Shown: positions 1-57,993 of the stretch, piece after piece
Layout of the letters: each line of letters starts with the position of its first letter
Position numbering within the stretch: position 1 is the stretch's first letter
Source of the DNA: Saprospiraceae bacterium
GTDB lineage: Bacteria > Bacteroidota > Bacteroidia > Chitinophagales > Saprospiraceae
DNA: 57,993 bases
Assembly: GCA_027008645.1 (NCBI GenBank)
Contig: JALVEE010000324.1
Coordinates: 1 to 57,993, forward strand
Direction: 5' to 3'
Translations under genes and position numbers: made by a program
Notes under the pieces: model-generated
What the model saw: the letters and a program-made list of their open reading frames with translations, nothing else
What the model was told of the DNA's origin: nothing
The model's database searches: none

Positions 1-1119
1 CATGCCGGTATATTTTTGTTTCATAGCAAAAATATTCGATTGGAAAGTATCAATGTTTATCATACTTCCGGATTGGGAGTGCTCTCTCAGTATTGTGATA
101 ATATAGCCTTGAAAAAGGTAAATATAATACCGAATCCGAAAAAGGGCAGGTATTTGAGCAGTCATGACGATGGGTTGCACTTTATGGGCTGTAGAGGGAA
201 AATAAAGATCGATAGTTGTAGAGCAATGGGGTTGATGGATGATGCAGTTAATATTCACGGTACTTGTGTTCCTGTGTTAAGTAAACTTGACAATCGTACA
301 TTGCAATGCAAATTTGCACATCATATGAGCAATGGGCTACTTTGGGCAGAAAAGGGGGATACTATTGGTTTTATCAATAAAAAAAATATGATAACAACAA
401 CCTATGGAGTGGTAGAAGATTTTGTTCAGGAAGGAGTGCTGAAATTCAAATTGCGTTTTGATGACTTACTCCCACAAGTTAATATAAAAGAATATTCGCT
501 GGAAAATTTAAGCAAAACGCCGGAAGTCGAGATTACAAATTCCTTTGCCGGCAGCAATAGGGCGAGAGGCTACTTGATTACTACGCCTAAAAAAGTACTT
601 ATAGAAAATAATGTTTTTGAAACCAGCGGCTCTGCGATTCTCATTGCAGGAGATGCCAATTATTGGTATGAAAGCGGTGCAGTTAAGGATGTGACTATTC
701 GCAATAACGAGTTCCGGTATCCATGCAATTCATCACCCTATCAATTTTGTAATGCAATCATCAGTATTTATCCGGAGATCCCGGAAATAGACCTCAATCA
801 TCCGTATCATCGAAATATAAAAATAGAAAATAATCGCTTTAACCCCTTTGATTATCCCATTCTTTATGCCAAATCTGTAGAGGGGTTGATTTTTGCAAAT
901 AACAAAATTACCCGAAGCTATGATTACAAACCCTGGCGTACAAATAAAATTAGTTTTTCATTAGATGCTTGTAGGCATGTGGCATTGACAGGCAATGCTT
1001 TTGCCGTAGATGTATTGGGAAAAAACATTGAAATCAAAGCGATGTCCCGGACAGAATTAAAAAAAATTGACAAAAACTTAACCATTGAAAAAAGTAAAGA
1101 TGAAATCCTGACAAATTAA
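1..1119 (+). CDS. GH110-like exo-alpha-1,3-galactosidase, right-handed beta-helix (5' end outside window)
   Basis: The reading frame is open from base 1, so the N-terminus and any signal peptide lie upstream of the window; a TTG at 16 is only an internal Leu. The visible 372 codons have the short repeating strands of a parallel beta-helix. They contain the paired-Asp motifs SSHDDGLHF and GLMDDAVNIHG (the second Asp pair is encoded at 238-243), followed later by repeated IENNxF/IRNNEF rungs. This resembles GH110, inverting exo-alpha-1,3-galactosidases that use clustered Asp residues to remove terminal alpha-galactose from blood-group B-type or carrageenan-like chains. The gene ends 11 bases before a sulfatase and is probably co-transcribed with it. 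GH110 is inferred from motif layout; another beta-helix glycosidase family (for example GH28- or GH120-like) is possible but less likely given the DDAVNIHG core. Confidence 0.72.
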   Translation, partial: HAGIFLFHSKNIRLESINVYHTSGLGVLSQYCDNIALKKVNIIPNPKKGRYLSSHDDGLHFMGCRGKIKIDSCRAMGLMDDAVNIHGTCVPVLSKLDNRTLQCKFAHHMSNGLLWAEKGDTIGFINKKNMITTTYGVVEDFVQEGVLKFKLRFDDLLPQVNIKEYSLENLSKTPEVEITNSFAGSNRARGYLITTPKKVLIENNVFETSGSAILIAGDANYWYESGAVKDVTIRNNEFRYPCNSSPYQFCNAIISIYPEIPEIDLNHPYHRNIKIENNRFNPFDYPILYAKSVEGLIFANNKITRSYDYKPWRTNKISFSLDACRHVALTGNAFAVDVLGKNIEIKAMSRTELKKIDKNLTIEKSKDEILTN

Positions 1120-1130
1120 ATATTGAACTT

Positions 1131-2558
1131 ATGACAAAACAGATTTACATATCAATTCTATTTCTCCTGATAGTTGCTTGTACTCAACAGCCAAAAAAGG
1201 AACAAAAAAATCAAAAGCCCAATATCGTTATAGTTTTTACCGATGATCAAGGGTATCAAGACCTGGGATGTTTTGGATCACCCGATATCAAGACACCCAA
1301 TTTAGATAAAATGGCAAAAGAGGGACTTGTACTTACTGATTTTTATGCGGCTCAAGCTGTTTGTTCCGCATCCCGCGCCGGATTGTTGACAGGTTGTTAT
1401 CCCAATAGGGTAGGGGTTCACAATGCATTGATGCCCGATGCTAAAGTGGGTTTAAGTCCTGAGGAAACAACCCTTGCGGAAATGCTTAAAGCGAATGGAT
1501 ATAAAACGGCCATTTTTGGAAAATGGCACCTGGGTGACAATCCTAAGTTTATGCCCAACAATCAAGGGTTTGACGAATATTTCGGTATCCCATATTCCGG
1601 CGATATGTGGCCATATCACCCACAGCAAGGCACGGTTTTTCATTTCGGACCTTTAGAATTATACGAAAATGAGAAAGTCATAGATACACTTACCGATCAG
1701 TCTATGCTGACCACTCAAATAACCGAAAGAAGTATTGATTTTATCAAAAAGAACAAAAACAATCCGTTTTTTTTGTACGTAGCGCATCCGCAACCACATG
1801 TTCCTTTGTATGTTTCAGATAAGTTTAAAGGGAAATCAGAAAGAGGTCTGTACGGTGATGTAATTATGGAGATTGACTGGTCAGTAGGACAAATTATAAA
1901 AACATTAAAAGAGCTTGGTATAGAAAAAAACACTTTGGTTATTTTTACCTCTGACAATGGACCTTGGCTTTCATATGGAGATCATGCGGGGAGCGCATAT
2001 CCCCTCAGAGAAGGAAAAGGAACGACATGGGAAGGTGGACAAAGAGAGCCCACAGTAGTTTATTTTCCGGGTAAAATAAATAAAGGCAGTGTAATCAGTA
2101 CAGCCATGATGAATATAGATATTTTGCCGACTATTGCAGAAATCACAAATTCAAAATTGCCACCAAAAAAAATAGACGGGAAAAGTCTCTGGAAAATTTG
2201 GAAAGGAGAAACCTTGGAAAGCCCTCATGAAGCCTATTTTTATTACTATCGTGTAAACGAACTACAGGCTGTGCGTTATAAGAAATGGAAATTGTATTTT
2301 CCACATACTTATAGGACATTAAACGGAAGACCCGGAGGCAAAAACGGATTCCCAGCGCCTTACGACTATGTAAAAATCAATAAGATTGAACTATACGATT
2401 TGTCCAATGATATAGGAGAGATAAAAAATGTAGCGGACAAATACCCTAAAGTTGTAGATAAGATCAAACAATTGGCAGATGAGATGAGAGAGAAATTAGG
2501 GGACAGTCTTTATGGAATTAAAGGGACAGAAAACCGGCAGGTAGGCAGGATTGATTAA
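1131..2558 (+). CDS. S1-family sulfatase, lipoprotein
   Basis: This is a 475-residue arylsulfatase-type enzyme that would hydrolyse sulfate esters on a carbohydrate. The N-terminus is a lipoprotein signal with Cys17 as the lipidated residue (ending LLIVAC), so the enzyme is probably anchored in the periplasm or at the outer membrane. The metal-binding FTDDQGYQDLGCFG segment is followed by the formylglycine core Cys78-Ser-Ala-Ser-Arg82 and LLTG. Later come GKWHLG, HPQPHVP and TSDNGPW, all usual S1 active-site blocks. The core has Ala where Pro is commoner, which sulfatase-maturing enzymes are known to accept (C-x-P/A-x-R). The length is normal for the family. It sits between the GH110-like gene (11 bases) and the GH38-like gene (54 bases) on the same strand. 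Substrate position (4-O, 6-O and so on) cannot be read from the sequence. Confidence 0.93.
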   Translation: MTKQIYISILFLLIVACTQQPKKEQKNQKPNIVIVFTDDQGYQDLGCFGSPDIKTPNLDKMAKEGLVLTDFYAAQAVCSASRAGLLTGCYPNRVGVHNALMPDAKVGLSPEETTLAEMLKANGYKTAIFGKWHLGDNPKFMPNNQGFDEYFGIPYSGDMWPYHPQQGTVFHFGPLELYENEKVIDTLTDQSMLTTQITERSIDFIKKNKNNPFFLYVAHPQPHVPLYVSDKFKGKSERGLYGDVIMEIDWSVGQIIKTLKELGIEKNTLVIFTSDNGPWLSYGDHAGSAYPLREGKGTTWEGGQREPTVVYFPGKINKGSVISTAMMNIDILPTIAEITNSKLPPKKIDGKSLWKIWKGETLESPHEAYFYYYRVNELQAVRYKKWKLYFPHTYRTLNGRPGGKNGFPAPYDYVKINKIELYDLSNDIGEIKNVADKYPKVVDKIKQLADEMREKLGDSLYGIKGTENRQVGRID

Positions 2559-2612
2559 TAAAAAATTGATCTGCTTAATAGCAGACATTACTTTTTATCA
2601 ACAAGATTAAAT

Positions 2613-5600
2613 ATGAAAAAATCGATTATCTTATTTTTAACACTAATGTATATCTCTCAAATCAATGCTCAAGATAGTTATTTAGTAGGCTTTCAAAAAG
2701 AAGTGTCGGGGGATAATTTTACTTATCATTCACCTTTTTCAAACTCAGCTCCATGCCTTTTGTCAAGAGCAAACAGGCATTTTGCTCCTATAGTTTGGGA
2801 AACCCAAGTTATACCGGTGGATTACCACAAAAAAGATATTTCTCTTGTTTGGCTATACGGAATAGATGTTACACCGACACCCCAAACGTTTGACATATAC
2901 GTCAATGATTTGAAGATAGGTAGTTTTCAAAATCCCGTGACAAGTGATGTTGAACCCCTGACGATGAAAGGGAATTATGGTGCTAAATTAACTTTTTATA
3001 CCACTACGATTGACCGGTATAAAGACCGTATGGGCTTTGCTGTATTGACCATACCTGCAAAAAACATCAAGCCGGGAAAATCAATACAAATAAAAGTTGA
3101 TGCGGTCAACAATGATAGCCCCATTTGGTATATGACATTTAAAGTTCCACTAAAGGAAAAAATTGAAGTGAATCAACTTAATGTTGTTTCCAAGAGCAAT
3201 GATAAATTGTTTCACACGGTTAGATTTGAAATAATTCACTTGGGAAAGCCCGCCACTTCTTTGATAAGCCTTGCCGGACAGCAAAAGGAAATAAAGCTGA
3301 TACCCGGACAAAATATAGTGGATTTTACGTTAAGAGCAGTAACAAAACCAACGGAATATACGGCTGAAGTCAAAAAAGGAGACCAGCCGGTATCATACCA
3401 TAAATTTTGGATAAAACCGGTAAAAAAGTGGACGGTTCATATGGTTCAGCATACTCACACTGATATTGGATATACCCGTTCCCAAGCTGAAATTTTGCCT
3501 GAACATTTACGCTTTATCGATTATGCCCTTGATTATTGTGACCAAACTGATGATTATCCCGATGATGCCAAATTCCGTTGGACATGTGAAGCCGCCTGGA
3601 CAGTAAGAGAATACTTAAAGGGAAGACCAAAATCACAAATCAATCGATTGTTGAAACGCATTAAAGAAGGTAGAATTGAAGTGACAGGTATGTTATTTAA
3701 CTATTCAGAGATATTGGATGAAACATCATTGGCAATGCAATCACAAGCTATCAGTTCATTTAAAAAGCATGGTATTGAGGTACAAACCGCAATGCAAGAT
3801 GATGTTAACGGTATCGGTTGGTGCATGCCTGATTTTTTTCATGATACGGGAGTGAAATATCTGACCATGGGACAGCACGGGCACAGAGCACAAATCCCAT
3901 TTGATATGCCTACTTCTTTTTGGTGGGAATCTCCCTCCGGAAAGCGATTGTTAGCTTATAGAACAGAACACTATATGCATGGAAATACTCTAAGACTTAC
4001 AACGGGAAATATAGATGAATTCCGTACTAATCTATCCGACTATTTGAAGGGCTTGGAAGAAAAAAAATATCCCTTTGATCATATTTCATTTCAGTTTTCA
4101 GGATATATTACAGACAATTCTCCTCCCTCTACTATTGCCTGCGATATCGTAAAAGAATGGAATGAAAAATACGAATGGCCAAAACTCAGACTTTCACTTG
4201 ACAGTGATTTTATGAGTTATATGGAGGAAAATGAAGCATCAAACTTACCTGTCAAAAGAGTAGCTTGGCCTGATTGGTGGACAGATGGCTTTGGTTCGGC
4301 GATGAATGAGACAAAAGCCTCAAGAGCTGTACATGCCGAGATGATTAACAATATGGGTTTATTCTCAATGGCGCGGATGTTGGGAGCAAAGATTCCTGCT
4401 CAAATCAATAAAGATATTTATGATTGTTATGATAATCTTTTGTTTTATGGTGAACATACTTTTGGAGCAGACGAAAGCATTACGAATCCTTTGTCCGAAA
4501 ATGTTATTAAGCAGTGGGGACAAAAATCGTCTTATGTTTGGTCTGCTGTAAAGCAATCGAGTATTTTAAAGGAAAAAGCACTGGGTTATTTGCAACCGTT
4601 TATTAAGAAATCAAGTGTGCCTACGATAGTCGTTTTTAATACACTTAACTGGCAACGCTCCGGCTTGGTTGAGGTATATATAGATCATCAAATTCTCCCA
4701 TTGGATAAGGAGTTTGAAATAATTGATGAAAAAGGAAATGTCATTGATGCACAATTAAAAACAAGTAGAAATGATGGAAGTTATTGGATGTTATGGGTCG
4801 AAGATATACCGGCCATGGGCTATACCACACTTCGCATCGTAGTTGATAATTCAACGACAAGATCCATTACAACAGTACATTCTCTTCCCCAACTGGAAAA
4901 TGAATATTACAGCATAAACATAGATCGGCAAAAAGGTGCAATCAGTAGTATTTATGATAAGACTCTTCATCGAGAATTGGTGGACCAAAAAAGCAGTATT
5001 CAGCTCGGTGCTCTAATCTATGAAGAAGTTGATAACCGTCACGATTTGGAGCGTTTGACAAATGCAAATAGAGACACTGTATATGTACCCCTAAAAAAAC
5101 ATCTGCACTATATGAAAGATATACATATTTCCGGTGTGACGGAAGGGGAAATTTGGAATAGTGTTAAAATCAATGGAATGCTGGATAAATGTTCGGATCA
5201 AAGGGGGATTGAAATCGAAGTCAGGCTCTATAATAATGAGAAAAAAATAGAGCTTCTTTACCGTTTGTATAAATTGAAAGTCAATACTGCTGAAGGACTG
5301 TATGTGGCTTTTCCTTTCAATCCGGAATTTGGTCATCTGCTATATGAAGCACAAGGAGGAATAGTAAGACCCGGGTATAATCAGTTGGAAGGTACAGCCA
5401 CAGATTGGAACACTATACAAAGTTTTGCTGCTGTAAAAAACCAAAACGAGCAAATTGTATTCTGTAGCAAGAGTACTCCTTTGGTTCAATTTGGGGACAT
5501 CAATACAGGACATTTTTACTATAAGTACAAACCAAGACATCCACACATCTATTCGTGGGTATTGAATAATTATTGGGTAACCAATTTTAGAGCAAGCCAA

Positions 5601-6002
5601 GAAGGAGAGATGAGGTGGAACTATGTCATCACTTCAAGTAAAAATAATACGAATACATTTGCAACGCGTTTCGGTTGGCAAGACAGGATACCGCTTTCTG
5701 CCCGTGTTATTCCTAAAGGGAAACACAAAAAAGACTTTTATTCAAAATCGATTTTGAGTCTTGATATTCCAAATGTATTATTAGTTGCTGCCAAACTGTC
5801 ATTGGATGGAAATGCAGTTGTGTTACACCTGCGCGAAACCGGAGGGAAGAAAGCTATATTAGATATTGACCATTTGATTAAAGAGACAGGTGCTGTACAT
5901 ATCAGTGAAGTAAATGTTCTCGAAGAAGAGTTGAAAAGCATGAATAATAAAATACAGATAAAACCTATGGAGACAAAATTTATTCGCTTGATGTTTGAGT
6001 AA
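2613..6002 (+). CDS. GH38-like alpha-mannosidase, secreted, divergent
   Basis: The 1129-residue protein has a cleavable signal peptide (about residues 1-19, ending INAQ). An N-terminal beta-rich region of about 250 residues precedes a GH38-type catalytic domain that begins with HTHTDIGYT (residues 280-288); His282 and Asp284 match the zinc-binding H-x-D-x-G of GH38. A second block, MQDDVNGIGW (Asp396/Asp397), sits where GH38 enzymes carry the catalytic nucleophile, but it lacks the usual DPFGH context. A helical linker and a long C-terminal beta-sandwich follow, as in GH38. The likely role is removal of alpha-linked mannose, or a related sugar, from a glycan in the periplasm. It is the third gene of a plus-strand run after the GH110-like and sulfatase genes. 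The divergent active-site block makes substrate assignment uncertain. Confidence 0.8.
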   Translation: MKKSIILFLTLMYISQINAQDSYLVGFQKEVSGDNFTYHSPFSNSAPCLLSRANRHFAPIVWETQVIPVDYHKKDISLVWLYGIDVTPTPQTFDIYVNDLKIGSFQNPVTSDVEPLTMKGNYGAKLTFYTTTIDRYKDRMGFAVLTIPAKNIKPGKSIQIKVDAVNNDSPIWYMTFKVPLKEKIEVNQLNVVSKSNDKLFHTVRFEIIHLGKPATSLISLAGQQKEIKLIPGQNIVDFTLRAVTKPTEYTAEVKKGDQPVSYHKFWIKPVKKWTVHMVQHTHTDIGYTRSQAEILPEHLRFIDYALDYCDQTDDYPDDAKFRWTCEAAWTVREYLKGRPKSQINRLLKRIKEGRIEVTGMLFNYSEILDETSLAMQSQAISSFKKHGIEVQTAMQDDVNGIGWCMPDFFHDTGVKYLTMGQHGHRAQIPFDMPTSFWWESPSGKRLLAYRTEHYMHGNTLRLTTGNIDEFRTNLSDYLKGLEEKKYPFDHISFQFSGYITDNSPPSTIACDIVKEWNEKYEWPKLRLSLDSDFMSYMEENEASNLPVKRVAWPDWWTDGFGSAMNETKASRAVHAEMINNMGLFSMARMLGAKIPAQINKDIYDCYDNLLFYGEHTFGADESITNPLSENVIKQWGQKSSYVWSAVKQSSILKEKALGYLQPFIKKSSVPTIVVFNTLNWQRSGLVEVYIDHQILPLDKEFEIIDEKGNVIDAQLKTSRNDGSYWMLWVEDIPAMGYTTLRIVVDNSTTRSITTVHSLPQLENEYYSINIDRQKGAISSIYDKTLHRELVDQKSSIQLGALIYEEVDNRHDLERLTNANRDTVYVPLKKHLHYMKDIHISGVTEGEIWNSVKINGMLDKCSDQRGIEIEVRLYNNEKKIELLYRLYKLKVNTAEGLYVAFPFNPEFGHLLYEAQGGIVRPGYNQLEGTATDWNTIQSFAAVKNQNEQIVFCSKSTPLVQFGDINTGHFYYKYKPRHPHIYSWVLNNYWVTNFRASQEGEMRWNYVITSSKNNTNTFATRFGWQDRIPLSARVIPKGKHKKDFYSKSILSLDIPNVLLVAAKLSLDGNAVVLHLRETGGKKAILDIDHLIKETGAVHISEVNVLEEELKSMNNKIQIKPMETKFIRLMFE

Positions 6003-6030
6003 TTAACGGCATGGTGGGTATATTCTTTTA

Positions 6031-6246
6031 TCATTTTATCGCATTTAATGTTATTTTCCTATTTGGATAGACCACCCCACTTATGAAATTAATCCTTTAT
6101 ATTTCTATATACTAACACCAATGTGCCCTTAGGTACAAAATATGGGTAAAAAAAGCTATTAACCAACTAAAATGCGTGCCGTAGGTACGCTGTATTAAAC
6201 ACATCAACAAAACTTCTTGTAAAAAAACGAAAAAATGAAATGCACC
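6031..6246. repeat. Dispersed non-coding repeat, copy 1 (two small hairpins)
   Basis: Bases from about 6041 to 6157 match 57876-57993 closely, with scattered substitutions and a one-base length difference. The shared part contains hairpin TGTGCC/GGTACA at 6122-6137, followed by AAATATGGGTAAAAA. Copy 1 continues into a second hairpin, GCGTGCC-GTA-GGTACGC (6174-6190). The right boundary is suggested by AAAAAATGAAATGCAC (6230-6245), the exact reverse complement of the 16 bases at 57859-57874 just left of copy 2. The arrangement resembles a REP/MITE-like element with inverted ends. No transposase was found in the window. Confidence 0.7.
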
Positions 6247-6252
6247 AATTGT

Positions 6253-6284
6253 CTTGCAAAATCTTCAATTAATTGCTAACTTCG
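6253..6284 (+). promoter_or_regulatory. Candidate Bacteroidota promoter for the second CAZyme operon
   Basis: CTTG (6253-6256), a 20-base spacer and TAACTTCG (6277-6284) match the TTTG / TAnnTTTG consensus with one mismatch in each box. It would give a leader of about 95 bases ahead of the gene at 6389 and start the 6389-15872 run. Confidence 0.4.
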
Positions 6285-6388
6285 TGCTTGGGTGGATAGG
6301 ATTACTCTTTTGCAATGGTCTTGCTACAATTAAAAAAGAGAATTAAGCATTAGTCACTCTTAAGATCATTCTACTAATTATTCTGTAT

Positions 6389-8794
6389 ATGAAATCTTTA
6401 AATATATTGTTTCTCTTGTTGTTTGCCACATATATAGTGGCACAGCGCGATAATGACAACTTACAATTGTACGATCGGTTTGAAGCAATAAAGCAAGACA
6501 ATATCTTTAAAACAGCAGGCTATTACAACTGGGGAACCTCGATTATTAAAGGAAAAGACGGTAAATACCATATGTTTTATTCTCGTTGGGAAAAAAAATA
6601 CGGTTTTAGTGGATGGTTGCTCTTCTCTGAAATAGCCCATGCTACTGCTAAGTCGCCTATAGGTCCATGGAAATATAGGGAAACTGTTTTAAAAGGTAGA
6701 GGATTCGGGTATTGGGATGCCATTACTGCGCATAATCCAAAAATAAAATATTTTAATGGAAAATACTATCTCTATTATATCTCAACAAATTCTGGAAATC
6801 AGCCTCTTTCAGAAAAAGAAATGATTACAACTGCGGCAACAGGTTATGGGGATAAATATTGGATGCCCTTAAGGAATCGACAAAGAACGGGAGTTGCTGT
6901 GTCCAATTCGCTCAATGGCGTATGGAAAAGGCAAGATAAAGCACTCCTTGAACCTGCTTTCCCTATAAATTCACTAACAGTAAATCCTGCCATAACTCAA
7001 GGAAAAGATGGAAAATTCTATCTTATCGTAAAGGGGGATAAGAGTAGCGATAGCCATTTTATAAGGAATCAGGTAGTTGCAGTTTCCGATTTTCCTGATA
7101 AAGATTTTATTATTCAAAAAAAACCTGTGATAGATTATTTAGACACCGAAGACATGTCTATTTGGTTTGATAAAAAAAGAGAAAGATTTTATGGTGTCTT
7201 TCATACCAATAAAGGAAGTGGTTTTATTGGAATGGTAACTTCCCCCGATGGCATTAATTGGAAAAAATCTAATGATTTCGTATTGATGCCCAAAAGATTT
7301 TTATTGGATAATGGGAGTGTTTTTAAACCTGATCGACTCGAACGTCCCTTTATCCTTTATGAAGATGGTAGAGCTAAAGTTTTGAGTGTCTCGATAAAGA
7401 ATGGTGATGAATCTTATCCGGTTTTTATTCCGATTAAGGAAAATAAATATCCAATTCCTAATAAAAGACAATTGGCATGGCAGCAAGCGGAATTGGGTGT
7501 AGTGTTTCATTACGATTTGCATGTTTTTGACGGTAAAAAATACAAGCAAGGAGATAATAGAATTCATCCTGTTGAAAATTATCAGATATTTAATCTAAAA
7601 GAATTGGATACAGACCAATGGATTAAGGCTGCCAAAGATGCAGGAGCAAAATTTGCTATTTTGACGGCAACCCACGAAACTGGTTTTGCACTATTTCAAT
7701 CGGATGTTAACCCATATTGTATGAAAGCTCTAAAATACAAAAACGGTAAAGGAGATATAGTGCGAGATTTTGTAAATTCATGTAGAAAATATGGAGTCAA
7801 ACCTGGAATTTACCTCGGAATCCGTTGGAATTCTTTTTTAGGAGTCCATGATTTTAGGATAAACGGAGATGGTGAATTTAGAGAAAATCGTCAGAAATGG
7901 TATAATAATATGGTAGAAGGAATGGTGAAGGAGATTTGTACCAACTACGGAGAGATATTTGAAATATGGTTTGATGGGGGTGCCGACCACCCGGACAATG
8001 GTGCGCCGGATGTGTTACCAATTGTTCATCAATACCAACCCAATTGTTTGTTTTATCACAACGGTCAATTGGCCGAGGTTAGATGGGGCGGATCTGAATC
8101 CGGTACTGTTGCGTATCCTTGTTGGTCAACATTTCCTTATATTGCAACAAGTGCAGGAGAAACAATACGAAAAAAAATATCTGCTAATAATTATAAACTC
8201 CTAAAAGAAGGAGATCCAAATGGAAAATACTGGATGCCGGCTATGGCTGATGCCCCTCTAAGAGGCTATCTTGGTGGACATGAGTGGTTTTGGGAACCAG
8301 GAGATGAAAAACATATTTTTCCACTGAAAAATCTGATGGAAATGTATTATAAATCTGTTGGAAGAAACGCTACACTTATCATCGGTCTCACTCCTGATCC
8401 TAAGGGACTACTACCTGAGCAGGATGTGAAAAGGATAGAAGAATGGGGAGATGAAATCAACAGAAGGTTTTCTGTGCCAATTGCATCAACCTCTGGAAAA
8501 GGGGATAAAATAGTATTAAAACTAAAAGAACCAAAAATTGTAAATCACATAATTATTCAGGAAGATATCCAATATGGTGAGCGCATACGTAATTATCAAA
8601 TTGAAGGTCTTGAAAATGGAGAGTGGAAATTGATCGCTAAAGGAAACTGTGTTGGGAACAAAAGAATTCTACAATTTAAGGATATGAACTTAAAACAAAT
8701 ACGCATAATAAGTAGTGCATTATATGGAAAACCTATGATTAAAAATTTGAGTGTTTTTCATGTAAAAAATCAGATAAAAATTTTAAACAAATGA
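6389..8794 (+). CDS. GH43-like beta-propeller fused to GH29 alpha-L-fucosidase
   Basis: The 801-residue exported protein has a signal peptide ending about residue 19 (IVAQ). Residues about 25-350 look like a five-bladed GH43/GH117-type propeller: repeated GKDGKYHMFY, FNGKYYLYYIS and GKDGKFYLIV strands, then LERPFILYEDG. Residues about 360-690 are a GH29 alpha-L-fucosidase-type barrel starting WQQAELGVVFHYD. The segment EIWFDGG carries the expected nucleophile at Asp529. The last 100 residues form a beta-sandwich resembling an F5/8-type C (CBM32-like) domain. The protein would combine fucose removal with a second activity or a binding propeller on one polypeptide. The stop overlaps the next sulfatase start by 4 bases (ATGA), showing translational coupling. 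The propeller's catalytic acids were not assigned, so it may be enzymatic or only sugar-binding. Confidence 0.82.
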   Translation: MKSLNILFLLLFATYIVAQRDNDNLQLYDRFEAIKQDNIFKTAGYYNWGTSIIKGKDGKYHMFYSRWEKKYGFSGWLLFSEIAHATAKSPIGPWKYRETVLKGRGFGYWDAITAHNPKIKYFNGKYYLYYISTNSGNQPLSEKEMITTAATGYGDKYWMPLRNRQRTGVAVSNSLNGVWKRQDKALLEPAFPINSLTVNPAITQGKDGKFYLIVKGDKSSDSHFIRNQVVAVSDFPDKDFIIQKKPVIDYLDTEDMSIWFDKKRERFYGVFHTNKGSGFIGMVTSPDGINWKKSNDFVLMPKRFLLDNGSVFKPDRLERPFILYEDGRAKVLSVSIKNGDESYPVFIPIKENKYPIPNKRQLAWQQAELGVVFHYDLHVFDGKKYKQGDNRIHPVENYQIFNLKELDTDQWIKAAKDAGAKFAILTATHETGFALFQSDVNPYCMKALKYKNGKGDIVRDFVNSCRKYGVKPGIYLGIRWNSFLGVHDFRINGDGEFRENRQKWYNNMVEGMVKEICTNYGEIFEIWFDGGADHPDNGAPDVLPIVHQYQPNCLFYHNGQLAEVRWGGSESGTVAYPCWSTFPYIATSAGETIRKKISANNYKLLKEGDPNGKYWMPAMADAPLRGYLGGHEWFWEPGDEKHIFPLKNLMEMYYKSVGRNATLIIGLTPDPKGLLPEQDVKRIEEWGDEINRRFSVPIASTSGKGDKIVLKLKEPKIVNHIIIQEDIQYGERIRNYQIEGLENGEWKLIAKGNCVGNKRILQFKDMNLKQIRIISSALYGKPMIKNLSVFHVKNQIKILNK

Positions 8795-10182
8795 AAAAGA
8801 TTGGAATTCTTGTCATGTTTCTAATTGCTTTGATTAGTAAAGCTCAGGAAAAACCCAATATTGTTTACATCAATATTGATGATTTGGGTTGGACAGATTT
8901 AGCTTGCTATGGTAGTACCTATTACGAAACTCCAAATATTGACCGGCTCATGACTCAAGGGATAAAATTTACAGATGCTTATGCTTCTGCATCCAATTGT
9001 GCTCCAAGTAGGGCAGGCTTAATGTCGGGACAATACAGTCCGAGATATGGGATTTATACAGTAGGAACTTCAGAAAGAGGACAATCAAAAGACAGAAAAC
9101 TGATTCCTGTAAGGAATAAAACCACACTACCCGACAGTATTGTGACAGTGGCTGAAGTATTGAAAAAATCAGGTTATATTACTGCATCCATGGGAAAATG
9201 GCATATCGGAGATGATCCGCGAACTCAGGGATTTGATGTGAATGTGGGTGGAAATCATGCCGGACACCCGAAAAGGTATTTCAGTCCGTATAAAAATAAA
9301 AATATAGAAGATGGTCCGCAAGGCGAGTATTTAACAGATCGCTTGACTGATGAAGGAATAAGGTTTATCCGAAATAATAAAGACCGTCCTTTTTTTCTGT
9401 ATATGACCTACTATACTGTTCATACACCTTTGCAGGGCAAAGAATATTTGATTGAAAAGTACAAAAAAAAATCAGGCTCAAATTATCACAATCACGCAAC
9501 TTATGCCGCTATGGTTGAGGCTATGGATAGTAATGTTGGTAGATTGATCCATACACTGGAAGAATTGGGGTTGACGCAAAATACCTTGATTATCTTTACT
9601 TCAGATAACGGTGGGGTATATGCGGTTTCCAAGCAGTTTCCCTTAAAATACGGAAAAGGTTCATATTATGAAGGAGGTACACGAGTACCTCTGATTATAC
9701 GTTGGGATGGAAAAATAAAACCGAATACCATTTCTAAAACACCGGTTATCAATTTGGATTTTTATCCGACTATTTTGGAAATTACAAAAACTGTTGTAGA
9801 AAAGAATCATACACTCGATGGTGTTAGTTTGACTCCTATACTTTTTAAAGAGAAGAAAATAGAAAAACGTCCCATTTTCTGGCATTTCCCCATTTATCTC
9901 GAAGCAAGAAGAAAGGCTAAGAAGCTCTCCGGGAGGGATATACTGTTCAGAACGCGTCCCGGATCGGCAATGCGATATGGTAAATGGAAATTGCATCAGT
10001 ATTTTGAAGACGGAGCAGTTGAATTGTACAATTTGGAAAATGATATTTCTGAAACCCGAGATATCTCTAAAGATAAACCAAGAATTGCCGCTAAACTTTT
10101 GAAAATGCTTAATGCTTGGAGAAAGGAAGTTCACGCCCCTATACCTGCAAAGTTGAATCCGGAATACAGTCACCTAAAATAA
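8791..10182 (+). CDS. S1-family sulfatase, secreted (S1_16-like)
   Basis: This 463-residue exported sulfatase has a short signal peptide ending SKAQ. Metal-site block NIDDLGWTDLACYG is followed by the canonical formylglycine core Cys70-Ala-Pro-Ser-Arg74 and LMSG. Later blocks are GKWHIGDDP, YYTVHTPLQ and TSDNGG. The segment around DPRTQGFDVNVGG and GEYLTDRLTDE is typical of a widespread Bacteroidota carbohydrate-sulfatase subgroup that I recognise as S1_16-like; that subgroup call is from memory, not a search. It would desulfate a glycan exported to, or captured in, the periplasm. Its ATG lies inside the stop of the fucosidase fusion gene, so the two are translationally coupled. The next sulfatase follows after 66 bases. 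Confidence 0.92.
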   Translation: MKKIGILVMFLIALISKAQEKPNIVYINIDDLGWTDLACYGSTYYETPNIDRLMTQGIKFTDAYASASNCAPSRAGLMSGQYSPRYGIYTVGTSERGQSKDRKLIPVRNKTTLPDSIVTVAEVLKKSGYITASMGKWHIGDDPRTQGFDVNVGGNHAGHPKRYFSPYKNKNIEDGPQGEYLTDRLTDEGIRFIRNNKDRPFFLYMTYYTVHTPLQGKEYLIEKYKKKSGSNYHNHATYAAMVEAMDSNVGRLIHTLEELGLTQNTLIIFTSDNGGVYAVSKQFPLKYGKGSYYEGGTRVPLIIRWDGKIKPNTISKTPVINLDFYPTILEITKTVVEKNHTLDGVSLTPILFKEKKIEKRPIFWHFPIYLEARRKAKKLSGRDILFRTRPGSAMRYGKWKLHQYFEDGAVELYNLENDISETRDISKDKPRIAAKLLKMLNAWRKEVHAPIPAKLNPEYSHLK

Positions 10183-10248
10183 AACAAAAATAATGTATAA
10201 AAATATAAAAACCACAGATTTCAAATAATCATAAAAAACAATATTCAA

Positions 10249-11811
10249 ATGAAAAAAATTATAACTTTACTGACGTTTTTATCAATGGTTACTTTAGCAT
10301 GCAAAACCTCAAAAAAAACCACCCAAAATAAGAGTTCAAAACCAAATATCATCTATATCTTAGCAGATGACTTGGGCTATGGAGAGCTTGGTGTTTACGG
10401 TCAGAAAAAAATTGAAACACCAAATATAGACGCTTTGGCTTCAAATGGAATGTTGTTTACACAGCATTATTCCGGTGCTCCCGTTTGCGCACCTGCAAGA
10501 TATATGCTTTTGACAGGCAAACATGCCGGACATGCATTCATAAGAGGAAATCACGAATGGGGAGAAAGAGGAGATGTTTGGAATTATGCGAAAGCGGTTT
10601 ATGATCCTAATTTGGAAGGTCAGTACCCTATACCTCAAAATACCTACACTATTGGCAAACTTCTTCAAAATGCCGGATATAAGACGGCTTTGGTCGGCAA
10701 ATGGGGACTTGGAGGACCATTATCTGATGGAATACCCACAAAAAACGGATTCGACTTCTTTTATGGTTATAATTGTCAACGTCAAGCACATCAATTGTAC
10801 CCTAAATTTCTATGGAAAAATGAAAAAAAAGTTTGGTTGGATAATGAAGTTATAGCACCGGGGACTCCTTTGGATAAAGGAGCAGATCCTTATGATCTTA
10901 AGAGTTATGCCAAATATCAGCAAAAACAATATGCACCTGAGTTGATGCAAGAAGAAGTACTGAATTTTATTACGGACAATAAAGATCGTCCGTTTTTTAT
11001 GTATTACGCATCTCCTTTGCCGCATTTGCCTTTGCAGGTGCCTCAGAAGTATGTCGATAAGTACGTAAAGAAATTTGGCGATGAAAAACCTTATACAGGA
11101 AAAGCTTATTTTTCCAATAGGTATCCACACGCTGCCTATGCTGCTATGATTAGTTATTTGGATATGCAAGTAGGTGAAATTGTGGCCAAGCTAAAAGAAT
11201 TAGGAATATATGACAATACTTTGATAATTTTTACAAGTGACAACGGACCAACATACACAGGAGGAGTAGATGCTAAATTTTTTAATAGCGCAGGACCTTT
11301 TAGGGATACTTATGGATATACCAAAGGTTTTACCTACGAAGGTGGTATCCGTGTCCCAATGATTGCCACCTGGGCAGGAAATATAAAGCCGGGAACGAAA
11401 ACAGATTTAATTTCTGCCTTTTATGATGTTCTACCTACCATGGCTGAATTGTCAAATCAAAAACTTTCTAAAGATACCGATGGGCTCAGCTATTTACCGA
11501 CCCTATTGGGAACACCAAACCAACAACAAAAACACGACTTTTTGTACTGGGAGTTTCCAAGTTATACCGGTCAACAAGCGGTTAGAATGGGTGATTGGAA
11601 AGGAATACGAAAAGATTTATTTAAAGGTAATACAAAAATTGAATTGTACAATTTAAAAAAGGATATATCTGAACTACGGAATATAGCCTATAAACATCCG
11701 GATGTAGTTGCTCAAATAAAGGCAATAATGAATAGAGAGCATGTACAGGCTAAAATAAATCGATTTAGAATTGAGGCGTTGGGCGATATAAAGGATAAAG
11801 AAAATAAATAA
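10249..11811 (+). CDS. S1-family sulfatase, lipoprotein
   Basis: This is a 520-residue sulfatase with a lipoprotein signal (Cys18, ending MVTLAC). The metal block is LADDLGYGELGVYG. The formylglycine core reads Cys80-Ala-Pro-Ala-Arg84, followed by LLTGKHAGHAFIRGN. GKWGLGG, SPLPHLPLQVP and TSDNGP complete the S1 active-site set. Ser is replaced by Ala at the fourth core position, which lies within the accepted C-x-P/A-x-R range. It is clearly different from the two other sulfatases in the locus, both in core and in length (a longer region after GKWGLGG), so the three probably act on different sulfate positions or sugars. It is followed almost immediately by the GH27-like/GH3 fusion gene. Confidence 0.92.
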   Translation: MKKIITLLTFLSMVTLACKTSKKTTQNKSSKPNIIYILADDLGYGELGVYGQKKIETPNIDALASNGMLFTQHYSGAPVCAPARYMLLTGKHAGHAFIRGNHEWGERGDVWNYAKAVYDPNLEGQYPIPQNTYTIGKLLQNAGYKTALVGKWGLGGPLSDGIPTKNGFDFFYGYNCQRQAHQLYPKFLWKNEKKVWLDNEVIAPGTPLDKGADPYDLKSYAKYQQKQYAPELMQEEVLNFITDNKDRPFFMYYASPLPHLPLQVPQKYVDKYVKKFGDEKPYTGKAYFSNRYPHAAYAAMISYLDMQVGEIVAKLKELGIYDNTLIIFTSDNGPTYTGGVDAKFFNSAGPFRDTYGYTKGFTYEGGIRVPMIATWAGNIKPGTKTDLISAFYDVLPTMAELSNQKLSKDTDGLSYLPTLLGTPNQQQKHDFLYWEFPSYTGQQAVRMGDWKGIRKDLFKGNTKIELYNLKKDISELRNIAYKHPDVVAQIKAIMNREHVQAKINRFRIEALGDIKDKENK

Positions 11812-11822
11812 TTTTGAAGATA

Positions 11823-14800
11823 ATGCTACATAGAGTTTTTAAAGCGTATTTCATTTTTTCGCGCAGCTGGTTGGGTTCTCCTTTAGGAATTAGAGGCAAA
11901 GTGTGGAACAAGCTAAAAAATAAATTGTGCCCGGTTTTTCTAATTTATTTCTTTCTAATTTTTTCTTCCGGTTGTGCTGCCCAAAAAGAAATTCATAATT
12001 TAGTGCCAACAACTATTGGTGAAGCTCCTAATTATTGGTGTACTTGGTATTGGCAAAATTACTTAATTCACAAGGGGCAAGCTGTAATAAATCCGGATGC
12101 AGCCACTATATATACCAATAAAGCTGCGAGAGAAAGCATGAACGAAGAAAATATTTTCGGAAAACAAGGTATGGCTGTAGTAATGCTACCAAAAACTCGA
12201 AGTGACTATTATTTTGTAATCGATCACGGATGGCAGGATAAGAGTATTTCTGAAAATACCTTTTTTACGCTGTTAATGGATACACTCGATTTTCCGCGCT
12301 ATGCTCGATTAGCGCCAAAGGATAGAATAAAGCAAATGAATGAAGATATCAAAGCTTTAGGTTGGAAAGGCTTAGGTTTGTGGACAAGAGGAAATCCTAC
12401 GGAAGCGGAGATTAAAAAATTTGTTGAATGGAGTAGATATGCAGGTGTAGAGTATTGGAAAGTTGATGGAGGAGACACAAATCATTTTTTTGCATCAAAA
12501 ATAAAAAAAGAAATATACCCCAAACTTACATTAGAACAAATTACAGGATGCCCTCCGTTAAATCTTAAATGGAATATACCCGGATTGTCAATATATCCCT
12601 CGATTTATAACAGAGAGGAAGCTATTTTACTGAAACAAAAAGATGCCTCAAATACAGCTTTAAATAAAGTTGAACAGTCATTGAATATCATTAAAAATAC
12701 TGATGTTTTTAGAACTTATGATGCAGCTCCCCTATTAGTGACTACTACAACCTTGCAACGTGTAAATGACCTATTGAAAGAAACCTGTGGTAATAATGAA
12801 TACAAAGCCTATCTGAATATTCAAGATGATTGCAATGTCGCTGCAGCATTGGGTTTGCTTGTAGCGGTAAAACGGCACCCTATGAAAACACCTCGAAATT
12901 ACAAAGGAAAGGACTTTCATTTGCAAATATCGGGTGATCGTCATGTTGATAAACGTTTAAACGAAATGGATAGATTAGCAATGTGGCAACGGATAGCTCC
13001 TCCGATGCCGGCAGGTTATGGTGCTTACTTTGCATCAAAACATACTCTTATAGATAGTATTGTTTTTGATGTAAGCGATACTTGGTATAAACCCACGCAC
13101 GGTAAGATGGTTAGGCAAAGTGCACCGGCTATCATGAGTAGAAATATTGCATTACCTGAAGTTAAATTCAAAGATTTGGCACCTTACGTCATGGCTTCAA
13201 AATTTCCCAATGGCGCTGTGGCTATTGCAACTGAAGGACGGGTAATGCCGGATAACAGTTGGATTCATCCTAAAGCAGAAATACTATTAAAGGAAGTCGA
13301 AATAGGAAAGCCCATAGGTATTTTTGGTTATTACAAATCTTTGACATTGGAATTTGCAGAGCCTTTACCTAAGCAGATTAAGGTTTATGGTCAGGATTTA
13401 CTATCAAAAAAAGCAATTGATATAACAAGTAAGATTGATTTAGAAAAAAATAAAATTATTATACAGGGAGATTTGATTGAAGAGATAGGCACTATGTATA
13501 ATGATTCCGAAGATATTTCTGTTCCAGGAATGGTGATAAAAACAAATCAATCGAGGTCAATATATCACAAAGATTGGATAGATTTTAATAAAAACAATAA
13601 AAAAGATATTTATGAAAATCGCAACGAATCAATCTCAAGGCGAATAGAGGATTTGTTGTCTCAGATGACCATTGAGGAAAAAACCGCCCAGATGGCTACA
13701 CTATACGGTTACGGGAGGGTATTGAAAGATCAATTACCAACACCCCAATGGAAAAATGAAGTGTGGAAAGACGGATTGGCCAACATCGATGAGCATTGTA
13801 ATGGAGTTGTCGAGTCCGACTATATGTATCCATATGAAAAACATGTTTTTGCTCTAAATGCTGTACAAAAGTTTTTCGTTGAGCAGACGCGTTTAGGTAT
13901 TCCGGTAGAATTTACCAACGAAGGGATAAGGGGTTTAAATCACGCCAAAGCAACCTGTTTTCCTGCCCAAATCGGTATTGGAAGCACTTGGGATAAAAAA
14001 TTAGTAAGAAAAATAGGCAATATAACGGGTAAAGAAGCCAAAGCCATGTCTTATCATAATGTTTATTCCCCGATTTTGGATGTTGCCAGAGATCAACGCT
14101 GGGGAAGAATAGTAGAAACCTATGGTGAAGATCCGTTTTTGGTCGCAGAATTGGGTTTGCAACAAATCAAAGGAATCCAAGAGCAAGGAATTACCAGTAC
14201 CGTAAAGCATTTTGCGGTGTATTCTGCTCCAAAAGGGGGACGGGATGGCTGGGTGCGCACGGATCCGCATATAGCTCAGAGGGAGATGCACACGATTTAT
14301 TTATATCCGTTCAATCGTGCTTTTATGGAAGCTAAGGCGATGGGGGTAATGAGTGCTTATAATGATTATGATGGCATACCCGTCACGGGAAGTTCTTATT
14401 TTTTGACCGACTTGCTGCGCAGAACGTATGGCTTTAAGGGCTATGTGACTTCGGACTCTGACGCTGTGATAAATATATGGAATAAACATCACGTGGCAAG
14501 GGATTATAAAGATGCAGTAAGACAGGCTGTATTGGCGGGTTTAAATGTCAGAACGACATTCAATTCTCCGGAAAATTTTCTAACCCCCTTGCGGGAATTG
14601 GTCACCGATGGTGATATACCAATGGATGTCATCGATGATAGAGTTAGAGATGTGTTACGCGTAAAGTTCATGGAGGGCTTGTTTGATCGACCATTTCATA
14701 ATGAAAAAAACATCACGGAACACATAAATACACCGTCCCATAATAAGGTAGCCTTGCAAGCATCAAGAGCATCGATGGTCTTGTTGAAAAACGAGTCAGG

Positions 14801-15872
14801 CATGTTGCCTCTAAATCCGGATAAGTACAAAAATATTTTAGTGTGTGGCCCGTTGGCTAAAAACGAAAAAACATCAATGAGCCGATATGGACCGAATCAT
14901 ATCGATGTGATTTCAGGCTTTGAAGGTATCTTGAATTATGTCAAAAATAAAGCACAACTTAGTTATGCCCAAGGATGTCTGGTATATGATAAAAATACTT
15001 GGCCTGAATCGGAATTATACCCGGTACAGATAGGGCTGGCGGAAAAAAAGCTAATCGATGAAGCGGTTGAAAAAGCCCGGCGTTCAGATGTCATTATTGT
15101 TTTCTTAGGAGAGGATGAAACCATTGTCGGTGAAAATAATTCGAGAAGCAGTCTGAATCTTCCCGGTAATCAACGAAAATTATTAATGGAGCTGCACAAA
15201 ACCGGAAAACCCATTGTTTTGGTGCTCATCAATGGACGACCCTTATCTGTCAATTGGGCAGATGCTCATATACCTGCAATTGTTGAGGCTTGGTTTCCCG
15301 GACAACACGGAGGTACGGCTATTGCCGATGTATTGTTCGGCAACTATAATCCGGGTGGAAAAATGCCGGTGACAACCCCGAAAACCGTCGGGCAAATTCC
15401 ATTTAATTTTCCTTTTAAACCGTTTTCGCAAGCAGGGCAGGGGAAAGAAGGTAAACAGGGAATAACACGGGTAGCAAGCGCCTTATACCCCTTTGGGTAT
15501 GGTCTTAGCTATACGAAATTCACCTATTCAAACCTGAAAATAAATCAGGTAAAGGATGATACCAATCCCGGATTCAACATCAGTTTTATAATTAGGAATA
15601 CAGGGGCATATGACGGTGATGAAGTGGTGCAATTATACGTAAATGACGAGGTCAGTAGTGTTACCCAATATGAAAAATTATTACGAGGATTTGAAAGGAT
15701 TCATTTGACAATAGGTGAAGAAAAGCACATTGATTTTTTTATTGCCAAAAAGGATTTACAACTATTGGACAGGGATATGAAATGGAGAACAGAACCGGGA
15801 AAATTTAATGTGTTTATCGGAAGCTCTTCTGAAGATATCCGCCTGAAAGGAAGTTTTAATATTGATGAGTGA
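11823..15872 (+). CDS. GH27-like (clan GH-D) domain fused to GH3 beta-glycosidase, lipoprotein
   Basis: The ATG at 11823 gives 1349 residues. A GTG at 11901 gives a much better lipoprotein signal (lipidated Cys in FSSGCAAQ about 25 residues in) and may be the true start; a TTG at 11814 is also in frame. The N-terminal 550 or so residues look like an alpha-galactosidase-type barrel, with YWKVDGGD placing an Asp (nt 12465-12467) at the end of a strand as in clan GH-D nucleophile motifs, then a beta-sandwich. From nt about 13560 a complete GH3 enzyme follows: DWIDFNKNNKKDIYEN, RIEDLLSQMTIEEK, nucleophile motif VTSDSDAV (Asp encoded at 14454-14456), LLKNESGMLPL and a C-terminal FnIII-like domain. 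There is no stop or frameshift at the junction. The pair could remove alpha- and beta-linked residues in succession. The GH27-like call is weaker than the GH3 call. Confidence 0.85.
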   Translation: MLHRVFKAYFIFSRSWLGSPLGIRGKVWNKLKNKLCPVFLIYFFLIFSSGCAAQKEIHNLVPTTIGEAPNYWCTWYWQNYLIHKGQAVINPDAATIYTNKAARESMNEENIFGKQGMAVVMLPKTRSDYYFVIDHGWQDKSISENTFFTLLMDTLDFPRYARLAPKDRIKQMNEDIKALGWKGLGLWTRGNPTEAEIKKFVEWSRYAGVEYWKVDGGDTNHFFASKIKKEIYPKLTLEQITGCPPLNLKWNIPGLSIYPSIYNREEAILLKQKDASNTALNKVEQSLNIIKNTDVFRTYDAAPLLVTTTTLQRVNDLLKETCGNNEYKAYLNIQDDCNVAAALGLLVAVKRHPMKTPRNYKGKDFHLQISGDRHVDKRLNEMDRLAMWQRIAPPMPAGYGAYFASKHTLIDSIVFDVSDTWYKPTHGKMVRQSAPAIMSRNIALPEVKFKDLAPYVMASKFPNGAVAIATEGRVMPDNSWIHPKAEILLKEVEIGKPIGIFGYYKSLTLEFAEPLPKQIKVYGQDLLSKKAIDITSKIDLEKNKIIIQGDLIEEIGTMYNDSEDISVPGMVIKTNQSRSIYHKDWIDFNKNNKKDIYENRNESISRRIEDLLSQMTIEEKTAQMATLYGYGRVLKDQLPTPQWKNEVWKDGLANIDEHCNGVVESDYMYPYEKHVFALNAVQKFFVEQTRLGIPVEFTNEGIRGLNHAKATCFPAQIGIGSTWDKKLVRKIGNITGKEAKAMSYHNVYSPILDVARDQRWGRIVETYGEDPFLVAELGLQQIKGIQEQGITSTVKHFAVYSAPKGGRDGWVRTDPHIAQREMHTIYLYPFNRAFMEAKAMGVMSAYNDYDGIPVTGSSYFLTDLLRRTYGFKGYVTSDSDAVINIWNKHHVARDYKDAVRQAVLAGLNVRTTFNSPENFLTPLRELVTDGDIPMDVIDDRVRDVLRVKFMEGLFDRPFHNEKNITEHINTPSHNKVALQASRASMVLLKNESGMLPLNPDKYKNILVCGPLAKNEKTSMSRYGPNHIDVISGFEGILNYVKNKAQLSYAQGCLVYDKNTWPESELYPVQIGLAEKKLIDEAVEKARRSDVIIVFLGEDETIVGENNSRSSLNLPGNQRKLLMELHKTGKPIVLVLINGRPLSVNWADAHIPAIVEAWFPGQHGGTAIADVLFGNYNPGGKMPVTTPKTVGQIPFNFPFKPFSQAGQGKEGKQGITRVASALYPFGYGLSYTKFTYSNLKINQVKDDTNPGFNISFIIRNTGAYDGDEVVQLYVNDEVSSVTQYEKLLRGFERIHLTIGEEKHIDFFIAKKDLQLLDRDMKWRTEPGKFNVFIGSSSEDIRLKGSFNIDE

Positions 15873-15895
15873 AATGGTTAAAGTTTAAATATCAT

Positions 15896-18800
15896 CTATT
15901 TTTTTACCAGCACTATTTTTGATATCATTAGATTACCTCCTTTTGTGGCTTTTGTTTTTAAGACTAACTTGCCGTCGTTGCTATCTTCTCGCATAACGTG
16001 AAATTGTACCCATTTTCCTGAATTTCCTGTGTGATTATTTAATAAAACTTTACGACCTTCAAAAACAAGAAAACCTTCACGTTGCTGTTTATTCCAGTCG
16101 TTGAATTGCACATAAAATGTTCCTAAGATTCCTTGGGGCACCTCAATTTCTATTGTCATATTTTTTCCGGTCCATGCAGAAACAATATCATCTTTCCACG
16201 TACCGTCAACAACAACTTTGTACTTGACCTTACCGGAGGATTTAAGCAGTTCGTCCACCTCAGGTTTCCAAGATATACTTTTATTAAGCTCTTTTAGATT
16301 AGCAGCAGCGTCAACTTCAAGCAATACGTTTTTAAAACCATTTGATGAACTGATAATATGTGCTTGTGGTATCTTATGAAAGAGTTTTGACAAGAAATCT
16401 TTTTTTACGGAAAATTTTGGATTGAAATCCTTTGATTTTATATAACGCAATAAGCTGTATTTGAGTTGTCTTGCTGCAGGTAATGTATCTTTATTCAAGT
16501 CGTATCCACAGACCAATAATTTTCCTTTTCCAACACTGAATTCAAATATTGTTCCTTCTTTATTATTGCGATGAAAATCGTCAACTACTTGTGCGATAGG
16601 CTTATAACTCTTTGGCAACTCATTTAAAATAAACCCTTTGGTATTTTGTCTTAAACTTTCCCATTGCCAATCACTGTGATAGGAGGTCGGAAAATAATTA
16701 AATGCAGGGTGATCTTTCTTAAATAAAGTACCTATACTTGTTTTTCCTTGTCCCGGAAAAAATGTTAAAGACCAGTACAAAGGGTAAAAATCAACCGAAA
16801 CGCTGGTACTATCATCACCCAGATGATGAGCAAGTAATAAAACCTTTGCGCCATTTTCCAATTTATTGAGAATATCAGGGTTTAAATCTTCGGATATTAA
16901 TACATCTTCAGTGTTAATACCAGGTGTTTTTCGAGGGAACACCCAGATTTTCCAACTGTTTTTGAATGGTGTGTCTTCGAGTTTTGCATTAATTTGTAAT
17001 TCCGTTGCTTTTGCTATATTAGATAAGGGAAAAGAAAAATTTCCTATATCAATCAACGAACCTGGAGCAATGTTTTTAACAATATATTTTTTATCAAAAA
17101 CAAGCTCTCCTTTGGGATTTTTTACAGTTAAATATAGATTTGCTTCATTGATTATTTTATTGTCAAAATGGGAAAGTTGTATTTTCCCTTTCAGAGTTTC
17201 ATCATTTTCCCATACAAACTTTTTTACTCTCAATAAAGGAACGGTTACATTAAAATGCTGCCTGAATTTTTCAGAAGAGGTTATTTTTTTACTATCCCAA
17301 AAAGCATCAAGCCAGCCCACTAAGGCTTCTCCTTGACCTTGATAATCTTGCATACTTAGCAATTGCACACCTGCACAACTCTTTGTTCTTAAAAATGATT
17401 CTGTCTCGTATTTATACAAGAGCTGATTCAAAGCACCGGAAGCTCTTCTAAAATCTTCATCTTGGTCATCAATACCGTTTTTTTGGGCCATTTTTTGAAA
17501 TTCTTCAAAATTTCTCGCTTTTAAAACTCCTTTATATTTTTTGGTTTCTTCCCATACCGGATACACAGGCCATTGACCTATTTCATGGGCTATAACTGGG
17601 ATATCCATTTGTCTGTACACTTTTTCAAAATCCCAATCGGTTTTGGCTCCATTGAGTCCACGAGCTCTTTTCCCCTTGATATAGTGTGTCACATAATAAT
17701 CATCAGTGGGCATAACTAATCTTGCAGTAGATGCAGAATACAATCTTCTTGGATCTTTTTGTTTTAAATCACTAATCCAATTTGACATAATATCAAAATC
17801 TGCATTTCCCAATTCGTTTCCAATGCAAAACATTGTAAAAGACGGGTTGTTTCCATATGTATCAACAACTCTATTCATTTCCATTATCACAAACCGGTCT
17901 CTTACAGGATCTTTTCCCAAACCCTTTGGATGTCCTTTAGTATCCATTTCCGGGCGACCTTTGGCTTTCATGTCTATACTCATCCACCAATCAATCCATA
18001 TTGACGCCTCAGCATGTATGTATATGCCAATTCTATTTGCAGCTTTAAAAGCAGCTTCGGGTGGAGTCCATGAATGAAAGCGAACGTGATTAAGCCCATA
18101 ATCCTTATAAATCCTAAAAATCCGTTCCCAATCTTTAACAGAAGTGGAGGGATAACCCGTTAAAGGAAAATGAACACAATCTAAATTTCCTCTTAAGAAA
18201 ACTGGTTTATTATTGATTAAAATATGATGTTTATCATGAGATATTTTTACAAAGCCAAATTCGACTTCTAAGCTGTCCTTGTATTTATTAGTTATTAAAG
18301 AGGCTTCAAGTACATAAACATTAGGATTAAATTCACTCCATTTTTTAAGTGTACCACCAAGAGTTAGGACTATATTCTTCTTATTAGTACCTTTTTTGAA
18401 TTTTTCATTAGCAGAAAAAGTTTTGACGATATTTCCTGTTTTTAATTCTCGTATTTTAAATTTTATAATACCTTTTTGATTTCTATTGGAGATTAATGTG
18501 ATGTCAATTTTGAGCAAATCCCTATCAACGTCGGGATAAGTTTGAATTGAACTAAAATGTGTTTTATCCTTAATTTGTAGTTCTATTTTACCAACTATTC
18601 CATTCCAAATACTTTGAGTGTAATCACTATATGCATGCCCTTTATCTCCGATATTATGAATCATGTCATTGTTGATTTTGACCGTCAGAACATGTTTGCC
18701 CGGTTTTAAAATACCTAAAGGATGTATGTGCGGTGTTCCCAAAGCATCTTGTTTGTTTATTTCTCTTCCGTCAATATATGCGGTAGATTCCCACAAAACA

Positions 18801-19117
18801 CGTTCTAAAAATAAACTAATTTCTTTGTTTTTGAATTTTTCAGGAATATCAATTTCCTTTTGATACCAAGCAATACCGATATATTTGTAGGCAGGAGTCA
18901 AAATGCCAAAATCAGAACCTTTAGTTTTTTTGCCCAATCCGTTTTCAGCTAATGACCCTGGTAAATCTACAAGGTGCCAAACACCTTTTTTTTGAATTCC
19001 TGTTTTGAAAGAATCGAGCTGTACAATCCATTTTCCCTGTAAGTCAATAGTATTTTGTGCGTTCAATTTCAAAGTACATATTATGATTGTAAGGAGTATG
19101 ACAATTTTGTTTTTCAT
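15896..19117 (-). CDS. GH2-family beta-glycosidase, secreted
   Basis: The 1073-residue protein has a signal peptide (about 20 residues, ending LNAQ). Order of domains: a sugar-binding jelly roll (LQGKWIVQLD to IWNGIVGKIEL), an immunoglobulin-like domain, a TIM barrel, then long C-terminal beta domains. The barrel carries FLRGNLDCVHFP and NHVRFHSWTPPEAAF. The acid/base is in CIGNELG (Glu435) and the nucleophile in VIAHEIGQW (Glu512), which are the two conserved GH2 glutamates. The family includes beta-galactosidases, glucuronidases and mannosidases; galactose is plausible beside an alpha-galactosidase, but it is inference. It is convergent with the GH27-like/GH3 gene, with only 23 bases between stops, and is the only minus-strand member of the locus. 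It is longer than typical GH2 enzymes because of extra C-terminal beta modules. Confidence 0.88.
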   Translation of the reverse strand: MKNKIVILLTIIICTLKLNAQNTIDLQGKWIVQLDSFKTGIQKKGVWHLVDLPGSLAENGLGKKTKGSDFGILTPAYKYIGIAWYQKEIDIPEKFKNKEISLFLERVLWESTAYIDGREINKQDALGTPHIHPLGILKPGKHVLTVKINNDMIHNIGDKGHAYSDYTQSIWNGIVGKIELQIKDKTHFSSIQTYPDVDRDLLKIDITLISNRNQKGIIKFKIRELKTGNIVKTFSANEKFKKGTNKKNIVLTLGGTLKKWSEFNPNVYVLEASLITNKYKDSLEVEFGFVKISHDKHHILINNKPVFLRGNLDCVHFPLTGYPSTSVKDWERIFRIYKDYGLNHVRFHSWTPPEAAFKAANRIGIYIHAEASIWIDWWMSIDMKAKGRPEMDTKGHPKGLGKDPVRDRFVIMEMNRVVDTYGNNPSFTMFCIGNELGNADFDIMSNWISDLKQKDPRRLYSASTARLVMPTDDYYVTHYIKGKRARGLNGAKTDWDFEKVYRQMDIPVIAHEIGQWPVYPVWEETKKYKGVLKARNFEEFQKMAQKNGIDDQDEDFRRASGALNQLLYKYETESFLRTKSCAGVQLLSMQDYQGQGEALVGWLDAFWDSKKITSSEKFRQHFNVTVPLLRVKKFVWENDETLKGKIQLSHFDNKIINEANLYLTVKNPKGELVFDKKYIVKNIAPGSLIDIGNFSFPLSNIAKATELQINAKLEDTPFKNSWKIWVFPRKTPGINTEDVLISEDLNPDILNKLENGAKVLLLAHHLGDDSTSVSVDFYPLYWSLTFFPGQGKTSIGTLFKKDHPAFNYFPTSYHSDWQWESLRQNTKGFILNELPKSYKPIAQVVDDFHRNNKEGTIFEFSVGKGKLLVCGYDLNKDTLPAARQLKYSLLRYIKSKDFNPKFSVKKDFLSKLFHKIPQAHIISSSNGFKNVLLEVDAAANLKELNKSISWKPEVDELLKSSGKVKYKVVVDGTWKDDIVSAWTGKNMTIEIEVPQGILGTFYVQFNDWNKQQREGFLVFEGRKVLLNNHTGNSGKWVQFHVMREDSNDGKLVLKTKATKGGNLMISKIVLVKK

Positions 19118-19307
19118 ATTGAAAGAAATAAATTAGTGATATATTTTATTTGATAATAATACAATGAAATAAGTGCTTTGTTTAAGAATACACCTTAGAT
19201 TATCTAACGGAAGTTTCGTGATCAAGCGTACAATGCTTAAACTTGGCTTTCAGCTCTAATTACCTGGCAATAGATAGAAAGAGTATTGATAAATATGCAA
19301 ATATTTT

Positions 19308-19484
19308 TTATTTAACAACTATTTTTTTTGTAATAATCTTGTTATCGATACTGATTATAATAAAATACATTCCACAGTCTAAACTTTTAAGGTCAATTTC
19401 CGTAATATTTTGTTTTAAAATTTGCTCAGATATTAATATTCCTTGTATATTATAAACAGTCAATTTTCCGTTATTTACCAACAT
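19308..19484 (-). pseudogene. Remnant of a T9SS type A C-terminal sorting domain
   Basis: On the minus strand, 58 codons from an ATG at 19484 to TAA read as the tail of a T9SS sorting domain: LTVYNIQGILI, then IDLKSLDCGMYFIIIS and a basic end (TKKIVVK). These match the pattern of YN-x-x-G, L-x-x-G-x-Y and final K-rich strand in the intact domains elsewhere in the window. A TGA lies directly before the ATG, there is no signal peptide and no cargo domain, so it cannot function as an exported protein. The most likely reading is the 3' end of a deleted T9SS cargo gene. Confidence 0.65.
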
Positions 19485-19496
19485 TCAAAGCATTAA

Positions 19497-19545
19497 AATA
19501 GAACACGGATTACACTGATTGAACTGATTTTCGCGGATTTAATCA
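19497..19545. repeat. Imperfect GGATT/TGATT short repeats
   Basis: Units GGATTACACT, TGATTGAACT, TGATTTTCGC and GGATTTAATC follow each other at 10-base spacing. I recognise this type of sequence from intergenic regions of other Bacteroidota genomes. No function is inferred. Confidence 0.45.
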
Positions 19546-19673
19546 AGTTGTCATATTTATTTCTACCGTATAATATTGTTCACTGTCAACATGTTATCAG
19601 ATCTTTTTGACGGAAAATTTAGTTTTCGCTAAAACTTAATCCAATTCTGAAAAAAATATTTCGTGTTTACACT

Positions 19674-20525
19674 TTATTTAACACTAAATTCGCTTGGGTT
19701 TACTCCCTTGTATTTTTTGAAGATTTTGTTAAAATGACTTGCATCAACAAAGCCGGTTTTTTCAGCAATTTCAGAGATTGTTAGATTTGTTTGTTTTAAT
19801 AAACGTTCAGCCATTTTTATTTTGGTCTGAATTACATATTGCTGGATAGAAATTCCTGCGTGTTTCTTAATAAAAACACTCACATAATTTGGAGACATAT
19901 AAAATTCTTCTGCTATGACCTTAATTTTAATTCGTTCTTTATCTAAAAAATTTTGCCTTACATAAGTCAATATACTATCTATTTTTTCTTTTTCTGAAAC
20001 ATTGGTTTTAGGTAGTTCCTTTAAACTTGACTTCAAATTTCTTGAAATAATAATAAGTAAAGCTCCAAATAATTCAATCAATACATTTCTGCCGTAAACA
20101 AGAGAGTTCTCAATTTCCTTTTTGATCATTCTATACAAACCAAATAATTGTTCCCTGTCCTTGTCGTATGCAATAATACTCTCAGGAATAATATTGGCAT
20201 AAAAAATTACAGTATCCAGATTTTTTCGCCAATGTGTACTCGAACTTGAATTTGCTTTTTCTAAGAATAAATGTTCTGTAAATTTTAATATTCCAAACTT
20301 TGTAGGTGTAGCAACAACAAATTCATGCTCATCCTTTGGAGTTAAGAAAAATACATCACCCTCTTTGTAATCGATAATGCTTTCGTTTAAAATATGCTGC
20401 CCACTTCCTTTTATGATAAAAGTTAATTCATAAAAGTTGTGCTTATGTTTTGGATAGCCCCATTCACAAACTGATTCAAACTCAAGTACATCTATGTCTT
20501 TGGTGATAAAAAAACGTTTTGCCAT
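19674..20525 (-). CDS. AraC-family transcriptional regulator with N-terminal cupin
   Basis: In this 283-residue protein, residues about 15-110 form a cupin-like sensor domain (HKHNFYELTFIIKGSGQH, DVFFLTPKDEHEF). Residues about 185-280 form a double helix-turn-helix of the AraC/XylS type, including YMSPNYVSVFIKKHAGIS, TISEIAEKTGF, DASHFNKIFKKYKGVNPSEF. It is divergent from the nitroreductase-led operon with 169 bases between starts, so it very probably controls that operon and perhaps itself. A TAnnTTTG box lies close to each start. The inducer is unknown; the enzymes across from it suggest a quinone, nitro compound or reactive aldehyde. The start chosen is the only ATG that gives a full cupin. 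Confidence 0.92.
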   Translation of the reverse strand: MAKRFFITKDIDVLEFESVCEWGYPKHKHNFYELTFIIKGSGQHILNESIIDYKEGDVFFLTPKDEHEFVVATPTKFGILKFTEHLFLEKANSSSSTHWRKNLDTVIFYANIIPESIIAYDKDREQLFGLYRMIKKEIENSLVYGRNVLIELFGALLIIISRNLKSSLKELPKTNVSEKEKIDSILTYVRQNFLDKERIKIKVIAEEFYMSPNYVSVFIKKHAGISIQQYVIQTKIKMAERLLKQTNLTISEIAEKTGFVDASHFNKIFKKYKGVNPSEFSVK

Positions 20526-20548
20526 AATAATAAAAAGATTAATTTGTA

Positions 20549-20556
20549 CAAATATA
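20549..20556 (-). promoter_or_regulatory. TAnnTTTG box of the araC-type gene
   Basis: The minus strand reads TATATTTG followed by TAC, placing a start site about 17 bases before the regulator's ATG. No good -33 element was found at 19-21 bases. Confidence 0.4.
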
Positions 20557-20594
20557 TAATGAATATATACAATAATAAAACTATTTAATCAATA

Positions 20595-20602
20595 TACTTT
20601 TG
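20595..20602 (+). promoter_or_regulatory. TAnnTTTG box of the nitroreductase operon
   Basis: TACTTTTG is a full match to the Bacteroidota -7 consensus and lies about 90 bases before the nitroreductase ATG in the divergent region, leaving a leader in which a regulator could bind. Confidence 0.45.
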
Positions 20603-20694
20603 CATTATATTTTATAACAGTATTAAATTCAAGAATTAGTTTGGACTTATTCAGTATAATTAAATAGATAGATTAACATATTAAATAAATAAAA

Positions 20695-21354
20695 ATGATA
20701 GACAAAAATAAAATATTGGAAGCCTTTAAGTACAGGCACGCTTGTAAACTATTTGACACAAGCAAAAGTATATCAGATGAAGATTTGAATTTTATATTAG
20801 AAACAGCAAGATTGTCGCCCAGCTCTTTTGGTTTTGAGCCTTGGCATTTTGTGGTGGTTCAAAACAAAGAATTGAGAACGAAATTAAAGGACAATGCATG
20901 GGGCGCCACCGCAAAATTGGATACGGCCAGTCATTTTATAATAGGTTTAACATTGAAAAGTCCACTAATGAAATATGATAGCCCTTATTTGAAAGAATTT
21001 ATGGAAAATGTGCAACAATTGCCGGAGAATGTGGTAAAAGGTAAGGGAGAGATGTTTGAAGTATTTCAAAAATCTGATTTTGACTTGACGGATGATAGAA
21101 AAATCTTTGATTGGGCATCAAAGCAATGCTATATTGCTCTCGGCAATATGATGACTGCCGCTGCTATGATCGGTATAGATTCTTGCCCTATAGAGGGGTT
21201 TAATCAAAAGAAAACCGAAAAAATACTCAAGGAGGATTTTGGAATTGATACAGGCAAATTCGGTTTGTCTTATATGGTAGCTTTTGGATATAGAGTCAAC
21301 GAACCAAGAGCAAAAACACGTAGAAAATTGAATGAAATAGTAACATACAAATAA
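20695..21354 (+). CDS. NAD(P)H-dependent oxidoreductase, nitroreductase family
   Basis: This 219-residue FMN enzyme of the NfsB/YdgI type reduces nitroaromatics, quinones or similar acceptors in the cytoplasm. Seen: the N-terminal FMN-phosphate segment FKYRHACKLFD, then ARLSPSSFGFEPWHFVVV, the central helix with IALGNMMTAAAMIGIDSCPIEGF, and C-terminal GYRVNEPRAKTRRKL that returns to the flavin. Length and motif spacing are normal for the family. It is the first gene of a four-gene plus-strand operon (next start 14 bases downstream) and is divergent from the AraC regulator. Confidence 0.93.
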   Translation: MIDKNKILEAFKYRHACKLFDTSKSISDEDLNFILETARLSPSSFGFEPWHFVVVQNKELRTKLKDNAWGATAKLDTASHFIIGLTLKSPLMKYDSPYLKEFMENVQQLPENVVKGKGEMFEVFQKSDFDLTDDRKIFDWASKQCYIALGNMMTAAAMIGIDSCPIEGFNQKKTEKILKEDFGIDTGKFGLSYMVAFGYRVNEPRAKTRRKLNEIVTYK

Positions 21355-21367
21355 AATAAAATTGAAA

Positions 21368-22330
21368 ATGAAGAAAACAATAATTATAACAACAACATTG
21401 ATAGCTGTCATTTTTATATCGCTGTCGGCATTTACATTAAATAATGATAAAAATGAGAAAAAAATAGCAAAAACCTTTTGGCCAAATGATGCCCGGTTAG
21501 TTATATCCTTTTCTATGCAATTTGAAACCAGTGGGCAACCGGAAGGAGCCGAAAGTCCGTTTTCGGGAAATCCATTACCCAAAGGACAACCCGATTTGCC
21601 AGCCGAAAGTTGGTTCAGGTACGGTGCAAAAGAAGGAATTTATAGAATGTTAAATCTTTGGAAAAAGCACAACATCCACGTAACTTCACATGTAGTGGGT
21701 GAAGCAGCCATTAAATACCCCGAAGTAGCCAAAGCCATTGCAGATGGCGGACATGAAATTGCAGCACATGGTATTGCTTGGAGCGACCAATGGAATCTTA
21801 CGTATGAAGATGAATTGGCATTTGTAAAAAAAGGAATCGACACCGTTGAAGCCATTACAGGACAAAGAGGCATTGGCTACAACTGCAACTGGCTGCGTAG
21901 AAGTCCGAATACGCTAAAAGTATTACAAGAACTTGGTTTTTTATATCATATTGATGATGTGAGTAGAGACGAACCTTTTATTACAATGGTTAGGGGCAAG
22001 AAGTTTGTAGTGATGCCTTATATCTTGCGTAATAATGACATTGTAAATATCGCAGGAAAAAATTGGAGTCCAGATCAATTTTTGGCACAATTAAAAGCCG
22101 AATTTGACCAATTATATGAAGAAGGAGCACACAGAAGACGAATGATGAGCATTAGTCTGCACGATAGAATTGGAGGTGCCCCCTCAATCGTACATGTAGT
22201 AGATGAGTTTATTCAATATGCCAAAAAACACAAAGGAGTTGTATTTATGCGTAAAGATGAAATTGCCAAAATGATAAAGGACGACCCTAATACACCTGTT
22301 GATAATTCGGAAATAGAATATAATAAATGA
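21368..22330 (+). CDS. Polysaccharide deacetylase family protein (NodB-like), exported or anchored
   Basis: The start is taken at ATG 21368 rather than the TTG two codons upstream, giving 320 residues. An N-terminal hydrophobic segment (residues about 3-22) is a signal or anchor. The NodB-type barrel follows: RLVISFSMQFETSG, HVTSHVVGEAA, GHEIAAHGIAW and MSISLHDRIGG. The layout is that of the PuuE/PgdA-like branch of carbohydrate esterase family 4, in which some members act on allantoin-like or peptidoglycan substrates. Here the usual metal Asp-Asp pair is not obvious (FSMQFE occupies that place), so activity is uncertain. The stop overlaps the VOC gene start, so it is part of the detoxification operon, which is an odd place for a deacetylase. 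Confidence 0.82.
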   Translation: MKKTIIITTTLIAVIFISLSAFTLNNDKNEKKIAKTFWPNDARLVISFSMQFETSGQPEGAESPFSGNPLPKGQPDLPAESWFRYGAKEGIYRMLNLWKKHNIHVTSHVVGEAAIKYPEVAKAIADGGHEIAAHGIAWSDQWNLTYEDELAFVKKGIDTVEAITGQRGIGYNCNWLRRSPNTLKVLQELGFLYHIDDVSRDEPFITMVRGKKFVVMPYILRNNDIVNIAGKNWSPDQFLAQLKAEFDQLYEEGAHRRRMMSISLHDRIGGAPSIVHVVDEFIQYAKKHKGVVFMRKDEIAKMIKDDPNTPVDNSEIEYNK

Positions 22331-22722
22331 TGAATATATTAAACATAGATCATATTGTTTTGACCTGTAAAGATATTGATAAAACAATACACTTTTATAC
22401 TGATGTTCTTGGGATGAAAGAAATCAGCTTTGGACAAGGAAGAAAGGCTTTAGGATTTGGAAATCAAAAAATAAATCTTCATCCGTTGGATAATAATTTT
22501 GTCCCAAAGGCTCTTAATCCTACTGACGGCTCTTTAGATTTATGTTTTATTGTTAAAGAAAATTTGACAGATGTTTTGCAAGAATTAAAACAGAAAGGGA
22601 TTCCTGTTATTGAAGGAATTGTTGGAAGAACGGGAGCGAATGGACTTATAAAGTCCATATACATTATAGACCCTGACGGTAATTTAATAGAATTGAGTAA
22701 TTATGAAAAAAAAACAAGATGA
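22327..22722 (+). CDS. VOC-family (glyoxalase/fosfomycin-resistance fold) protein
   Basis: This 131-residue vicinal-oxygen-chelate protein has two beta-alpha-beta-beta-beta modules: IDHIVLTCKDIDKTIHFYTDVLGM and LDLCFIVKENLTDVLQELKQKGIP. It ends SIYIIDPDGNLIELSNY. His9 and the Glu of NLIEL fit the metal ligands of the family. Members include glyoxalase I, extradiol dioxygenases and resistance proteins, so the substrate cannot be fixed; in this operon a reactive aldehyde or catechol-like compound is plausible. The gene overlaps the deacetylase stop (ATGATGA) and the next gene's start by 4 bases, so translation is tightly coupled. A second ATG at 22330 is also possible as start. Confidence 0.9.
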   Translation: MMNILNIDHIVLTCKDIDKTIHFYTDVLGMKEISFGQGRKALGFGNQKINLHPLDNNFVPKALNPTDGSLDLCFIVKENLTDVLQELKQKGIPVIEGIVGRTGANGLIKSIYIIDPDGNLIELSNYEKKTR

Positions 22723-23831
22723 TGAGTAAAAATAAATTATTTACACCGTACAATATGAACGGTATTGAATTAAAAAACCGTTTTGTAATGGCTCCAATGA
22801 CCCGTTCGAGAAGTTCACAACCGGGAGATATTCCAAATGCATTAATGGCAGAATATTACGGTCAAAGAGCAACAGCAGGATTAATCATATCAGAAGCCAC
22901 ACAAGTATCTCTACAAGGAAAAGGCTATGCCAAAACACCGGGAATATATACACAAGAGCAAATCGAGGGATGGAAATTAGTGACCGGTGAAGTTCACGAA
23001 AAAGGGAGTAAAATTTTTTTACAACTATGGCATGTTGGTCGGGTTTCGTCTTCACAAGTTAACGGGCTACAACCCATTGCTCCCTCAGCTAGAATAGCCA
23101 AAGACACCCAAGTCTATATTTTTAATGGAGCACCCAATGGAGATGCTACCTTTGTGCCGGTTGAAGAACCACGAGCCATGACAAAGGAAGATATTAGAAG
23201 AGTTATTGAGGAATTTCGAATTGGTGCAAAAAATGCGATTGAAGCAGGTTTTGACGGAGTGGAAATTCACGGAGCCAATGGTTATCTAATTGATCAATTT
23301 TTACGTAGTAATTCGAATGTGAGAACTGATGAGTATGGAGGAACTCAGGATAATCGAATCAGACTATTAACTGAAATCACCCAAGCGGTCGGCAATGAAA
23401 TAGGGACTGAAAAGACAGGTGTTCGTTTGTCCCCTTTCATCAGCTTTAAAGATATGAATGATCCTGAAATTTTGGAAACCATAATGTTGGCCACTCAAAA
23501 ATTGGAGGAGATTGGAATAACCTACATCCATTTATGTGAGGCAGATTGGGATGATGCACCCGAGATTCCAAATGGTTTCAGAATTCAGTTAAGAGAAACT
23601 TTTGGCAAAACTATCATTGCTACAGGAAACAAAACACCAGAAGAAGCGAATGAATTGTTAGGTGAGAATTTGGTAGATTTAGTGGGTTTCGGACGTAGTT
23701 TCTTAAGCAATCCCGATTACCCAAAACGAGTTAAATTAAATGCTAAAATGAATGAAATCAGTGATACACATACGCTTTTTGGAGGCGGTACGGCAAGAGG
23801 ATATACGGATTATCCGTTTTTAGAAGTATAG
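22719..23831 (+). CDS. Old Yellow Enzyme, NADH:flavin oxidoreductase (NemA-like)
   Basis: This 370-residue FMN barrel enzyme reduces alpha,beta-unsaturated carbonyls, N-ethylmaleimide or nitrate esters in other bacteria. Family blocks: NRFVMAPMTRSRS near the N-terminus, GLIISEATQVS, FLQLWHVGRVS, the active-site pair in GFDGVEIHGANGYLIDQFLRS, then VRLSPF, IIATGN and LVGFGRSFLSNPDYP. It is the last gene of the operon, coupled to the VOC gene by a 4-base overlap. Together with the nitroreductase it supports a role in detoxifying electrophiles and quinones. No terminator of good quality was seen after it. Confidence 0.95.
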   Translation: MMSKNKLFTPYNMNGIELKNRFVMAPMTRSRSSQPGDIPNALMAEYYGQRATAGLIISEATQVSLQGKGYAKTPGIYTQEQIEGWKLVTGEVHEKGSKIFLQLWHVGRVSSSQVNGLQPIAPSARIAKDTQVYIFNGAPNGDATFVPVEEPRAMTKEDIRRVIEEFRIGAKNAIEAGFDGVEIHGANGYLIDQFLRSNSNVRTDEYGGTQDNRIRLLTEITQAVGNEIGTEKTGVRLSPFISFKDMNDPEILETIMLATQKLEEIGITYIHLCEADWDDAPEIPNGFRIQLRETFGKTIIATGNKTPEEANELLGENLVDLVGFGRSFLSNPDYPKRVKLNAKMNEISDTHTLFGGGTARGYTDYPFLEV

Positions 23832-23916
23832 AATTGTAAGTTTTTATTATTTTTTACGACTTTGATATACTATTATTATTCTAAGTATTTGGGCAAAATT
23901 TAAAACAATACAAATT

Positions 23917-24753
23917 ATGAAAATACAACTACCGATTTTAATGGGCTTTATGATTTTACCTTTCTTTTCTTCCGGTCAGTGCTTTAATCCTGCCAATAGT
24001 TATCGTTTTGAGTACAACGGGCATACTTATGATATAGTTAAAGAAAATAAAAAGTGGATCGAGGCAGTTAATTGTGCCCTTAGTGTAAATGGTTATTTGG
24101 CAGAAATAAATGACAAGGACGAGCAAAATGAAATTTTTAATCAAATTGTAAAAAATGCAAATGTTGACGAATTGAGCACGACCAATGAGTTTGGAACAGC
24201 GGCGGTTTGGCTTGGAGGAACAGATTCTAAGCAAGAGGGCAACTGGATATGGGACGGTGATAATGATAATAAGGGTGACCAATTTTGGATTGGCAACGAA
24301 ACAGGACATAGTGTAAATGATGCTTATACAAATTGGGGAATCTACCCTCTTGAGCCGGACAATTCGGGGGATCAAGACAAATTAACTTTAACAATCGACA
24401 GTTTTCATGACAATTATGGTAAATGGAATGATTTGGATGATTCATATAATTATAATCATTTGTATTATATCATCGAATATGATATGCTTCTAAAGGCTGA
24501 TGATTATCAAGAGGATTTGGGGTTAAAAATATATCCCAATCCATTTGATACGGAGCTGAATATTGTCAGCAAAACAGGAAATATCAAAACGGTCGAGATA
24601 TACAATATATTGGGAAGTAAAATAGATTCCTTTGATTCTTTAAGTGCAGACAAAAACTCAGTTGAAACGACCGGTATCGATCAGGGAGTTTATTTGGTTA
24701 AAGTGATATTTAGAGATTCTTCAGTGAAGTTTATCAAGATAGTAAAAGAGTAG
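23917..24753 (+). CDS. Secreted C-type-lectin-like protein with T9SS sorting domain
   Basis: The 278-residue protein has a signal peptide ending about residue 20 (FFSSGQ). Residues about 25-190 form a C-type-lectin-like domain: WIEAVNCALSVNGYLAEINDKDEQ, VWLGGTDSKQEGNWIWDGD, DQFWIGNETG, NWGIYPLEPDN and a C-terminal KWNDLDDSYNYNHLYYIIEY. Only two cysteines are present in the mature protein, so it lacks the usual disulfide set, as some bacterial members do. Residues about 200-278 are a T9SS type A sorting domain (IYPNPFDTELNI, VEIYNILGSKI, GVYLVKVIFRDSS). It is therefore exported through T9SS to the surface or medium and probably binds a glycan or protein. It stands alone between the detoxification operon and the thioredoxin-like gene. 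Confidence 0.85.
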   Translation: MKIQLPILMGFMILPFFSSGQCFNPANSYRFEYNGHTYDIVKENKKWIEAVNCALSVNGYLAEINDKDEQNEIFNQIVKNANVDELSTTNEFGTAAVWLGGTDSKQEGNWIWDGDNDNKGDQFWIGNETGHSVNDAYTNWGIYPLEPDNSGDQDKLTLTIDSFHDNYGKWNDLDDSYNYNHLYYIIEYDMLLKADDYQEDLGLKIYPNPFDTELNIVSKTGNIKTVEIYNILGSKIDSFDSLSADKNSVETTGIDQGVYLVKVIFRDSSVKFIKIVKE

Positions 24754-24857
24754 TATTCATATAATGAACTACGAATACAAAATGTCCATTAAACTTGTTC
24801 CTTGCACAATCTGTTTTACAAAAAATACGTTGGATATAATCAACAAAATAAAATGAA

Positions 24858-25805
24858 ATGAATATAAAAACAATCTTAAATTTATTAATTGCCTTTGTTA
24901 TTGTAATAGCTCTACCCTTTAATTCCAATGCACAAAATAACGGGCAGGAAACTTCGGGACAGGAACAAATTATGGACAATAGCTCATCAGGTTTAACCAT
25001 TACCGCCAAAACCATTAAAAAAGACCCTGAGGGAAATATTATCTCCAATGGAGAGTTTGACAAACTATTGGCAAGTGGCGAATATTTGGCAACCCCTGTT
25101 ATTAAAGACGGGAAGATAGTTGAAGCGCAACTTCAAAGGGCGAGCAAAGAACAAGTAGCCGCATTGATGAAAATGTTTGAAAATTCATCTGACGAGGAAA
25201 TAGGCCGGAAAGCTCCTGATTTTGAAGTGAGAGATTTGAATGGCACAAGGTATGAATTATCCGCTTTGAATGACAAAACAGTAGTATTGAATTTTTGGTT
25301 TACAGCTTGTAAACCTTGTGTTTTAGAGATGCCGGAATTAAATGAATTGGTCCAAGAAAACAAAGACGTCATATTTTTGGGATTATCGACAGATAAAAAG
25401 GAGCGCATCATGCCTTTCTTAAAAAAGACTCCTTTCAAATACAATATTATTGCGGATGCCCGGGACATTGCTACATTATATCAAGTCAACAGTTTCCCCA
25501 CTCATTATATTATTAAAAATGGCGTAATTAAGAGTAAATTTGTGGGTTTAAGTAGTGATATTAAAGATAAATTACAGAATGCGATCAATGGTACAAACCA
25601 AGATTCTTCAAAAAGCAAAGCCGAGTTTACCGGTGAACCTGTAATGCTCTCTCCCGATAGTGATATAAGAAATGAAAAAGGAGAAAAACTGGATATGATG
25701 CAAGCCGTATCCATGATTAATAGTCAAAAATACACGATGGAAAATGCTGTTGACAAAAAAGGGAAAAAATATATTCTTATAAAAAAAATGAAATACGCCT
25801 TTTGA
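24858..25805 (+). CDS. Periplasmic TlpA/ResA-like thioredoxin-fold protein
   Basis: The 315-residue protein has a signal peptide (about 26 residues, ending SNAQ). Residues about 40-110 form a linker with no family I recognise. Residues about 115-245 form a thioredoxin/redoxin fold, APDFEVRDLNGTRYELSAL then VLNFWFTACKPCVLEMPEL with the CxxC active site CKPC, and the cis-Pro loop NSFPTHYII. A further 70-residue tail ends in a lysine-rich strand (KKGKKYILIKKMKYAF). The role is thiol-disulfide exchange in the periplasm. The ATG at 24858 follows a short ATGAAATGA sequence that would stop immediately. The membrane AraC-type regulator follows after 105 bases and may be co-transcribed. Confidence 0.88.
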   Translation: MNIKTILNLLIAFVIVIALPFNSNAQNNGQETSGQEQIMDNSSSGLTITAKTIKKDPEGNIISNGEFDKLLASGEYLATPVIKDGKIVEAQLQRASKEQVAALMKMFENSSDEEIGRKAPDFEVRDLNGTRYELSALNDKTVVLNFWFTACKPCVLEMPELNELVQENKDVIFLGLSTDKKERIMPFLKKTPFKYNIIADARDIATLYQVNSFPTHYIIKNGVIKSKFVGLSSDIKDKLQNAINGTNQDSSKSKAEFTGEPVMLSPDSDIRNEKGEKLDMMQAVSMINSQKYTMENAVDKKGKKYILIKKMKYAF

Positions 25806-25910
25806 AGGAACGTCACTTTTTGTTTGTCAATAACAAATAAAGGAAGGAAATCATCTTCAGATTGGGGAAACACAGTCTAAAATTTTGAAGATGTTTAGTA
25901 AAAGAAGTAA

Positions 25911-26987
25911 ATGATATTTATAAAAGAATATTCGGATTTAATAGATGTAGTAGCAGCCATTTTATGTCTTGTTTTTAGTATTGTTTTCATATCAAAAACA
26001 AATAAGAAAAATAGTAGTATTTTATTTTTAGGCTTATACTTATTGGTGTACTCTTCCGAGTCTATTGGGATTCTTTTAAATCTTTTCCCGGCTTTCAGGG
26101 GAAATCCCAGGCTTGAATTACTGCCTATTAATTTATTATTATTGAGGCATCCTCTTTTGTTGATGTATGTTCAAAAACTTGCCTATTTCAATAAGAAGAC
26201 GCTTCCGAAATACTTTTTTCTATTTGGATTTTTCGAATTTATATTTTTTCTCATATTGTTTATATTTAATATTCAAGGGTTTTTACATTCAAAGCTATAT
26301 GTCTGGCATATAATATTAGGCAATATATATATGTTAGTATTTTCCATTTATATATTGAAATGGATAAAAAAACACTTGCAAGAATATGGTGACAAGTACA
26401 ATAAACTGTTAAAAGGGCAAATAAAGTGGGTGAGAAATTATATTTGGGCTGATATGCTATTGGGCTTTTTCTTAGTAGTATTCCCGTTTTTTTATTACCC
26501 AAAATGGTTGGCTTTTGTTTTTTGGTTATACTATTTGGGCTTAACCTTTTGGACTGTTTACCGGGGGTTTTATCATATTGGAATGTTTGATTTTTCATCT
26601 ATAAAATTGTCGGGGTCAAATCCAAAAAAAACAATTAATCATCAGTCTTTTTCAAAAGATTTTGACAGGATAAAAAATCATGTTAGTAAAAAGGAAACAT
26701 TCACAAATCCTGATTTATCCATTCAAGATGTTTCAAAGAGTTTAAATATTCCGGCAGCTAAAGTATCCCAAGCGATAAACGGATGTAGTAATATGAATTT
26801 TAAAGCCTATGTCAATTCCATTAGAATTGAATACTCAAAAGAATTACTAAGAGATGCAAAATATGACAAATACTCTATTGAGGGGATTGCTAATGAAACC
26901 GGTTTTAAATCCAGAAGCGCTTTCTATACTGCATTTAAAACTAATACAAGTTTAACTCCTGCTCAATTCAAGAAGAAACAAGTATAG
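25911..26987 (+). CDS. Membrane-bound AraC-family regulator
   Basis: The first 220 or so residues of this 358-residue protein contain about six or seven hydrophobic segments (for example VVAAILCLVFSIVFI, FFLFGFFEFIFFLILFIF, ADMLLGFFLVVFPFFYY, FVFWLYYLGLTFWTVY). The C-terminal 110 residues are an AraC-type DNA-binding domain: LSIQDVSKSLNIPAAKVSQAIN, YSIEGIANETGFKSRSAFYTAFKTNTSLTPAQFKKKQ. Such 7TM-HTH regulators are common in Bacteroidota and link a membrane signal to transcription. The target is unknown; the downstream outer-membrane barrel gene (120 bases away, with its own promoter box) is the nearest candidate. It shares a plus-strand run with the thioredoxin-like gene. Confidence 0.9.
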   Translation: MIFIKEYSDLIDVVAAILCLVFSIVFISKTNKKNSSILFLGLYLLVYSSESIGILLNLFPAFRGNPRLELLPINLLLLRHPLLLMYVQKLAYFNKKTLPKYFFLFGFFEFIFFLILFIFNIQGFLHSKLYVWHIILGNIYMLVFSIYILKWIKKHLQEYGDKYNKLLKGQIKWVRNYIWADMLLGFFLVVFPFFYYPKWLAFVFWLYYLGLTFWTVYRGFYHIGMFDFSSIKLSGSNPKKTINHQSFSKDFDRIKNHVSKKETFTNPDLSIQDVSKSLNIPAAKVSQAINGCSNMNFKAYVNSIRIEYSKELLRDAKYDKYSIEGIANETGFKSRSAFYTAFKTNTSLTPAQFKKKQV

Positions 26988-27070
26988 TTTTAAAACATAA
27001 AATGTGTCTTGAAATCATGTTTTAGGACAATTAAACAGCATATTTTCTTATTTAATGACATTAATACAAA

Positions 27071-27078
27071 TATCTTTG
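27071..27078 (+). promoter_or_regulatory. TAnnTTTG box of the outer-membrane barrel gene
   Basis: TATCTTTG matches the -7 consensus and is followed by GCGCC, putting transcription start about 20 bases before the ATG at 27107. An imperfect inverted repeat TGTCTT/AGGACA (27005-27029) lies upstream and could be an operator. Confidence 0.45.
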
Positions 27079-27106
27079 CGCCATTATTAATCAAAAAATA
27101 AAGAAA

Positions 27107-27616
27107 ATGAAAAAAACAATTTTAATTTTATTAGTGTTTTTAGGTGTCGGTTTATCCGTGAATGCTCAGAGTAATTTTGAGGTGGGAATCAATGCCGGAT
27201 TACCGGTTGGTAATGTTGTTGAAAAATTCACGGATTATACAGTTGGATTTGAAGCCAATTATTATTTTTTATATCTAAATAATTTAAAAGTTGGTGCATC
27301 TGCCGGATATTTGTTTTTTAAGGGTAAAAATGATAAAACCGTTTCTTATGAAAACACACAATTTTTGCCTGTTGCAGCCAGTTTTCGTTTCACAATAGCT
27401 GATAGGTTGGTCTTAGGAACTGATGTGGGATATGGTATTGGGCTATCTCCAAAAGGAAATGAAGGTGGGTTTTATATACGTCCGTCATTAGGTTATAATA
27501 TAACTTCCGGCACAACTTTACAAGCATCTTTTTATAGTATTGATGCAAAAGACAAAACAGATACATCCCAATATGAATTTGGAAGTATCTCTTTGGGATT
27601 AGTATTTAGATTATAA
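27107..27616 (+). CDS. Small outer-membrane beta-barrel protein
   Basis: The 169-residue protein has a clean signal peptide (MKKTILILLVFLGVGLSVNA). The mature part is made of alternating short amphipathic strands, such as FEVGINAGLPVGNV, VGFEANYYFLYL, LVLGTDVGYGIG and FGSISLGLVFRL, and it ends in Phe-Arg-Leu, typical of an eight-stranded OmpX/OmpW-like barrel. The function is unknown; such proteins often report envelope or lipid state. It has its own promoter box and a strong terminator, so it is monocistronic. The upstream neighbour is a membrane AraC-type regulator. Confidence 0.82.
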   Translation: MKKTILILLVFLGVGLSVNAQSNFEVGINAGLPVGNVVEKFTDYTVGFEANYYFLYLNNLKVGASAGYLFFKGKNDKTVSYENTQFLPVAASFRFTIADRLVLGTDVGYGIGLSPKGNEGGFYIRPSLGYNITSGTTLQASFYSIDAKDKTDTSQYEFGSISLGLVFRL

Positions 27617-27634
27617 TGCTGGTAGAAAGTTAAG

Positions 27635-27679
27635 ACAAAATTAGTTCAATATTGGAAGATTGAGCTAATTTTGTTTTTT
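27635..27679 (+). terminator. Rho-independent terminator after the barrel gene
   Basis: A 16-base-pair stem (ACAAAATTAGTTCAAT, 27635-27650, with ATTGAGCTAATTTTGT, 27659-27674, one G-U pair) has an 8-base loop and is followed by a T run. Confidence 0.82.
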
Positions 27680-27711
27680 ATTAAAATAGTAAGTATTCGA
27701 AAAAAAATAAT

Positions 27712-29082
27712 ATGAAACAATACAAATATCTTTTTCTGCTTTTATTGTTGAGTATAGCAATGGTTTCATGCGCTTCACTTTTTGGTCCCTCCCAAGAGGA
27801 AGCCGAAGCTCTAATTGCAAAAAAAGATTTAGAAATAGACTCCATTTCCGAAGTATTAAAACAACAACTTCCCGGACTCCCCGAAGATATATCAAAAAAT
27901 ATTGTAATTCTCGGAAATCCAAAAGCAAACACAGTTATTATAAACGCACAGGGAGGTCCAATGACATCTCTTCATAATTTCGAAAATGCTTATTCTTTAA
28001 TTCAAGCAAAAATCAGTTTTGATAGTGTGTTTTTAATTAATGTACACCAGTATCAAACATTGAGAACAAAGGAATTTGAGAGCAAGCTTATCAATTTTGA
28101 AGATGCTAAAAAATATGATTCGGAATCTGTAAGAATACTCGCTGAAGTAGTCAATTATTTTAAAAGTAAAGGCAGTAGAGTGATTGTTTTGGGAATTTCA
28201 TTTGGGGCTTTTGTCGTGGAGGATTTATTGGCAAATTATCCCTCTAATGCTGATAAATATATAATAGTAGTAGGTCGTCTTGATATGCCGGATAAGGTGT
28301 GGCAAGAATTTGCCAAAGGCAATTATGTCGGATTCAAATATAAACACGGAGAGCCTGAAATTGTCAAATTTACAGCTGAAGAAGCCGGAATGGGAGGAGG
28401 AAATACAATTGGAGATAAAAACACGTCGATATTGGCTGCAGGTTTGGGCTATAAACGATTTACACAACTTTTAAGAGAAAAAGATTTAAGTAAAGTGGTC
28501 TATTTTTACGGTTATAAAGATGACCAAGTAGGAAGGCTTTCTAATGAAGAAATAAAATTTCTGAAATCAAAAAATGTTCCCTTTTTGCATTATGATAAAG
28601 ATCACGGAGGAACAATTGACGAATTTTTGGTCAATGATTTTAAAAAGATTGTTTATGAAATTGAAAATGACAGGAATAACAATTTGCCCTTAGTTAATTT
28701 TTTAAAGAAAAACTATGCCAAAGAAGAAATGCCAAAAAATTCTGACTACGCAATAAAAGAAATAGAATTTGATAGCAATCCGCAAACTAAAGAATATATT
28801 TTATTGGCTATTTCCGGGATGCAAGAATGTGGAAGTGGAGGTTGTAATATGTATATTATAAATGAATTAGGTACTGCATTGTGTAAGACAACAGTCGTTA
28901 ATACACCAATCTACATAGAGGCAGGGAAAAAGTATCCTGATATAGTAGTGTGGAGTGATGGAAAATACAGAAAGCTTGTTTTTGATGGAGAACAATATTC
29001 ACCTAATGCTTCAGTCGCCGAGGGAGTTGAGGAAAGTGAGATAAATACTGCCGGAAAATATAGATTGCTATTTTCTCAGTAA
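27712..29082 (+). CDS. Lipoprotein with alpha/beta-hydrolase-like domain, function unknown
   Basis: This 456-residue protein has lipidated Cys20 (MVSCASLF), then a short predicted helix. Residues about 60-325 read as an alpha/beta-hydrolase: NTVIINAQGGPMTS (oxyanion strand), a nucleophile elbow VLGISFGAF with Ser163, a candidate acid in FYGYKDDQVG, and a candidate catalytic His in YDKDHGGT. The last 110 residues are separate, with a cysteine-containing loop (GMQECGSGGCN), and match no family I recognise. It is probably an envelope-anchored esterase or peptidase. The next gene (29183) is another lipoprotein with a similar Cys-Ala-x-Leu-Phe start, and the two may work together. Substrate unknown. 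Confidence 0.75.
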   Translation: MKQYKYLFLLLLLSIAMVSCASLFGPSQEEAEALIAKKDLEIDSISEVLKQQLPGLPEDISKNIVILGNPKANTVIINAQGGPMTSLHNFENAYSLIQAKISFDSVFLINVHQYQTLRTKEFESKLINFEDAKKYDSESVRILAEVVNYFKSKGSRVIVLGISFGAFVVEDLLANYPSNADKYIIVVGRLDMPDKVWQEFAKGNYVGFKYKHGEPEIVKFTAEEAGMGGGNTIGDKNTSILAAGLGYKRFTQLLREKDLSKVVYFYGYKDDQVGRLSNEEIKFLKSKNVPFLHYDKDHGGTIDEFLVNDFKKIVYEIENDRNNNLPLVNFLKKNYAKEEMPKNSDYAIKEIEFDSNPQTKEYILLAISGMQECGSGGCNMYIINELGTALCKTTVVNTPIYIEAGKKYPDIVVWSDGKYRKLVFDGEQYSPNASVAEGVEESEINTAGKYRLLFSQ

Positions 29083-29182
29083 TTTTGGGATTAAATAACG
29101 ATTCAACGTGGAAATGTCTGTAAAAAATCGATTCTTAAAAAAATGATTTAGGAAGATATTATAAAACTAAAATATACATAAA

Positions 29183-30202
29183 ATGAAAACAAAAAAAACT
29201 ATAAAAGCAATTTTTATTTTACTTGTATTATCATTAACAAGTTGTGCAAATCTTTTTGAAAAGGCTTTTGTCCCTGACAAATCGTTGGAACATTATCGAA
29301 AAGATGTAATACAAAAAACTGATAATCCTAAAGTATTGTATATACAAAACCCTGAACTTGAAACAATCGGTGCCATTGAAGATGGTTATTTGTATATGGG
29401 AGAAGCGTATATTGAAAGCGAAGATTTTAACGATAAAGGTCAAGCAATAGATTTAGCGAAAAAGATTGGTGCCAGTTTGGTTTTAATCCATAAAAAGTTT
29501 GAGAGAACTAAGAAAGTTTATGACAACCCGTCGCCTGCTTTTCCTGTTTCAAAATATCCTGTTGTTGTGGATAACAAGACGGTATTTACTTCCGGTTATC
29601 AGCCAACTATTCAATATTCGGTTGAATTTGACTCAAAAGGAAAGAAAACAAAAGAAAAAGTAACTACAAATATAACTCCCGGCATCCCAATTTTAGAATA
29701 TCAAGCCAATAACAAAAAAAATAATAAATCTAAGGAAAATAAAGTGGTGAGTACAGCTAAAGCTCTTAATATTTGGCGTGTTCCTTTGGATCAAAGAAAT
29801 TATTATGCTGTTCCACACGGTCAAGTTGCTGTGGTGCTTCCAAAAGAGAATAACGAAAAAGAAGTGGAAGTCAATTCTTATTATGCCAGCTTTTGGGCCA
29901 AAACAAATTATCCACCTGCTTTGGGTGTTCAAGCTACGGATTTGGATGATGAAACCAAACAAAAATTACAGATAAACCATGGAGCAATTATTTGGGCTGT
30001 CAGGAATGATTCTCCTGCTTCAAAAGTGCCATTGTATCGTGGTGATATTCTACTTTCTTTAAATGATGAACCAATACTCAATTCCGGAGTTCAAATGGGA
30101 ACTCTAATAAGGAAAAATGCAGGAAAAACCGTGAAATTAGAGATTTTTAGAAATGGGGAAGTACTTGTTAAAGAGGTTAAATTGGGTAGAAAATCTTTTT
30201 AA
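29183..30202 (+). CDS. PDZ-domain lipoprotein
   Basis: This 339-residue protein has lipidated Cys21 (LSLTSCANLF). Residues about 25-240 are an uncharacterised domain with a recognisable LIHKKFERTKKVYDN strand, an ASLVL core, and a second half containing YYASFWAKTNYPPALGV. The C-terminal 95 residues form a PDZ domain: LGVQATDLDDE, GAIIWAVRNDSPASKVPLYRGDILLSLNDEPI and VKLEIFRNGEVLVKEVKLG. It carries no protease domain, so it is a binding or adaptor protein in the envelope. It lies 100 bases after the hydrolase-like lipoprotein and 124 bases before a small membrane protein, all on the plus strand. Confidence 0.83.
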   Translation: MKTKKTIKAIFILLVLSLTSCANLFEKAFVPDKSLEHYRKDVIQKTDNPKVLYIQNPELETIGAIEDGYLYMGEAYIESEDFNDKGQAIDLAKKIGASLVLIHKKFERTKKVYDNPSPAFPVSKYPVVVDNKTVFTSGYQPTIQYSVEFDSKGKKTKEKVTTNITPGIPILEYQANNKKNNKSKENKVVSTAKALNIWRVPLDQRNYYAVPHGQVAVVLPKENNEKEVEVNSYYASFWAKTNYPPALGVQATDLDDETKQKLQINHGAIIWAVRNDSPASKVPLYRGDILLSLNDEPILNSGVQMGTLIRKNAGKTVKLEIFRNGEVLVKEVKLGRKSF

Positions 30203-30326
30203 AGAAAATAAAAATATTGGATTGGAGCGACTTGACCAAAGATGAATTGATTGAAAAGGCAATTCTTGAATTGAAATAATCGACTTTTTTGTATATGGGG
30301 TATCTCGTTGTTGTAAAAATGATAAT

Positions 30327-30737
30327 ATGAGCAAAAAACACTTTCTATTTTTCATACTTAATTTATTATTGGTAACAATATTTATTTCTCTTATTATTTA
30401 CTTTAATAATGGAAAAGAAAATGATTTTCCGTATGATTCTTTAGGAGTAGCTGTTTTGATTTCGATGCCCATTGTGTATTTGCAATATCCAATATTAAAT
30501 CTGAAAAATAATTGGTTGTACAAGTCTGTAGTACTCTATCTGTCCATGCTTGTCTTTTTATTTGTATTTGGTATTGCGATGATATATATAGATACCGGTT
30601 TTAAAGGAGATACTATATTTTCCGTATTTTATGCGGGTGCAGCTATGAGTATTTTAGGACAAGTATTTGGATTTGTTTTTGGTTTTTTGCCCATTCTGAT
30701 TATTAATTATATTTATAGAAATTATTTTTTTAGATAG
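30327..30737 (+). CDS. Small integral membrane protein, function unknown
   Basis: I do not recognise this 136-residue protein. It has four likely membrane segments: residues about 6-24 (FFILNLLLVTIFISLIIYF), 38-57, 68-90 (VVLYLSMLVFLFVFGIAMIYI) and 105-128, with a basic C-terminal end (YIYRNYFFR). The cytoplasmic and periplasmic loops are very short. It follows the PDZ lipoprotein in the same orientation and may belong to the same envelope group, but the 124-base gap leaves that open. No promoter of good quality was seen before it. Confidence 0.7.
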   Translation: MSKKHFLFFILNLLLVTIFISLIIYFNNGKENDFPYDSLGVAVLISMPIVYLQYPILNLKNNWLYKSVVLYLSMLVFLFVFGIAMIYIDTGFKGDTIFSVFYAGAAMSILGQVFGFVFGFLPILIINYIYRNYFFR

Positions 30738-30905
30738 AAAGTACCTGTACGAAAACAAGAAATTTTAGCCGGTATTTTGAGCTCGTAATAGAAATACTTA
30801 TGAATAATGCGGGTTAAATCCGGTCTGTTAAATGCAGATATAAGCCAAAAATGAAATACGGCTTATAAATATCACAATATAATAATAATGAATATTGGTT
30901 ATAAT

Positions 30906-30936
30906 TTTGCTACACTTAAAATAATAAGTAACTTTG
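30906..30936 (+). promoter_or_regulatory. Full-consensus Bacteroidota promoter of the GH109-like gene
   Basis: TTTG (30906-30909), a 19-base spacer and TAACTTTG (30929-30936) match the TTTG-N19-21-TAnnTTTG consensus exactly. Transcription would begin about 22 bases before the ATG at 30965. Confidence 0.7.
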
Positions 30937-30964
30937 TACGATAACTCAAAAAAATATATCAAGA

Positions 30965-32326
30965 ATGAAAAATCAAGAATCAAGAAGATCTTTTCTTAAA
31001 AAAACCGCAGTGGTAGGCACAGGATTGGCTGCTTTTCCCCAATTTGCTTTTGGAAATGTATTTTCTAAGCAAAAACTAAAAGTGGGATTGATTGGAGTCG
31101 GTTTGAGAGGGACTAACCATTTGAATAATTTGTTAGATAGGGATGATGTTATTGTGACGGCGATATGTGATACAGATCCAAGAAGAATAAAAATAGCTAC
31201 GGATATTATAACAAAGAAAGGCGGTAAAAAACCTTTGGTTTTTGGTAAAAATGATTATGATTACCGCAATCTTTTGGAATTGGAAGAGGTGGATGCCGTG
31301 ATAAGTTCTACCCCTTGGCTTTGGCATACACGTATGACAAAAGATGCTATGCTTGCAGGGAAGTATGCCGGAGTGGAAGTGTCGGCAGCAAATACATTAG
31401 AAGAATGCTGGGATCTTGTCAATACTCATGAACAAACGGGTACACATATGATGATTTTGGAAAATGTTAATTATCGTAGAGATGTAATGGCTGTTTTGAA
31501 TATGGTAAGACAGGGTGTGTTTGGTGAATTGGTTCACCTGCGAGGTGGATATCAACACGATCTTAGAAAAGTTAAACTCAATGATGGTAAAACAGCCTAC
31601 GGTAAAGGGGTGGAGTTTGGAGCAAAAGGTATATCGGAGTCTGCTTGGCGTACGCAACATTCATTGAAGAGAAATGCTGATATATATCCTACTCATGGTC
31701 TGGGACCAATAGCGACAATGGATAATATCAACAGGGGAAATAGATTTGTTTCTCTGAGCTCAAATGCTACTAAAACCCGGGGATTGCACAATTATATCGT
31801 AGAAAACGGGGGAGAAGATCACCCTAATGCTAAATTGAAATTTAAACTCGGTGATATAGTTACGTCAACAATCGAAACAGCAGGCGGGGAAACAATTATT
31901 CTTACTCACGATACTAATCTTCCCAGACCGTATTCACTTGGGTTTAGAGTGCAGGGAACTAAAGGATTGTGGGAAGTAGATGGAAATAGGATATATGTAG
32001 AGGGGGTATCAAAACCACATCATTGGGAAGAAGCTACCAAATGGCTTGAAAAATACGATCATCCATTGTGGCAAAAATTCGGCAAACACGCGGAAGGAGC
32101 CGGTCATGGAGGAATGGATTTCTTTGTACTGAATGCTTTTGTTGAATCCGCAAAACAGAATATTGCTCCTCCTTTAGATGTCTATGATGCAGCTGCTTGG
32201 AGCTCAGTTACTCCATTGTCCGAAATGTCTATTGAAAATAACGGTGCTCCGCAAGATTTTCCCGATTTTACAAGAGGAATGTGGATAAAAAGAAAACCGT
32301 ATAATTGGATGAAAGACACATATTAA
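30965..32326 (+). CDS. GH109-like Gfo/Idh/MocA protein (putative alpha-N-acetylgalactosaminidase), Tat-exported
   Basis: The 453-residue protein has a twin-arginine signal (ESRRSFLKKTAVVG) and a hydrophobic run to about residue 30. The Rossmann domain starts KVGLIGVGLRGTNHLNNLL and binds NAD(H), followed by VTAICDTDP. The C-terminal part contains GGMDFFVLNAF and LDVYDAAAWSSVTPLSE, then the distinctive DFPDFTRGMW. These features match GH109, whose members hydrolyse alpha-GalNAc with a redox-neutral NAD cycle in the periplasm, rather than generic oxidoreductases. The cofactor would bind before Tat export. It is monocistronic, with a perfect promoter and a bidirectional terminator. It may extend the glycan-degrading capacity of the first 19 kb, although it is separated from it by 12 kb. 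Confidence 0.85.
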   Translation: MKNQESRRSFLKKTAVVGTGLAAFPQFAFGNVFSKQKLKVGLIGVGLRGTNHLNNLLDRDDVIVTAICDTDPRRIKIATDIITKKGGKKPLVFGKNDYDYRNLLELEEVDAVISSTPWLWHTRMTKDAMLAGKYAGVEVSAANTLEECWDLVNTHEQTGTHMMILENVNYRRDVMAVLNMVRQGVFGELVHLRGGYQHDLRKVKLNDGKTAYGKGVEFGAKGISESAWRTQHSLKRNADIYPTHGLGPIATMDNINRGNRFVSLSSNATKTRGLHNYIVENGGEDHPNAKLKFKLGDIVTSTIETAGGETIILTHDTNLPRPYSLGFRVQGTKGLWEVDGNRIYVEGVSKPHHWEEATKWLEKYDHPLWQKFGKHAEGAGHGGMDFFVLNAFVESAKQNIAPPLDVYDAAAWSSVTPLSEMSIENNGAPQDFPDFTRGMWIKRKPYNWMKDTY

Positions 32327-32348
32327 ACAACTAAAATACCCACAAAAA

Positions 32349-32378
32349 AAGAGCAATCCTCATACGAAGATTGCTCTT
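32349..32378. terminator. Bidirectional terminator between GH109-like and HU genes
   Basis: The stem AAGAGCAATC (32349-32358) pairs perfectly with GATTGCTCTT (32369-32378). It is flanked by A-rich sequence on the left and AAAATTT on the right, and serves both convergent genes. Confidence 0.8.
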
Positions 32379-32403
32379 AAAATTTGATTTGTAGTTAATC
32401 AAA

Positions 32404-32676
32404 CTATCTTACTGCATCTTTCAACGCTTTTCCAGGCTTGAATTTAACAAGATTCATTGCTGGTATCTTCAATTCAGCACCTGTTGCAGGGTTTTTACCT
32501 ACTCTTGCTTTTCTTTTTGAAATAGAAAATGTGCCAAATCCTATGAATGCAGCCTTGTCTTCTTTAGTCAAAGCGTCTTGAATTCCGTCAAATGTAGCGT
32601 TGATTGCTTCTGTTGCTTGAGCTTTTGAAATATTTGCTTTCTCAGCTACCAATTTAATTAAATCTCCTTTGTTCAT
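32404..32676 (-). CDS. hup: HU-family DNA-binding protein
   Basis: This 90-residue protein has the whole HU/IHF fold: MNKGDLIKLVAEKANISKAQATEAINATFDGI in pieces at the N-terminus, GFGTFSISKRKARVGKNPATG for the DNA-binding beta arm (with the RxGxNPxTG signature), and the C-terminal FKPGKALKDAV helix. It bends and compacts DNA as a dimer. Length is exact for HU. It has its own promoter and shares a terminator with the convergent GH109-like gene. Whether it is the HU-beta-like housekeeping copy or a paralogue cannot be decided here. Confidence 0.97.
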   Translation of the reverse strand: MNKGDLIKLVAEKANISKAQATEAINATFDGIQDALTKEDKAAFIGFGTFSISKRKARVGKNPATGAELKIPAMNLVKFKPGKALKDAVR

Positions 32677-32714
32677 TTGTTAACTTTTAATTAATAAAAA
32701 TAATTTTTGCACGG

Positions 32715-32744
32715 CAAAGGTATAATAAAAATCAATTATACAAA
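32715..32744 (-). promoter_or_regulatory. Promoter of the HU gene
   Basis: On the minus strand, TTTG (32741-32744), 18 bases, then TACCTTTG (32715-32722) fits the Bacteroidota consensus with a spacer one base short. The leader would be about 30 bases. Confidence 0.6.
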
Positions 32745-32949
32745 AAAAAATAACAAAAACTTTACAAATGCCTTATTTTAGGCATTTTGAACAAATATGA
32801 TAAAATCATTATATATTATAAAAAATACAATATTATATTTTTATATGTGTAAGTGTTTTTTTTGTCCTCGAAATAGTCTCATTTTGTGAAAAATCGATAT
32901 CGTTTTATTAAAAACAAATGCTTTGTACCAAAATATCATTCATTTTATG

Positions 32950-32957
32950 TAAATTTG
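32950..32957 (+). promoter_or_regulatory. TAnnTTTG box upstream of recA
   Basis: TAAATTTG followed by TAAT lies about 127 bases before the recA ATG. No -33 element was found at the standard distance, so it is only a candidate. Confidence 0.35.
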
Positions 32958-33083
32958 TAATATATTTAAAAAATAAATCTATATAATAGCGATTGGGCAT
33001 TATTATTTTTACAGGAAGCTATTGATTCTTAATTTGTTTTCTGTCTGCCCTTAACGTTTTAAAAAAAATGCAAAAATAAAAAT

Positions 33084-34106
33084 ATGTCAGATAATAAAGA
33101 GAAACTAAAAGCACTCCAAATGACAATCAATAAATTGGAAAAGTCATATGGTAAAGGAGTTATAATGAAATTGGGTGATAAAGCCATTGTTAATGTAGAT
33201 ACTATACCAACGGGGTCTTTGGGCTTGGATATAGCTTTGGGAATAGGTGGACTACCCAGAGGTAGAGTGATTGAAATATACGGTCCTGAATCTTCAGGTA
33301 AAACCACACTTGCCATTCACACCATAGCAGAAGCACAAAAAAAAGGGGGTATTGCGGCATTTATCGACGCAGAACACGCTTTTGACAGAAATTATGCGGA
33401 AGCTCTCGGTGTGGATATTGATAATCTGTTGATTTCACAACCTGATAATGGCGAACAAGCTTTGGAGATAACGGAAAACTTGATTCGTTCGGGAGCTATC
33501 GATATTATAGTGATTGACTCTGTTGCTGCATTGACACCGAGAAGTGAAATAGAAGGCGAAATGGGTGATTCCAAGATGGGATTGCATGCAAGATTGATGT
33601 CACAGGCTCTTAGAAAACTTACGGGTACTATTGGAAGAACCGGAGCAACGTGTATTTTTATAAATCAGTTGAGAGAAAAAATTGGTGTAATGTTTGGAAA
33701 TCCTGAAACAACTACCGGAGGTAATGCATTGAAATTTTATGCTTCTGTAAGATTGGATATCCGTAAAGCCGGTGCTGCAATAAAGGATAAAGAGGGTAAT
33801 ATCATCGGTAATCCCGTAAAAGTGAAGGTTGCTAAGAATAAACTTGCTGCCCCATTTAAACTCGCATTATTCGACATTATTTATGGAGAGGGGATATCAA
33901 AAACTGGAGAGATTCTCGATATAGCTGTTGACTTGGATCTGATTAAAAAGTCCGGGTCTTGGTATGCATACGGCGATACTAAAATTGCTCAAGGACGGGT
34001 TGCAGCCGTACAGTTTCTTAAAGATAATCCGGAAGTTGCTGAAGAATTGGAGCAAATAATCAAGGAAAAGTATTTGCCTCATTTGTATGAGAATAAAGAG
34101 GAATAG
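33084..34106 (+). CDS. recA: RecA recombinase
   Basis: The 340-residue protein carries all RecA blocks: Walker A GPESSGKT (residues 67-74), the [10 protein letters not shown] and [24 protein letters not shown] Walker B region, the L1/L2 DNA-binding loops ([42 protein letters not shown]) and a C-terminal acidic tail (YENKEE). It forms filaments on single-stranded DNA for homologous recombination and repair, and acts as co-protease for SOS regulators where they exist. Length is normal. It is transcribed alone, away from HU; no recX follows. Confidence 0.99.
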
Positions 34107-34277
34107 AGTATTGTAAATTGTAAAATAAACTCGTTTTGGTATATTTTTAATGCACCTCATGCTAATTCAAAAGGAGTTCGATGTTAATAAGTTATTAATT
34201 TTAATGCTTTATGCAATGATTTTTATATTTTTTTGTTTATATTTGAGGATATTGTTTAATTCTTAAAAATTTTATAG

Positions 34278-34712
34278 ATGAAAAATATTAAAAACTTAGC
34301 TCTTGTATTGGCGATGATTTTCTTCGCTCAGATAGCAATTGGTCAATCGGTACTCGGAGTTTGGAAAACCATAGATGATAAAACGGGTGAACCAAAGTCT
34401 CATGTGAAAATTTATAAAAAAGACGGAAAAGTTTTCGGTAGGGTAGTGAAACTATTGCCCAAAGCTACTACTAGTACATGTGATGGCTGTCCGGGTGACA
34501 AAAACGGTAAAAGCTTGCTCGATGTTGATATACTATGGGATTTGGAATCCGACGGTGACGGAGTTTGGGATGATGGTAAAATAGTGGATCCTGCTAATGG
34601 GAAAGTATATAGTTGTAAAATTTCTCTGGAATCAGAAGACAAATTGAAAGTAAGAGGATATATCGGATTTTCTCTGTTCGGGAGAACACAAATATGGTAT
34701 AGAGTAAAATAA
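34278..34712 (+). CDS. DUF2147-family secreted protein
   Basis: The 144-residue protein has a signal peptide of about 22 residues (ending IAIGQ). The mature part is a small lipocalin-like beta-barrel of the DUF2147 family: VLGVWKTIDDKTGEPKSHVKIYKKDGKVFGRVVKLL, then CDGCPGDKNGKSLLDVDILWDLE, and RGYIGFSLFGRTQIWYRV at the end. The CDGCPG loop is typical. The function of the family is not known; members are periplasmic and often found near envelope or stress genes. Monocistronic, ended by a clear terminator. Confidence 0.9.
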   Translation: MKNIKNLALVLAMIFFAQIAIGQSVLGVWKTIDDKTGEPKSHVKIYKKDGKVFGRVVKLLPKATTSTCDGCPGDKNGKSLLDVDILWDLESDGDGVWDDGKIVDPANGKVYSCKISLESEDKLKVRGYIGFSLFGRTQIWYRVK

Positions 34713-34740
34713 TTATACTTATTTTTACATTTCAGATTAG

Positions 34741-34766
34741 AGGCAAGTTAACTAATTTGCCTTTTT
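34741..34766 (+). terminator. Terminator after the DUF2147 gene
   Basis: AGGCAA (34741-34746) pairs with TTGCCT (34757-34762), extended by partial pairing inside, followed by a T-rich run. Confidence 0.65.
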
Positions 34767-34788
34767 CTTTGTAAACAATATTTGCTCA

Positions 34789-35370
34789 ATGAATAGTATA
34801 TTAAAAAAAATTGTTTTTATCTACTTTGTCATATCAGCTTCGATTGCTTTGGGGCAATTTGAAATGGCGGATTCAACAAATAAAGTTATCATTAAGCCTT
34901 TTAGTCCACCAGTAGGCGCTGTTATACAAAATTTGCTATATACTCCTGCAAAAATATTTCTTGCTCCCGATATATTTGGTGTTAATCACAATCTTTTGGA
35001 TTATAGAGGGAAATCTGTTGTGTTATATTTTATAAATGAAGATTGTGCATCTTGTGTTGAAGGACTAAATGCTCTCGATGATTTGAAAAAAATATTGGGT
35101 GATGATATTGTGATATTTGCTTTTTCCAATTCAAGCAGGAAAAAATTGCTCGATTATTATAAAGGGAAAAAACAGAATTATAATATAATGTTCAATAGCA
35201 AAGTTTTCGGGGAGATGATGTATGCAGGTAGTTTGGGATACCCTAGACTGTTTTATATTGATAAGCAAGGATATACTACCAAAATAATTCCTAGTGAGAC
35301 TTTTGATATTTCTACCGATATTAAGAATTTTATTATTAAAACGATAAGTGATATTGAAAAAGGGCGATAA
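34789..35370 (+). CDS. Secreted thioredoxin-fold (redoxin-like) protein
   Basis: The 193-residue protein has a signal peptide ending about residue 23 (IALGQ). Residues about 55-190 form a redoxin fold: LLDYRGKSVVLYFINEDCASCVEGLNALDDL with CxxC motif CASC, then VIFAFSNSSRKKLLDYY and the cis-Pro loop GSLGYPRLFYIDKQG. It probably exchanges thiols with other periplasmic proteins. The gene's last 23 bases overlap the start region of queE, which suggests co-transcription and coupling, although there is no functional link between the two activities that I know of. Confidence 0.82.
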   Translation: MNSILKKIVFIYFVISASIALGQFEMADSTNKVIIKPFSPPVGAVIQNLLYTPAKIFLAPDIFGVNHNLLDYRGKSVVLYFINEDCASCVEGLNALDDLKKILGDDIVIFAFSNSSRKKLLDYYKGKKQNYNIMFNSKVFGEMMYAGSLGYPRLFYIDKQGYTTKIIPSETFDISTDIKNFIIKTISDIEKGR

Positions 35371-35995
35371 GAAATACAGAATTAAAGAAATATTTTACTC
35401 TATTCAAGGCGAAGGATTTCATACAGGCAAACCGGCAATTTTCGTGAGGTTTTCTGGTTGCAATCTTTGGTCAGGTTTAGAAAAAGACAGGACTAATGCT
35501 ATTTGTAAGTTCTGTGATACTGATTTTAGAGGGGTTGATGGAGACAATGGAGGTGTCTATGATGCAGAGGAGCTATTGGATAAAATAAAAGGAATAAAAG
35601 CAGCCTCCAAATGTAAGTTTATAGTGTTGACAGGAGGAGAGCCATTATTGCAATTGGACGAAGATTTGGTGAGGGGTTTTCACCAAAACAATTATTTTCT
35701 TGCGCTTGAAACAAATGGGACTGTACCGGTAGTCAAAGGAATGGATTGGGTCACCGTTAGCCCAAAAGCCGGATCAAAATTCATTCAAAAATCCGGAGAT
35801 GAATTGAAGGTAGTGTATCCTCAAAATAATCTTGACTTGCCTTATTTCGAAAAATTGGATTTTAACCACTTCTATCTACAACCAAAAGAAGAGAATACAG
35901 CGAACGACAATGTTAAAAAAACACTGAATTATTGTCTTGATAACCCTGTTTGGAAATTGAGTCTTCAGATACACAAAGTGCTCGATATTCAATAA
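35348..35995 (+). CDS. queE: 7-carboxy-7-deazaguanine synthase QueE
   Basis: This 215-residue radical SAM enzyme makes 7-carboxy-7-deazaguanine in queuosine biosynthesis. Seen: KEIFYSIQGEGFHTGKPAIF, and the [4Fe-4S] cluster motif C-x14-C-x2-C in GCNLWSG to CKFCDTDF, the spacing found in one well-known QueE subgroup; then TGGEPLLQ, ALETNGT and VSPKAGS. No ATG lies at a suitable place. GTG at 35348 is chosen, inside the preceding redoxin gene; a TTG at 35354 is an alternative. The overlap points to translational coupling. QueC, QueD and QueF are not in the window. Confidence 0.95.
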   Translation: MILKKGDKKYRIKEIFYSIQGEGFHTGKPAIFVRFSGCNLWSGLEKDRTNAICKFCDTDFRGVDGDNGGVYDAEELLDKIKGIKAASKCKFIVLTGGEPLLQLDEDLVRGFHQNNYFLALETNGTVPVVKGMDWVTVSPKAGSKFIQKSGDELKVVYPQNNLDLPYFEKLDFNHFYLQPKEENTANDNVKKTLNYCLDNPVWKLSLQIHKVLDIQ

Positions 35996-35996
35996 A

Positions 35997-36023
35997 AAAG
36001 GCTGCCTTTAAGTGACAGCCTTT
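35997..36023. terminator. Bidirectional terminator between queE and glutamine synthetase
   Basis: AAAGGCTG (35997-36004) and CAGCCTTT (36016-36023) form an 8-base-pair stem flanked by A-rich and T-rich sequence, placed right between the convergent stops. Confidence 0.7.
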
Positions 36024-36029
36024 GATAAG

Positions 36030-37034
36030 TTAAAACTTAACGTTTTTCATCGTTTTCTGAATCTTTTTCAATATCAAATACGGATCTGCGTTAGACGCAG
36101 GTCTTCTGTCTTCCAAATGCCCTTTCCAAGTCTTGCCTGTTGAAGAGGGAATCCTGATAGATGCACCTCTATCGCTAACTCCATAGCTGAATGTATCTAT
36201 ACTTTGAGTTTCATGAAGCCCTGTTAGCCTTTGGTCATTATCAGAACCATAGGCTTCCATATGTTCTTCATGAGATTTAGCAAAAGCTTCACATATTTGA
36301 GTCATCATTTCTTTTCCTCCTTTTTCTCTCATCTCTTTATTTGAAAAATTGGTGTGCATCCCGGAGCCATTCCAATCTCCCTTAATAGGTTTTGGGTGCA
36401 AATCAATAGTATATCCGTAATTTTCTCCCATTCTGTGTAGCATATATCTTGATATCATCAAGTCATCACAGGCTTTTAGCGAGCCTTTTGCAAATACTTG
36501 ATACTCCCATTGTCCGAGCATTACCTCTGCATTGATACCGCTTATACCAAGTCCGGCATCCAAACATTCATCCAAATGAGCTTCAACAAATTCTCTGCCT
36601 GCAACTCTACCTGTACCAACGGCACAATAATAGGGACCTTGCGGAGCAGGGAATCCTCCCTTTGGAAATCCTAATGGTTTGCCATCAACAGTAATAACAT
36701 ATTCTTGCTCAAACCCAATCCACATGTCTTCTTGATCTTCAAGATCGTGTCGAGTATTGCTCTCATGGGGTGTTCCGTCAGGATTGTAAACTTCGCACAA
36801 AACAAAAAAAGCATTTCTTCTACCGGGGTCAGGATAAGACCTTACCGGAATTAATGACAAGTCTGAGAAGTTTCCCTCGGCTTGTTTTGTTGAACTACCG
36901 TCAAAAGCCCATTCAGGTAATTTTGATACGTCACCATCGAATGAATCCATTTCGATAACTTTAGTTTTACTTCTGAAGTTTCCCTCAGGTTTGTATCCGT
37001 CTATCCAAATGTATTCAAATTTAATTTTAGCCAT
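36030..37034 (-). CDS. glnA: Glutamine synthetase, type II (eukaryote-like)
   Basis: The 334-residue enzyme makes glutamine from glutamate, ammonia and ATP in the cytoplasm. It is much shorter than the type I (about 470) or type III (about 700) enzymes and shows the type II pattern: YIWIDGY at the N-terminus, LPEWAFDGSSTKQAEG, a WIGFEQEYVI metal site, GINAEVMLGQWEYQV, KPIKGDWNGSGMHTNFS and DRGASIRIPSSTGKTWKGHLEDRRPASNADPY. No adenylylation-site segment is expected in this type. It is monocistronic with a TAnnTTTG box about 45 bases before the ATG. Type II enzymes are known from eukaryotes, some actinomycetes, rhizobia and many Bacteroidota. Confidence 0.97.
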   Translation of the reverse strand: MAKIKFEYIWIDGYKPEGNFRSKTKVIEMDSFDGDVSKLPEWAFDGSSTKQAEGNFSDLSLIPVRSYPDPGRRNAFFVLCEVYNPDGTPHESNTRHDLEDQEDMWIGFEQEYVITVDGKPLGFPKGGFPAPQGPYYCAVGTGRVAGREFVEAHLDECLDAGLGISGINAEVMLGQWEYQVFAKGSLKACDDLMISRYMLHRMGENYGYTIDLHPKPIKGDWNGSGMHTNFSNKEMREKGGKEMMTQICEAFAKSHEEHMEAYGSDNDQRLTGLHETQSIDTFSYGVSDRGASIRIPSSTGKTWKGHLEDRRPASNADPYLILKKIQKTMKNVKF

Positions 37035-37079
37035 AGTTTTTAATTTATAAAATAATTGAATATTACACCATTAAAAGCG

Positions 37080-37087
37080 CAAATCTA
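37080..37087 (-). promoter_or_regulatory. TAnnTTTG box of the glutamine synthetase gene
   Basis: The minus strand reads TAGATTTG then CGC, giving a leader of about 40 bases. Confidence 0.45.
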
Positions 37088-37269
37088 ATAATCTTTAGTT
37101 TAAATTGTACTAAATTATATATTCTTTTTTCTATTATTTATCTATAAATGATTTTCTTTTATTGGCTTTATCATGGTTTTGAGGGTAACCACCATATCTT
37201 TATAGGTATTTGCTTCTGCGATACAAACTTAGTTATTTGGTCTTGTCTTGACGAGTATCGAAATGCAAC

Positions 37270-37629
37270 TTATGGGGATTCGTTATTCACTCCGAGTCTT
37301 AAAACTTTTAATACTTTACCTTTTTGGTCAAATATTCTCACCAAGTACATACCGTTTCTAAGACCGGAAGTATCGAATACGCCGTCTCTATCATTATTTT
37401 GAGTCTTTACTCTTTTTCCTATTAAATTATAAATCTCAATTTTTCCTATAGTTACTTTAGAGTCAATTTTGTAAAAATCCATGACCGGATTGGGGTAAAT
37501 CCTAATACTATTATGGTTACCGGAAATATGATTTTTTACTATCTTTATATCCCCGCTTTTAGAGCTTTGTGCATACACAAAACTTATTCCAAAAACAAAA
37601 AATAAAAGTATGTAAATTCTTAATTTCAT
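37270..37629 (-). CDS. Very short T9SS-sorted protein (signal peptide plus sorting domain)
   Basis: The protein has 119 residues. Residues 1-20 are a signal peptide (FVYAQ). About 20 polar residues follow, and the rest is a T9SS type A sorting domain: IRIYPNPVMDFYKI, GKIEIYNLIGKRV, LRNGMYLVRIFDQKGKVLKVLRL. There is no room for a cargo domain. An unusual short tail (GVNNESP) follows the usual last strand. The domain is very similar to that of the next gene upstream (37958-38722), which suggests a duplicated pair in which this copy lost its cargo or acts as a small surface peptide. It has its own promoter box. Confidence 0.75.
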   Translation of the reverse strand: MKLRIYILLFFVFGISFVYAQSSKSGDIKIVKNHISGNHNSIRIYPNPVMDFYKIDSKVTIGKIEIYNLIGKRVKTQNNDRDGVFDTSGLRNGMYLVRIFDQKGKVLKVLRLGVNNESP

Positions 37630-37665
37630 CAGTCCTTTTGTATTATATTGACGTATTCTCGATAC

Positions 37666-37673
37666 AAATGTAG
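37666..37673 (-). promoter_or_regulatory. TAnnTTTG box of the short T9SS gene
   Basis: Minus-strand TACATTTG followed by TATC, about 37 bases before the ATG. Confidence 0.45.
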
Positions 37674-37852
37674 CAAAATAAAATCAAAATTAATAATTTT
37701 TTAACAATATTTAACTATTTCACCTCTACTTATTATAAAAATATGTAATATATAGAATAATTTATCTCATTTTTCTATTATACTTCTTATTGATGCAAAT
37801 ATTTTACATTATGCTGCAAAAGCTGAAAAAAAATACCGGGGATCACTTAAAC

Positions 37853-37884
37853 AAAAAGAGCTGCCTTTTTAAGCAGCTCTTTTT
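37853..37884 (-). terminator. Strong terminator after the 254-residue T9SS gene
   Basis: A perfect 12-base-pair stem (AAAAAGAGCTGC with GCAGCTCTTTTT) has an 8-base loop. It lies downstream of the minus-strand gene ending at 37958. Confidence 0.85.
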
Positions 37885-37957
37885 GCAACTAAGGTAGTTG
37901 TCTTTCCATATACAAACAGATGATAAAGATTAGTATCTGTTTGTCTCAAGTGTATTT

Positions 37958-38722
37958 TTAAGGTCGATTTTTGGTAATATTGAGTCGAACTACCTTAATC
38001 ACCTTATTTGAATTGTCCAATATTCTTACCAAATACATACCGTTTCTCAAATCGGATACATTGTAAAAATTGTAATAATTATTATTAATGGACTTTATTT
38101 TTTTACCTATCAAATTATAGATCTCTACTTTGCTTACCTCGGTATCAGTCCAAATGCTAAAATGGTCGGACGTTGGGTTTGGGGAGATATATAAGCTATT
38201 TGATACAATATCTTTAGTCGCTGTATGAAATCTTGTTCTGAAAATCAATGGTAATGTATCTACTACATTTGTAAAATCTTTATCATCATACATTTTCAAG
38301 ACTAGCATCCCCGTATCGGCTGCATTATGGTCAAAAAAATGGAAACTCCAAAATTGAGTACTATCTGGCTCCAATATATTCGGACTATTTTTTGAAGAAT
38401 GATCATAATTTGGCGGATAGCAGTTTTGGGAATCACAAATTAAAAATTTCCAAGGGCTGTTAAACGATACTGTTTCTACTCTCCAGTATAATTTTTTTGT
38501 TTCGTTACTTTTGTTTGTAAGAAATACTTCGATTATATTTTCGGAGTTCGTAACAAATGTATCGACTAAAATTGTGTCTTCATCAAATTCGACATCTGAT
38601 TCGTTAGGAGAAAAAAGTTTGTTGGTACTGTCATCTACCAAAAGATTCGTCTTATGTACATCTTGTGCATTAAGAAAAAATGTAAATATGACAAGTATAA
38701 AAAATAGTAAATTTTTTTTCAT
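37958..38722 (-). CDS. T9SS-sorted secreted protein, cargo domain unknown
   Basis: The 254-residue protein has a signal peptide of about 19 residues (FFLNAQ). Residues about 20-165 form a beta-rich domain I do not recognise, with a segment like a cell-adhesion or immunoglobulin-like strand set (NIIEVFLTNKSNETKKLYWRV) and two Cys close together (ICDSQNCYPP). Residues about 175-254 are a T9SS type A sorting domain (LYISPNPTSDHFSI, VEIYNLIGKKI, LRNGMYLVRILDNSNKVIKVVRL) with a short basic tail (NITKNRP). The sorting domain is nearly the same as that of the 119-residue neighbour. Probably secreted or bound to the surface. Own promoter and strong terminator. Confidence 0.8.
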   Translation of the reverse strand: MKKNLLFFILVIFTFFLNAQDVHKTNLLVDDSTNKLFSPNESDVEFDEDTILVDTFVTNSENIIEVFLTNKSNETKKLYWRVETVSFNSPWKFLICDSQNCYPPNYDHSSKNSPNILEPDSTQFWSFHFFDHNAADTGMLVLKMYDDKDFTNVVDTLPLIFRTRFHTATKDIVSNSLYISPNPTSDHFSIWTDTEVSKVEIYNLIGKKIKSINNNYYNFYNVSDLRNGMYLVRILDNSNKVIKVVRLNITKNRP

Positions 38723-38758
38723 AATATGAGATTTGAAATAATTAATAAATCAAGCATA

Positions 38759-38766
38759 CAAATTTA
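38759..38766 (-). promoter_or_regulatory. TAnnTTTG box of the 254-residue T9SS gene
   Basis: Minus-strand TAAATTTG followed by TATG, with a leader of about 30 bases. Confidence 0.45.
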
Positions 38767-38897
38767 ATATATTCTAATAAAAAAATTCAAATATGTATTC
38801 TGTATTGCAAAAAAACACAAAAATATCCATTAATCAACAATTATATGGAAATATTTCTTTATAGGATTGGATTTTAGTATTAAAAACGTTGCAATAT

Positions 38898-38930
38898 GTT
38901 GATGATAATTTAAAAAATGATGTATTTTTG
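38898..38930 (+). promoter_or_regulatory. Promoter of the small membrane peptide gene
   Basis: GTTG (38898-38901), a 21-base spacer and TATTTTTG (38923-38930) fit the Bacteroidota consensus with one mismatch in the -33 box. The start site would fall just before the ATG at 38947. Confidence 0.45.
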
Positions 38931-38946
38931 AGCAAAATTATTGCAT

Positions 38947-39102
38947 ATGAATTTATTATTATTAATTCAAGATTCTGTTGTAATCGACACAACCGGTTTC
39001 CGTTATAGAGTAGGTTACACCTTAGCCAGTTGGTTGCCATTTCTGATTATCGTCTTTATTTTTCTTATGATAATTAGAAAGAGGTACAGACTGGAAAAAT
39101 AA
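38947..39102 (+). CDS. Small single-span membrane protein (51 residues)
   Basis: An ATG at 38947 opens 51 codons to TAA. The N-terminal half is polar (QDSVVIDTTGFRYRVGY), followed by one hydrophobic span (residues about 26-43) and a basic end (RKRYRLEK), so the C-terminus would face the cytoplasm. A promoter-like pair of boxes lies immediately upstream. It sits between the T9SS pair and nadB, with all neighbours on the minus strand. Support is the clean membrane topology and the promoter; no family is recognised. Confidence 0.55.
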   Translation: MNLLLLIQDSVVIDTTGFRYRVGYTLASWLPFLIIVFIFLMIIRKRYRLEK

Positions 39103-39124
39103 TAAGCCTTTTCTGTTATTGCTA

Positions 39125-40750
39125 CTATATTAGCGTGAGTTCATTATATGGCAACTTATCAGGATAATCGGTATTGTAATTCAATCCCCTGCTTTCATGT
39201 CTGTTTTGTGATGACCTGGTTACCAAATATGCTATTGTAATCAGATTTCTCAATTCACTAAGTTGTTCTGAAATCACACTCGATTTGTATAATTCCTCAG
39301 TCTCTTTATAGTACAACAGTATTCTGTTTATCGCTCTTTTAAGCCTTATGTTGTTTCTTACTATTCCGACATAACTACCCATTACATCCCTGATTTCTTT
39401 TAAGGATTGTGTGATCAAGACCATCTCCTTTGGCTCTTTGGTACTGGTAATATTCCAATCGGGAATTTCATTATTGATTTGGATATTATCGATTTCATTT
39501 GCTATATTCTCACTGATATTGTGAGCATAGACCAGTCCTTCTAAAAGCGAATTTGAAGCCAGTCTGTTTGCACCGTGCAAACCGGTATATGTAGCTTCTC
39601 CTGCCGCATATAGATTATTGATAGAAGTCTTTCCCTTTTTGTCAACAACTATTCCCCCGCAAAAATAGTGGCAAGCAGGAGCTACGGGAATCATATCTGT
39701 CATCGGGTCTATACCTTCACTAATGCATTTCTCATAAATATTAGGGAAATGTTTTACGAAGTCATTTTTTTCAATATGTCTCACATCTAGAAATACATTG
39801 TTTACACCTCGAATTTTCATCTCATTATCAATCGCTCTTGCTACTATATCCCTTGGAGCCAACGAGCCTCTCTTGTCATATTTCATCATAAAGTCTTCCC
39901 CGTCTTCAGTACGAAGTATTCCTCCGTGTCCTCTCACGGCTTCTGATACCAAGAAGTTAGGGGATTCCTCGATTTTTGTATATAATGCAGTAGGGTGAAA
40001 TTGAACAAACTCCATATTGGCAATCCTTCCTTTAGCCCTATAAACCATAGCTATTCCATCTCCGGTAGCTCCTTCCGGATTGGTAGTTATGGAGTAAAGT
40101 TGACCTGCACCACCTGTGGCGATTACGGTTGTTTTTGCCAAAATAGTCTCAATAACCAAATCCTTTTTATTAAAGACATAAGCTCCAAAGGCTTTGATGC
40201 CTGGTGTTACTTTTGAGATTATTCTTCCTAAATGATGTTGAGTTATTAATTCTAAAGCGAAAAAATTCTCATGTACATTGATATTATTTATAGATTTCAC
40301 CATTTCTATCAATGTTCTTTCCACTTCCCAACCGGTAATATCTTTATAGTGCAATACTCTGTTTTCGGAATGTCCTCCTTCTTTACCGAGTTCAAGATTG
40401 CCATTGTCTTTTTTGTCGAATCTGGCTCCCCATTCTATCAATTCTCTGACTCTTTTGGGACCTTCGGTAATTACCATCTCCACAGTTTCCAAATCATTCA
40501 ATTCGTCGCCGGCGTCCATAGTGTCAGCGATATGTTTTTCAAAGTTATCTTTTTCTATATCCCAAACAGTTGCGATTCCACCTTGAGCAAATTTAGTATT
40601 GGAGTCATCTATTTTGTTTTTAGTGACAATGGTTATTTGCAAATCAGGTCTTTTTTTTGCCAGTTTTATTGCCAATGTCAATCCTGCAACTCCTGAGCCT
40701 ATTATCAACACATCGGTTGTTTTCCTTTTTATTGTTTCTCTATTTTTCAC
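39125..40750 (-). CDS. nadB: L-aspartate oxidase NadB
   Basis: The 541-residue flavoenzyme converts L-aspartate to iminoaspartate, the first step of de novo NAD synthesis. Seen: FAD-binding VLIIGSGVAGLTLAIKLA at residues about 14-31, KFAQGGIATV, GARFDK, the histidine-rich GGHSENRVLHY block, NMEFVQFHPTALY, ACHYFCGGIVVDKKG, and GLHGANRLASNSLLEGLV. These separate NadB from succinate dehydrogenase flavoproteins. It is the last gene of the DUF1573-YajC-YbbR-NadC-NadB operon, 7 bases after nadC. NadA is not in the window, so the partner quinolinate synthase must be elsewhere. Confidence 0.97.
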   Translation of the reverse strand: MKNRETIKRKTTDVLIIGSGVAGLTLAIKLAKKRPDLQITIVTKNKIDDSNTKFAQGGIATVWDIEKDNFEKHIADTMDAGDELNDLETVEMVITEGPKRVRELIEWGARFDKKDNGNLELGKEGGHSENRVLHYKDITGWEVERTLIEMVKSINNINVHENFFALELITQHHLGRIISKVTPGIKAFGAYVFNKKDLVIETILAKTTVIATGGAGQLYSITTNPEGATGDGIAMVYRAKGRIANMEFVQFHPTALYTKIEESPNFLVSEAVRGHGGILRTEDGEDFMMKYDKRGSLAPRDIVARAIDNEMKIRGVNNVFLDVRHIEKNDFVKHFPNIYEKCISEGIDPMTDMIPVAPACHYFCGGIVVDKKGKTSINNLYAAGEATYTGLHGANRLASNSLLEGLVYAHNISENIANEIDNIQINNEIPDWNITSTKEPKEMVLITQSLKEIRDVMGSYVGIVRNNIRLKRAINRILLYYKETEELYKSSVISEQLSELRNLITIAYLVTRSSQNRHESRGLNYNTDYPDKLPYNELTLI

Positions 40751-40757
40751 TTCAAAA

Positions 40758-41612
40758 TTATTTGATTATCTTTAAACTTAAATCCAAGATTCCTGCTGAA
40801 TGAGTCAAAGCACCTGAAGAAATATAGTCAACACCTGTTTCAGCTACTTTTCTCACGGTTTGCAAAGTTATTCCTCCTGAAGCTTCTGTTTCAAATCTCT
40901 TATCTACAGTGCAAACAGCTTCTTTTAATAATGCCAATTCAAAATTATCAAGCATTATTCTGGTGACACCACCTATTTCAAGCACCTCATTTAGCTCAAC
41001 TAAGTTTCGTACTTCTATAGTAATACCTAAATTTAGATTATTCTCTTTTTGATATTTATGGACACGGTTTATCGCATTGGCAATACCTCCGCTTGCGTCA
41101 ATATGATTGTCTTTTATCATAATCCAATCATATAAACCATCTCTGTAATTATAACATCCACCGATTCGTACGGCCCACTTTTCAAGGGGTCTCAGTAGAG
41201 GAGTTGTTTTTCTGGTATCGAGAATTTTTACCGGTAAGCCCTCAACTTCATGAGCAAATTCAGCGCTAATTGTAGATATGCCACTTAGCCTTTGCATTGT
41301 GTTCAGAACAAGCCTTTCTGTTTTTAGTAATGTCCTGGAACTACCCTCCACGGTAAAAGCCACATCCCCGTAATTGACAACATCACCATCTTTAATGAAA
41401 GGATCAAATTTTATATTTTTGTCCACATATTCAAAAATCATTTTCGAAAGCTCTACTCCGGCAATAATTCCGGGGTCTTTTACAAGTAATTTTGCTTTGG
41501 AAACAGAATCTGCCGGTATGCAGGCATTCGAAGTGTGGTCACCGGCGCCAATATCCTCTTTCATCGAGTTCTCCACAAACCACTTTAAATACTTTTTGTC
41601 TATATTCTTCAT
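40758..41612 (-). CDS. nadC: Nicotinate-nucleotide pyrophosphorylase NadC
   Basis: The 284-residue enzyme turns quinolinate and PRPP into nicotinate mononucleotide, third step of de novo NAD synthesis. Seen: KEDIGAGDHTSNACIP, RTLLKTERLVLNTMQRLSGIST in pieces, ILDTRKTTPLLRPLEKWAVRIGG, NYRDGLYDWIMIKDNHI, IEVRNLVEL and EASGGITLQTVRKVAETGVDYISSGALTHS. Length is normal. It lies 10 bases after the YbbR-like gene and 7 before nadB, so both Nad enzymes share one transcript with Sec-associated genes. Confidence 0.97.
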   Translation of the reverse strand: MKNIDKKYLKWFVENSMKEDIGAGDHTSNACIPADSVSKAKLLVKDPGIIAGVELSKMIFEYVDKNIKFDPFIKDGDVVNYGDVAFTVEGSSRTLLKTERLVLNTMQRLSGISTISAEFAHEVEGLPVKILDTRKTTPLLRPLEKWAVRIGGCYNYRDGLYDWIMIKDNHIDASGGIANAINRVHKYQKENNLNLGITIEVRNLVELNEVLEIGGVTRIMLDNFELALLKEAVCTVDKRFETEASGGITLQTVRKVAETGVDYISSGALTHSAGILDLSLKIIK

Positions 41613-41622
41613 TTTAATTATT

Positions 41623-42552
41623 TTATTCTTGACTATTTTTTATGTATGTATCCACATAGTTTGGACGTATATACTGTATGCTTACAAGCTTTGGTTTTTT
41701 TACGATTGATACCGGATAAGATACTGAATTGACAGAATCTTGATCTATATACACATGGGCAGAAAAATCCTCAGAGCTAACTTTATTGAATTTGCTCAAC
41801 CCTATAAGAAAAGATACTTCGACAAATGAGGGTAATACCTCTATATTTTCTTTTTGGATACCTTGAACATTTACAGGAAGCATCATTTTTTTTTCGGTGT
41901 ATTCCTCGACAGGTATATTTAACTTGACCTCGGATCTGCTCAGAGATAATTTATCTCTTTTGGGAGATTTTAGCTTTATGTTTTCAACTATAGATTTAGA
42001 AATATTAGAATAGCTTTTATTAATAGTACTCCAATTTGTGATTTTGGTCAAGTAAGTCTTAGGTCCTGTAATCAAAATTGAATCCGGAGTAGAGGTAATC
42101 CCGGACTTTAGTCCATGCAATTTCTCAAAATTCACTTTGCAATTAATTTTTACCGGCACTTTTTTAGTAGTTTTCAAATCAATGCTCAAAGCTTTGGAGG
42201 GGAATATTATATTTACTATATCAATATTTAGCCGGGAGGTTTCGGCACTGAGTCTTTTTGCGATATCATCACTGCTCAATATTTTTGAATTGGGAGGCAA
42301 GTTGATTTTTAAAGGATTTTTTTTGTTGTGCCTATTTTCAAAAATAAGGTCAACGCCTTTGCCTTCCAAGGTTACTTTAGCTTGGTACAGTGAGCTATTT
42401 AAGACAATCAGACTATCGGGAGCGATTACTTCTACCCAAATATCTTTGGTATAGCTCGATTTTTTATTCAATACTGTGCTAATCCAAAAAAGAGTCGCGA
42501 TTGCAACAAAAATTAAATAAGAGATTATCTTTCCCTTGTTTATTTTTATCAT
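41623..42552 (-). CDS. YbbR-like domain protein, membrane-anchored
   Basis: This 309-residue protein has one N-terminal membrane span (residues about 9-27, IISYLIFVAIATLFWISTV). The rest is outside the cytoplasm and consists of YbbR-type beta domains (KKVPVKINCKVNF, SILITGPKTYL, EKKMMLPVNVQGI). YbbR/CdaR proteins regulate the c-di-AMP cyclase CdaA in Firmicutes; in Bacteroidota a YbbR-like gene is often found next to yajC, and its role is unclear. It overlaps yajC by 4 bases, so they are translationally coupled. No CdaA homologue is in the window. Confidence 0.82.
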   Translation of the reverse strand: MIKINKGKIISYLIFVAIATLFWISTVLNKKSSYTKDIWVEVIAPDSLIVLNSSLYQAKVTLEGKGVDLIFENRHNKKNPLKINLPPNSKILSSDDIAKRLSAETSRLNIDIVNIIFPSKALSIDLKTTKKVPVKINCKVNFEKLHGLKSGITSTPDSILITGPKTYLTKITNWSTINKSYSNISKSIVENIKLKSPKRDKLSLSRSEVKLNIPVEEYTEKKMMLPVNVQGIQKENIEVLPSFVEVSFLIGLSKFNKVSSEDFSAHVYIDQDSVNSVSYPVSIVKKPKLVSIQYIRPNYVDTYIKNSQE

Positions 42553-42866
42553 TTTTTCTTTTCGCTATTTAGAGCATCGGTCATTTCTTTGGATACCGCA
42601 CTTTTGAAAACTTTGATATAAGTCTTCGGATCTATTTGAATAAATACAAAATCATCCTCGATTTTATTTATTTTTCCAATGATTCCACTATTTGTTGCGA
42701 CTTCTTGACCTTTTTCAAGAGAATTGGAAAATGCTATTTGCTGCTTTTGCTTTTGTGCTTGAGGTCTAATGATGAAAAAATAGAAAACAAGTAATATTCC
42801 ACCAAATAATACCATATTTATCATTCCTGCTCCTCCGGCTGACTGTAAAAATATTTCGTTAATCAT
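42549..42866 (-). CDS. yajC: Preprotein translocase accessory subunit YajC
   Basis: This 105-residue protein has one membrane span (residues about 16-34, MVLFGGILLVFYFFIIRPQ) with the family's IIRPQAQKQK motif. The cytoplasmic domain follows: GQEVATNSGIIGKINKIEDDFVFIQIDPKTYIKVFKSAV. YajC associates with SecDF in protein export. Length is normal. It lies second in a five-gene minus-strand operon, after a DUF1573 lipoprotein and overlapping the YbbR-like gene; SecD/SecF is not nearby. Confidence 0.95.
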   Translation of the reverse strand: MINEIFLQSAGGAGMINMVLFGGILLVFYFFIIRPQAQKQKQQIAFSNSLEKGQEVATNSGIIGKINKIEDDFVFIQIDPKTYIKVFKSAVSKEMTDALNSEKKK

Positions 42867-42888
42867 AAGTTTCGTTTTTTTAATTATT

Positions 42889-43365
42889 TTAATTATCTTT
42901 TGGAATTACATATCCTTTCATTGTTAAAGTTGTCATATTCGGAAAAGTATTTGCAAATATTTTAACTTTTTTATTTTGACTTAATTTTTTGCCTTTTGAA
43001 TCAAAAACTACTGTTATCTCTCCTGTTGCTCCGGGCCTGAAAGGGTCTTTTGAGAAACTTGGTACAGTACAACCGCAAGTTGTTTTATGATAAAGAAGAA
43101 ATAAATCTTTTGTTCCTGTGTTTTTAAATTTGAATGAATGCTTTACTACATCGCCTTCCTTGATTTTACCAAAATCGTAAGTTGTCTCATCAAAGGTAAT
43201 AATAGCCATTTTTGAGGTATCTACTTCTCCGTCTTTGGTCGGAATTGCCAGTTGTTCGGACATATCTGCAGAAGATTTGGCAAAGCCATCATCTTTTTTC
43301 ATATCAGACTTGCATGAGCTTAACAAAGCAAAACTAACAAGCAAAAAATAAATACTTCTAATCAT
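42889..43365 (-). CDS. DUF1573 lipoprotein
   Basis: This 158-residue protein has lipidated Cys18 (FALLSSCKSD). The mature part is one DUF1573 Ig-like (HYDIN/ASH-type) domain: DETTYDFGKIKEGDVVKHSFKFKNTGTKDL, the characteristic TTCGCTVPSF loop, and GATGEITVVFDSKGKK. The family is very common in Bacteroidota and often sits directly before yajC, as here (22 bases). Function unknown. Probably the first gene of the five-gene operon ending with nadB; a TAnnTTTG box just 8 bases or so from the ATG supports this. Confidence 0.9.
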   Translation of the reverse strand: MIRSIYFLLVSFALLSSCKSDMKKDDGFAKSSADMSEQLAIPTKDGEVDTSKMAIITFDETTYDFGKIKEGDVVKHSFKFKNTGTKDLFLLYHKTTCGCTVPSFSKDPFRPGATGEITVVFDSKGKKLSQNKKVKIFANTFPNMTTLTMKGYVIPKDN

Positions 43366-43379
43366 AATCTAAATTTTTG

Positions 43380-43387
43380 CAAAATTA
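43380..43387 (-). promoter_or_regulatory. TAnnTTTG box of the DUF1573-yajC-nadB operon
   Basis: The minus strand reads TAATTTTG then CAAAAAT, so the leader before the DUF1573 ATG would be only a few bases. Confidence 0.4.
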
Positions 43388-43433
43388 ATAAAAAATGAAT
43401 CTAAAAACAATTATCAAGAACAATCATTTGTTT

Positions 43434-43997
43434 TTAGAAATTATAAACGAAAGCCATCCTGTAATCAAGCGGAAAAAATATTTGGTTGCTATCAGGATTG
43501 ACATTATACAAAAGTGTCAGAATCGTACTCCACTTGGAGGAAGAATAATACCGGTACCCACCACCGATATAAGTCATTAAATATGGATTTTGTGATTTGC
43601 CATTTGTGTCAAAAGTGGTCAAATACATCTTGTCCACCTCCAACTGGGCAAAATATGATTTGTAGATATCAGCATTTATAAGTCCACCAAATCCAAAATC
43701 AAAAACTCTGTAATTTGGAGCACTACCTCTGGTCCAATAGTAAGCATAATTACCGTGTAAAATAAGCCCTGTTCTTATGCTGTTTGTTATTTTGTAACCA
43801 CCCATGAGAGATAGTCCGGTGCTAAATACACCATTTCCAATACTGATATTCCCAATATTGATTCCGTACCACAATTGTTCTTTAAATTCTTTTCTCGGCT
43901 CTTCTTTTTTTGAACTTTGAGCATTGCCGATATTTACGATAATAAGTAATGCGAAAATGAACAATGATTTCAAAGTTATGTTGTAATATTTAGTCAT
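43434..43997 (-). CDS. Outer-membrane barrel-like protein, function unknown
   Basis: The 187-residue protein has a signal peptide (about 26 residues, ending GNAQ), then a short charged stretch (KKEEPRKEFKEQ). The rest alternates amphipathic strands: LWYGINIGNISIGNGVFSTG, LMGGYKITNSIRTGLILHGNYAYY, FAQLEVDKMYL, LMTYIGGGYRYYSSSKWSTILTLLYN, ending YRMAFVYNF with the terminal Phe of outer-membrane barrels. I do not recognise a family. It may be co-transcribed with the DUF1573 gene 68 bases on, but that gene has its own promoter box. Confidence 0.7.
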   Translation of the reverse strand: MTKYYNITLKSLFIFALLIIVNIGNAQSSKKEEPRKEFKEQLWYGINIGNISIGNGVFSTGLSLMGGYKITNSIRTGLILHGNYAYYWTRGSAPNYRVFDFGFGGLINADIYKSYFAQLEVDKMYLTTFDTNGKSQNPYLMTYIGGGYRYYSSSKWSTILTLLYNVNPDSNQIFFPLDYRMAFVYNF

Positions 43998-44088
43998 AGT
44001 ATTATGTTTTATTATTTCTCAACGACATTGTTGTTGATTAAGTATATTTTCATATGCTATGTTTTATTAATTAGCAAATCGTTTATTT

Positions 44089-46632
44089 ATGAAAATATAT
44101 ATTTATACATTATTTCTTTTCTTTATCACCAATAGTAACATCACAGGACAGCAAAGGTTTATATCTTTGTTTGAACCTGTAGATAATTCTTCAATAGCTT
44201 CGAGAAATATTGTCGAAGTAAAGAATGCAGTTGTTGCAAAAATCAATCAAACTTTTCTTGATGAAGTATCCCTTGAAGAAAATTCGATACTGACAACATC
44301 TATTCCTTTGAACAGTTATGGAGACAAAGTTGATTTGGATTTGGTACAATTCGAGCTTTTGTCAGATGATTTTGATGTTTTAGACTCTGATGAGGAGTCA
44401 ATGGAGTATTCTCACGGAAAATACTTTTCAGCTATTTCTCAAGACAAGCAAGCGATGGGAGCATTTAGTTTTTATCGAGATAGGATGATGGGGGTCCTTA
44501 GTTCTGAAAACGGCGTAGTATATAATATTGGTCAGATTTCAGATGAAACTAATAAGTATATTATCTATCGTGATGTGGACTTGAATACAGGTTTTAGTTT
44601 TTATTGTGATTCAGATGATGAATATGAGGAGATGGATGATTTGCACGATATTGAAAAAATAGTAAAAAGGGGAAATAAATGTATCAACCTCTATGCGGAA
44701 GCCGATTATGCATTGTATGTTAAAAATGGAAAAAGTATTAGCAGAACTGTTGATTATGTACTGGGGCTATTTGCAGAAAGCGCCTTGCTTTACAAAAAAG
44801 AGGGCATTAGTATAAAAATTGATAAAATCAAGGTTTGGGATACCAAAGATAATTATAGCACCAAAGCTTCTCATGATGCATTGGATCAATTTGTCCGAAA
44901 AAATAAAAACAAAGACATGGATTTGGGGCTGTTATTGGCTCTTGGAGCAGAGGGCCTTGGTGGGGTAGCATACATCAATGGGCTTTGCACTCAGAGAAGA
45001 CATTTTGCATACGCCAATATTAAATATTCCTATAAAAATGTGCCTACATACTCGTGGTCGGCTATGGTAATTACTCATGAATTGGGTCATAATTTGGGTT
45101 CAAGACATACCCATTCTTGTTCATGGAATGGAGATTATTCACAGATTGATGATTGTGGAAATTTATATTATTACAAAAATGGAGAAACCCCTGAGGGGAA
45201 GTCTTGTTTTGACAAAGACAATCCTATTATACCGGCTGACGGCGGTACGATTATGAGTTATTGTCATCTTATTGGATCTGCAGGAATTAATCTATCCAAG
45301 GGATTTGGTAATCAGCCAAATAAAGTTATAAACAGGGTGGTCAATAATGCGGATTGTCTGGATTCGTGCATAGGCTATGGTGAAGAAAGTCCGGTTGCAA
45401 AGTTTGATGCGATAAGGGATTTTACTTGTGTAGGTGGGGAGTTAAAGTTTTACGATAAGTCTGCCAATCATCCGGATGAATGGATTTGGTTTTTTGAAAA
45501 CGAAAGTGGAATTGATACCGCCTATCACAAATATCCTAAGATGAGATATAATAGGCTCGGCACATATGATGTGGGGCTGATAGCTATCAATGCTGTAGGG
45601 AAAGATACCCTTTTTAAAAAAGATTATATAAAAGTAATAGAAGGACCAACGGCAGATTTTGATTATGAGTTTATCGAAAAAAACAGAGTCAAATTTACAA
45701 ATAAGTCAAAACTGTCTAATTCTTATTTTTGGAGATTTGGAGATGGTCGCATTAGTTTAGGAAGTAATCCCAAACACAAATATAGAGAAGGAGGGAAGTA
45801 TCTGGTTGAGCTATGGGCAAATCGAGACACTTGTAGTACAAAAGCCTATTACTCTGATACTGTTGAGGTGAATATCCCTTACGAGGCAAGGTTTTCTTCA
45901 TCTATCCGGGATATTTGCATAGGCGATACCGTGATTTTCAAACCCTTAAATGAAAACTATGATTCAGTAGAATGGAGTTTTAAAAATGGTGTTATCATCG
46001 ATGATATCGATGGTGAAGTGAGTGTATTGTATCAGGAATCCGGAAACTTTAGCGTGAAGATGATCGCTTTTTCACAGTATGGAAATGATACCTTATACAA
46101 AGGAGGATATATACATGTTCTCGCAAGCCCTGAGCCGGATTTTGAATATACTATCAATAACGATACTATTACATTTGTCAATAAAAGTCAAAACAGTACA
46201 GGATATATTTGGTATTTGGATGGGACGAAATTTAGTCTTGGAGCAAATCCAATATATAAGTTTGACCAAAAGTCTGAAATTACAGTAAAGCTAATCGCAA
46301 TAAATAAATGTGATAGCAGCGTTTTAGTGAAAGATATCATCACTAATGCTATTGGAGAATATGATGGTTTGAAAAATATTCATATTTATCCAAACCCTAA
46401 TTCAGGAGAATTTAGATTTATTGCTGATAAAATATATCGAGATATAGATGTTTTACGGATATACAATGTTTTTGGTGATCTGGTATATAAAAAGACATTT
46501 TTGGAATTAAAAAAGCTTAATGGTGAATATACTGTTGATATTAAAGGGATAAAACCGGGATTATATTATATGAGTATTGTAAGTGATAAAAATATAATTT
46601 GTAAAAAAGTATTTTCGTTGATAAAAAAGTGA
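44089..46632 (+). CDS. Secreted zinc metalloprotease (M12-type) with four PKD domains and T9SS sorting domain
   Basis: The 847-residue protein has a signal peptide ending about residue 20. An N-terminal pro-region of about 190 residues precedes a metzincin-type catalytic domain with the zinc motif HELGHNLGSRH (His330, Glu331, His334, His340) and a Met-turn TIMSYCHL. Four PKD domains follow in two pairs; the first kind has a WxFxN/E-type strand with long loops, the second the WRFGDG type. The last 85 residues are a T9SS type A sorting domain (IHIYPNPNSGEFRF, LRIYNVFGDLVY, GLYYMSIVSDK). It would be secreted through T9SS and digest proteins outside the cell. The next gene is a paralogue with more PKD domains. 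Confidence 0.93.
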   Translation: MKIYIYTLFLFFITNSNITGQQRFISLFEPVDNSSIASRNIVEVKNAVVAKINQTFLDEVSLEENSILTTSIPLNSYGDKVDLDLVQFELLSDDFDVLDSDEESMEYSHGKYFSAISQDKQAMGAFSFYRDRMMGVLSSENGVVYNIGQISDETNKYIIYRDVDLNTGFSFYCDSDDEYEEMDDLHDIEKIVKRGNKCINLYAEADYALYVKNGKSISRTVDYVLGLFAESALLYKKEGISIKIDKIKVWDTKDNYSTKASHDALDQFVRKNKNKDMDLGLLLALGAEGLGGVAYINGLCTQRRHFAYANIKYSYKNVPTYSWSAMVITHELGHNLGSRHTHSCSWNGDYSQIDDCGNLYYYKNGETPEGKSCFDKDNPIIPADGGTIMSYCHLIGSAGINLSKGFGNQPNKVINRVVNNADCLDSCIGYGEESPVAKFDAIRDFTCVGGELKFYDKSANHPDEWIWFFENESGIDTAYHKYPKMRYNRLGTYDVGLIAINAVGKDTLFKKDYIKVIEGPTADFDYEFIEKNRVKFTNKSKLSNSYFWRFGDGRISLGSNPKHKYREGGKYLVELWANRDTCSTKAYYSDTVEVNIPYEARFSSSIRDICIGDTVIFKPLNENYDSVEWSFKNGVIIDDIDGEVSVLYQESGNFSVKMIAFSQYGNDTLYKGGYIHVLASPEPDFEYTINNDTITFVNKSQNSTGYIWYLDGTKFSLGANPIYKFDQKSEITVKLIAINKCDSSVLVKDIITNAIGEYDGLKNIHIYPNPNSGEFRFIADKIYRDIDVLRIYNVFGDLVYKKTFLELKKLNGEYTVDIKGIKPGLYYMSIVSDKNIICKKVFSLIKK

Positions 46633-46794
46633 TTTTTATTTTGATTTTTGTGAAAATAAATATTATTTATATTACTTTAGCGTAGTTTTTTTATGAATTT
46701 GGATATGACCATTGTATTTAATTTAAAATATAGTTTGGTGTATCAGGTGTATTAAGTTAAAAACGAATTAATTATTTCAAATAAAAAATCAAGT

Positions 46795-49700
46795 ATGAAT
46801 TTTAAGATTTTTGTGCTTTTCTTTGTCTTATTGACGATTAATAACACAATGTTTTCTCAAAAGCAAGAGGATATTTCAAGATTGTTTACCAAATCTGAAT
46901 CAATTTCCCCAAGAGCTATCGGACTTGCAGACGATATGGTTGCACTAAAAATAGATAAGTCTTTTTTAAGTGAAATGTACAGGAAAAAGGATTATGATAT
47001 TTCTTTGACTCTTCCTATCTCGGCTGATGAGACAATTACCATGGAAATGTCAAGGTATTCGGTTTTGAATGAGGGGTTTATTCTTCGAACTTCAAAAGGT
47101 GATACTATTACAGATTATGAGCCGGGGCTTTTTTACAAGGGTAAAATTACAGGTAGGGAAGGCTATGCTACTTTGAATGTGTTTAAGGATCAGGTAATGG
47201 GAATTATTGCCATTAAAGGGATTGGGAATATTGATTTGGTAAAGATGAATGGAAGTGATATTGATTATGTGGTTTACCAAGATAGAAAAGTCAAGATTGA
47301 AAAAAATAGTAAGTGTGATACTCCTGATTATCCTGTTGATCACAATGATAGTGATGAACGCATTACTAAAATTACTAAAAGGTCTGATTTCGGAATGTGC
47401 TTTTATATAGAGGGAGATTATGCTTTATATCTAGATAAAGGAAGTGTCCAAGCTGCCACAGATTATATTACTGCGCTTTTTGCCGAGGTGGAAGTATTGT
47501 ACAATGAAATTGATGTTAGTTTAGGTATAAATGAGATTATGATTTGGGAAGAGCCTGATGGATATGATCAAAATAGTTCTGAGGTAGCTTTGGAACAATT
47601 TAAAGCTAATAATCCTAATCCAAATGGCGGATTGGCCAGCCTTTATGCTCTTGGTGGTAACGGTACAGGAGGATTGGCTTGGTTGGATGTGCTTTGTCAA
47701 CCGGATTGGAATTACGCTTATATGAATATAAATTCAGGTTTTAATTCAGTGCCGACTTATTCATGGTCTGTTGAGGTCGTTGCCCATGAGGTTGGTCACA
47801 ATTTTGGGTCACGTCATACACATGCATGTGTATGGAATGGTAATAATACACAAATTGATGATTGCGGTCCTGAAGCCGGATATAATGAAGGTGATTGTTA
47901 CGATCCTAATAATCCAATATTACCTGATGCAGGAACCATCATGAGCTATTGTCATCTTGTAGCTGGAATTGGAATTGACTTTAATTTAGGGTTTGGAAAT
48001 CAACCGGGGACTTTGATAACAAATCATTATAATGCTGCTCCTTGTGTAGGTGATTGTACCTTGGGGCAAGAGGCTCCTGTGGCAGACTTTGAGGCTGACC
48101 CGGAGGTGGTATGTGAGGGAGATATCGTTTATTTCACTGATTTGTCCACAAATGAACCCACTACTTGGACATGGACTTTTGATGGAGGAGATCCTGATGT
48201 ATCAGATGAACAAAATCCTGAAGTGACTTATTATGATGCAGGTACTTATGATGTGACACTTGTTGTTTCAAATAGTGGTGGAGAGGATGACATGGTTAAA
48301 GAAGATTTTATTACAGTAAATCCTGTTGCTATTCCGGAGTTCTCATATGAAATATTTAATGATAATGAGGTTCATTTTACCAATTTATCTGAATTGGCAA
48401 CTACATATTATTGGGATTTTGATGATGGAGAAGATAGTAATGAGGAAAATCCTATACATACATATACATCGGATGGAACATATCAAGTCACATTGTATGC
48501 ATCAAATGATGAATGTTCAGAGCCGCAAGAATATACATTATACATAGATATTGTTACACATCCTACAGCTGGCTTCACTATGGATCATCACGAAGGTTGT
48601 AAACCGGATACAATACACTTTTTTGATAGCTCCAGCGATAATGTTGATACAAGGTATTGGCTTTTTGAAGCCGGTATTCCGGCAAGTTCTACCTTGAAGA
48701 ATCCTATTGTAAGATATGATACAGCAGGTAAATTCAATGTCCAATTGATTGTCTATAATGCCTTGTATTCAGATACCGTTAAGTATGTTGATACAATCTA
48801 TATTCACGATAAACCCAAAGCTGATTTCATATACACCATTAATGGTAATGTAGTGACGTTTACTAATAAAACATTTGATGGAAATACATTTAATTGGAAT
48901 TATGGAGATGGAACAACATCAACGGATACAAATACGGTTCACACTTATTCAAATGGTGGAGATTATAATGTAAGACTTATTGCCACCAACGGCTGTGGTA
49001 AAGATACTATTACAAAACAAATACATTTGACTTTGGAAGCACATGCAGATTTTACTGTTGATACTACCAAGGGGTGTGTTGTTTTTGATGCTGGTTTTCA
49101 CAGTTTAGCCAATACCGATAATATTAGTTGGATATTTGAAGGTGGTATTCCCAATACATCAAATCAGCTGCATCCTGTTATTCAGTACAATAATCCGGGT
49201 ACTTTTGATGTAACAATGTATGCAACGAATAATCTTGGGAAAGATACATTAATTAGAAATGATTATATTGAGGTAATCCCTCCACCAACGGGTGATTTTA
49301 CTTCTGTAGTTTCAGGAAATGTTGCTGATTTTACTCAGACTACTACCAATATAGATGGTTTTGTTTGGGATTTTGGAGATGGAGCTACTTCAACGGAAAT
49401 AAATCCTAGTCATACTTATGCAAATGATGGTACTTATGTTGTGAAATTCAAGTATTATAGTGTTTGTGATACTATAACAAAAACTAAGAATGTGGTTGTG
49501 GCAAATCCTCCTCTTGCAGGCTTTTCATATGATGTGTCCAGTGGTTGTGGACCTTTGACAGTACATTTTACCAATACATCATCTGCAAATAGTGATTCGT
49601 TTAATTGGACTTTTGAAGGAGGTACTCCGGCAAGTTCTACAGAGGAAAATCCTACTGTTGTATTTAATGATAAAGGAAAATACGATGTGTCATTGGAGGT

Positions 49701-50736
49701 GGTGAATTCCGTTAGTTCCAATACTAAAACGGAAGTGGATTTAGTAGAAGTTCTTGGAGTTCCCTCACCTGATTTTACGACAGCTTCAAATGAATTGGAT
49801 GTGACATTTACATATAGTGGAGAGACAGCATCTAATATTAATTGGGATTTTGGAGATGGAACAACTGGTACCGGTAGTATAGTAACTCATACTTATGCTT
49901 CACAAGGTGATTATATGATAAATGTTACCGCCACTAACGCATGTGGTACTGGCGATATGAGTAGGGAAATATCTGTTGCGTCATTACCTACTGCAATGTT
50001 CAACAGCTATCCAAGTTCCGGGTGTGCTCCTCTTGAGGTAACATTTACAAATCTTTCTACATCTGCAAATTCGATTTTGTGGAAATTTGATAGTGGAGAC
50101 CCTGAAATAGCAGCCAATGATAATGCACCTACTGTGAGATATTCGTTGGGAGGTGAATTTGATGTGACTCTGATTGCTTTTGGGAATAATGGTAATGATA
50201 CGATGACTACTGAAGGAGCAGTAATTGTTGATGCCGGGCCGGATGTCGATTTTTCTTATACAAAAAACAGTGGAGAAGTGGCTTTTACAGCTGAATGTTC
50301 AAGCGACGCAAATAGATTTGCATGGGATTTTGGTGATGGTAATTTGAGCTTAGAAAAGAATCCTATTCATCAATATACTTCTACCGGTACTTATACCGTT
50401 AAGCTTTTTGCCAATAATGACTGTGGACAACAAGTAAAATCTCAAGAGTTAAGTGTACAAGTAACTGGAACTAAAGAAATATTTTTCAATGAACTCAAAT
50501 TGTACCCCAATCCTAATGAAGGAGAGTTTTATTTGAGTATTGATGTAAAAGAGGAAGGCGAATATACTATTAAAATATATGATTTGAGAGGTAAATTGGT
50601 TAAGCAAAAACCTGTAATACTCAATTCAGGTAAGAATACTGAGAAGTTTACCGGTACTGAATTTGGTTCAGGTAATTATATTATGAGGGTTGAGAAAGGG
50701 AGCAAAAAATACGATTTACTTTTTAATGTAAGATAA
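46795..50736 (+). CDS. Secreted zinc metalloprotease (M12-type) with ten PKD domains and T9SS sorting domain
   Basis: The 1313-residue protein has a signal peptide ending about residue 22 (NTMFSQ), a pro-region, and a metzincin domain with zinc motif HEVGHNFGSRH (His331, Glu332, His335, His341) and Met-turn TIMSYCHL. From residue about 428 to 1235 ten PKD domains can be counted. They alternate strictly between type A (conserved Cys, WxFxGGxP-like core, for example WIFEGGIPN and WTFEGGTPA) and type B (WDFGDG or WNYGDG core), so the unit is an A-B pair repeated five times. A T9SS type A sorting domain ends the protein (LYPNPNEGEFYL, KIYDLRGKLVK, GNYIMRVEKG). Same layout as the upstream gene, which has two pairs. 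Ended by a strong terminator. Confidence 0.94.
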   Translation: MNFKIFVLFFVLLTINNTMFSQKQEDISRLFTKSESISPRAIGLADDMVALKIDKSFLSEMYRKKDYDISLTLPISADETITMEMSRYSVLNEGFILRTSKGDTITDYEPGLFYKGKITGREGYATLNVFKDQVMGIIAIKGIGNIDLVKMNGSDIDYVVYQDRKVKIEKNSKCDTPDYPVDHNDSDERITKITKRSDFGMCFYIEGDYALYLDKGSVQAATDYITALFAEVEVLYNEIDVSLGINEIMIWEEPDGYDQNSSEVALEQFKANNPNPNGGLASLYALGGNGTGGLAWLDVLCQPDWNYAYMNINSGFNSVPTYSWSVEVVAHEVGHNFGSRHTHACVWNGNNTQIDDCGPEAGYNEGDCYDPNNPILPDAGTIMSYCHLVAGIGIDFNLGFGNQPGTLITNHYNAAPCVGDCTLGQEAPVADFEADPEVVCEGDIVYFTDLSTNEPTTWTWTFDGGDPDVSDEQNPEVTYYDAGTYDVTLVVSNSGGEDDMVKEDFITVNPVAIPEFSYEIFNDNEVHFTNLSELATTYYWDFDDGEDSNEENPIHTYTSDGTYQVTLYASNDECSEPQEYTLYIDIVTHPTAGFTMDHHEGCKPDTIHFFDSSSDNVDTRYWLFEAGIPASSTLKNPIVRYDTAGKFNVQLIVYNALYSDTVKYVDTIYIHDKPKADFIYTINGNVVTFTNKTFDGNTFNWNYGDGTTSTDTNTVHTYSNGGDYNVRLIATNGCGKDTITKQIHLTLEAHADFTVDTTKGCVVFDAGFHSLANTDNISWIFEGGIPNTSNQLHPVIQYNNPGTFDVTMYATNNLGKDTLIRNDYIEVIPPPTGDFTSVVSGNVADFTQTTTNIDGFVWDFGDGATSTEINPSHTYANDGTYVVKFKYYSVCDTITKTKNVVVANPPLAGFSYDVSSGCGPLTVHFTNTSSANSDSFNWTFEGGTPASSTEENPTVVFNDKGKYDVSLEVVNSVSSNTKTEVDLVEVLGVPSPDFTTASNELDVTFTYSGETASNINWDFGDGTTGTGSIVTHTYASQGDYMINVTATNACGTGDMSREISVASLPTAMFNSYPSSGCAPLEVTFTNLSTSANSILWKFDSGDPEIAANDNAPTVRYSLGGEFDVTLIAFGNNGNDTMTTEGAVIVDAGPDVDFSYTKNSGEVAFTAECSSDANRFAWDFGDGNLSLEKNPIHQYTSTGTYTVKLFANNDCGQQVKSQELSVQVTGTKEIFFNELKLYPNPNEGEFYLSIDVKEEGEYTIKIYDLRGKLVKQKPVILNSGKNTEKFTGTEFGSGNYIMRVEKGSKKYDLLFNVR

Positions 50737-50750
50737 TATATTTTAAAATA

Positions 50751-50788
50751 AAAACAGGCTGCCTGAAGTTTAGGCAGCCTGTTTTTTT
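50751..50788 (+). terminator. Strong terminator after the PKD protease
   Basis: A perfect 14-base-pair stem (AAAACAGGCTGCCT, 50751-50764, with AGGCAGCCTGTTTT, 50772-50785) and 7-base loop, then T residues. Confidence 0.92.
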
Positions 50789-50880
50789 ATATTAACCTGT
50801 ATTTCGAGACTTTGTTAGAGTAAAACCAAATGTCTAACTTTGAATTGTAGAAGCAAAAGCTTGAGAAAATACTGTAGATT

Positions 50881-50935
50881 AAGAACCGTCACAACTCCCT
50901 TCCCTTGCTAAGGAAAGGGGCGGGGATGGGTTCTT
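50881..50935. repeat. GC-rich nested palindrome
   Basis: AAGAACC at 50881-50887 pairs with GGTTCTT near 50929-50935, and inside it CCCTTCC with GGAAAGGG. The element is much richer in G and C than its surroundings. It resembles the CCCTT/AAGGGG type small repeats found between genes in many Bacteroidota genomes (recalled, not searched). Confidence 0.5.
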
Positions 50936-50982
50936 ACATTTTGAATTATCAACAACTTTGTGGTTAAGTTAGATGGAACAAA

Positions 50983-51840
50983 TCATTTGGTTAGCTTGAA
51001 AATGATAGGCAGGGTAAACCAGACATTAACGGCTCTTCCCGCTTGCTTGCCGGGAGTCCATTTTTCTTTCATCTGTTTCATACCCAAAATTGTTTTTAAA
51101 GCTGCATTGCCACATCCTCCTCCAATATCTCTAAGTATTTTTACCTTGGACACATTACCCTTTTTATCTACTATAAATTTTAATGTAACCTTTCCTTCAA
51201 TTCCCGTTTCTTGTGCGACTTTAGGATACTTCAAATTGCTGTATATGTATTCATAGAGTTTTTTTGTAGCACATGATCTCCTTTCGTTTTTATCGCTCAA
51301 ATCATTGCATCCGGGGAAAAGAGGCATTTCCTCTGCAAAAGTGACTATTTCAGGAATCTCCTCCTTTGGTTCAGGTTTGGGCATTGCCTGAGGTATGTCA
51401 TTTGTTATGGACTCTTCGGGTGCTTCCACTACATCATCTATCATGATATCTGAGGGGATAAATTCAGGTTGATCATCATCGATTATTTGTTCCTCAGGTA
51501 TTAATTCCAAGACAGGTGGTGGTGGGATCTTCTTCGGTTCTTCCCAGGTAATAGGTATTTCTATCTCTATTTCATCTATAGATGGAAATTCACAATAAGT
51601 TGTCATCATCGCATAGGATTTTGTAGTCCAATTGAATATTATCAAAACGGTTAGTATTGAAATTGCGTAGCTGAATAATAGTATAGATTTTCTGAATGTA
51701 AAAATATTTTTTTTGATATCTGTGTTGATATTATATTTAGGTAATAACAAATTCTTGAAAAATATTATTAGAAGAGCTAAAGCAGATGCCAATAGACCTA
51801 AGAAATATATAATCTGAATACCGGAAATATTATAATTCAT
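50983..51840 (-). CDS. TonB-family energy transducer
   Basis: The ATG at 51840 is preferred (285 residues); the frame is open 165 bases further to 52005, but that part is a hydrophobic, low-complexity stretch not expected in TonB. Two membrane spans (residues about 8-26 and 50-66) precede a periplasmic Pro/Glu-rich linker (KKIPPPPVLELIPEEQ, MPKPEPKEEIPE) and a C-terminal TonB domain: FPGCNDLSDKNERRSCATKKLYEYIYSNLKYPKVA, GIEGKVTLKFIVDKKGNVSKVKILRDIGGGC, KEKWTPGKQAGRAVNVWFTLPI. The role is to pass proton-motive force to outer-membrane receptors. ExbB/ExbD are not adjacent, which suggests a secondary TonB. Confidence 0.88.
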   Translation of the reverse strand: MNYNISGIQIIYFLGLLASALALLIIFFKNLLLPKYNINTDIKKNIFTFRKSILLFSYAISILTVLIIFNWTTKSYAMMTTYCEFPSIDEIEIEIPITWEEPKKIPPPPVLELIPEEQIIDDDQPEFIPSDIMIDDVVEAPEESITNDIPQAMPKPEPKEEIPEIVTFAEEMPLFPGCNDLSDKNERRSCATKKLYEYIYSNLKYPKVAQETGIEGKVTLKFIVDKKGNVSKVKILRDIGGGCGNAALKTILGMKQMKEKWTPGKQAGRAVNVWFTLPIIFKLTK

Positions 51841-52208
51841 AATGGTGATTTTAAAGATTAAAAAATAAGATTTAATTGTTTTAAATAAATCAATCTTAAA
51901 GAATGTCAAAAAACACTTCAATAAATTCCAATTCCAAATCGGAAACTGCGATTGATTAATATACCGGTATGTTATAATTGCAATTATCAAGAAATAAAAT
52001 ATCAATGTATTTTTTCTTATTTATTCCTTGATACACTTATTAGATGTTTATATGGGGCGATTGGTTGTGTGAGACACGATCTGAAAAGACAATTTGGCTA
52101 AAAAATAAAATACGCCCAATACAATAGGCTAAAAAAAAGAGCCTATTTAAAACTTACTTCTAAAAGTGAATTTTAAATAAACTCTTGGCGTGATGAACAA
52201 ATAAATGA
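51841..52208. other. 368-base region upstream of TonB
   Basis: Includes the open but unlikely N-terminal extension of TonB (to 52005), and a hairpin at 52123-52147. Apart from this, no coding or promoter signal is seen that I would support. Confidence 0.45.
52123..52147 (-). terminator. Hairpin after the glycine-rich gene, possible terminator
   Basis: AATAGGCT pairs with AGCCTATT around a 9-base loop; on the minus strand the loop is T-rich, but no T run follows the stem, so the role is uncertain. Confidence 0.4.
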
Positions 52209-52496
52209 TTATTTGTTCAAAGCTTTTCTTATAAGACCAATAATCGCCATCACTATTCCTCCTCCTACACCTCCACCGGCAACACTGCCTAAAATACTGG
52301 ATAAATCCATGCTTCCGCTTGATGCAGCGGCTCCCAATGCAGGAGATAACATCCCCAATACTTGTCCACCAAGACCACCTCCCAAAATTCCTGCAACAGA
52401 GTTCCACAATGTGCCAAGTGAAATATTCTTAAATAAGGAACCCGCGACATTTCCACCCAAAGCTCCGCTTAATAATTGTATGATTAATGCTAACAT
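52209..52496 (-). CDS. Glycine-rich small membrane protein
   Basis: I do not recognise this 95-residue protein. It is very hydrophobic with glycine-zipper-like runs: LLSGALGGNVAGSLF, ILGGGLGGQVLGML and SVAGGGVGGGIVMAIIGLI, ending in a basic tail (RKALNK). Small amphiphilic proteins of this kind can pack tightly in membranes; some are annotated as hypothetical proteins in Bacteroidota. No signal-peptide cleavage site is evident, so it is probably an inner-membrane protein. The gene stands alone on the minus strand between tonB and the SLC13 transporter. Confidence 0.65.
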   Translation of the reverse strand: MLALIIQLLSGALGGNVAGSLFKNISLGTLWNSVAGILGGGLGGQVLGMLSPALGAAASSGSMDLSSILGSVAGGGVGGGIVMAIIGLIRKALNK

Positions 52497-52840
52497 AATA
52501 TAAAATTTTAGTTAATAAATAAAGTACAGGCAAATATAATGAAAATTATTTTAATAAATGAATATTTTTATTATTTTAACATTTAGCTTGTATTGGATCT
52601 TGACTTTGCTGCCTAAAGTAACAATATCCGCATAATGAATAATTTTAGATGGATTTGGATTTTAATAAATTTGATAGTGGCTTATTATCAGTTGATTGAA
52701 CAAAATGGAGTTTTTGTTAAAAAAAAATCTATTTGTGCTGATATTTTTTCGTGTTAGATTTGGTTTTTGTTTTAGATGTCTTGAAAAATTGCCAGAATAT
52801 TTGTTTTTATTTGTAAAATGGTGTATATTTATGCGTAGAA
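52497..52840. other. 344-base divergent region, nothing firm
   Basis: Very AT-rich. A 40-codon frame (52635-52757, plus strand, starting MNNFRWIWILINLIV) has one hydrophobic stretch but no promoter or family support, so it is not called. No repeat or hairpin of note. Confidence 0.45.
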
Positions 52841-54391
52841 ATGGAAGATACAAGAAAGTCATTTATTGATTCGGGTACTGCTCTATGGAGAAAGATTCTA
52901 TTTTACTTGGCTCCACTATTGGCTCTTTACATTATTTTTTTCGTTGATATCAATCCTGATAGACCCGCAATTGCAAATACATTGGCTGTAGCTATATGGA
53001 TGGCGCTATGGTGGGTTTCAGAAATAGTGCCTTTGGCGATTACAAGTCTTTTGCCTGTAGCATTGTTCCCCTTATTAGGTATTATGAACGGTAAGACTGT
53101 TTCAAAAATCTATTTCAATCATATTATCTTCCTTTTTATTGGTGGATTCTTAGTTGCTTTAGCCATTCAAAAGTGGGGTTTACACAAAAGGATTGCTATA
53201 AAAATACTGCAAATTGTCGGTTTAAGCCCGGGAAGGATATTATTTGGTTTTATGTTTGCAACTGCATTTTTGTCTATGTGGATTTCCAATACTGCTACCA
53301 CTATGATGATGGTTCCCATATTATTATCAATTATTTTAAAATTGGAAGAATTGAATGGAAGAGAGAAAGTGTCTAATTTTGCAGTTGGTTTGTTATTGGC
53401 TACCGCATATAGTGCCTCTGTTGGTGGGATTGCTACATTAATAGGAACTCCTCCAAACTTATCATTTGCCCGAATTTTTGATATTTATTTTCCAAATGCT
53501 CCAGAAATTGCTTTTGCAGATTGGTTTGTTTTTGCATTACCCATAAGCATCATTATGTTTACTATTTTGTATTTTTATCTCTATTCAGTTTTTATTAGAA
53601 AAGATAGAAAATGGAAAAATATTTCCAAAGAAACCTTACAAGGTGATTATAATCAAATGGGAAAAGTATCCTATGAACAAAAAATCATTGGAATTATCTT
53701 TTTTTTGACAGCAGTTCTATGGATTTTCAAATCGAATATAAACATTGGTTTCGTTCATATAAAAGGATGGTCAAACCTGTTTCCTAATCCTAAATTTATA
53801 AACGATGGGACAATAGCAATTTTTATGGCATTATTACTATTTATCATTCCTTCAAAAAAAGAAAAAGATAGTTTTTTAATGGATTGGAAAGCCGCAGAAG
53901 ATATTCCTTGGGAAATCATTTTGCTTTTTGGAGGAGGGTTCGCTTTAGCCAGTGGCTTCAAAGAAAGCGGACTTTCAATATGGGTTGGAGAACAATTAAT
54001 GTTTTTGAAAGGAGTTCATCCATTATTTATTATTATTAGCATTGCAATAATTGTAACGTTTTTAACGGAATTGACCTCAAACACAGCAACAGTAGAGACT
54101 TTTTTGCCAATATTAGCAGGTCTTGCAGTAAGTATTGAGACAAATCCCTTAATGTTCATGCTTCCTGCCACTATTGCAGGATCAATGGCATTTATGCTGC
54201 CGGTTGCCACACCTCCAAATGCTATTGTTTTTGGAACTAGAAAAGTCCGGATTACCGAAATGATCAAAACCGGATTGTTTTTGAATATTGTAGGTGCTAT
54301 AATATTGGCACTATTAGTTTATTTCTGGGGCACATATATTTTTGATATCGATTTAAATGTTTTTCCTGATTGGGCAAAGGAGGTGAAATGA
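52841..54391 (+). CDS. SLC13/DASS-family sodium:anion symporter
   Basis: This 516-residue inner-membrane protein has about 12 hydrophobic segments. Two repeats carry the family's Ser-Asn-Thr motifs: MWISNTATTMMMVPI in the first half and LTSNTATVETFLPI in the second; these bind sodium and the anion. Also seen are WWVSEIVPLAITSLLP and GGIATLIGTPPNL, both usual in DASS transporters. Substrates in the family include dicarboxylates (succinate, malate), citrate and sulfate, and the sequence alone does not choose. Sulfate uptake would suit an organism that frees sulfate from glycans, but the sulfatases here release it in the periplasm, far from this gene. It is transcribed alone; a T9SS remnant follows. 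Confidence 0.93.
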   Translation: MEDTRKSFIDSGTALWRKILFYLAPLLALYIIFFVDINPDRPAIANTLAVAIWMALWWVSEIVPLAITSLLPVALFPLLGIMNGKTVSKIYFNHIIFLFIGGFLVALAIQKWGLHKRIAIKILQIVGLSPGRILFGFMFATAFLSMWISNTATTMMMVPILLSIILKLEELNGREKVSNFAVGLLLATAYSASVGGIATLIGTPPNLSFARIFDIYFPNAPEIAFADWFVFALPISIIMFTILYFYLYSVFIRKDRKWKNISKETLQGDYNQMGKVSYEQKIIGIIFFLTAVLWIFKSNINIGFVHIKGWSNLFPNPKFINDGTIAIFMALLLFIIPSKKEKDSFLMDWKAAEDIPWEIILLFGGGFALASGFKESGLSIWVGEQLMFLKGVHPLFIIISIAIIVTFLTELTSNTATVETFLPILAGLAVSIETNPLMFMLPATIAGSMAFMLPVATPPNAIVFGTRKVRITEMIKTGLFLNIVGAIILALLVYFWGTYIFDIDLNVFPDWAKEVK

Positions 54392-54394
54392 TAT

Positions 54395-54579
54395 AATTGT
54401 GGTTCTGTTTAACCTCAAATTAATTTACTCTGTCAACAAATGGATAGCTGATTCTGGAAGAAGGGAATACCCCAATTGTGCATATGGATGTACCTTCGCT
54501 TCCGAATGGAATATACAATATAAACCTAAGGTCAAATGGAAGGCAGATTGCAACAAGATCCTTTGTGAAAACTAAGTAG
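54395..54579 (+). pseudogene. Frameshifted remnant of a T9SS type A sorting domain
   Basis: Two plus-strand frames together read as one sorting domain. The first, up to about 54450, gives LIYSVNKWIAD. The second, from 54448 to TAG at 54577-54579, gives LEEGNTPIVHMDVPSLPNG in part, then IYNINLRSNGRQIATRSF and a VKTK end. This is the normal order (I-x-SVNG-like strand, a turn, LP-x-G-x-Y, a final strand) with a single frame change between. There is no start, signal or cargo domain. It is the broken 3' end of a lost T9SS cargo gene. Confidence 0.75.
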
Positions 54580-54671
54580 TGTGTACCTGGACTTTTTAGG
54601 TATTCTCTCTGATACCTTTTCTTGCAGATACTAAATTGAATTATCGTATTGTCAAACAATTCTTGAAATTA

Positions 54672-54703
54672 ATTGTCTAAGTTTATATTATAAATTATCT
54701 TTG
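54672..54703 (+). promoter_or_regulatory. Promoter of the TolB-like lipoprotein gene
   Basis: ATTG (54672-54675), a 20-base spacer and TATCTTTG (54696-54703) fit the Bacteroidota consensus with one mismatch; the leader would be about 15-20 bases before the ATG at 54727. Confidence 0.6.
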
Positions 54704-54726
54704 GATTTTTTTAAAAATATAAACAA

Positions 54727-55893
54727 ATGAAAAAGTCATTAATTCTATTTCTGGGTTTAAGCCTATTACTCGCATCTTGCAAAGTAAAAGAATATCATAC
54801 CAATAAAGAAGAGGCAAATACTCATAAAAAAGATACAAATAAAGAAGAAGTCCAATACCATGGAAAAGAATATAAACTCAAAGGAGATGAAGACCTGAAA
54901 GATCTAAAATATCCCCAAGAGAAACATTTTAAAAATGTGAAACAACTGACTTTCAAAGGAGATAATGCTGAAGGATATTGGAGTTTTGACGGGAAACAAT
55001 TGGTTTTTCAAGCCCATAATGAAAATTGGGGCGACCATTGCGATCAGATATATGTCATGGATGCATTTAAAGGTCTTGGCAAACCGGGCAATAAAGCTAA
55101 GCTTATTAGTACCGGGAAAGGAAGAACAACTTGTAGTTATTTCTTACCCGACGGAAATATACTTTACGCATCAACTCATGAAGGAGGTGATGATTGTCCG
55201 CCTGAACCAAAAAGAACAGATGGATATGTATGGGGTATTTACCCAAGTTATGATATATACGTTGCGAGTCCTGAAGGAAAAATAATAAAAAAACTTACTG
55301 ATTCTCCCGGATATGATGCGGAAGCTACCGTGTCACCAAAAGGTGATAAAATGGTATATACTTCCACAAAAAGTGGAGATATTGAATTGTGGACAATGGA
55401 TATTGACGGATCAAATAAAAAGCAAGTCACTCACGAATTGGGTTATGACGGCGGAGCATTCTTTTCACCTGATGGTACAAAATTGATATTCCGTTCATCC
55501 AGACCCAAAACCAAAGAGGAAGTCAAAAAGTATAAAGATTTGTTGGCAAGAGATTTGGTCGAACCGGTTGATATGGAATTGTATATTTGTGATGTTGACG
55601 GTAGCAACCTAAAGCAGATAACAAGGCTCGGAAATGCTAACTGGTCCCCGTATTTTCTCCCTTCGGGAAAGAAAGTGATTTTTTCTTCAAATCATAAATC
55701 TAAAAAAGGTTTTCCTTTTAATCTCTTTATGGTTAATCTGGATGGTACAGGTCTTGAACAAGTTACTTATGGACATGTTTTTGAATCCTTTCCGGTTTTC
55801 TCTCCTGACGGAAAATATCTGGTATTTGCCTCAAATAGAAATAATGGAGGGACACGAGACACCAACTTATTTCTTGCAGAATGGGTCGATTAA
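54727..55893 (+). CDS. Lipoprotein with TolB-like WD40/PD40 beta-propeller
   Basis: This 388-residue protein has lipidated Cys18 (LLLASCKVK), then about 50 charged residues rich in Lys, Glu and His. The rest is a six-bladed propeller of PD40 repeats: YWSFDGKQLVFQAH, YFLPDGNILYAST, TVSPKGDKMVYTSTKSGDIELWTMDIDGSN, FFSPDGTKLIFRSS, YFLPSGKKVIFSSN, VFSPDGKYLVFASNRNNGGTRDTNLF. These resemble TolB and the PD40 domains of peptidases, but no peptidase or OmpA domain is attached, so a scaffold or binding role at the envelope is likely. The aroD gene follows after 9 bases and is probably in the same transcript. Confidence 0.88.
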   Translation: MKKSLILFLGLSLLLASCKVKEYHTNKEEANTHKKDTNKEEVQYHGKEYKLKGDEDLKDLKYPQEKHFKNVKQLTFKGDNAEGYWSFDGKQLVFQAHNENWGDHCDQIYVMDAFKGLGKPGNKAKLISTGKGRTTCSYFLPDGNILYASTHEGGDDCPPEPKRTDGYVWGIYPSYDIYVASPEGKIIKKLTDSPGYDAEATVSPKGDKMVYTSTKSGDIELWTMDIDGSNKKQVTHELGYDGGAFFSPDGTKLIFRSSRPKTKEEVKKYKDLLARDLVEPVDMELYICDVDGSNLKQITRLGNANWSPYFLPSGKKVIFSSNHKSKKGFPFNLFMVNLDGTGLEQVTYGHVFESFPVFSPDGKYLVFASNRNNGGTRDTNLFLAEWVD

Positions 55894-55902
55894 AATACTG
55901 AA

Positions 55903-56526
55903 ATGTATTGTGTTAGCATAGGTATAAAAGATTATAAAAAAGCCATGGAAGTCATTGGAGAATATGAAATGGCTGAAATAAGATTGGATCTATGCGATTT
56001 TGACAGGAGACAAGTTAAAGAGATTTTTTCTTCTCATGACAATCTTATAGCTACATATAGAAAGGGGGAAGAAACTTTGGAATATCGCGATAGTATCATC
56101 AAAACTGCTGTAGCTTATGGGGCGGCTTGGCTCGATCTTGATATGGACTATAATGATGACGGATACATATCCGGATTAAAAGATTTTTGCTCAGGCTACA
56201 ATACTAAATTGATACTTTCTGTACACAATTACAATGAGACTCCCCCGATAGAAAAAATAAAGGCATATATACAAAAAGCAAATAATCTAAATGCGGACTT
56301 GATAAAGTTGGTCTTTTATAGCAATTCGGAAGCAGATAATGAACGCGTCCTCTCACTTTATAAGGAAAATACTGATATAATTGCGTTTAATATGGGCGAA
56401 TTGGGTATGGTTACTAGAGTGGCTTCCATTGAGTTAGGAGCACCATTTACCTATGTGGGCTTAGATGGAGAGACTACTGCTCCCGGGCAGATGACAATAT
56501 CTCAAATAAAAAAATATCCACACTAA
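55903..56526 (+). CDS. aroD: Type I 3-dehydroquinate dehydratase AroD
   Basis: The 207-residue enzyme dehydrates 3-dehydroquinate to 3-dehydroshikimate in the shikimate pathway by a Schiff base. Seen: AEIRLDL near the N-terminus, ATYRKGEETLEY, LILSVHNYNETP with catalytic His108, NADLIKLVFY with Schiff-base Lys135, and GELGMVTRVASIELGAPFTYVGL and APGQMT at the end. The His-Lys distance (27 residues) matches characterised type I enzymes. It is somewhat shorter than the usual 225-250, mainly at the N-terminus. It follows the TolB-like gene by 9 bases; no other aro gene is near. Confidence 0.95.
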   Translation: MYCVSIGIKDYKKAMEVIGEYEMAEIRLDLCDFDRRQVKEIFSSHDNLIATYRKGEETLEYRDSIIKTAVAYGAAWLDLDMDYNDDGYISGLKDFCSGYNTKLILSVHNYNETPPIEKIKAYIQKANNLNADLIKLVFYSNSEADNERVLSLYKENTDIIAFNMGELGMVTRVASIELGAPFTYVGLDGETTAPGQMTISQIKKYPH

Positions 56527-56578
56527 TAAAACAGGACTAATCAACTTACCCCTCTTGAATAGCGTGGATATTTTTAAA
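56510..56578 (+). terminator. Long hairpin at the end of aroD
   Basis: AAAAATATCCAC (56510-56521) pairs with GTGGATATTTTT (56564-56575) across a 42-base loop. The left arm covers the last aroD codons; the right arm ends in T residues, so it can act as a terminator, though the loop is unusually long. Confidence 0.5.
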
Positions 56579-56583
56579 AGAAA

Positions 56584-56603
56584 AATACTTAAATCAAAGT
56601 ATT
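56584..56603 (-). terminator. Terminator of acpP, overlapping its stop codon
   Basis: AATACTT pairs with AAGTATT; on the minus strand the stem is followed by TTTCTTTT. The stem's first bases include part of the acpP stop (56602-56604). Confidence 0.55.
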
Positions 56604-56832
56604 ATCCCACATTATCTTCAACATATTTAATAGCGTCACCAACTGTTTGAATTCCTTCTGCTTGATCATCAGGAATTGAAATATTGAACTCGTTTTCAAA
56701 TTCCATTATTAATTCAACAGTGTCTAATGAATCTGCTCCTAAGTCATTAGTGAAACTTGCTTCCGGAGTTACTTCTGATTCGTCGACTGCTAATTTGTCA
56801 ACGATAATTTGCTTTACTTTTTCTGCAATCAT
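56602..56832 (-). CDS. acpP: Acyl carrier protein AcpP
   Basis: This 76-residue acidic four-helix protein has the phosphopantetheine site [10 protein letters not shown] (Ser35) and the usual [11 protein letters not shown] and [20 protein letters not shown] segments. It carries growing acyl chains in fatty-acid synthesis. Length is exact. In many Bacteroidota acpP is followed by fabF; here the downstream neighbour is the convergent aroD, so acpP stands alone. A -7-like TATTTTG lies on the minus strand at about 56861-56867, one T short of consensus. Confidence 0.98.
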
Positions 56833-57124
56833 AATTTTGTTTTTTTTTAAAATAAGTGTGCAAAATAAATCATTTGATTTCTTAATTTCAAATATTTATT
56901 GCTTTTTTTAACAATTATAGCGCTATTAATATAAATACTAATTGAATCACGCTATATTCAAATCATTTTTCTAACAAAATGATTTGTGCTTAAGTTCACC
57001 TCCATGCTATGATTTATAGTTTTAACAAAGTCTTAACTATTTTTTATATTTTCATTAACGAACCTAATAGATTATTCTTTCGTCATATTGTCGTTATACA
57101 ATTACTAATGAAAAAAATTAAGAA

Positions 57125-57820
57125 ATGAAAACATCAAAATCAATTTATTTAGCATTATTGGCAATATTATTTTCAACTAATATCATCGCTCAGCACAATA
57201 TCGGATTCAGAACCGGATTTAATCTAGCCACAATGAGAACAAGCATATCGGGAGATTTAGCTGAATATGCGGGAATGTCTCATGAAATATTTGGAACCGT
57301 AGGTTTGCTTTATAAAGCAAATTTGGACGAGAATTGGGCTATATCTACAGGTCTGAATTATGCCAGAAGAGGAGCACAAACTAAATTAAATCAGGATTTG
57401 GAGCTTTTTGACAAAACTTTTAATATTGGAGTGAAACTTGTGCATAAGATGGATTATCTCGAAGTCCCTGTTTTGTTTGAATACAGGATTAAAGACGCCA
57501 AATCGGTATCACCTTACCTGTTTGCAGGAGCTAATTTCGGATACGAATTGAATTATAACATGCATTTCAAATCACATATTATTATTGATATCAGCTTGTA
57601 CGAATATAATGTTGATTTGACAAACAATAGATTTAACCGGTTTGATATTGCCGGTGTGGTAGGTGCCGGAGTTTACGTTCCACTTGGTACGGGAAATCTG
57701 AATTTTGATATCAGATATCTACATGGATTTACAGATATTGTGAAAAACACAATTGTAGACTTGGGCTTGCAACATAGAAATGTCAGAATAGGCGCGGCAT
57801 ATTACTATCCTTTAAAATAG
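57125..57820 (+). CDS. Outer-membrane beta-barrel protein (PorT-like domain)
   Basis: This 231-residue protein has a signal peptide of about 22 residues (TNIIAQ). The mature part has about eight barrel strands of the kind in the outer-membrane protein beta-barrel/PorT family: IGFRTGFNLATM, FGTVGLLYKANLDENWAISTGLNYARRGAQ, MDYLEVPVLFEYRI, SPYLFAGANFGYEL, DIAGVVGAGVYVPLGTGNLNFDIRYLHGF, VRIGAAYYYPLK. Tandem LEVP and YLFAGANFGYEL segments are typical. The role is probably structural or receptor-like; it is not itself proof of PorT function in T9SS. Ended by a strong terminator. Confidence 0.85.
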   Translation: MKTSKSIYLALLAILFSTNIIAQHNIGFRTGFNLATMRTSISGDLAEYAGMSHEIFGTVGLLYKANLDENWAISTGLNYARRGAQTKLNQDLELFDKTFNIGVKLVHKMDYLEVPVLFEYRIKDAKSVSPYLFAGANFGYELNYNMHFKSHIIIDISLYEYNVDLTNNRFNRFDIAGVVGAGVYVPLGTGNLNFDIRYLHGFTDIVKNTIVDLGLQHRNVRIGAAYYYPLK

Positions 57821-57832
57821 ATACTGCTTGTG

Positions 57833-57876
57833 AAAAAATGAAATGCACCTTCTTTTAAGTGCATTTCATTTTTTAG
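57833..57876 (+). terminator. Strong terminator after the barrel gene, sharing an arm with the repeat
   Basis: A 16-base-pair perfect stem (AAAAAATGAAATGCAC, 57833-57848, with GTGCATTTCATTTTTT, 57859-57874) and a 10-base loop. The right arm is also the left boundary of the dispersed repeat copy 2. Confidence 0.88.
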
Positions 57877-57993
57877 CATTTAATGTTATTTTTTCTATTG
57901 GCATTGACCACCTCACTTATGAAATTAATCCGTTATACTTCTATACACTAACACCAATGTGCCTTTAGGCACAAAATATGGGTAAAAAGGTTA
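57859..57993. repeat. Dispersed non-coding repeat, copy 2 (runs off the window)
   Basis: Bases 57876-57993 match 6041-6157 closely, including ACTTATGAAATTAATCC, CTAACACCAATGTGCC and AAAATATGGGTAAAAA. The hairpin TGTGCC-ttta-GGCACA (57958-57973) is perfect here, while in copy 1 it has one G-T wobble. The element is cut by the window edge, so the second hairpin and right end seen in copy 1 are not visible. Confidence 0.7.

Follow-up and report, generated by a model that had tools for sequence, protein, structure and literature searches.

The dispersed repeat of the window (the whole of contig C324, G000:C324, 57,993 nucleotides, in a 4.09-Mb draft of 366 contigs, here called the own genome) is a non-autonomous DNA transposon (MITE), ordinary in kind, with terminal inverted repeats (TIRs) at its ends and two hairpins in its interior. 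By itself the MITE would be a common sort of parasite, albeit an abundant one, and the greater interest lies in its hairpins. Taken as a whole, our data make it probable that this TIR-transposon MITE carries the captured half of a REPIN-like hairpin unit associated with Y1 transposases. A wider reading, which we put forward tentatively and would stop short of calling probable, is that TnpA-Y1 enzymes with the Y..Q..HH signature (subclass 1.2) amplify an undescribed REP superfamily, and that the window element is a hybrid of a TIR transposon with half a REPIN-like unit. The superfamily so conceived has a 5-bp hairpin, 8 nt and a 3' GGTAG, its tag type is inherited with the enzyme clade, and besides Saprospiraceae it would extend to one or more further families of the order. 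The arrangement suggests that a single repeat combines two nested transposition systems.

The element is a MITE with 8-bp target duplications

The element is about 226 bp long, non-coding and bounded by 19-bp TIRs (GGTGYATTTCATTTTTTCG). Its ends were sharp in an alignment of 30 copies (A-GGTGYATTTCATTTTTTCG ... CGAAAAAATGAAATGCACC-T), and the modal length between TIR ends was 224 or 225. It is non-autonomous because it carries no gene; copy 1 showed no coding capacity, with no listed ORF of 80 aa or more between 6035 and 6388. The initial annotation had described two copies of a possibly mobile repeat in the window. Both copies are where it placed them, the extent of copy 1 being corrected to 6023-6246 (Table 1), and the mobility it proposed is borne out by the TIRs, the 8-bp target duplications and the many copies described below. 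The left TIR of copy 1 is degraded (8 mismatches in 19) and its right TIR is exact (0 mismatches), with no visible target duplication in its flanks. Copy 2 stops at the contig end, before hairpin 2 would be reached.

Table 1. Positions of the element copies and their parts in the window
Feature	Position	Strand	Description
Element copy 1 (MITE)	6023..6246	+	224 bp from TIR end to TIR end; aligned with 29 further copies
Hairpin 1	6123..6136	+	GTGCC-CTTA-GGTAC
Spacer (8 nt) and GGTA tag 3' of hairpin 1	6137..6148	+	next base A, giving GGTAA, not GGTAG
Hairpin 2	6174..6190	+	GCGTGCC-GTA-GGTACGC; without tag 3' of the stem
Right terminal inverted repeat of copy 1	6228..6246	+	CGAAAAAATGAAATGCACC
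Facing right-TIR-like and left-TIR sequences	57833..57876	+	shortly past ORF 57125-57820
Element copy 2, left part only	57858..57993	+	contig end falls inside the element
Hairpin 1 of copy 2	57959..57972	+	GTGCC-TTTA-GGCAC

With 40 of 262 first-look candidates scored, a search of the own genome with positions 6031-6246 returned at least 76 match rows, a degree of repetition beyond chance and many more than the two copies in the window. Forty of these rows exceeded 140 bp (E <= 1.4e-52, 82-100% identity), and copy 1 was 82-96% identical to the 39 further long matches. The pattern GGTGYATTTCATTTTTT, with at most one mismatch, occurred 148 + 159 times, and its reversed control never. Across 100 own-genome loci we distinguished 64 interior copies, 58 of which kept at least one TIR when up to 5 mismatches in 19 were accepted (both TIRs in 34, the left only in 4, the right only in 20, neither in 6). 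The six with neither include a TIR-less array (L325) as well as L329 and L330, which agree in their interior and could be a single locus lying at contig ends. At least five of the 30 interiors scored as without one or both TIRs have the other TIR farther off, with a second element inside.

Among the 34 copies with both TIRs, 8-bp target duplications were exact in 10 and present with at most one mismatch in 13, against means of 0.00 and 0.10 (maximum 2) when flanks were re-paired in 200 trials. Counts at lengths of 4-7 and 10-12 were not above those of shuffles, a single copy was found at length 9, and 21 of the 34 copies had no clear duplication. One copy (L002) sits inside a second one at CACTTATG; the other aligned copies are uninterrupted at this site. 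Together, the TIRs, the 8-bp target duplications and the nested copy are the hallmarks of transposition by a DDE-type enzyme.

The exact 19-mer TIR was present in 12 of 298 Saprospiraceae genomes and 5 of 112 genera. Across a named genome collection, 60 of 64 stretches with the TIR pattern, among the matches listed, were Saprospiraceae MAGs, so that the source of the window most likely belongs to this family as well. The other four were from Azoarcus, a Bacteroidales MAG, Riemerella and a Delongbacteria MAG, those of Azoarcus and Delongbacteria resembling coding sequence by eye, and the pattern was found in no viral contig. In Riemerella columbipharyngis (L094), the TIR core was exact at 4775 and had two mismatches at 2340, the two sharing nearly identical upstream sequence; no facing TIR partner was found there within three mismatches.

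The interior hairpins belong to a separate dispersed repeat family

The annotated pairing of hairpin 1 survives a G-T to G-C change, reading GTGCC/GGTAC in copy 1 and GTGCC/GGCAC in copy 2, and copy 1 does contain a second hairpin with the same GTGCC/GGTAC core. Folded as single-stranded DNA and compared with shuffles, hairpins 1 and 2 gave z scores of -3.5 and -2.5, respectively. An interior alignment was built from 40 of the 67 rows obtained by an interior pattern search of the own genome, whose output included wrong-strand duplicates and partial matches. Hairpin 1 changed on one side only in this alignment, one pair being G-C in 30 rows and G-U in 10, and hairpin 2 had a single pair with two-sided changes, in two rows.

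A covariance model of this interior (R1; 40 rows, 91 positions, 12 pairs) had at least 91 matches at E <= 0.1 in the own genome (150 of 2632 candidates scored). Under stricter filters and a ceiling of 29 scored candidates in each genome, R1 matched in 14 of 148 related genomes and 11 of 129 genera, including all 29 candidates scored in G082; 11 of the 14 positive genomes had no exact TIR copy. The form in relatives is a stem-loop followed after about 8 nt by GGTA(G), and inverted hairpin doublets were seen by eye in G082 and G090. Hairpin 1 of the element, with its 5-bp stem, 8 nt and GGTA, fits this form. The own genome also holds the TIR-less array mentioned above (L325, C121:80300-82000), in which TTGTCCC-GTTA-GGGACAA-AACATGGGTAAA units adjoin a dual hairpin with GTGCC; relative to the element, the GTCCC/GGGAC stems of these units are compensated and the 3' context is alike.

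The distance between hairpin and tag was exactly 8 in 82 of 98 hairpin-GGTA units from loci of 18 genomes, a count that kept only gaps of 7-9 beforehand. Two-sided changes affected four of five stem pairs in loop-4 units and five of five in loop-3 units, with covariation scores of 0.412 and 0.663 against 0.140 and 0.269 for shuffles and 0.026-0.142 when the partner was slid. The number of pair types did not stand out, since 133 and 127 of 500 shuffles reached it as well. The rows had been picked for a 5-bp stem, and some near-identical rows were left out, so that the paired percentage proves nothing and the evidence for covariation lies in compensated changes next to a fixed tag. In the covariance analysis that the initial annotation had suggested, changes among element copies are nearly all one-sided, and covariation is rich when other repeats and genera are compared. 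These data support the view that the element interior is a two-hairpin unit of a separate dispersed Saprospiraceae repeat family.

The hairpin family adjoins Y..Q..HH TnpA-Y1 genes

Y1_Tnp (PF01797) was detected in 69 of 100 related genomes. Two R1 matches flank a Y1 match in G023, at 102 and 15 bp, and one of three R1 matches in G028 lies 105 bp from a Y1 match. The Y..Q..HH signature, assigned by motif and not by the subclass survey's own models, was present in 68 of 104 Y1 loci (fragment loci L150 and L154 excluded). In the 99 of these 104 loci searched with R1 (494,116 bases; L293-L297 left out), all ten matches at E <= 0.01 lay within 360 nt of a Y1 match; by our estimate about a fifth of the searched bases are that near to one, many loci being only about 3 kb long. 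The ten matches fall in five loci (L242, L232, L222, L273 and L144), all of them Y..Q..HH. Eleven weaker matches (E 0.03-0.92) included two distant from the Y1 gene (L272, L276), and the class 2 (Y...NP) loci, of which 16 of 19 were searched, gave none at E <= 1.

The spacing was examined in an open scan of all 5-bp hairpins that precede GGTAG by 0-25 nt. In the 127 kb lying no more than about 1 kb from the 68 Y..Q..HH genes, 43 hairpins had a gap of 8, and every other gap gave 0-3; more than 3 kb from these genes, no hairpin had a gap of 8 in 137,241 bases. The control tag GATGG (GGTAG reversed) gave 0 at gap 8 and 11 at gap 17, so that its background is not flat. The tag was first noticed in L140, L144, L145, L222 and L242, which are therefore not independent; L223, L232, L239, L270 and L273 are GGTAG-8 loci examined afterwards. 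A looser unit definition with gaps of 5-11 (52 near, 11 far, 14 of 68 loci) was discarded, as it took in chance hairpins (L246, L267, L269).

The link between hairpins and Y1 genes might instead be indirect, both simply sharing permissive intergenic regions or the flanking repeats having arisen by local duplication. Such a link would fit the occurrence of the GGTAG-8 unit in only 10 of the 68 Y..Q..HH loci (it is absent from 58), and it would fit the flanking repeats of class 2 loci, where 11 of 17 share an exact repeat between flanks. We nevertheless regard it as unlikely. Of the 55 Y..Q..HH loci whose flanks were complete, 28 had an exact repeat of 16 nt or longer, by eye often a hairpin, on both sides of the gene, whereas only 1 of 51 control window pairs at least 3.5 kb away shared one; among unassigned Y1 loci the figure was 1 of 10. 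The spacing fixed at 8 nt also speaks against an indirect link, as does the way the tag follows the Y1 protein tree. In a tree of the 68 Y..Q..HH proteins, the ten GGTAG-8 loci belonged to two supported groups, making up 3 of 3 rows in one and 7 of 9 in the other, and the label required 4 changes against 9.5 when shuffled (0 of 500 as low), a test in which near relatives share labels and so favor a low count.

In the own genome, no Y1 gene cognate to the element's hairpins emerged. The Y..Q..HH Y1 gene found there (L140, clade A) is accompanied by GCC-type stems, unlike those of the element; the strongest R1 matches stood beside the genes of L242, L232 and L222, all of clade B, and the own genome yielded no gene of that clade. 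The element has GGTAA after hairpin 1 and no tag after hairpin 2, and the Y1 test used GGTAG. Position and spacing support the conclusion that the hairpin family adjoins Y..Q..HH TnpA-Y1 genes as REPs adjoin RAYT genes, and Y..Q..HH Y1 transposases thus appear to have REP-like repeats with a 3' GGTAG at 8 nt.

The course of events that we envisage combines these observations. A DDE-type transposase acting in trans would recognize the 19-20-bp TIRs and insert the MITE intergenically with an 8-bp duplication, as the anatomy of the copies supports. The interior would be a two-hairpin unit of a Saprospiraceae family that also exists without these TIRs, a step supported by its occurrence in the own genome and in others. 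Hairpins of this family (5-bp stem, 8 nt, GGTAG) would be the neighbors of Y..Q..HH TnpA-Y1 genes, as their position and spacing support. From this we infer that the Y1 enzyme acts on the hairpins: it would cut and spread hairpin units on single-stranded DNA, and one half of a unit may then have been captured by a TIR transposon and amplified along a second route.

Separately, two sets of Y1 loci drew attention. A congener (G001, L145, about 68-1640) carries some 17 GTCCC-ATWA-GGGAC units, each with 8 nt and GGTAG, on both sides of the Y1 gene, at about one unit per 50-56 nt. The Y..Q..HH genes of L250, L271, L227, L235 and L240 are flanked by long direct repeats that differ in sequence, several including hairpins, a hint that further tag classes exist.

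Host signals, IS remnants and the moving transposase

The hairpins could also be a host-selected RNA or DNA signal, such as a terminator, an mRNA stabilizer or a regulator, for which the copies are kept. All 59 testable copies lay outside ORFs of at least 150 aa, the figure for random points in the same loci being 941 of 2262, and this would agree with such a signal, although any tolerated insertion is expected to be intergenic. Private substitutions were fewer in the stems (4 of 720 letters) than in the arms and spacer (70 of 4212; Fisher p = 0.02), a weak hint of host use of the stems; the deficit is small and comes from 30 copies that were only the best BLAST matches. The facing TIR sequences at 57833-57876 jointly form a strong terminator-like hairpin of 16 bp (fold z = -8.4), which would likewise suit a host signal. 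Against this, none of 4227 Rfam models matched at gathering score in the window, and none at E <= 1 in 14 loci. We consider a host signal improbable as the reason for the copies. The selection on structure suspected in the initial annotation thus finds support in the covariation of the family, and within the element copies it is only suggested by the difference in private substitutions. As an observation on the ends themselves, the 57833-57876 hairpin after ORF 57125-57820 suggests that MITE ends may serve as terminators.

The element might also be an ordinary remnant of a known IS end, since a 19-bp TIR with an 8-bp duplication is IS-like. We think this decidedly improbable. Small units with the same ends recur at set sizes of 87-396 bp and not as decayed pieces of a longer one, and the three transposase families searched lacked these ends in the genomes searched. 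IS1595-type genes occurred in 2 of 12 TIR-bearing genomes and DDE_Tnp_1 genes in 4 of 7 genomes, none with the element's ends, and IS1-type genes in 0 of 12 TIR-bearing genomes. All three families were dropped as the source of the TIRs, no gene bearing AGGTGYATTTCATTTTTTCG ends. No autonomous element was recognized either. In the examined loci, no two facing TIRs at a distance of 0.6-3.5 kb had flanks that matched in 7 or more of 8 letters, and inspection by eye of the places listed in a further scan, from part of the genomes, yielded none. Multi-copy IS often drop out of short-read drafts, so this negative search does not show that the transposase is absent.

Movement of the element by a Y1 enzyme via its hairpins, in a RAYT-like manner with the TIRs incidental, is highly implausible: related hairpins do flank Y1 genes and a TIR-less array is present in the own genome, but target duplications are exactly 8 bp at the TIR ends, identical TIRs with 8-bp flanking repeats bound wholly different interiors, and Y1 enzymes of IS200/IS605 type are not known to make TIRs or leave a target duplication, which argues against such an enzyme as the mover of the TIR-bounded unit. 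The RAYT/IS200-type transposase anticipated earlier is accordingly found beside relatives of the hairpins, at Y..Q..HH Y1 genes, and not as the agent of a unit that is bounded by TIRs and target duplications.

Comparison with known systems

As a MITE with a REP-like interior, the element combines traits of two kinds of repeats. BrickBuilt (PMC4596501) is a MITE of Porphyromonas gingivalis with 19 copies in ATCC 33277 and a minisatellite interior. The two are alike in being short, non-coding, intergenic, TIR-bounded and multicopy, without a transposase remnant, in a Bacteroidota host. They differ in that the element has a constant 8-bp duplication, a REP-like hairpin pair as interior and at least 58 copies with a TIR, whereas the flanking duplications of BrickBuilt are variable; the TIRs of the element are also unlike the BrickBuilt and ISPg TIRs printed in that paper.

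The hairpin family resembles REPs and REPINs with RAYT/TnpA-REP (PMC3116915, PMC6006769, PMC3733652, PMC8266576) in consisting of short, dispersed, tagged hairpins beside a Y1 gene, and the inverted doublets of G082 and G090 add to the likeness. The way GGTAG-8 follows the protein tree here agrees with REPs and RAYTs, among which every enzyme clade has a repeat of its own. The tag geometry is different, with GGTA(G) 8 nt 3' of the stem in the hairpin family and GT[AG]G 0-2 nt 5' of the stem in REPs, and so are the enzymes, the neighboring Y1 genes being Y..Q..HH and RAYT/TnpA-REP being Y...NP (class 2). IS200/IS605 elements have at their right end a hairpin that is followed, at a constant 3' distance, by a short motif. 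The family hairpin with its tag resembles this end and, unlike it, is found as dispersed units without a gene.

According to the 2018 survey (PMC6006769), TnpA-Y1 subclass 1.2 has the Y..Q..HH signature, the motif YIKNQKEHH, a length of about 150 aa and a distribution in Bacteroidetes. The L137 Y1 protein has the same motif letters, YIKNQKEHH, as printed there, and the Y..Q..HH proteins of our data share the length and the host group. The survey table gives 'no' for REPs in subclass 1.2, in contrast to the flank-shared repeats of 28 of 55 loci in our data. We found no published account of the element, of its TIR or of subclass 1.2 REPs, a weak negative because most subscription papers lay outside the search. 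A Y1 subclass described without REPs thus seems to possess REPs whose tag geometry is different, and this offers a testable substrate for the enzyme group. On the reading favored here, the MITE has taken half of a REPIN-like hairpin unit to about 58 sites or more. Where two transposition systems are nested in this way, how often a REP-like sequence occurs does not necessarily reflect how active its own enzyme is.

Other elements with the same ends

Same-ended elements of 87-396 bp coexist with the window type, some with other interiors. Their flanks match in 8 of 8 letters in the own genus and in three other genera, in a list that required at least 6 of 8 matching flank letters and is therefore not independent evidence for the duplication. 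Elements of 88-89 bp with the same TIRs have a CTCCTAAAGGAG hairpin interior (L042, L053, L063, L111, L129, L305 and others), and forms of 103-119 bp add TTTATCCCTTTGGGA units, which suggests stepwise growth of the loop. A second inverted-repeat element of about 167 bp, with ends AGTGYCTGSTCGAAAACA..., lies inside five window-type elements of the own genome (L299, L164, L298, L175 and L305), seemingly at one internal insertion point. The composites have their own 8-bp target duplications, exact in four of the five and matching in 7 of 8 letters in the fifth, and the composite of about 391 bp seems to have multiplied as a unit.
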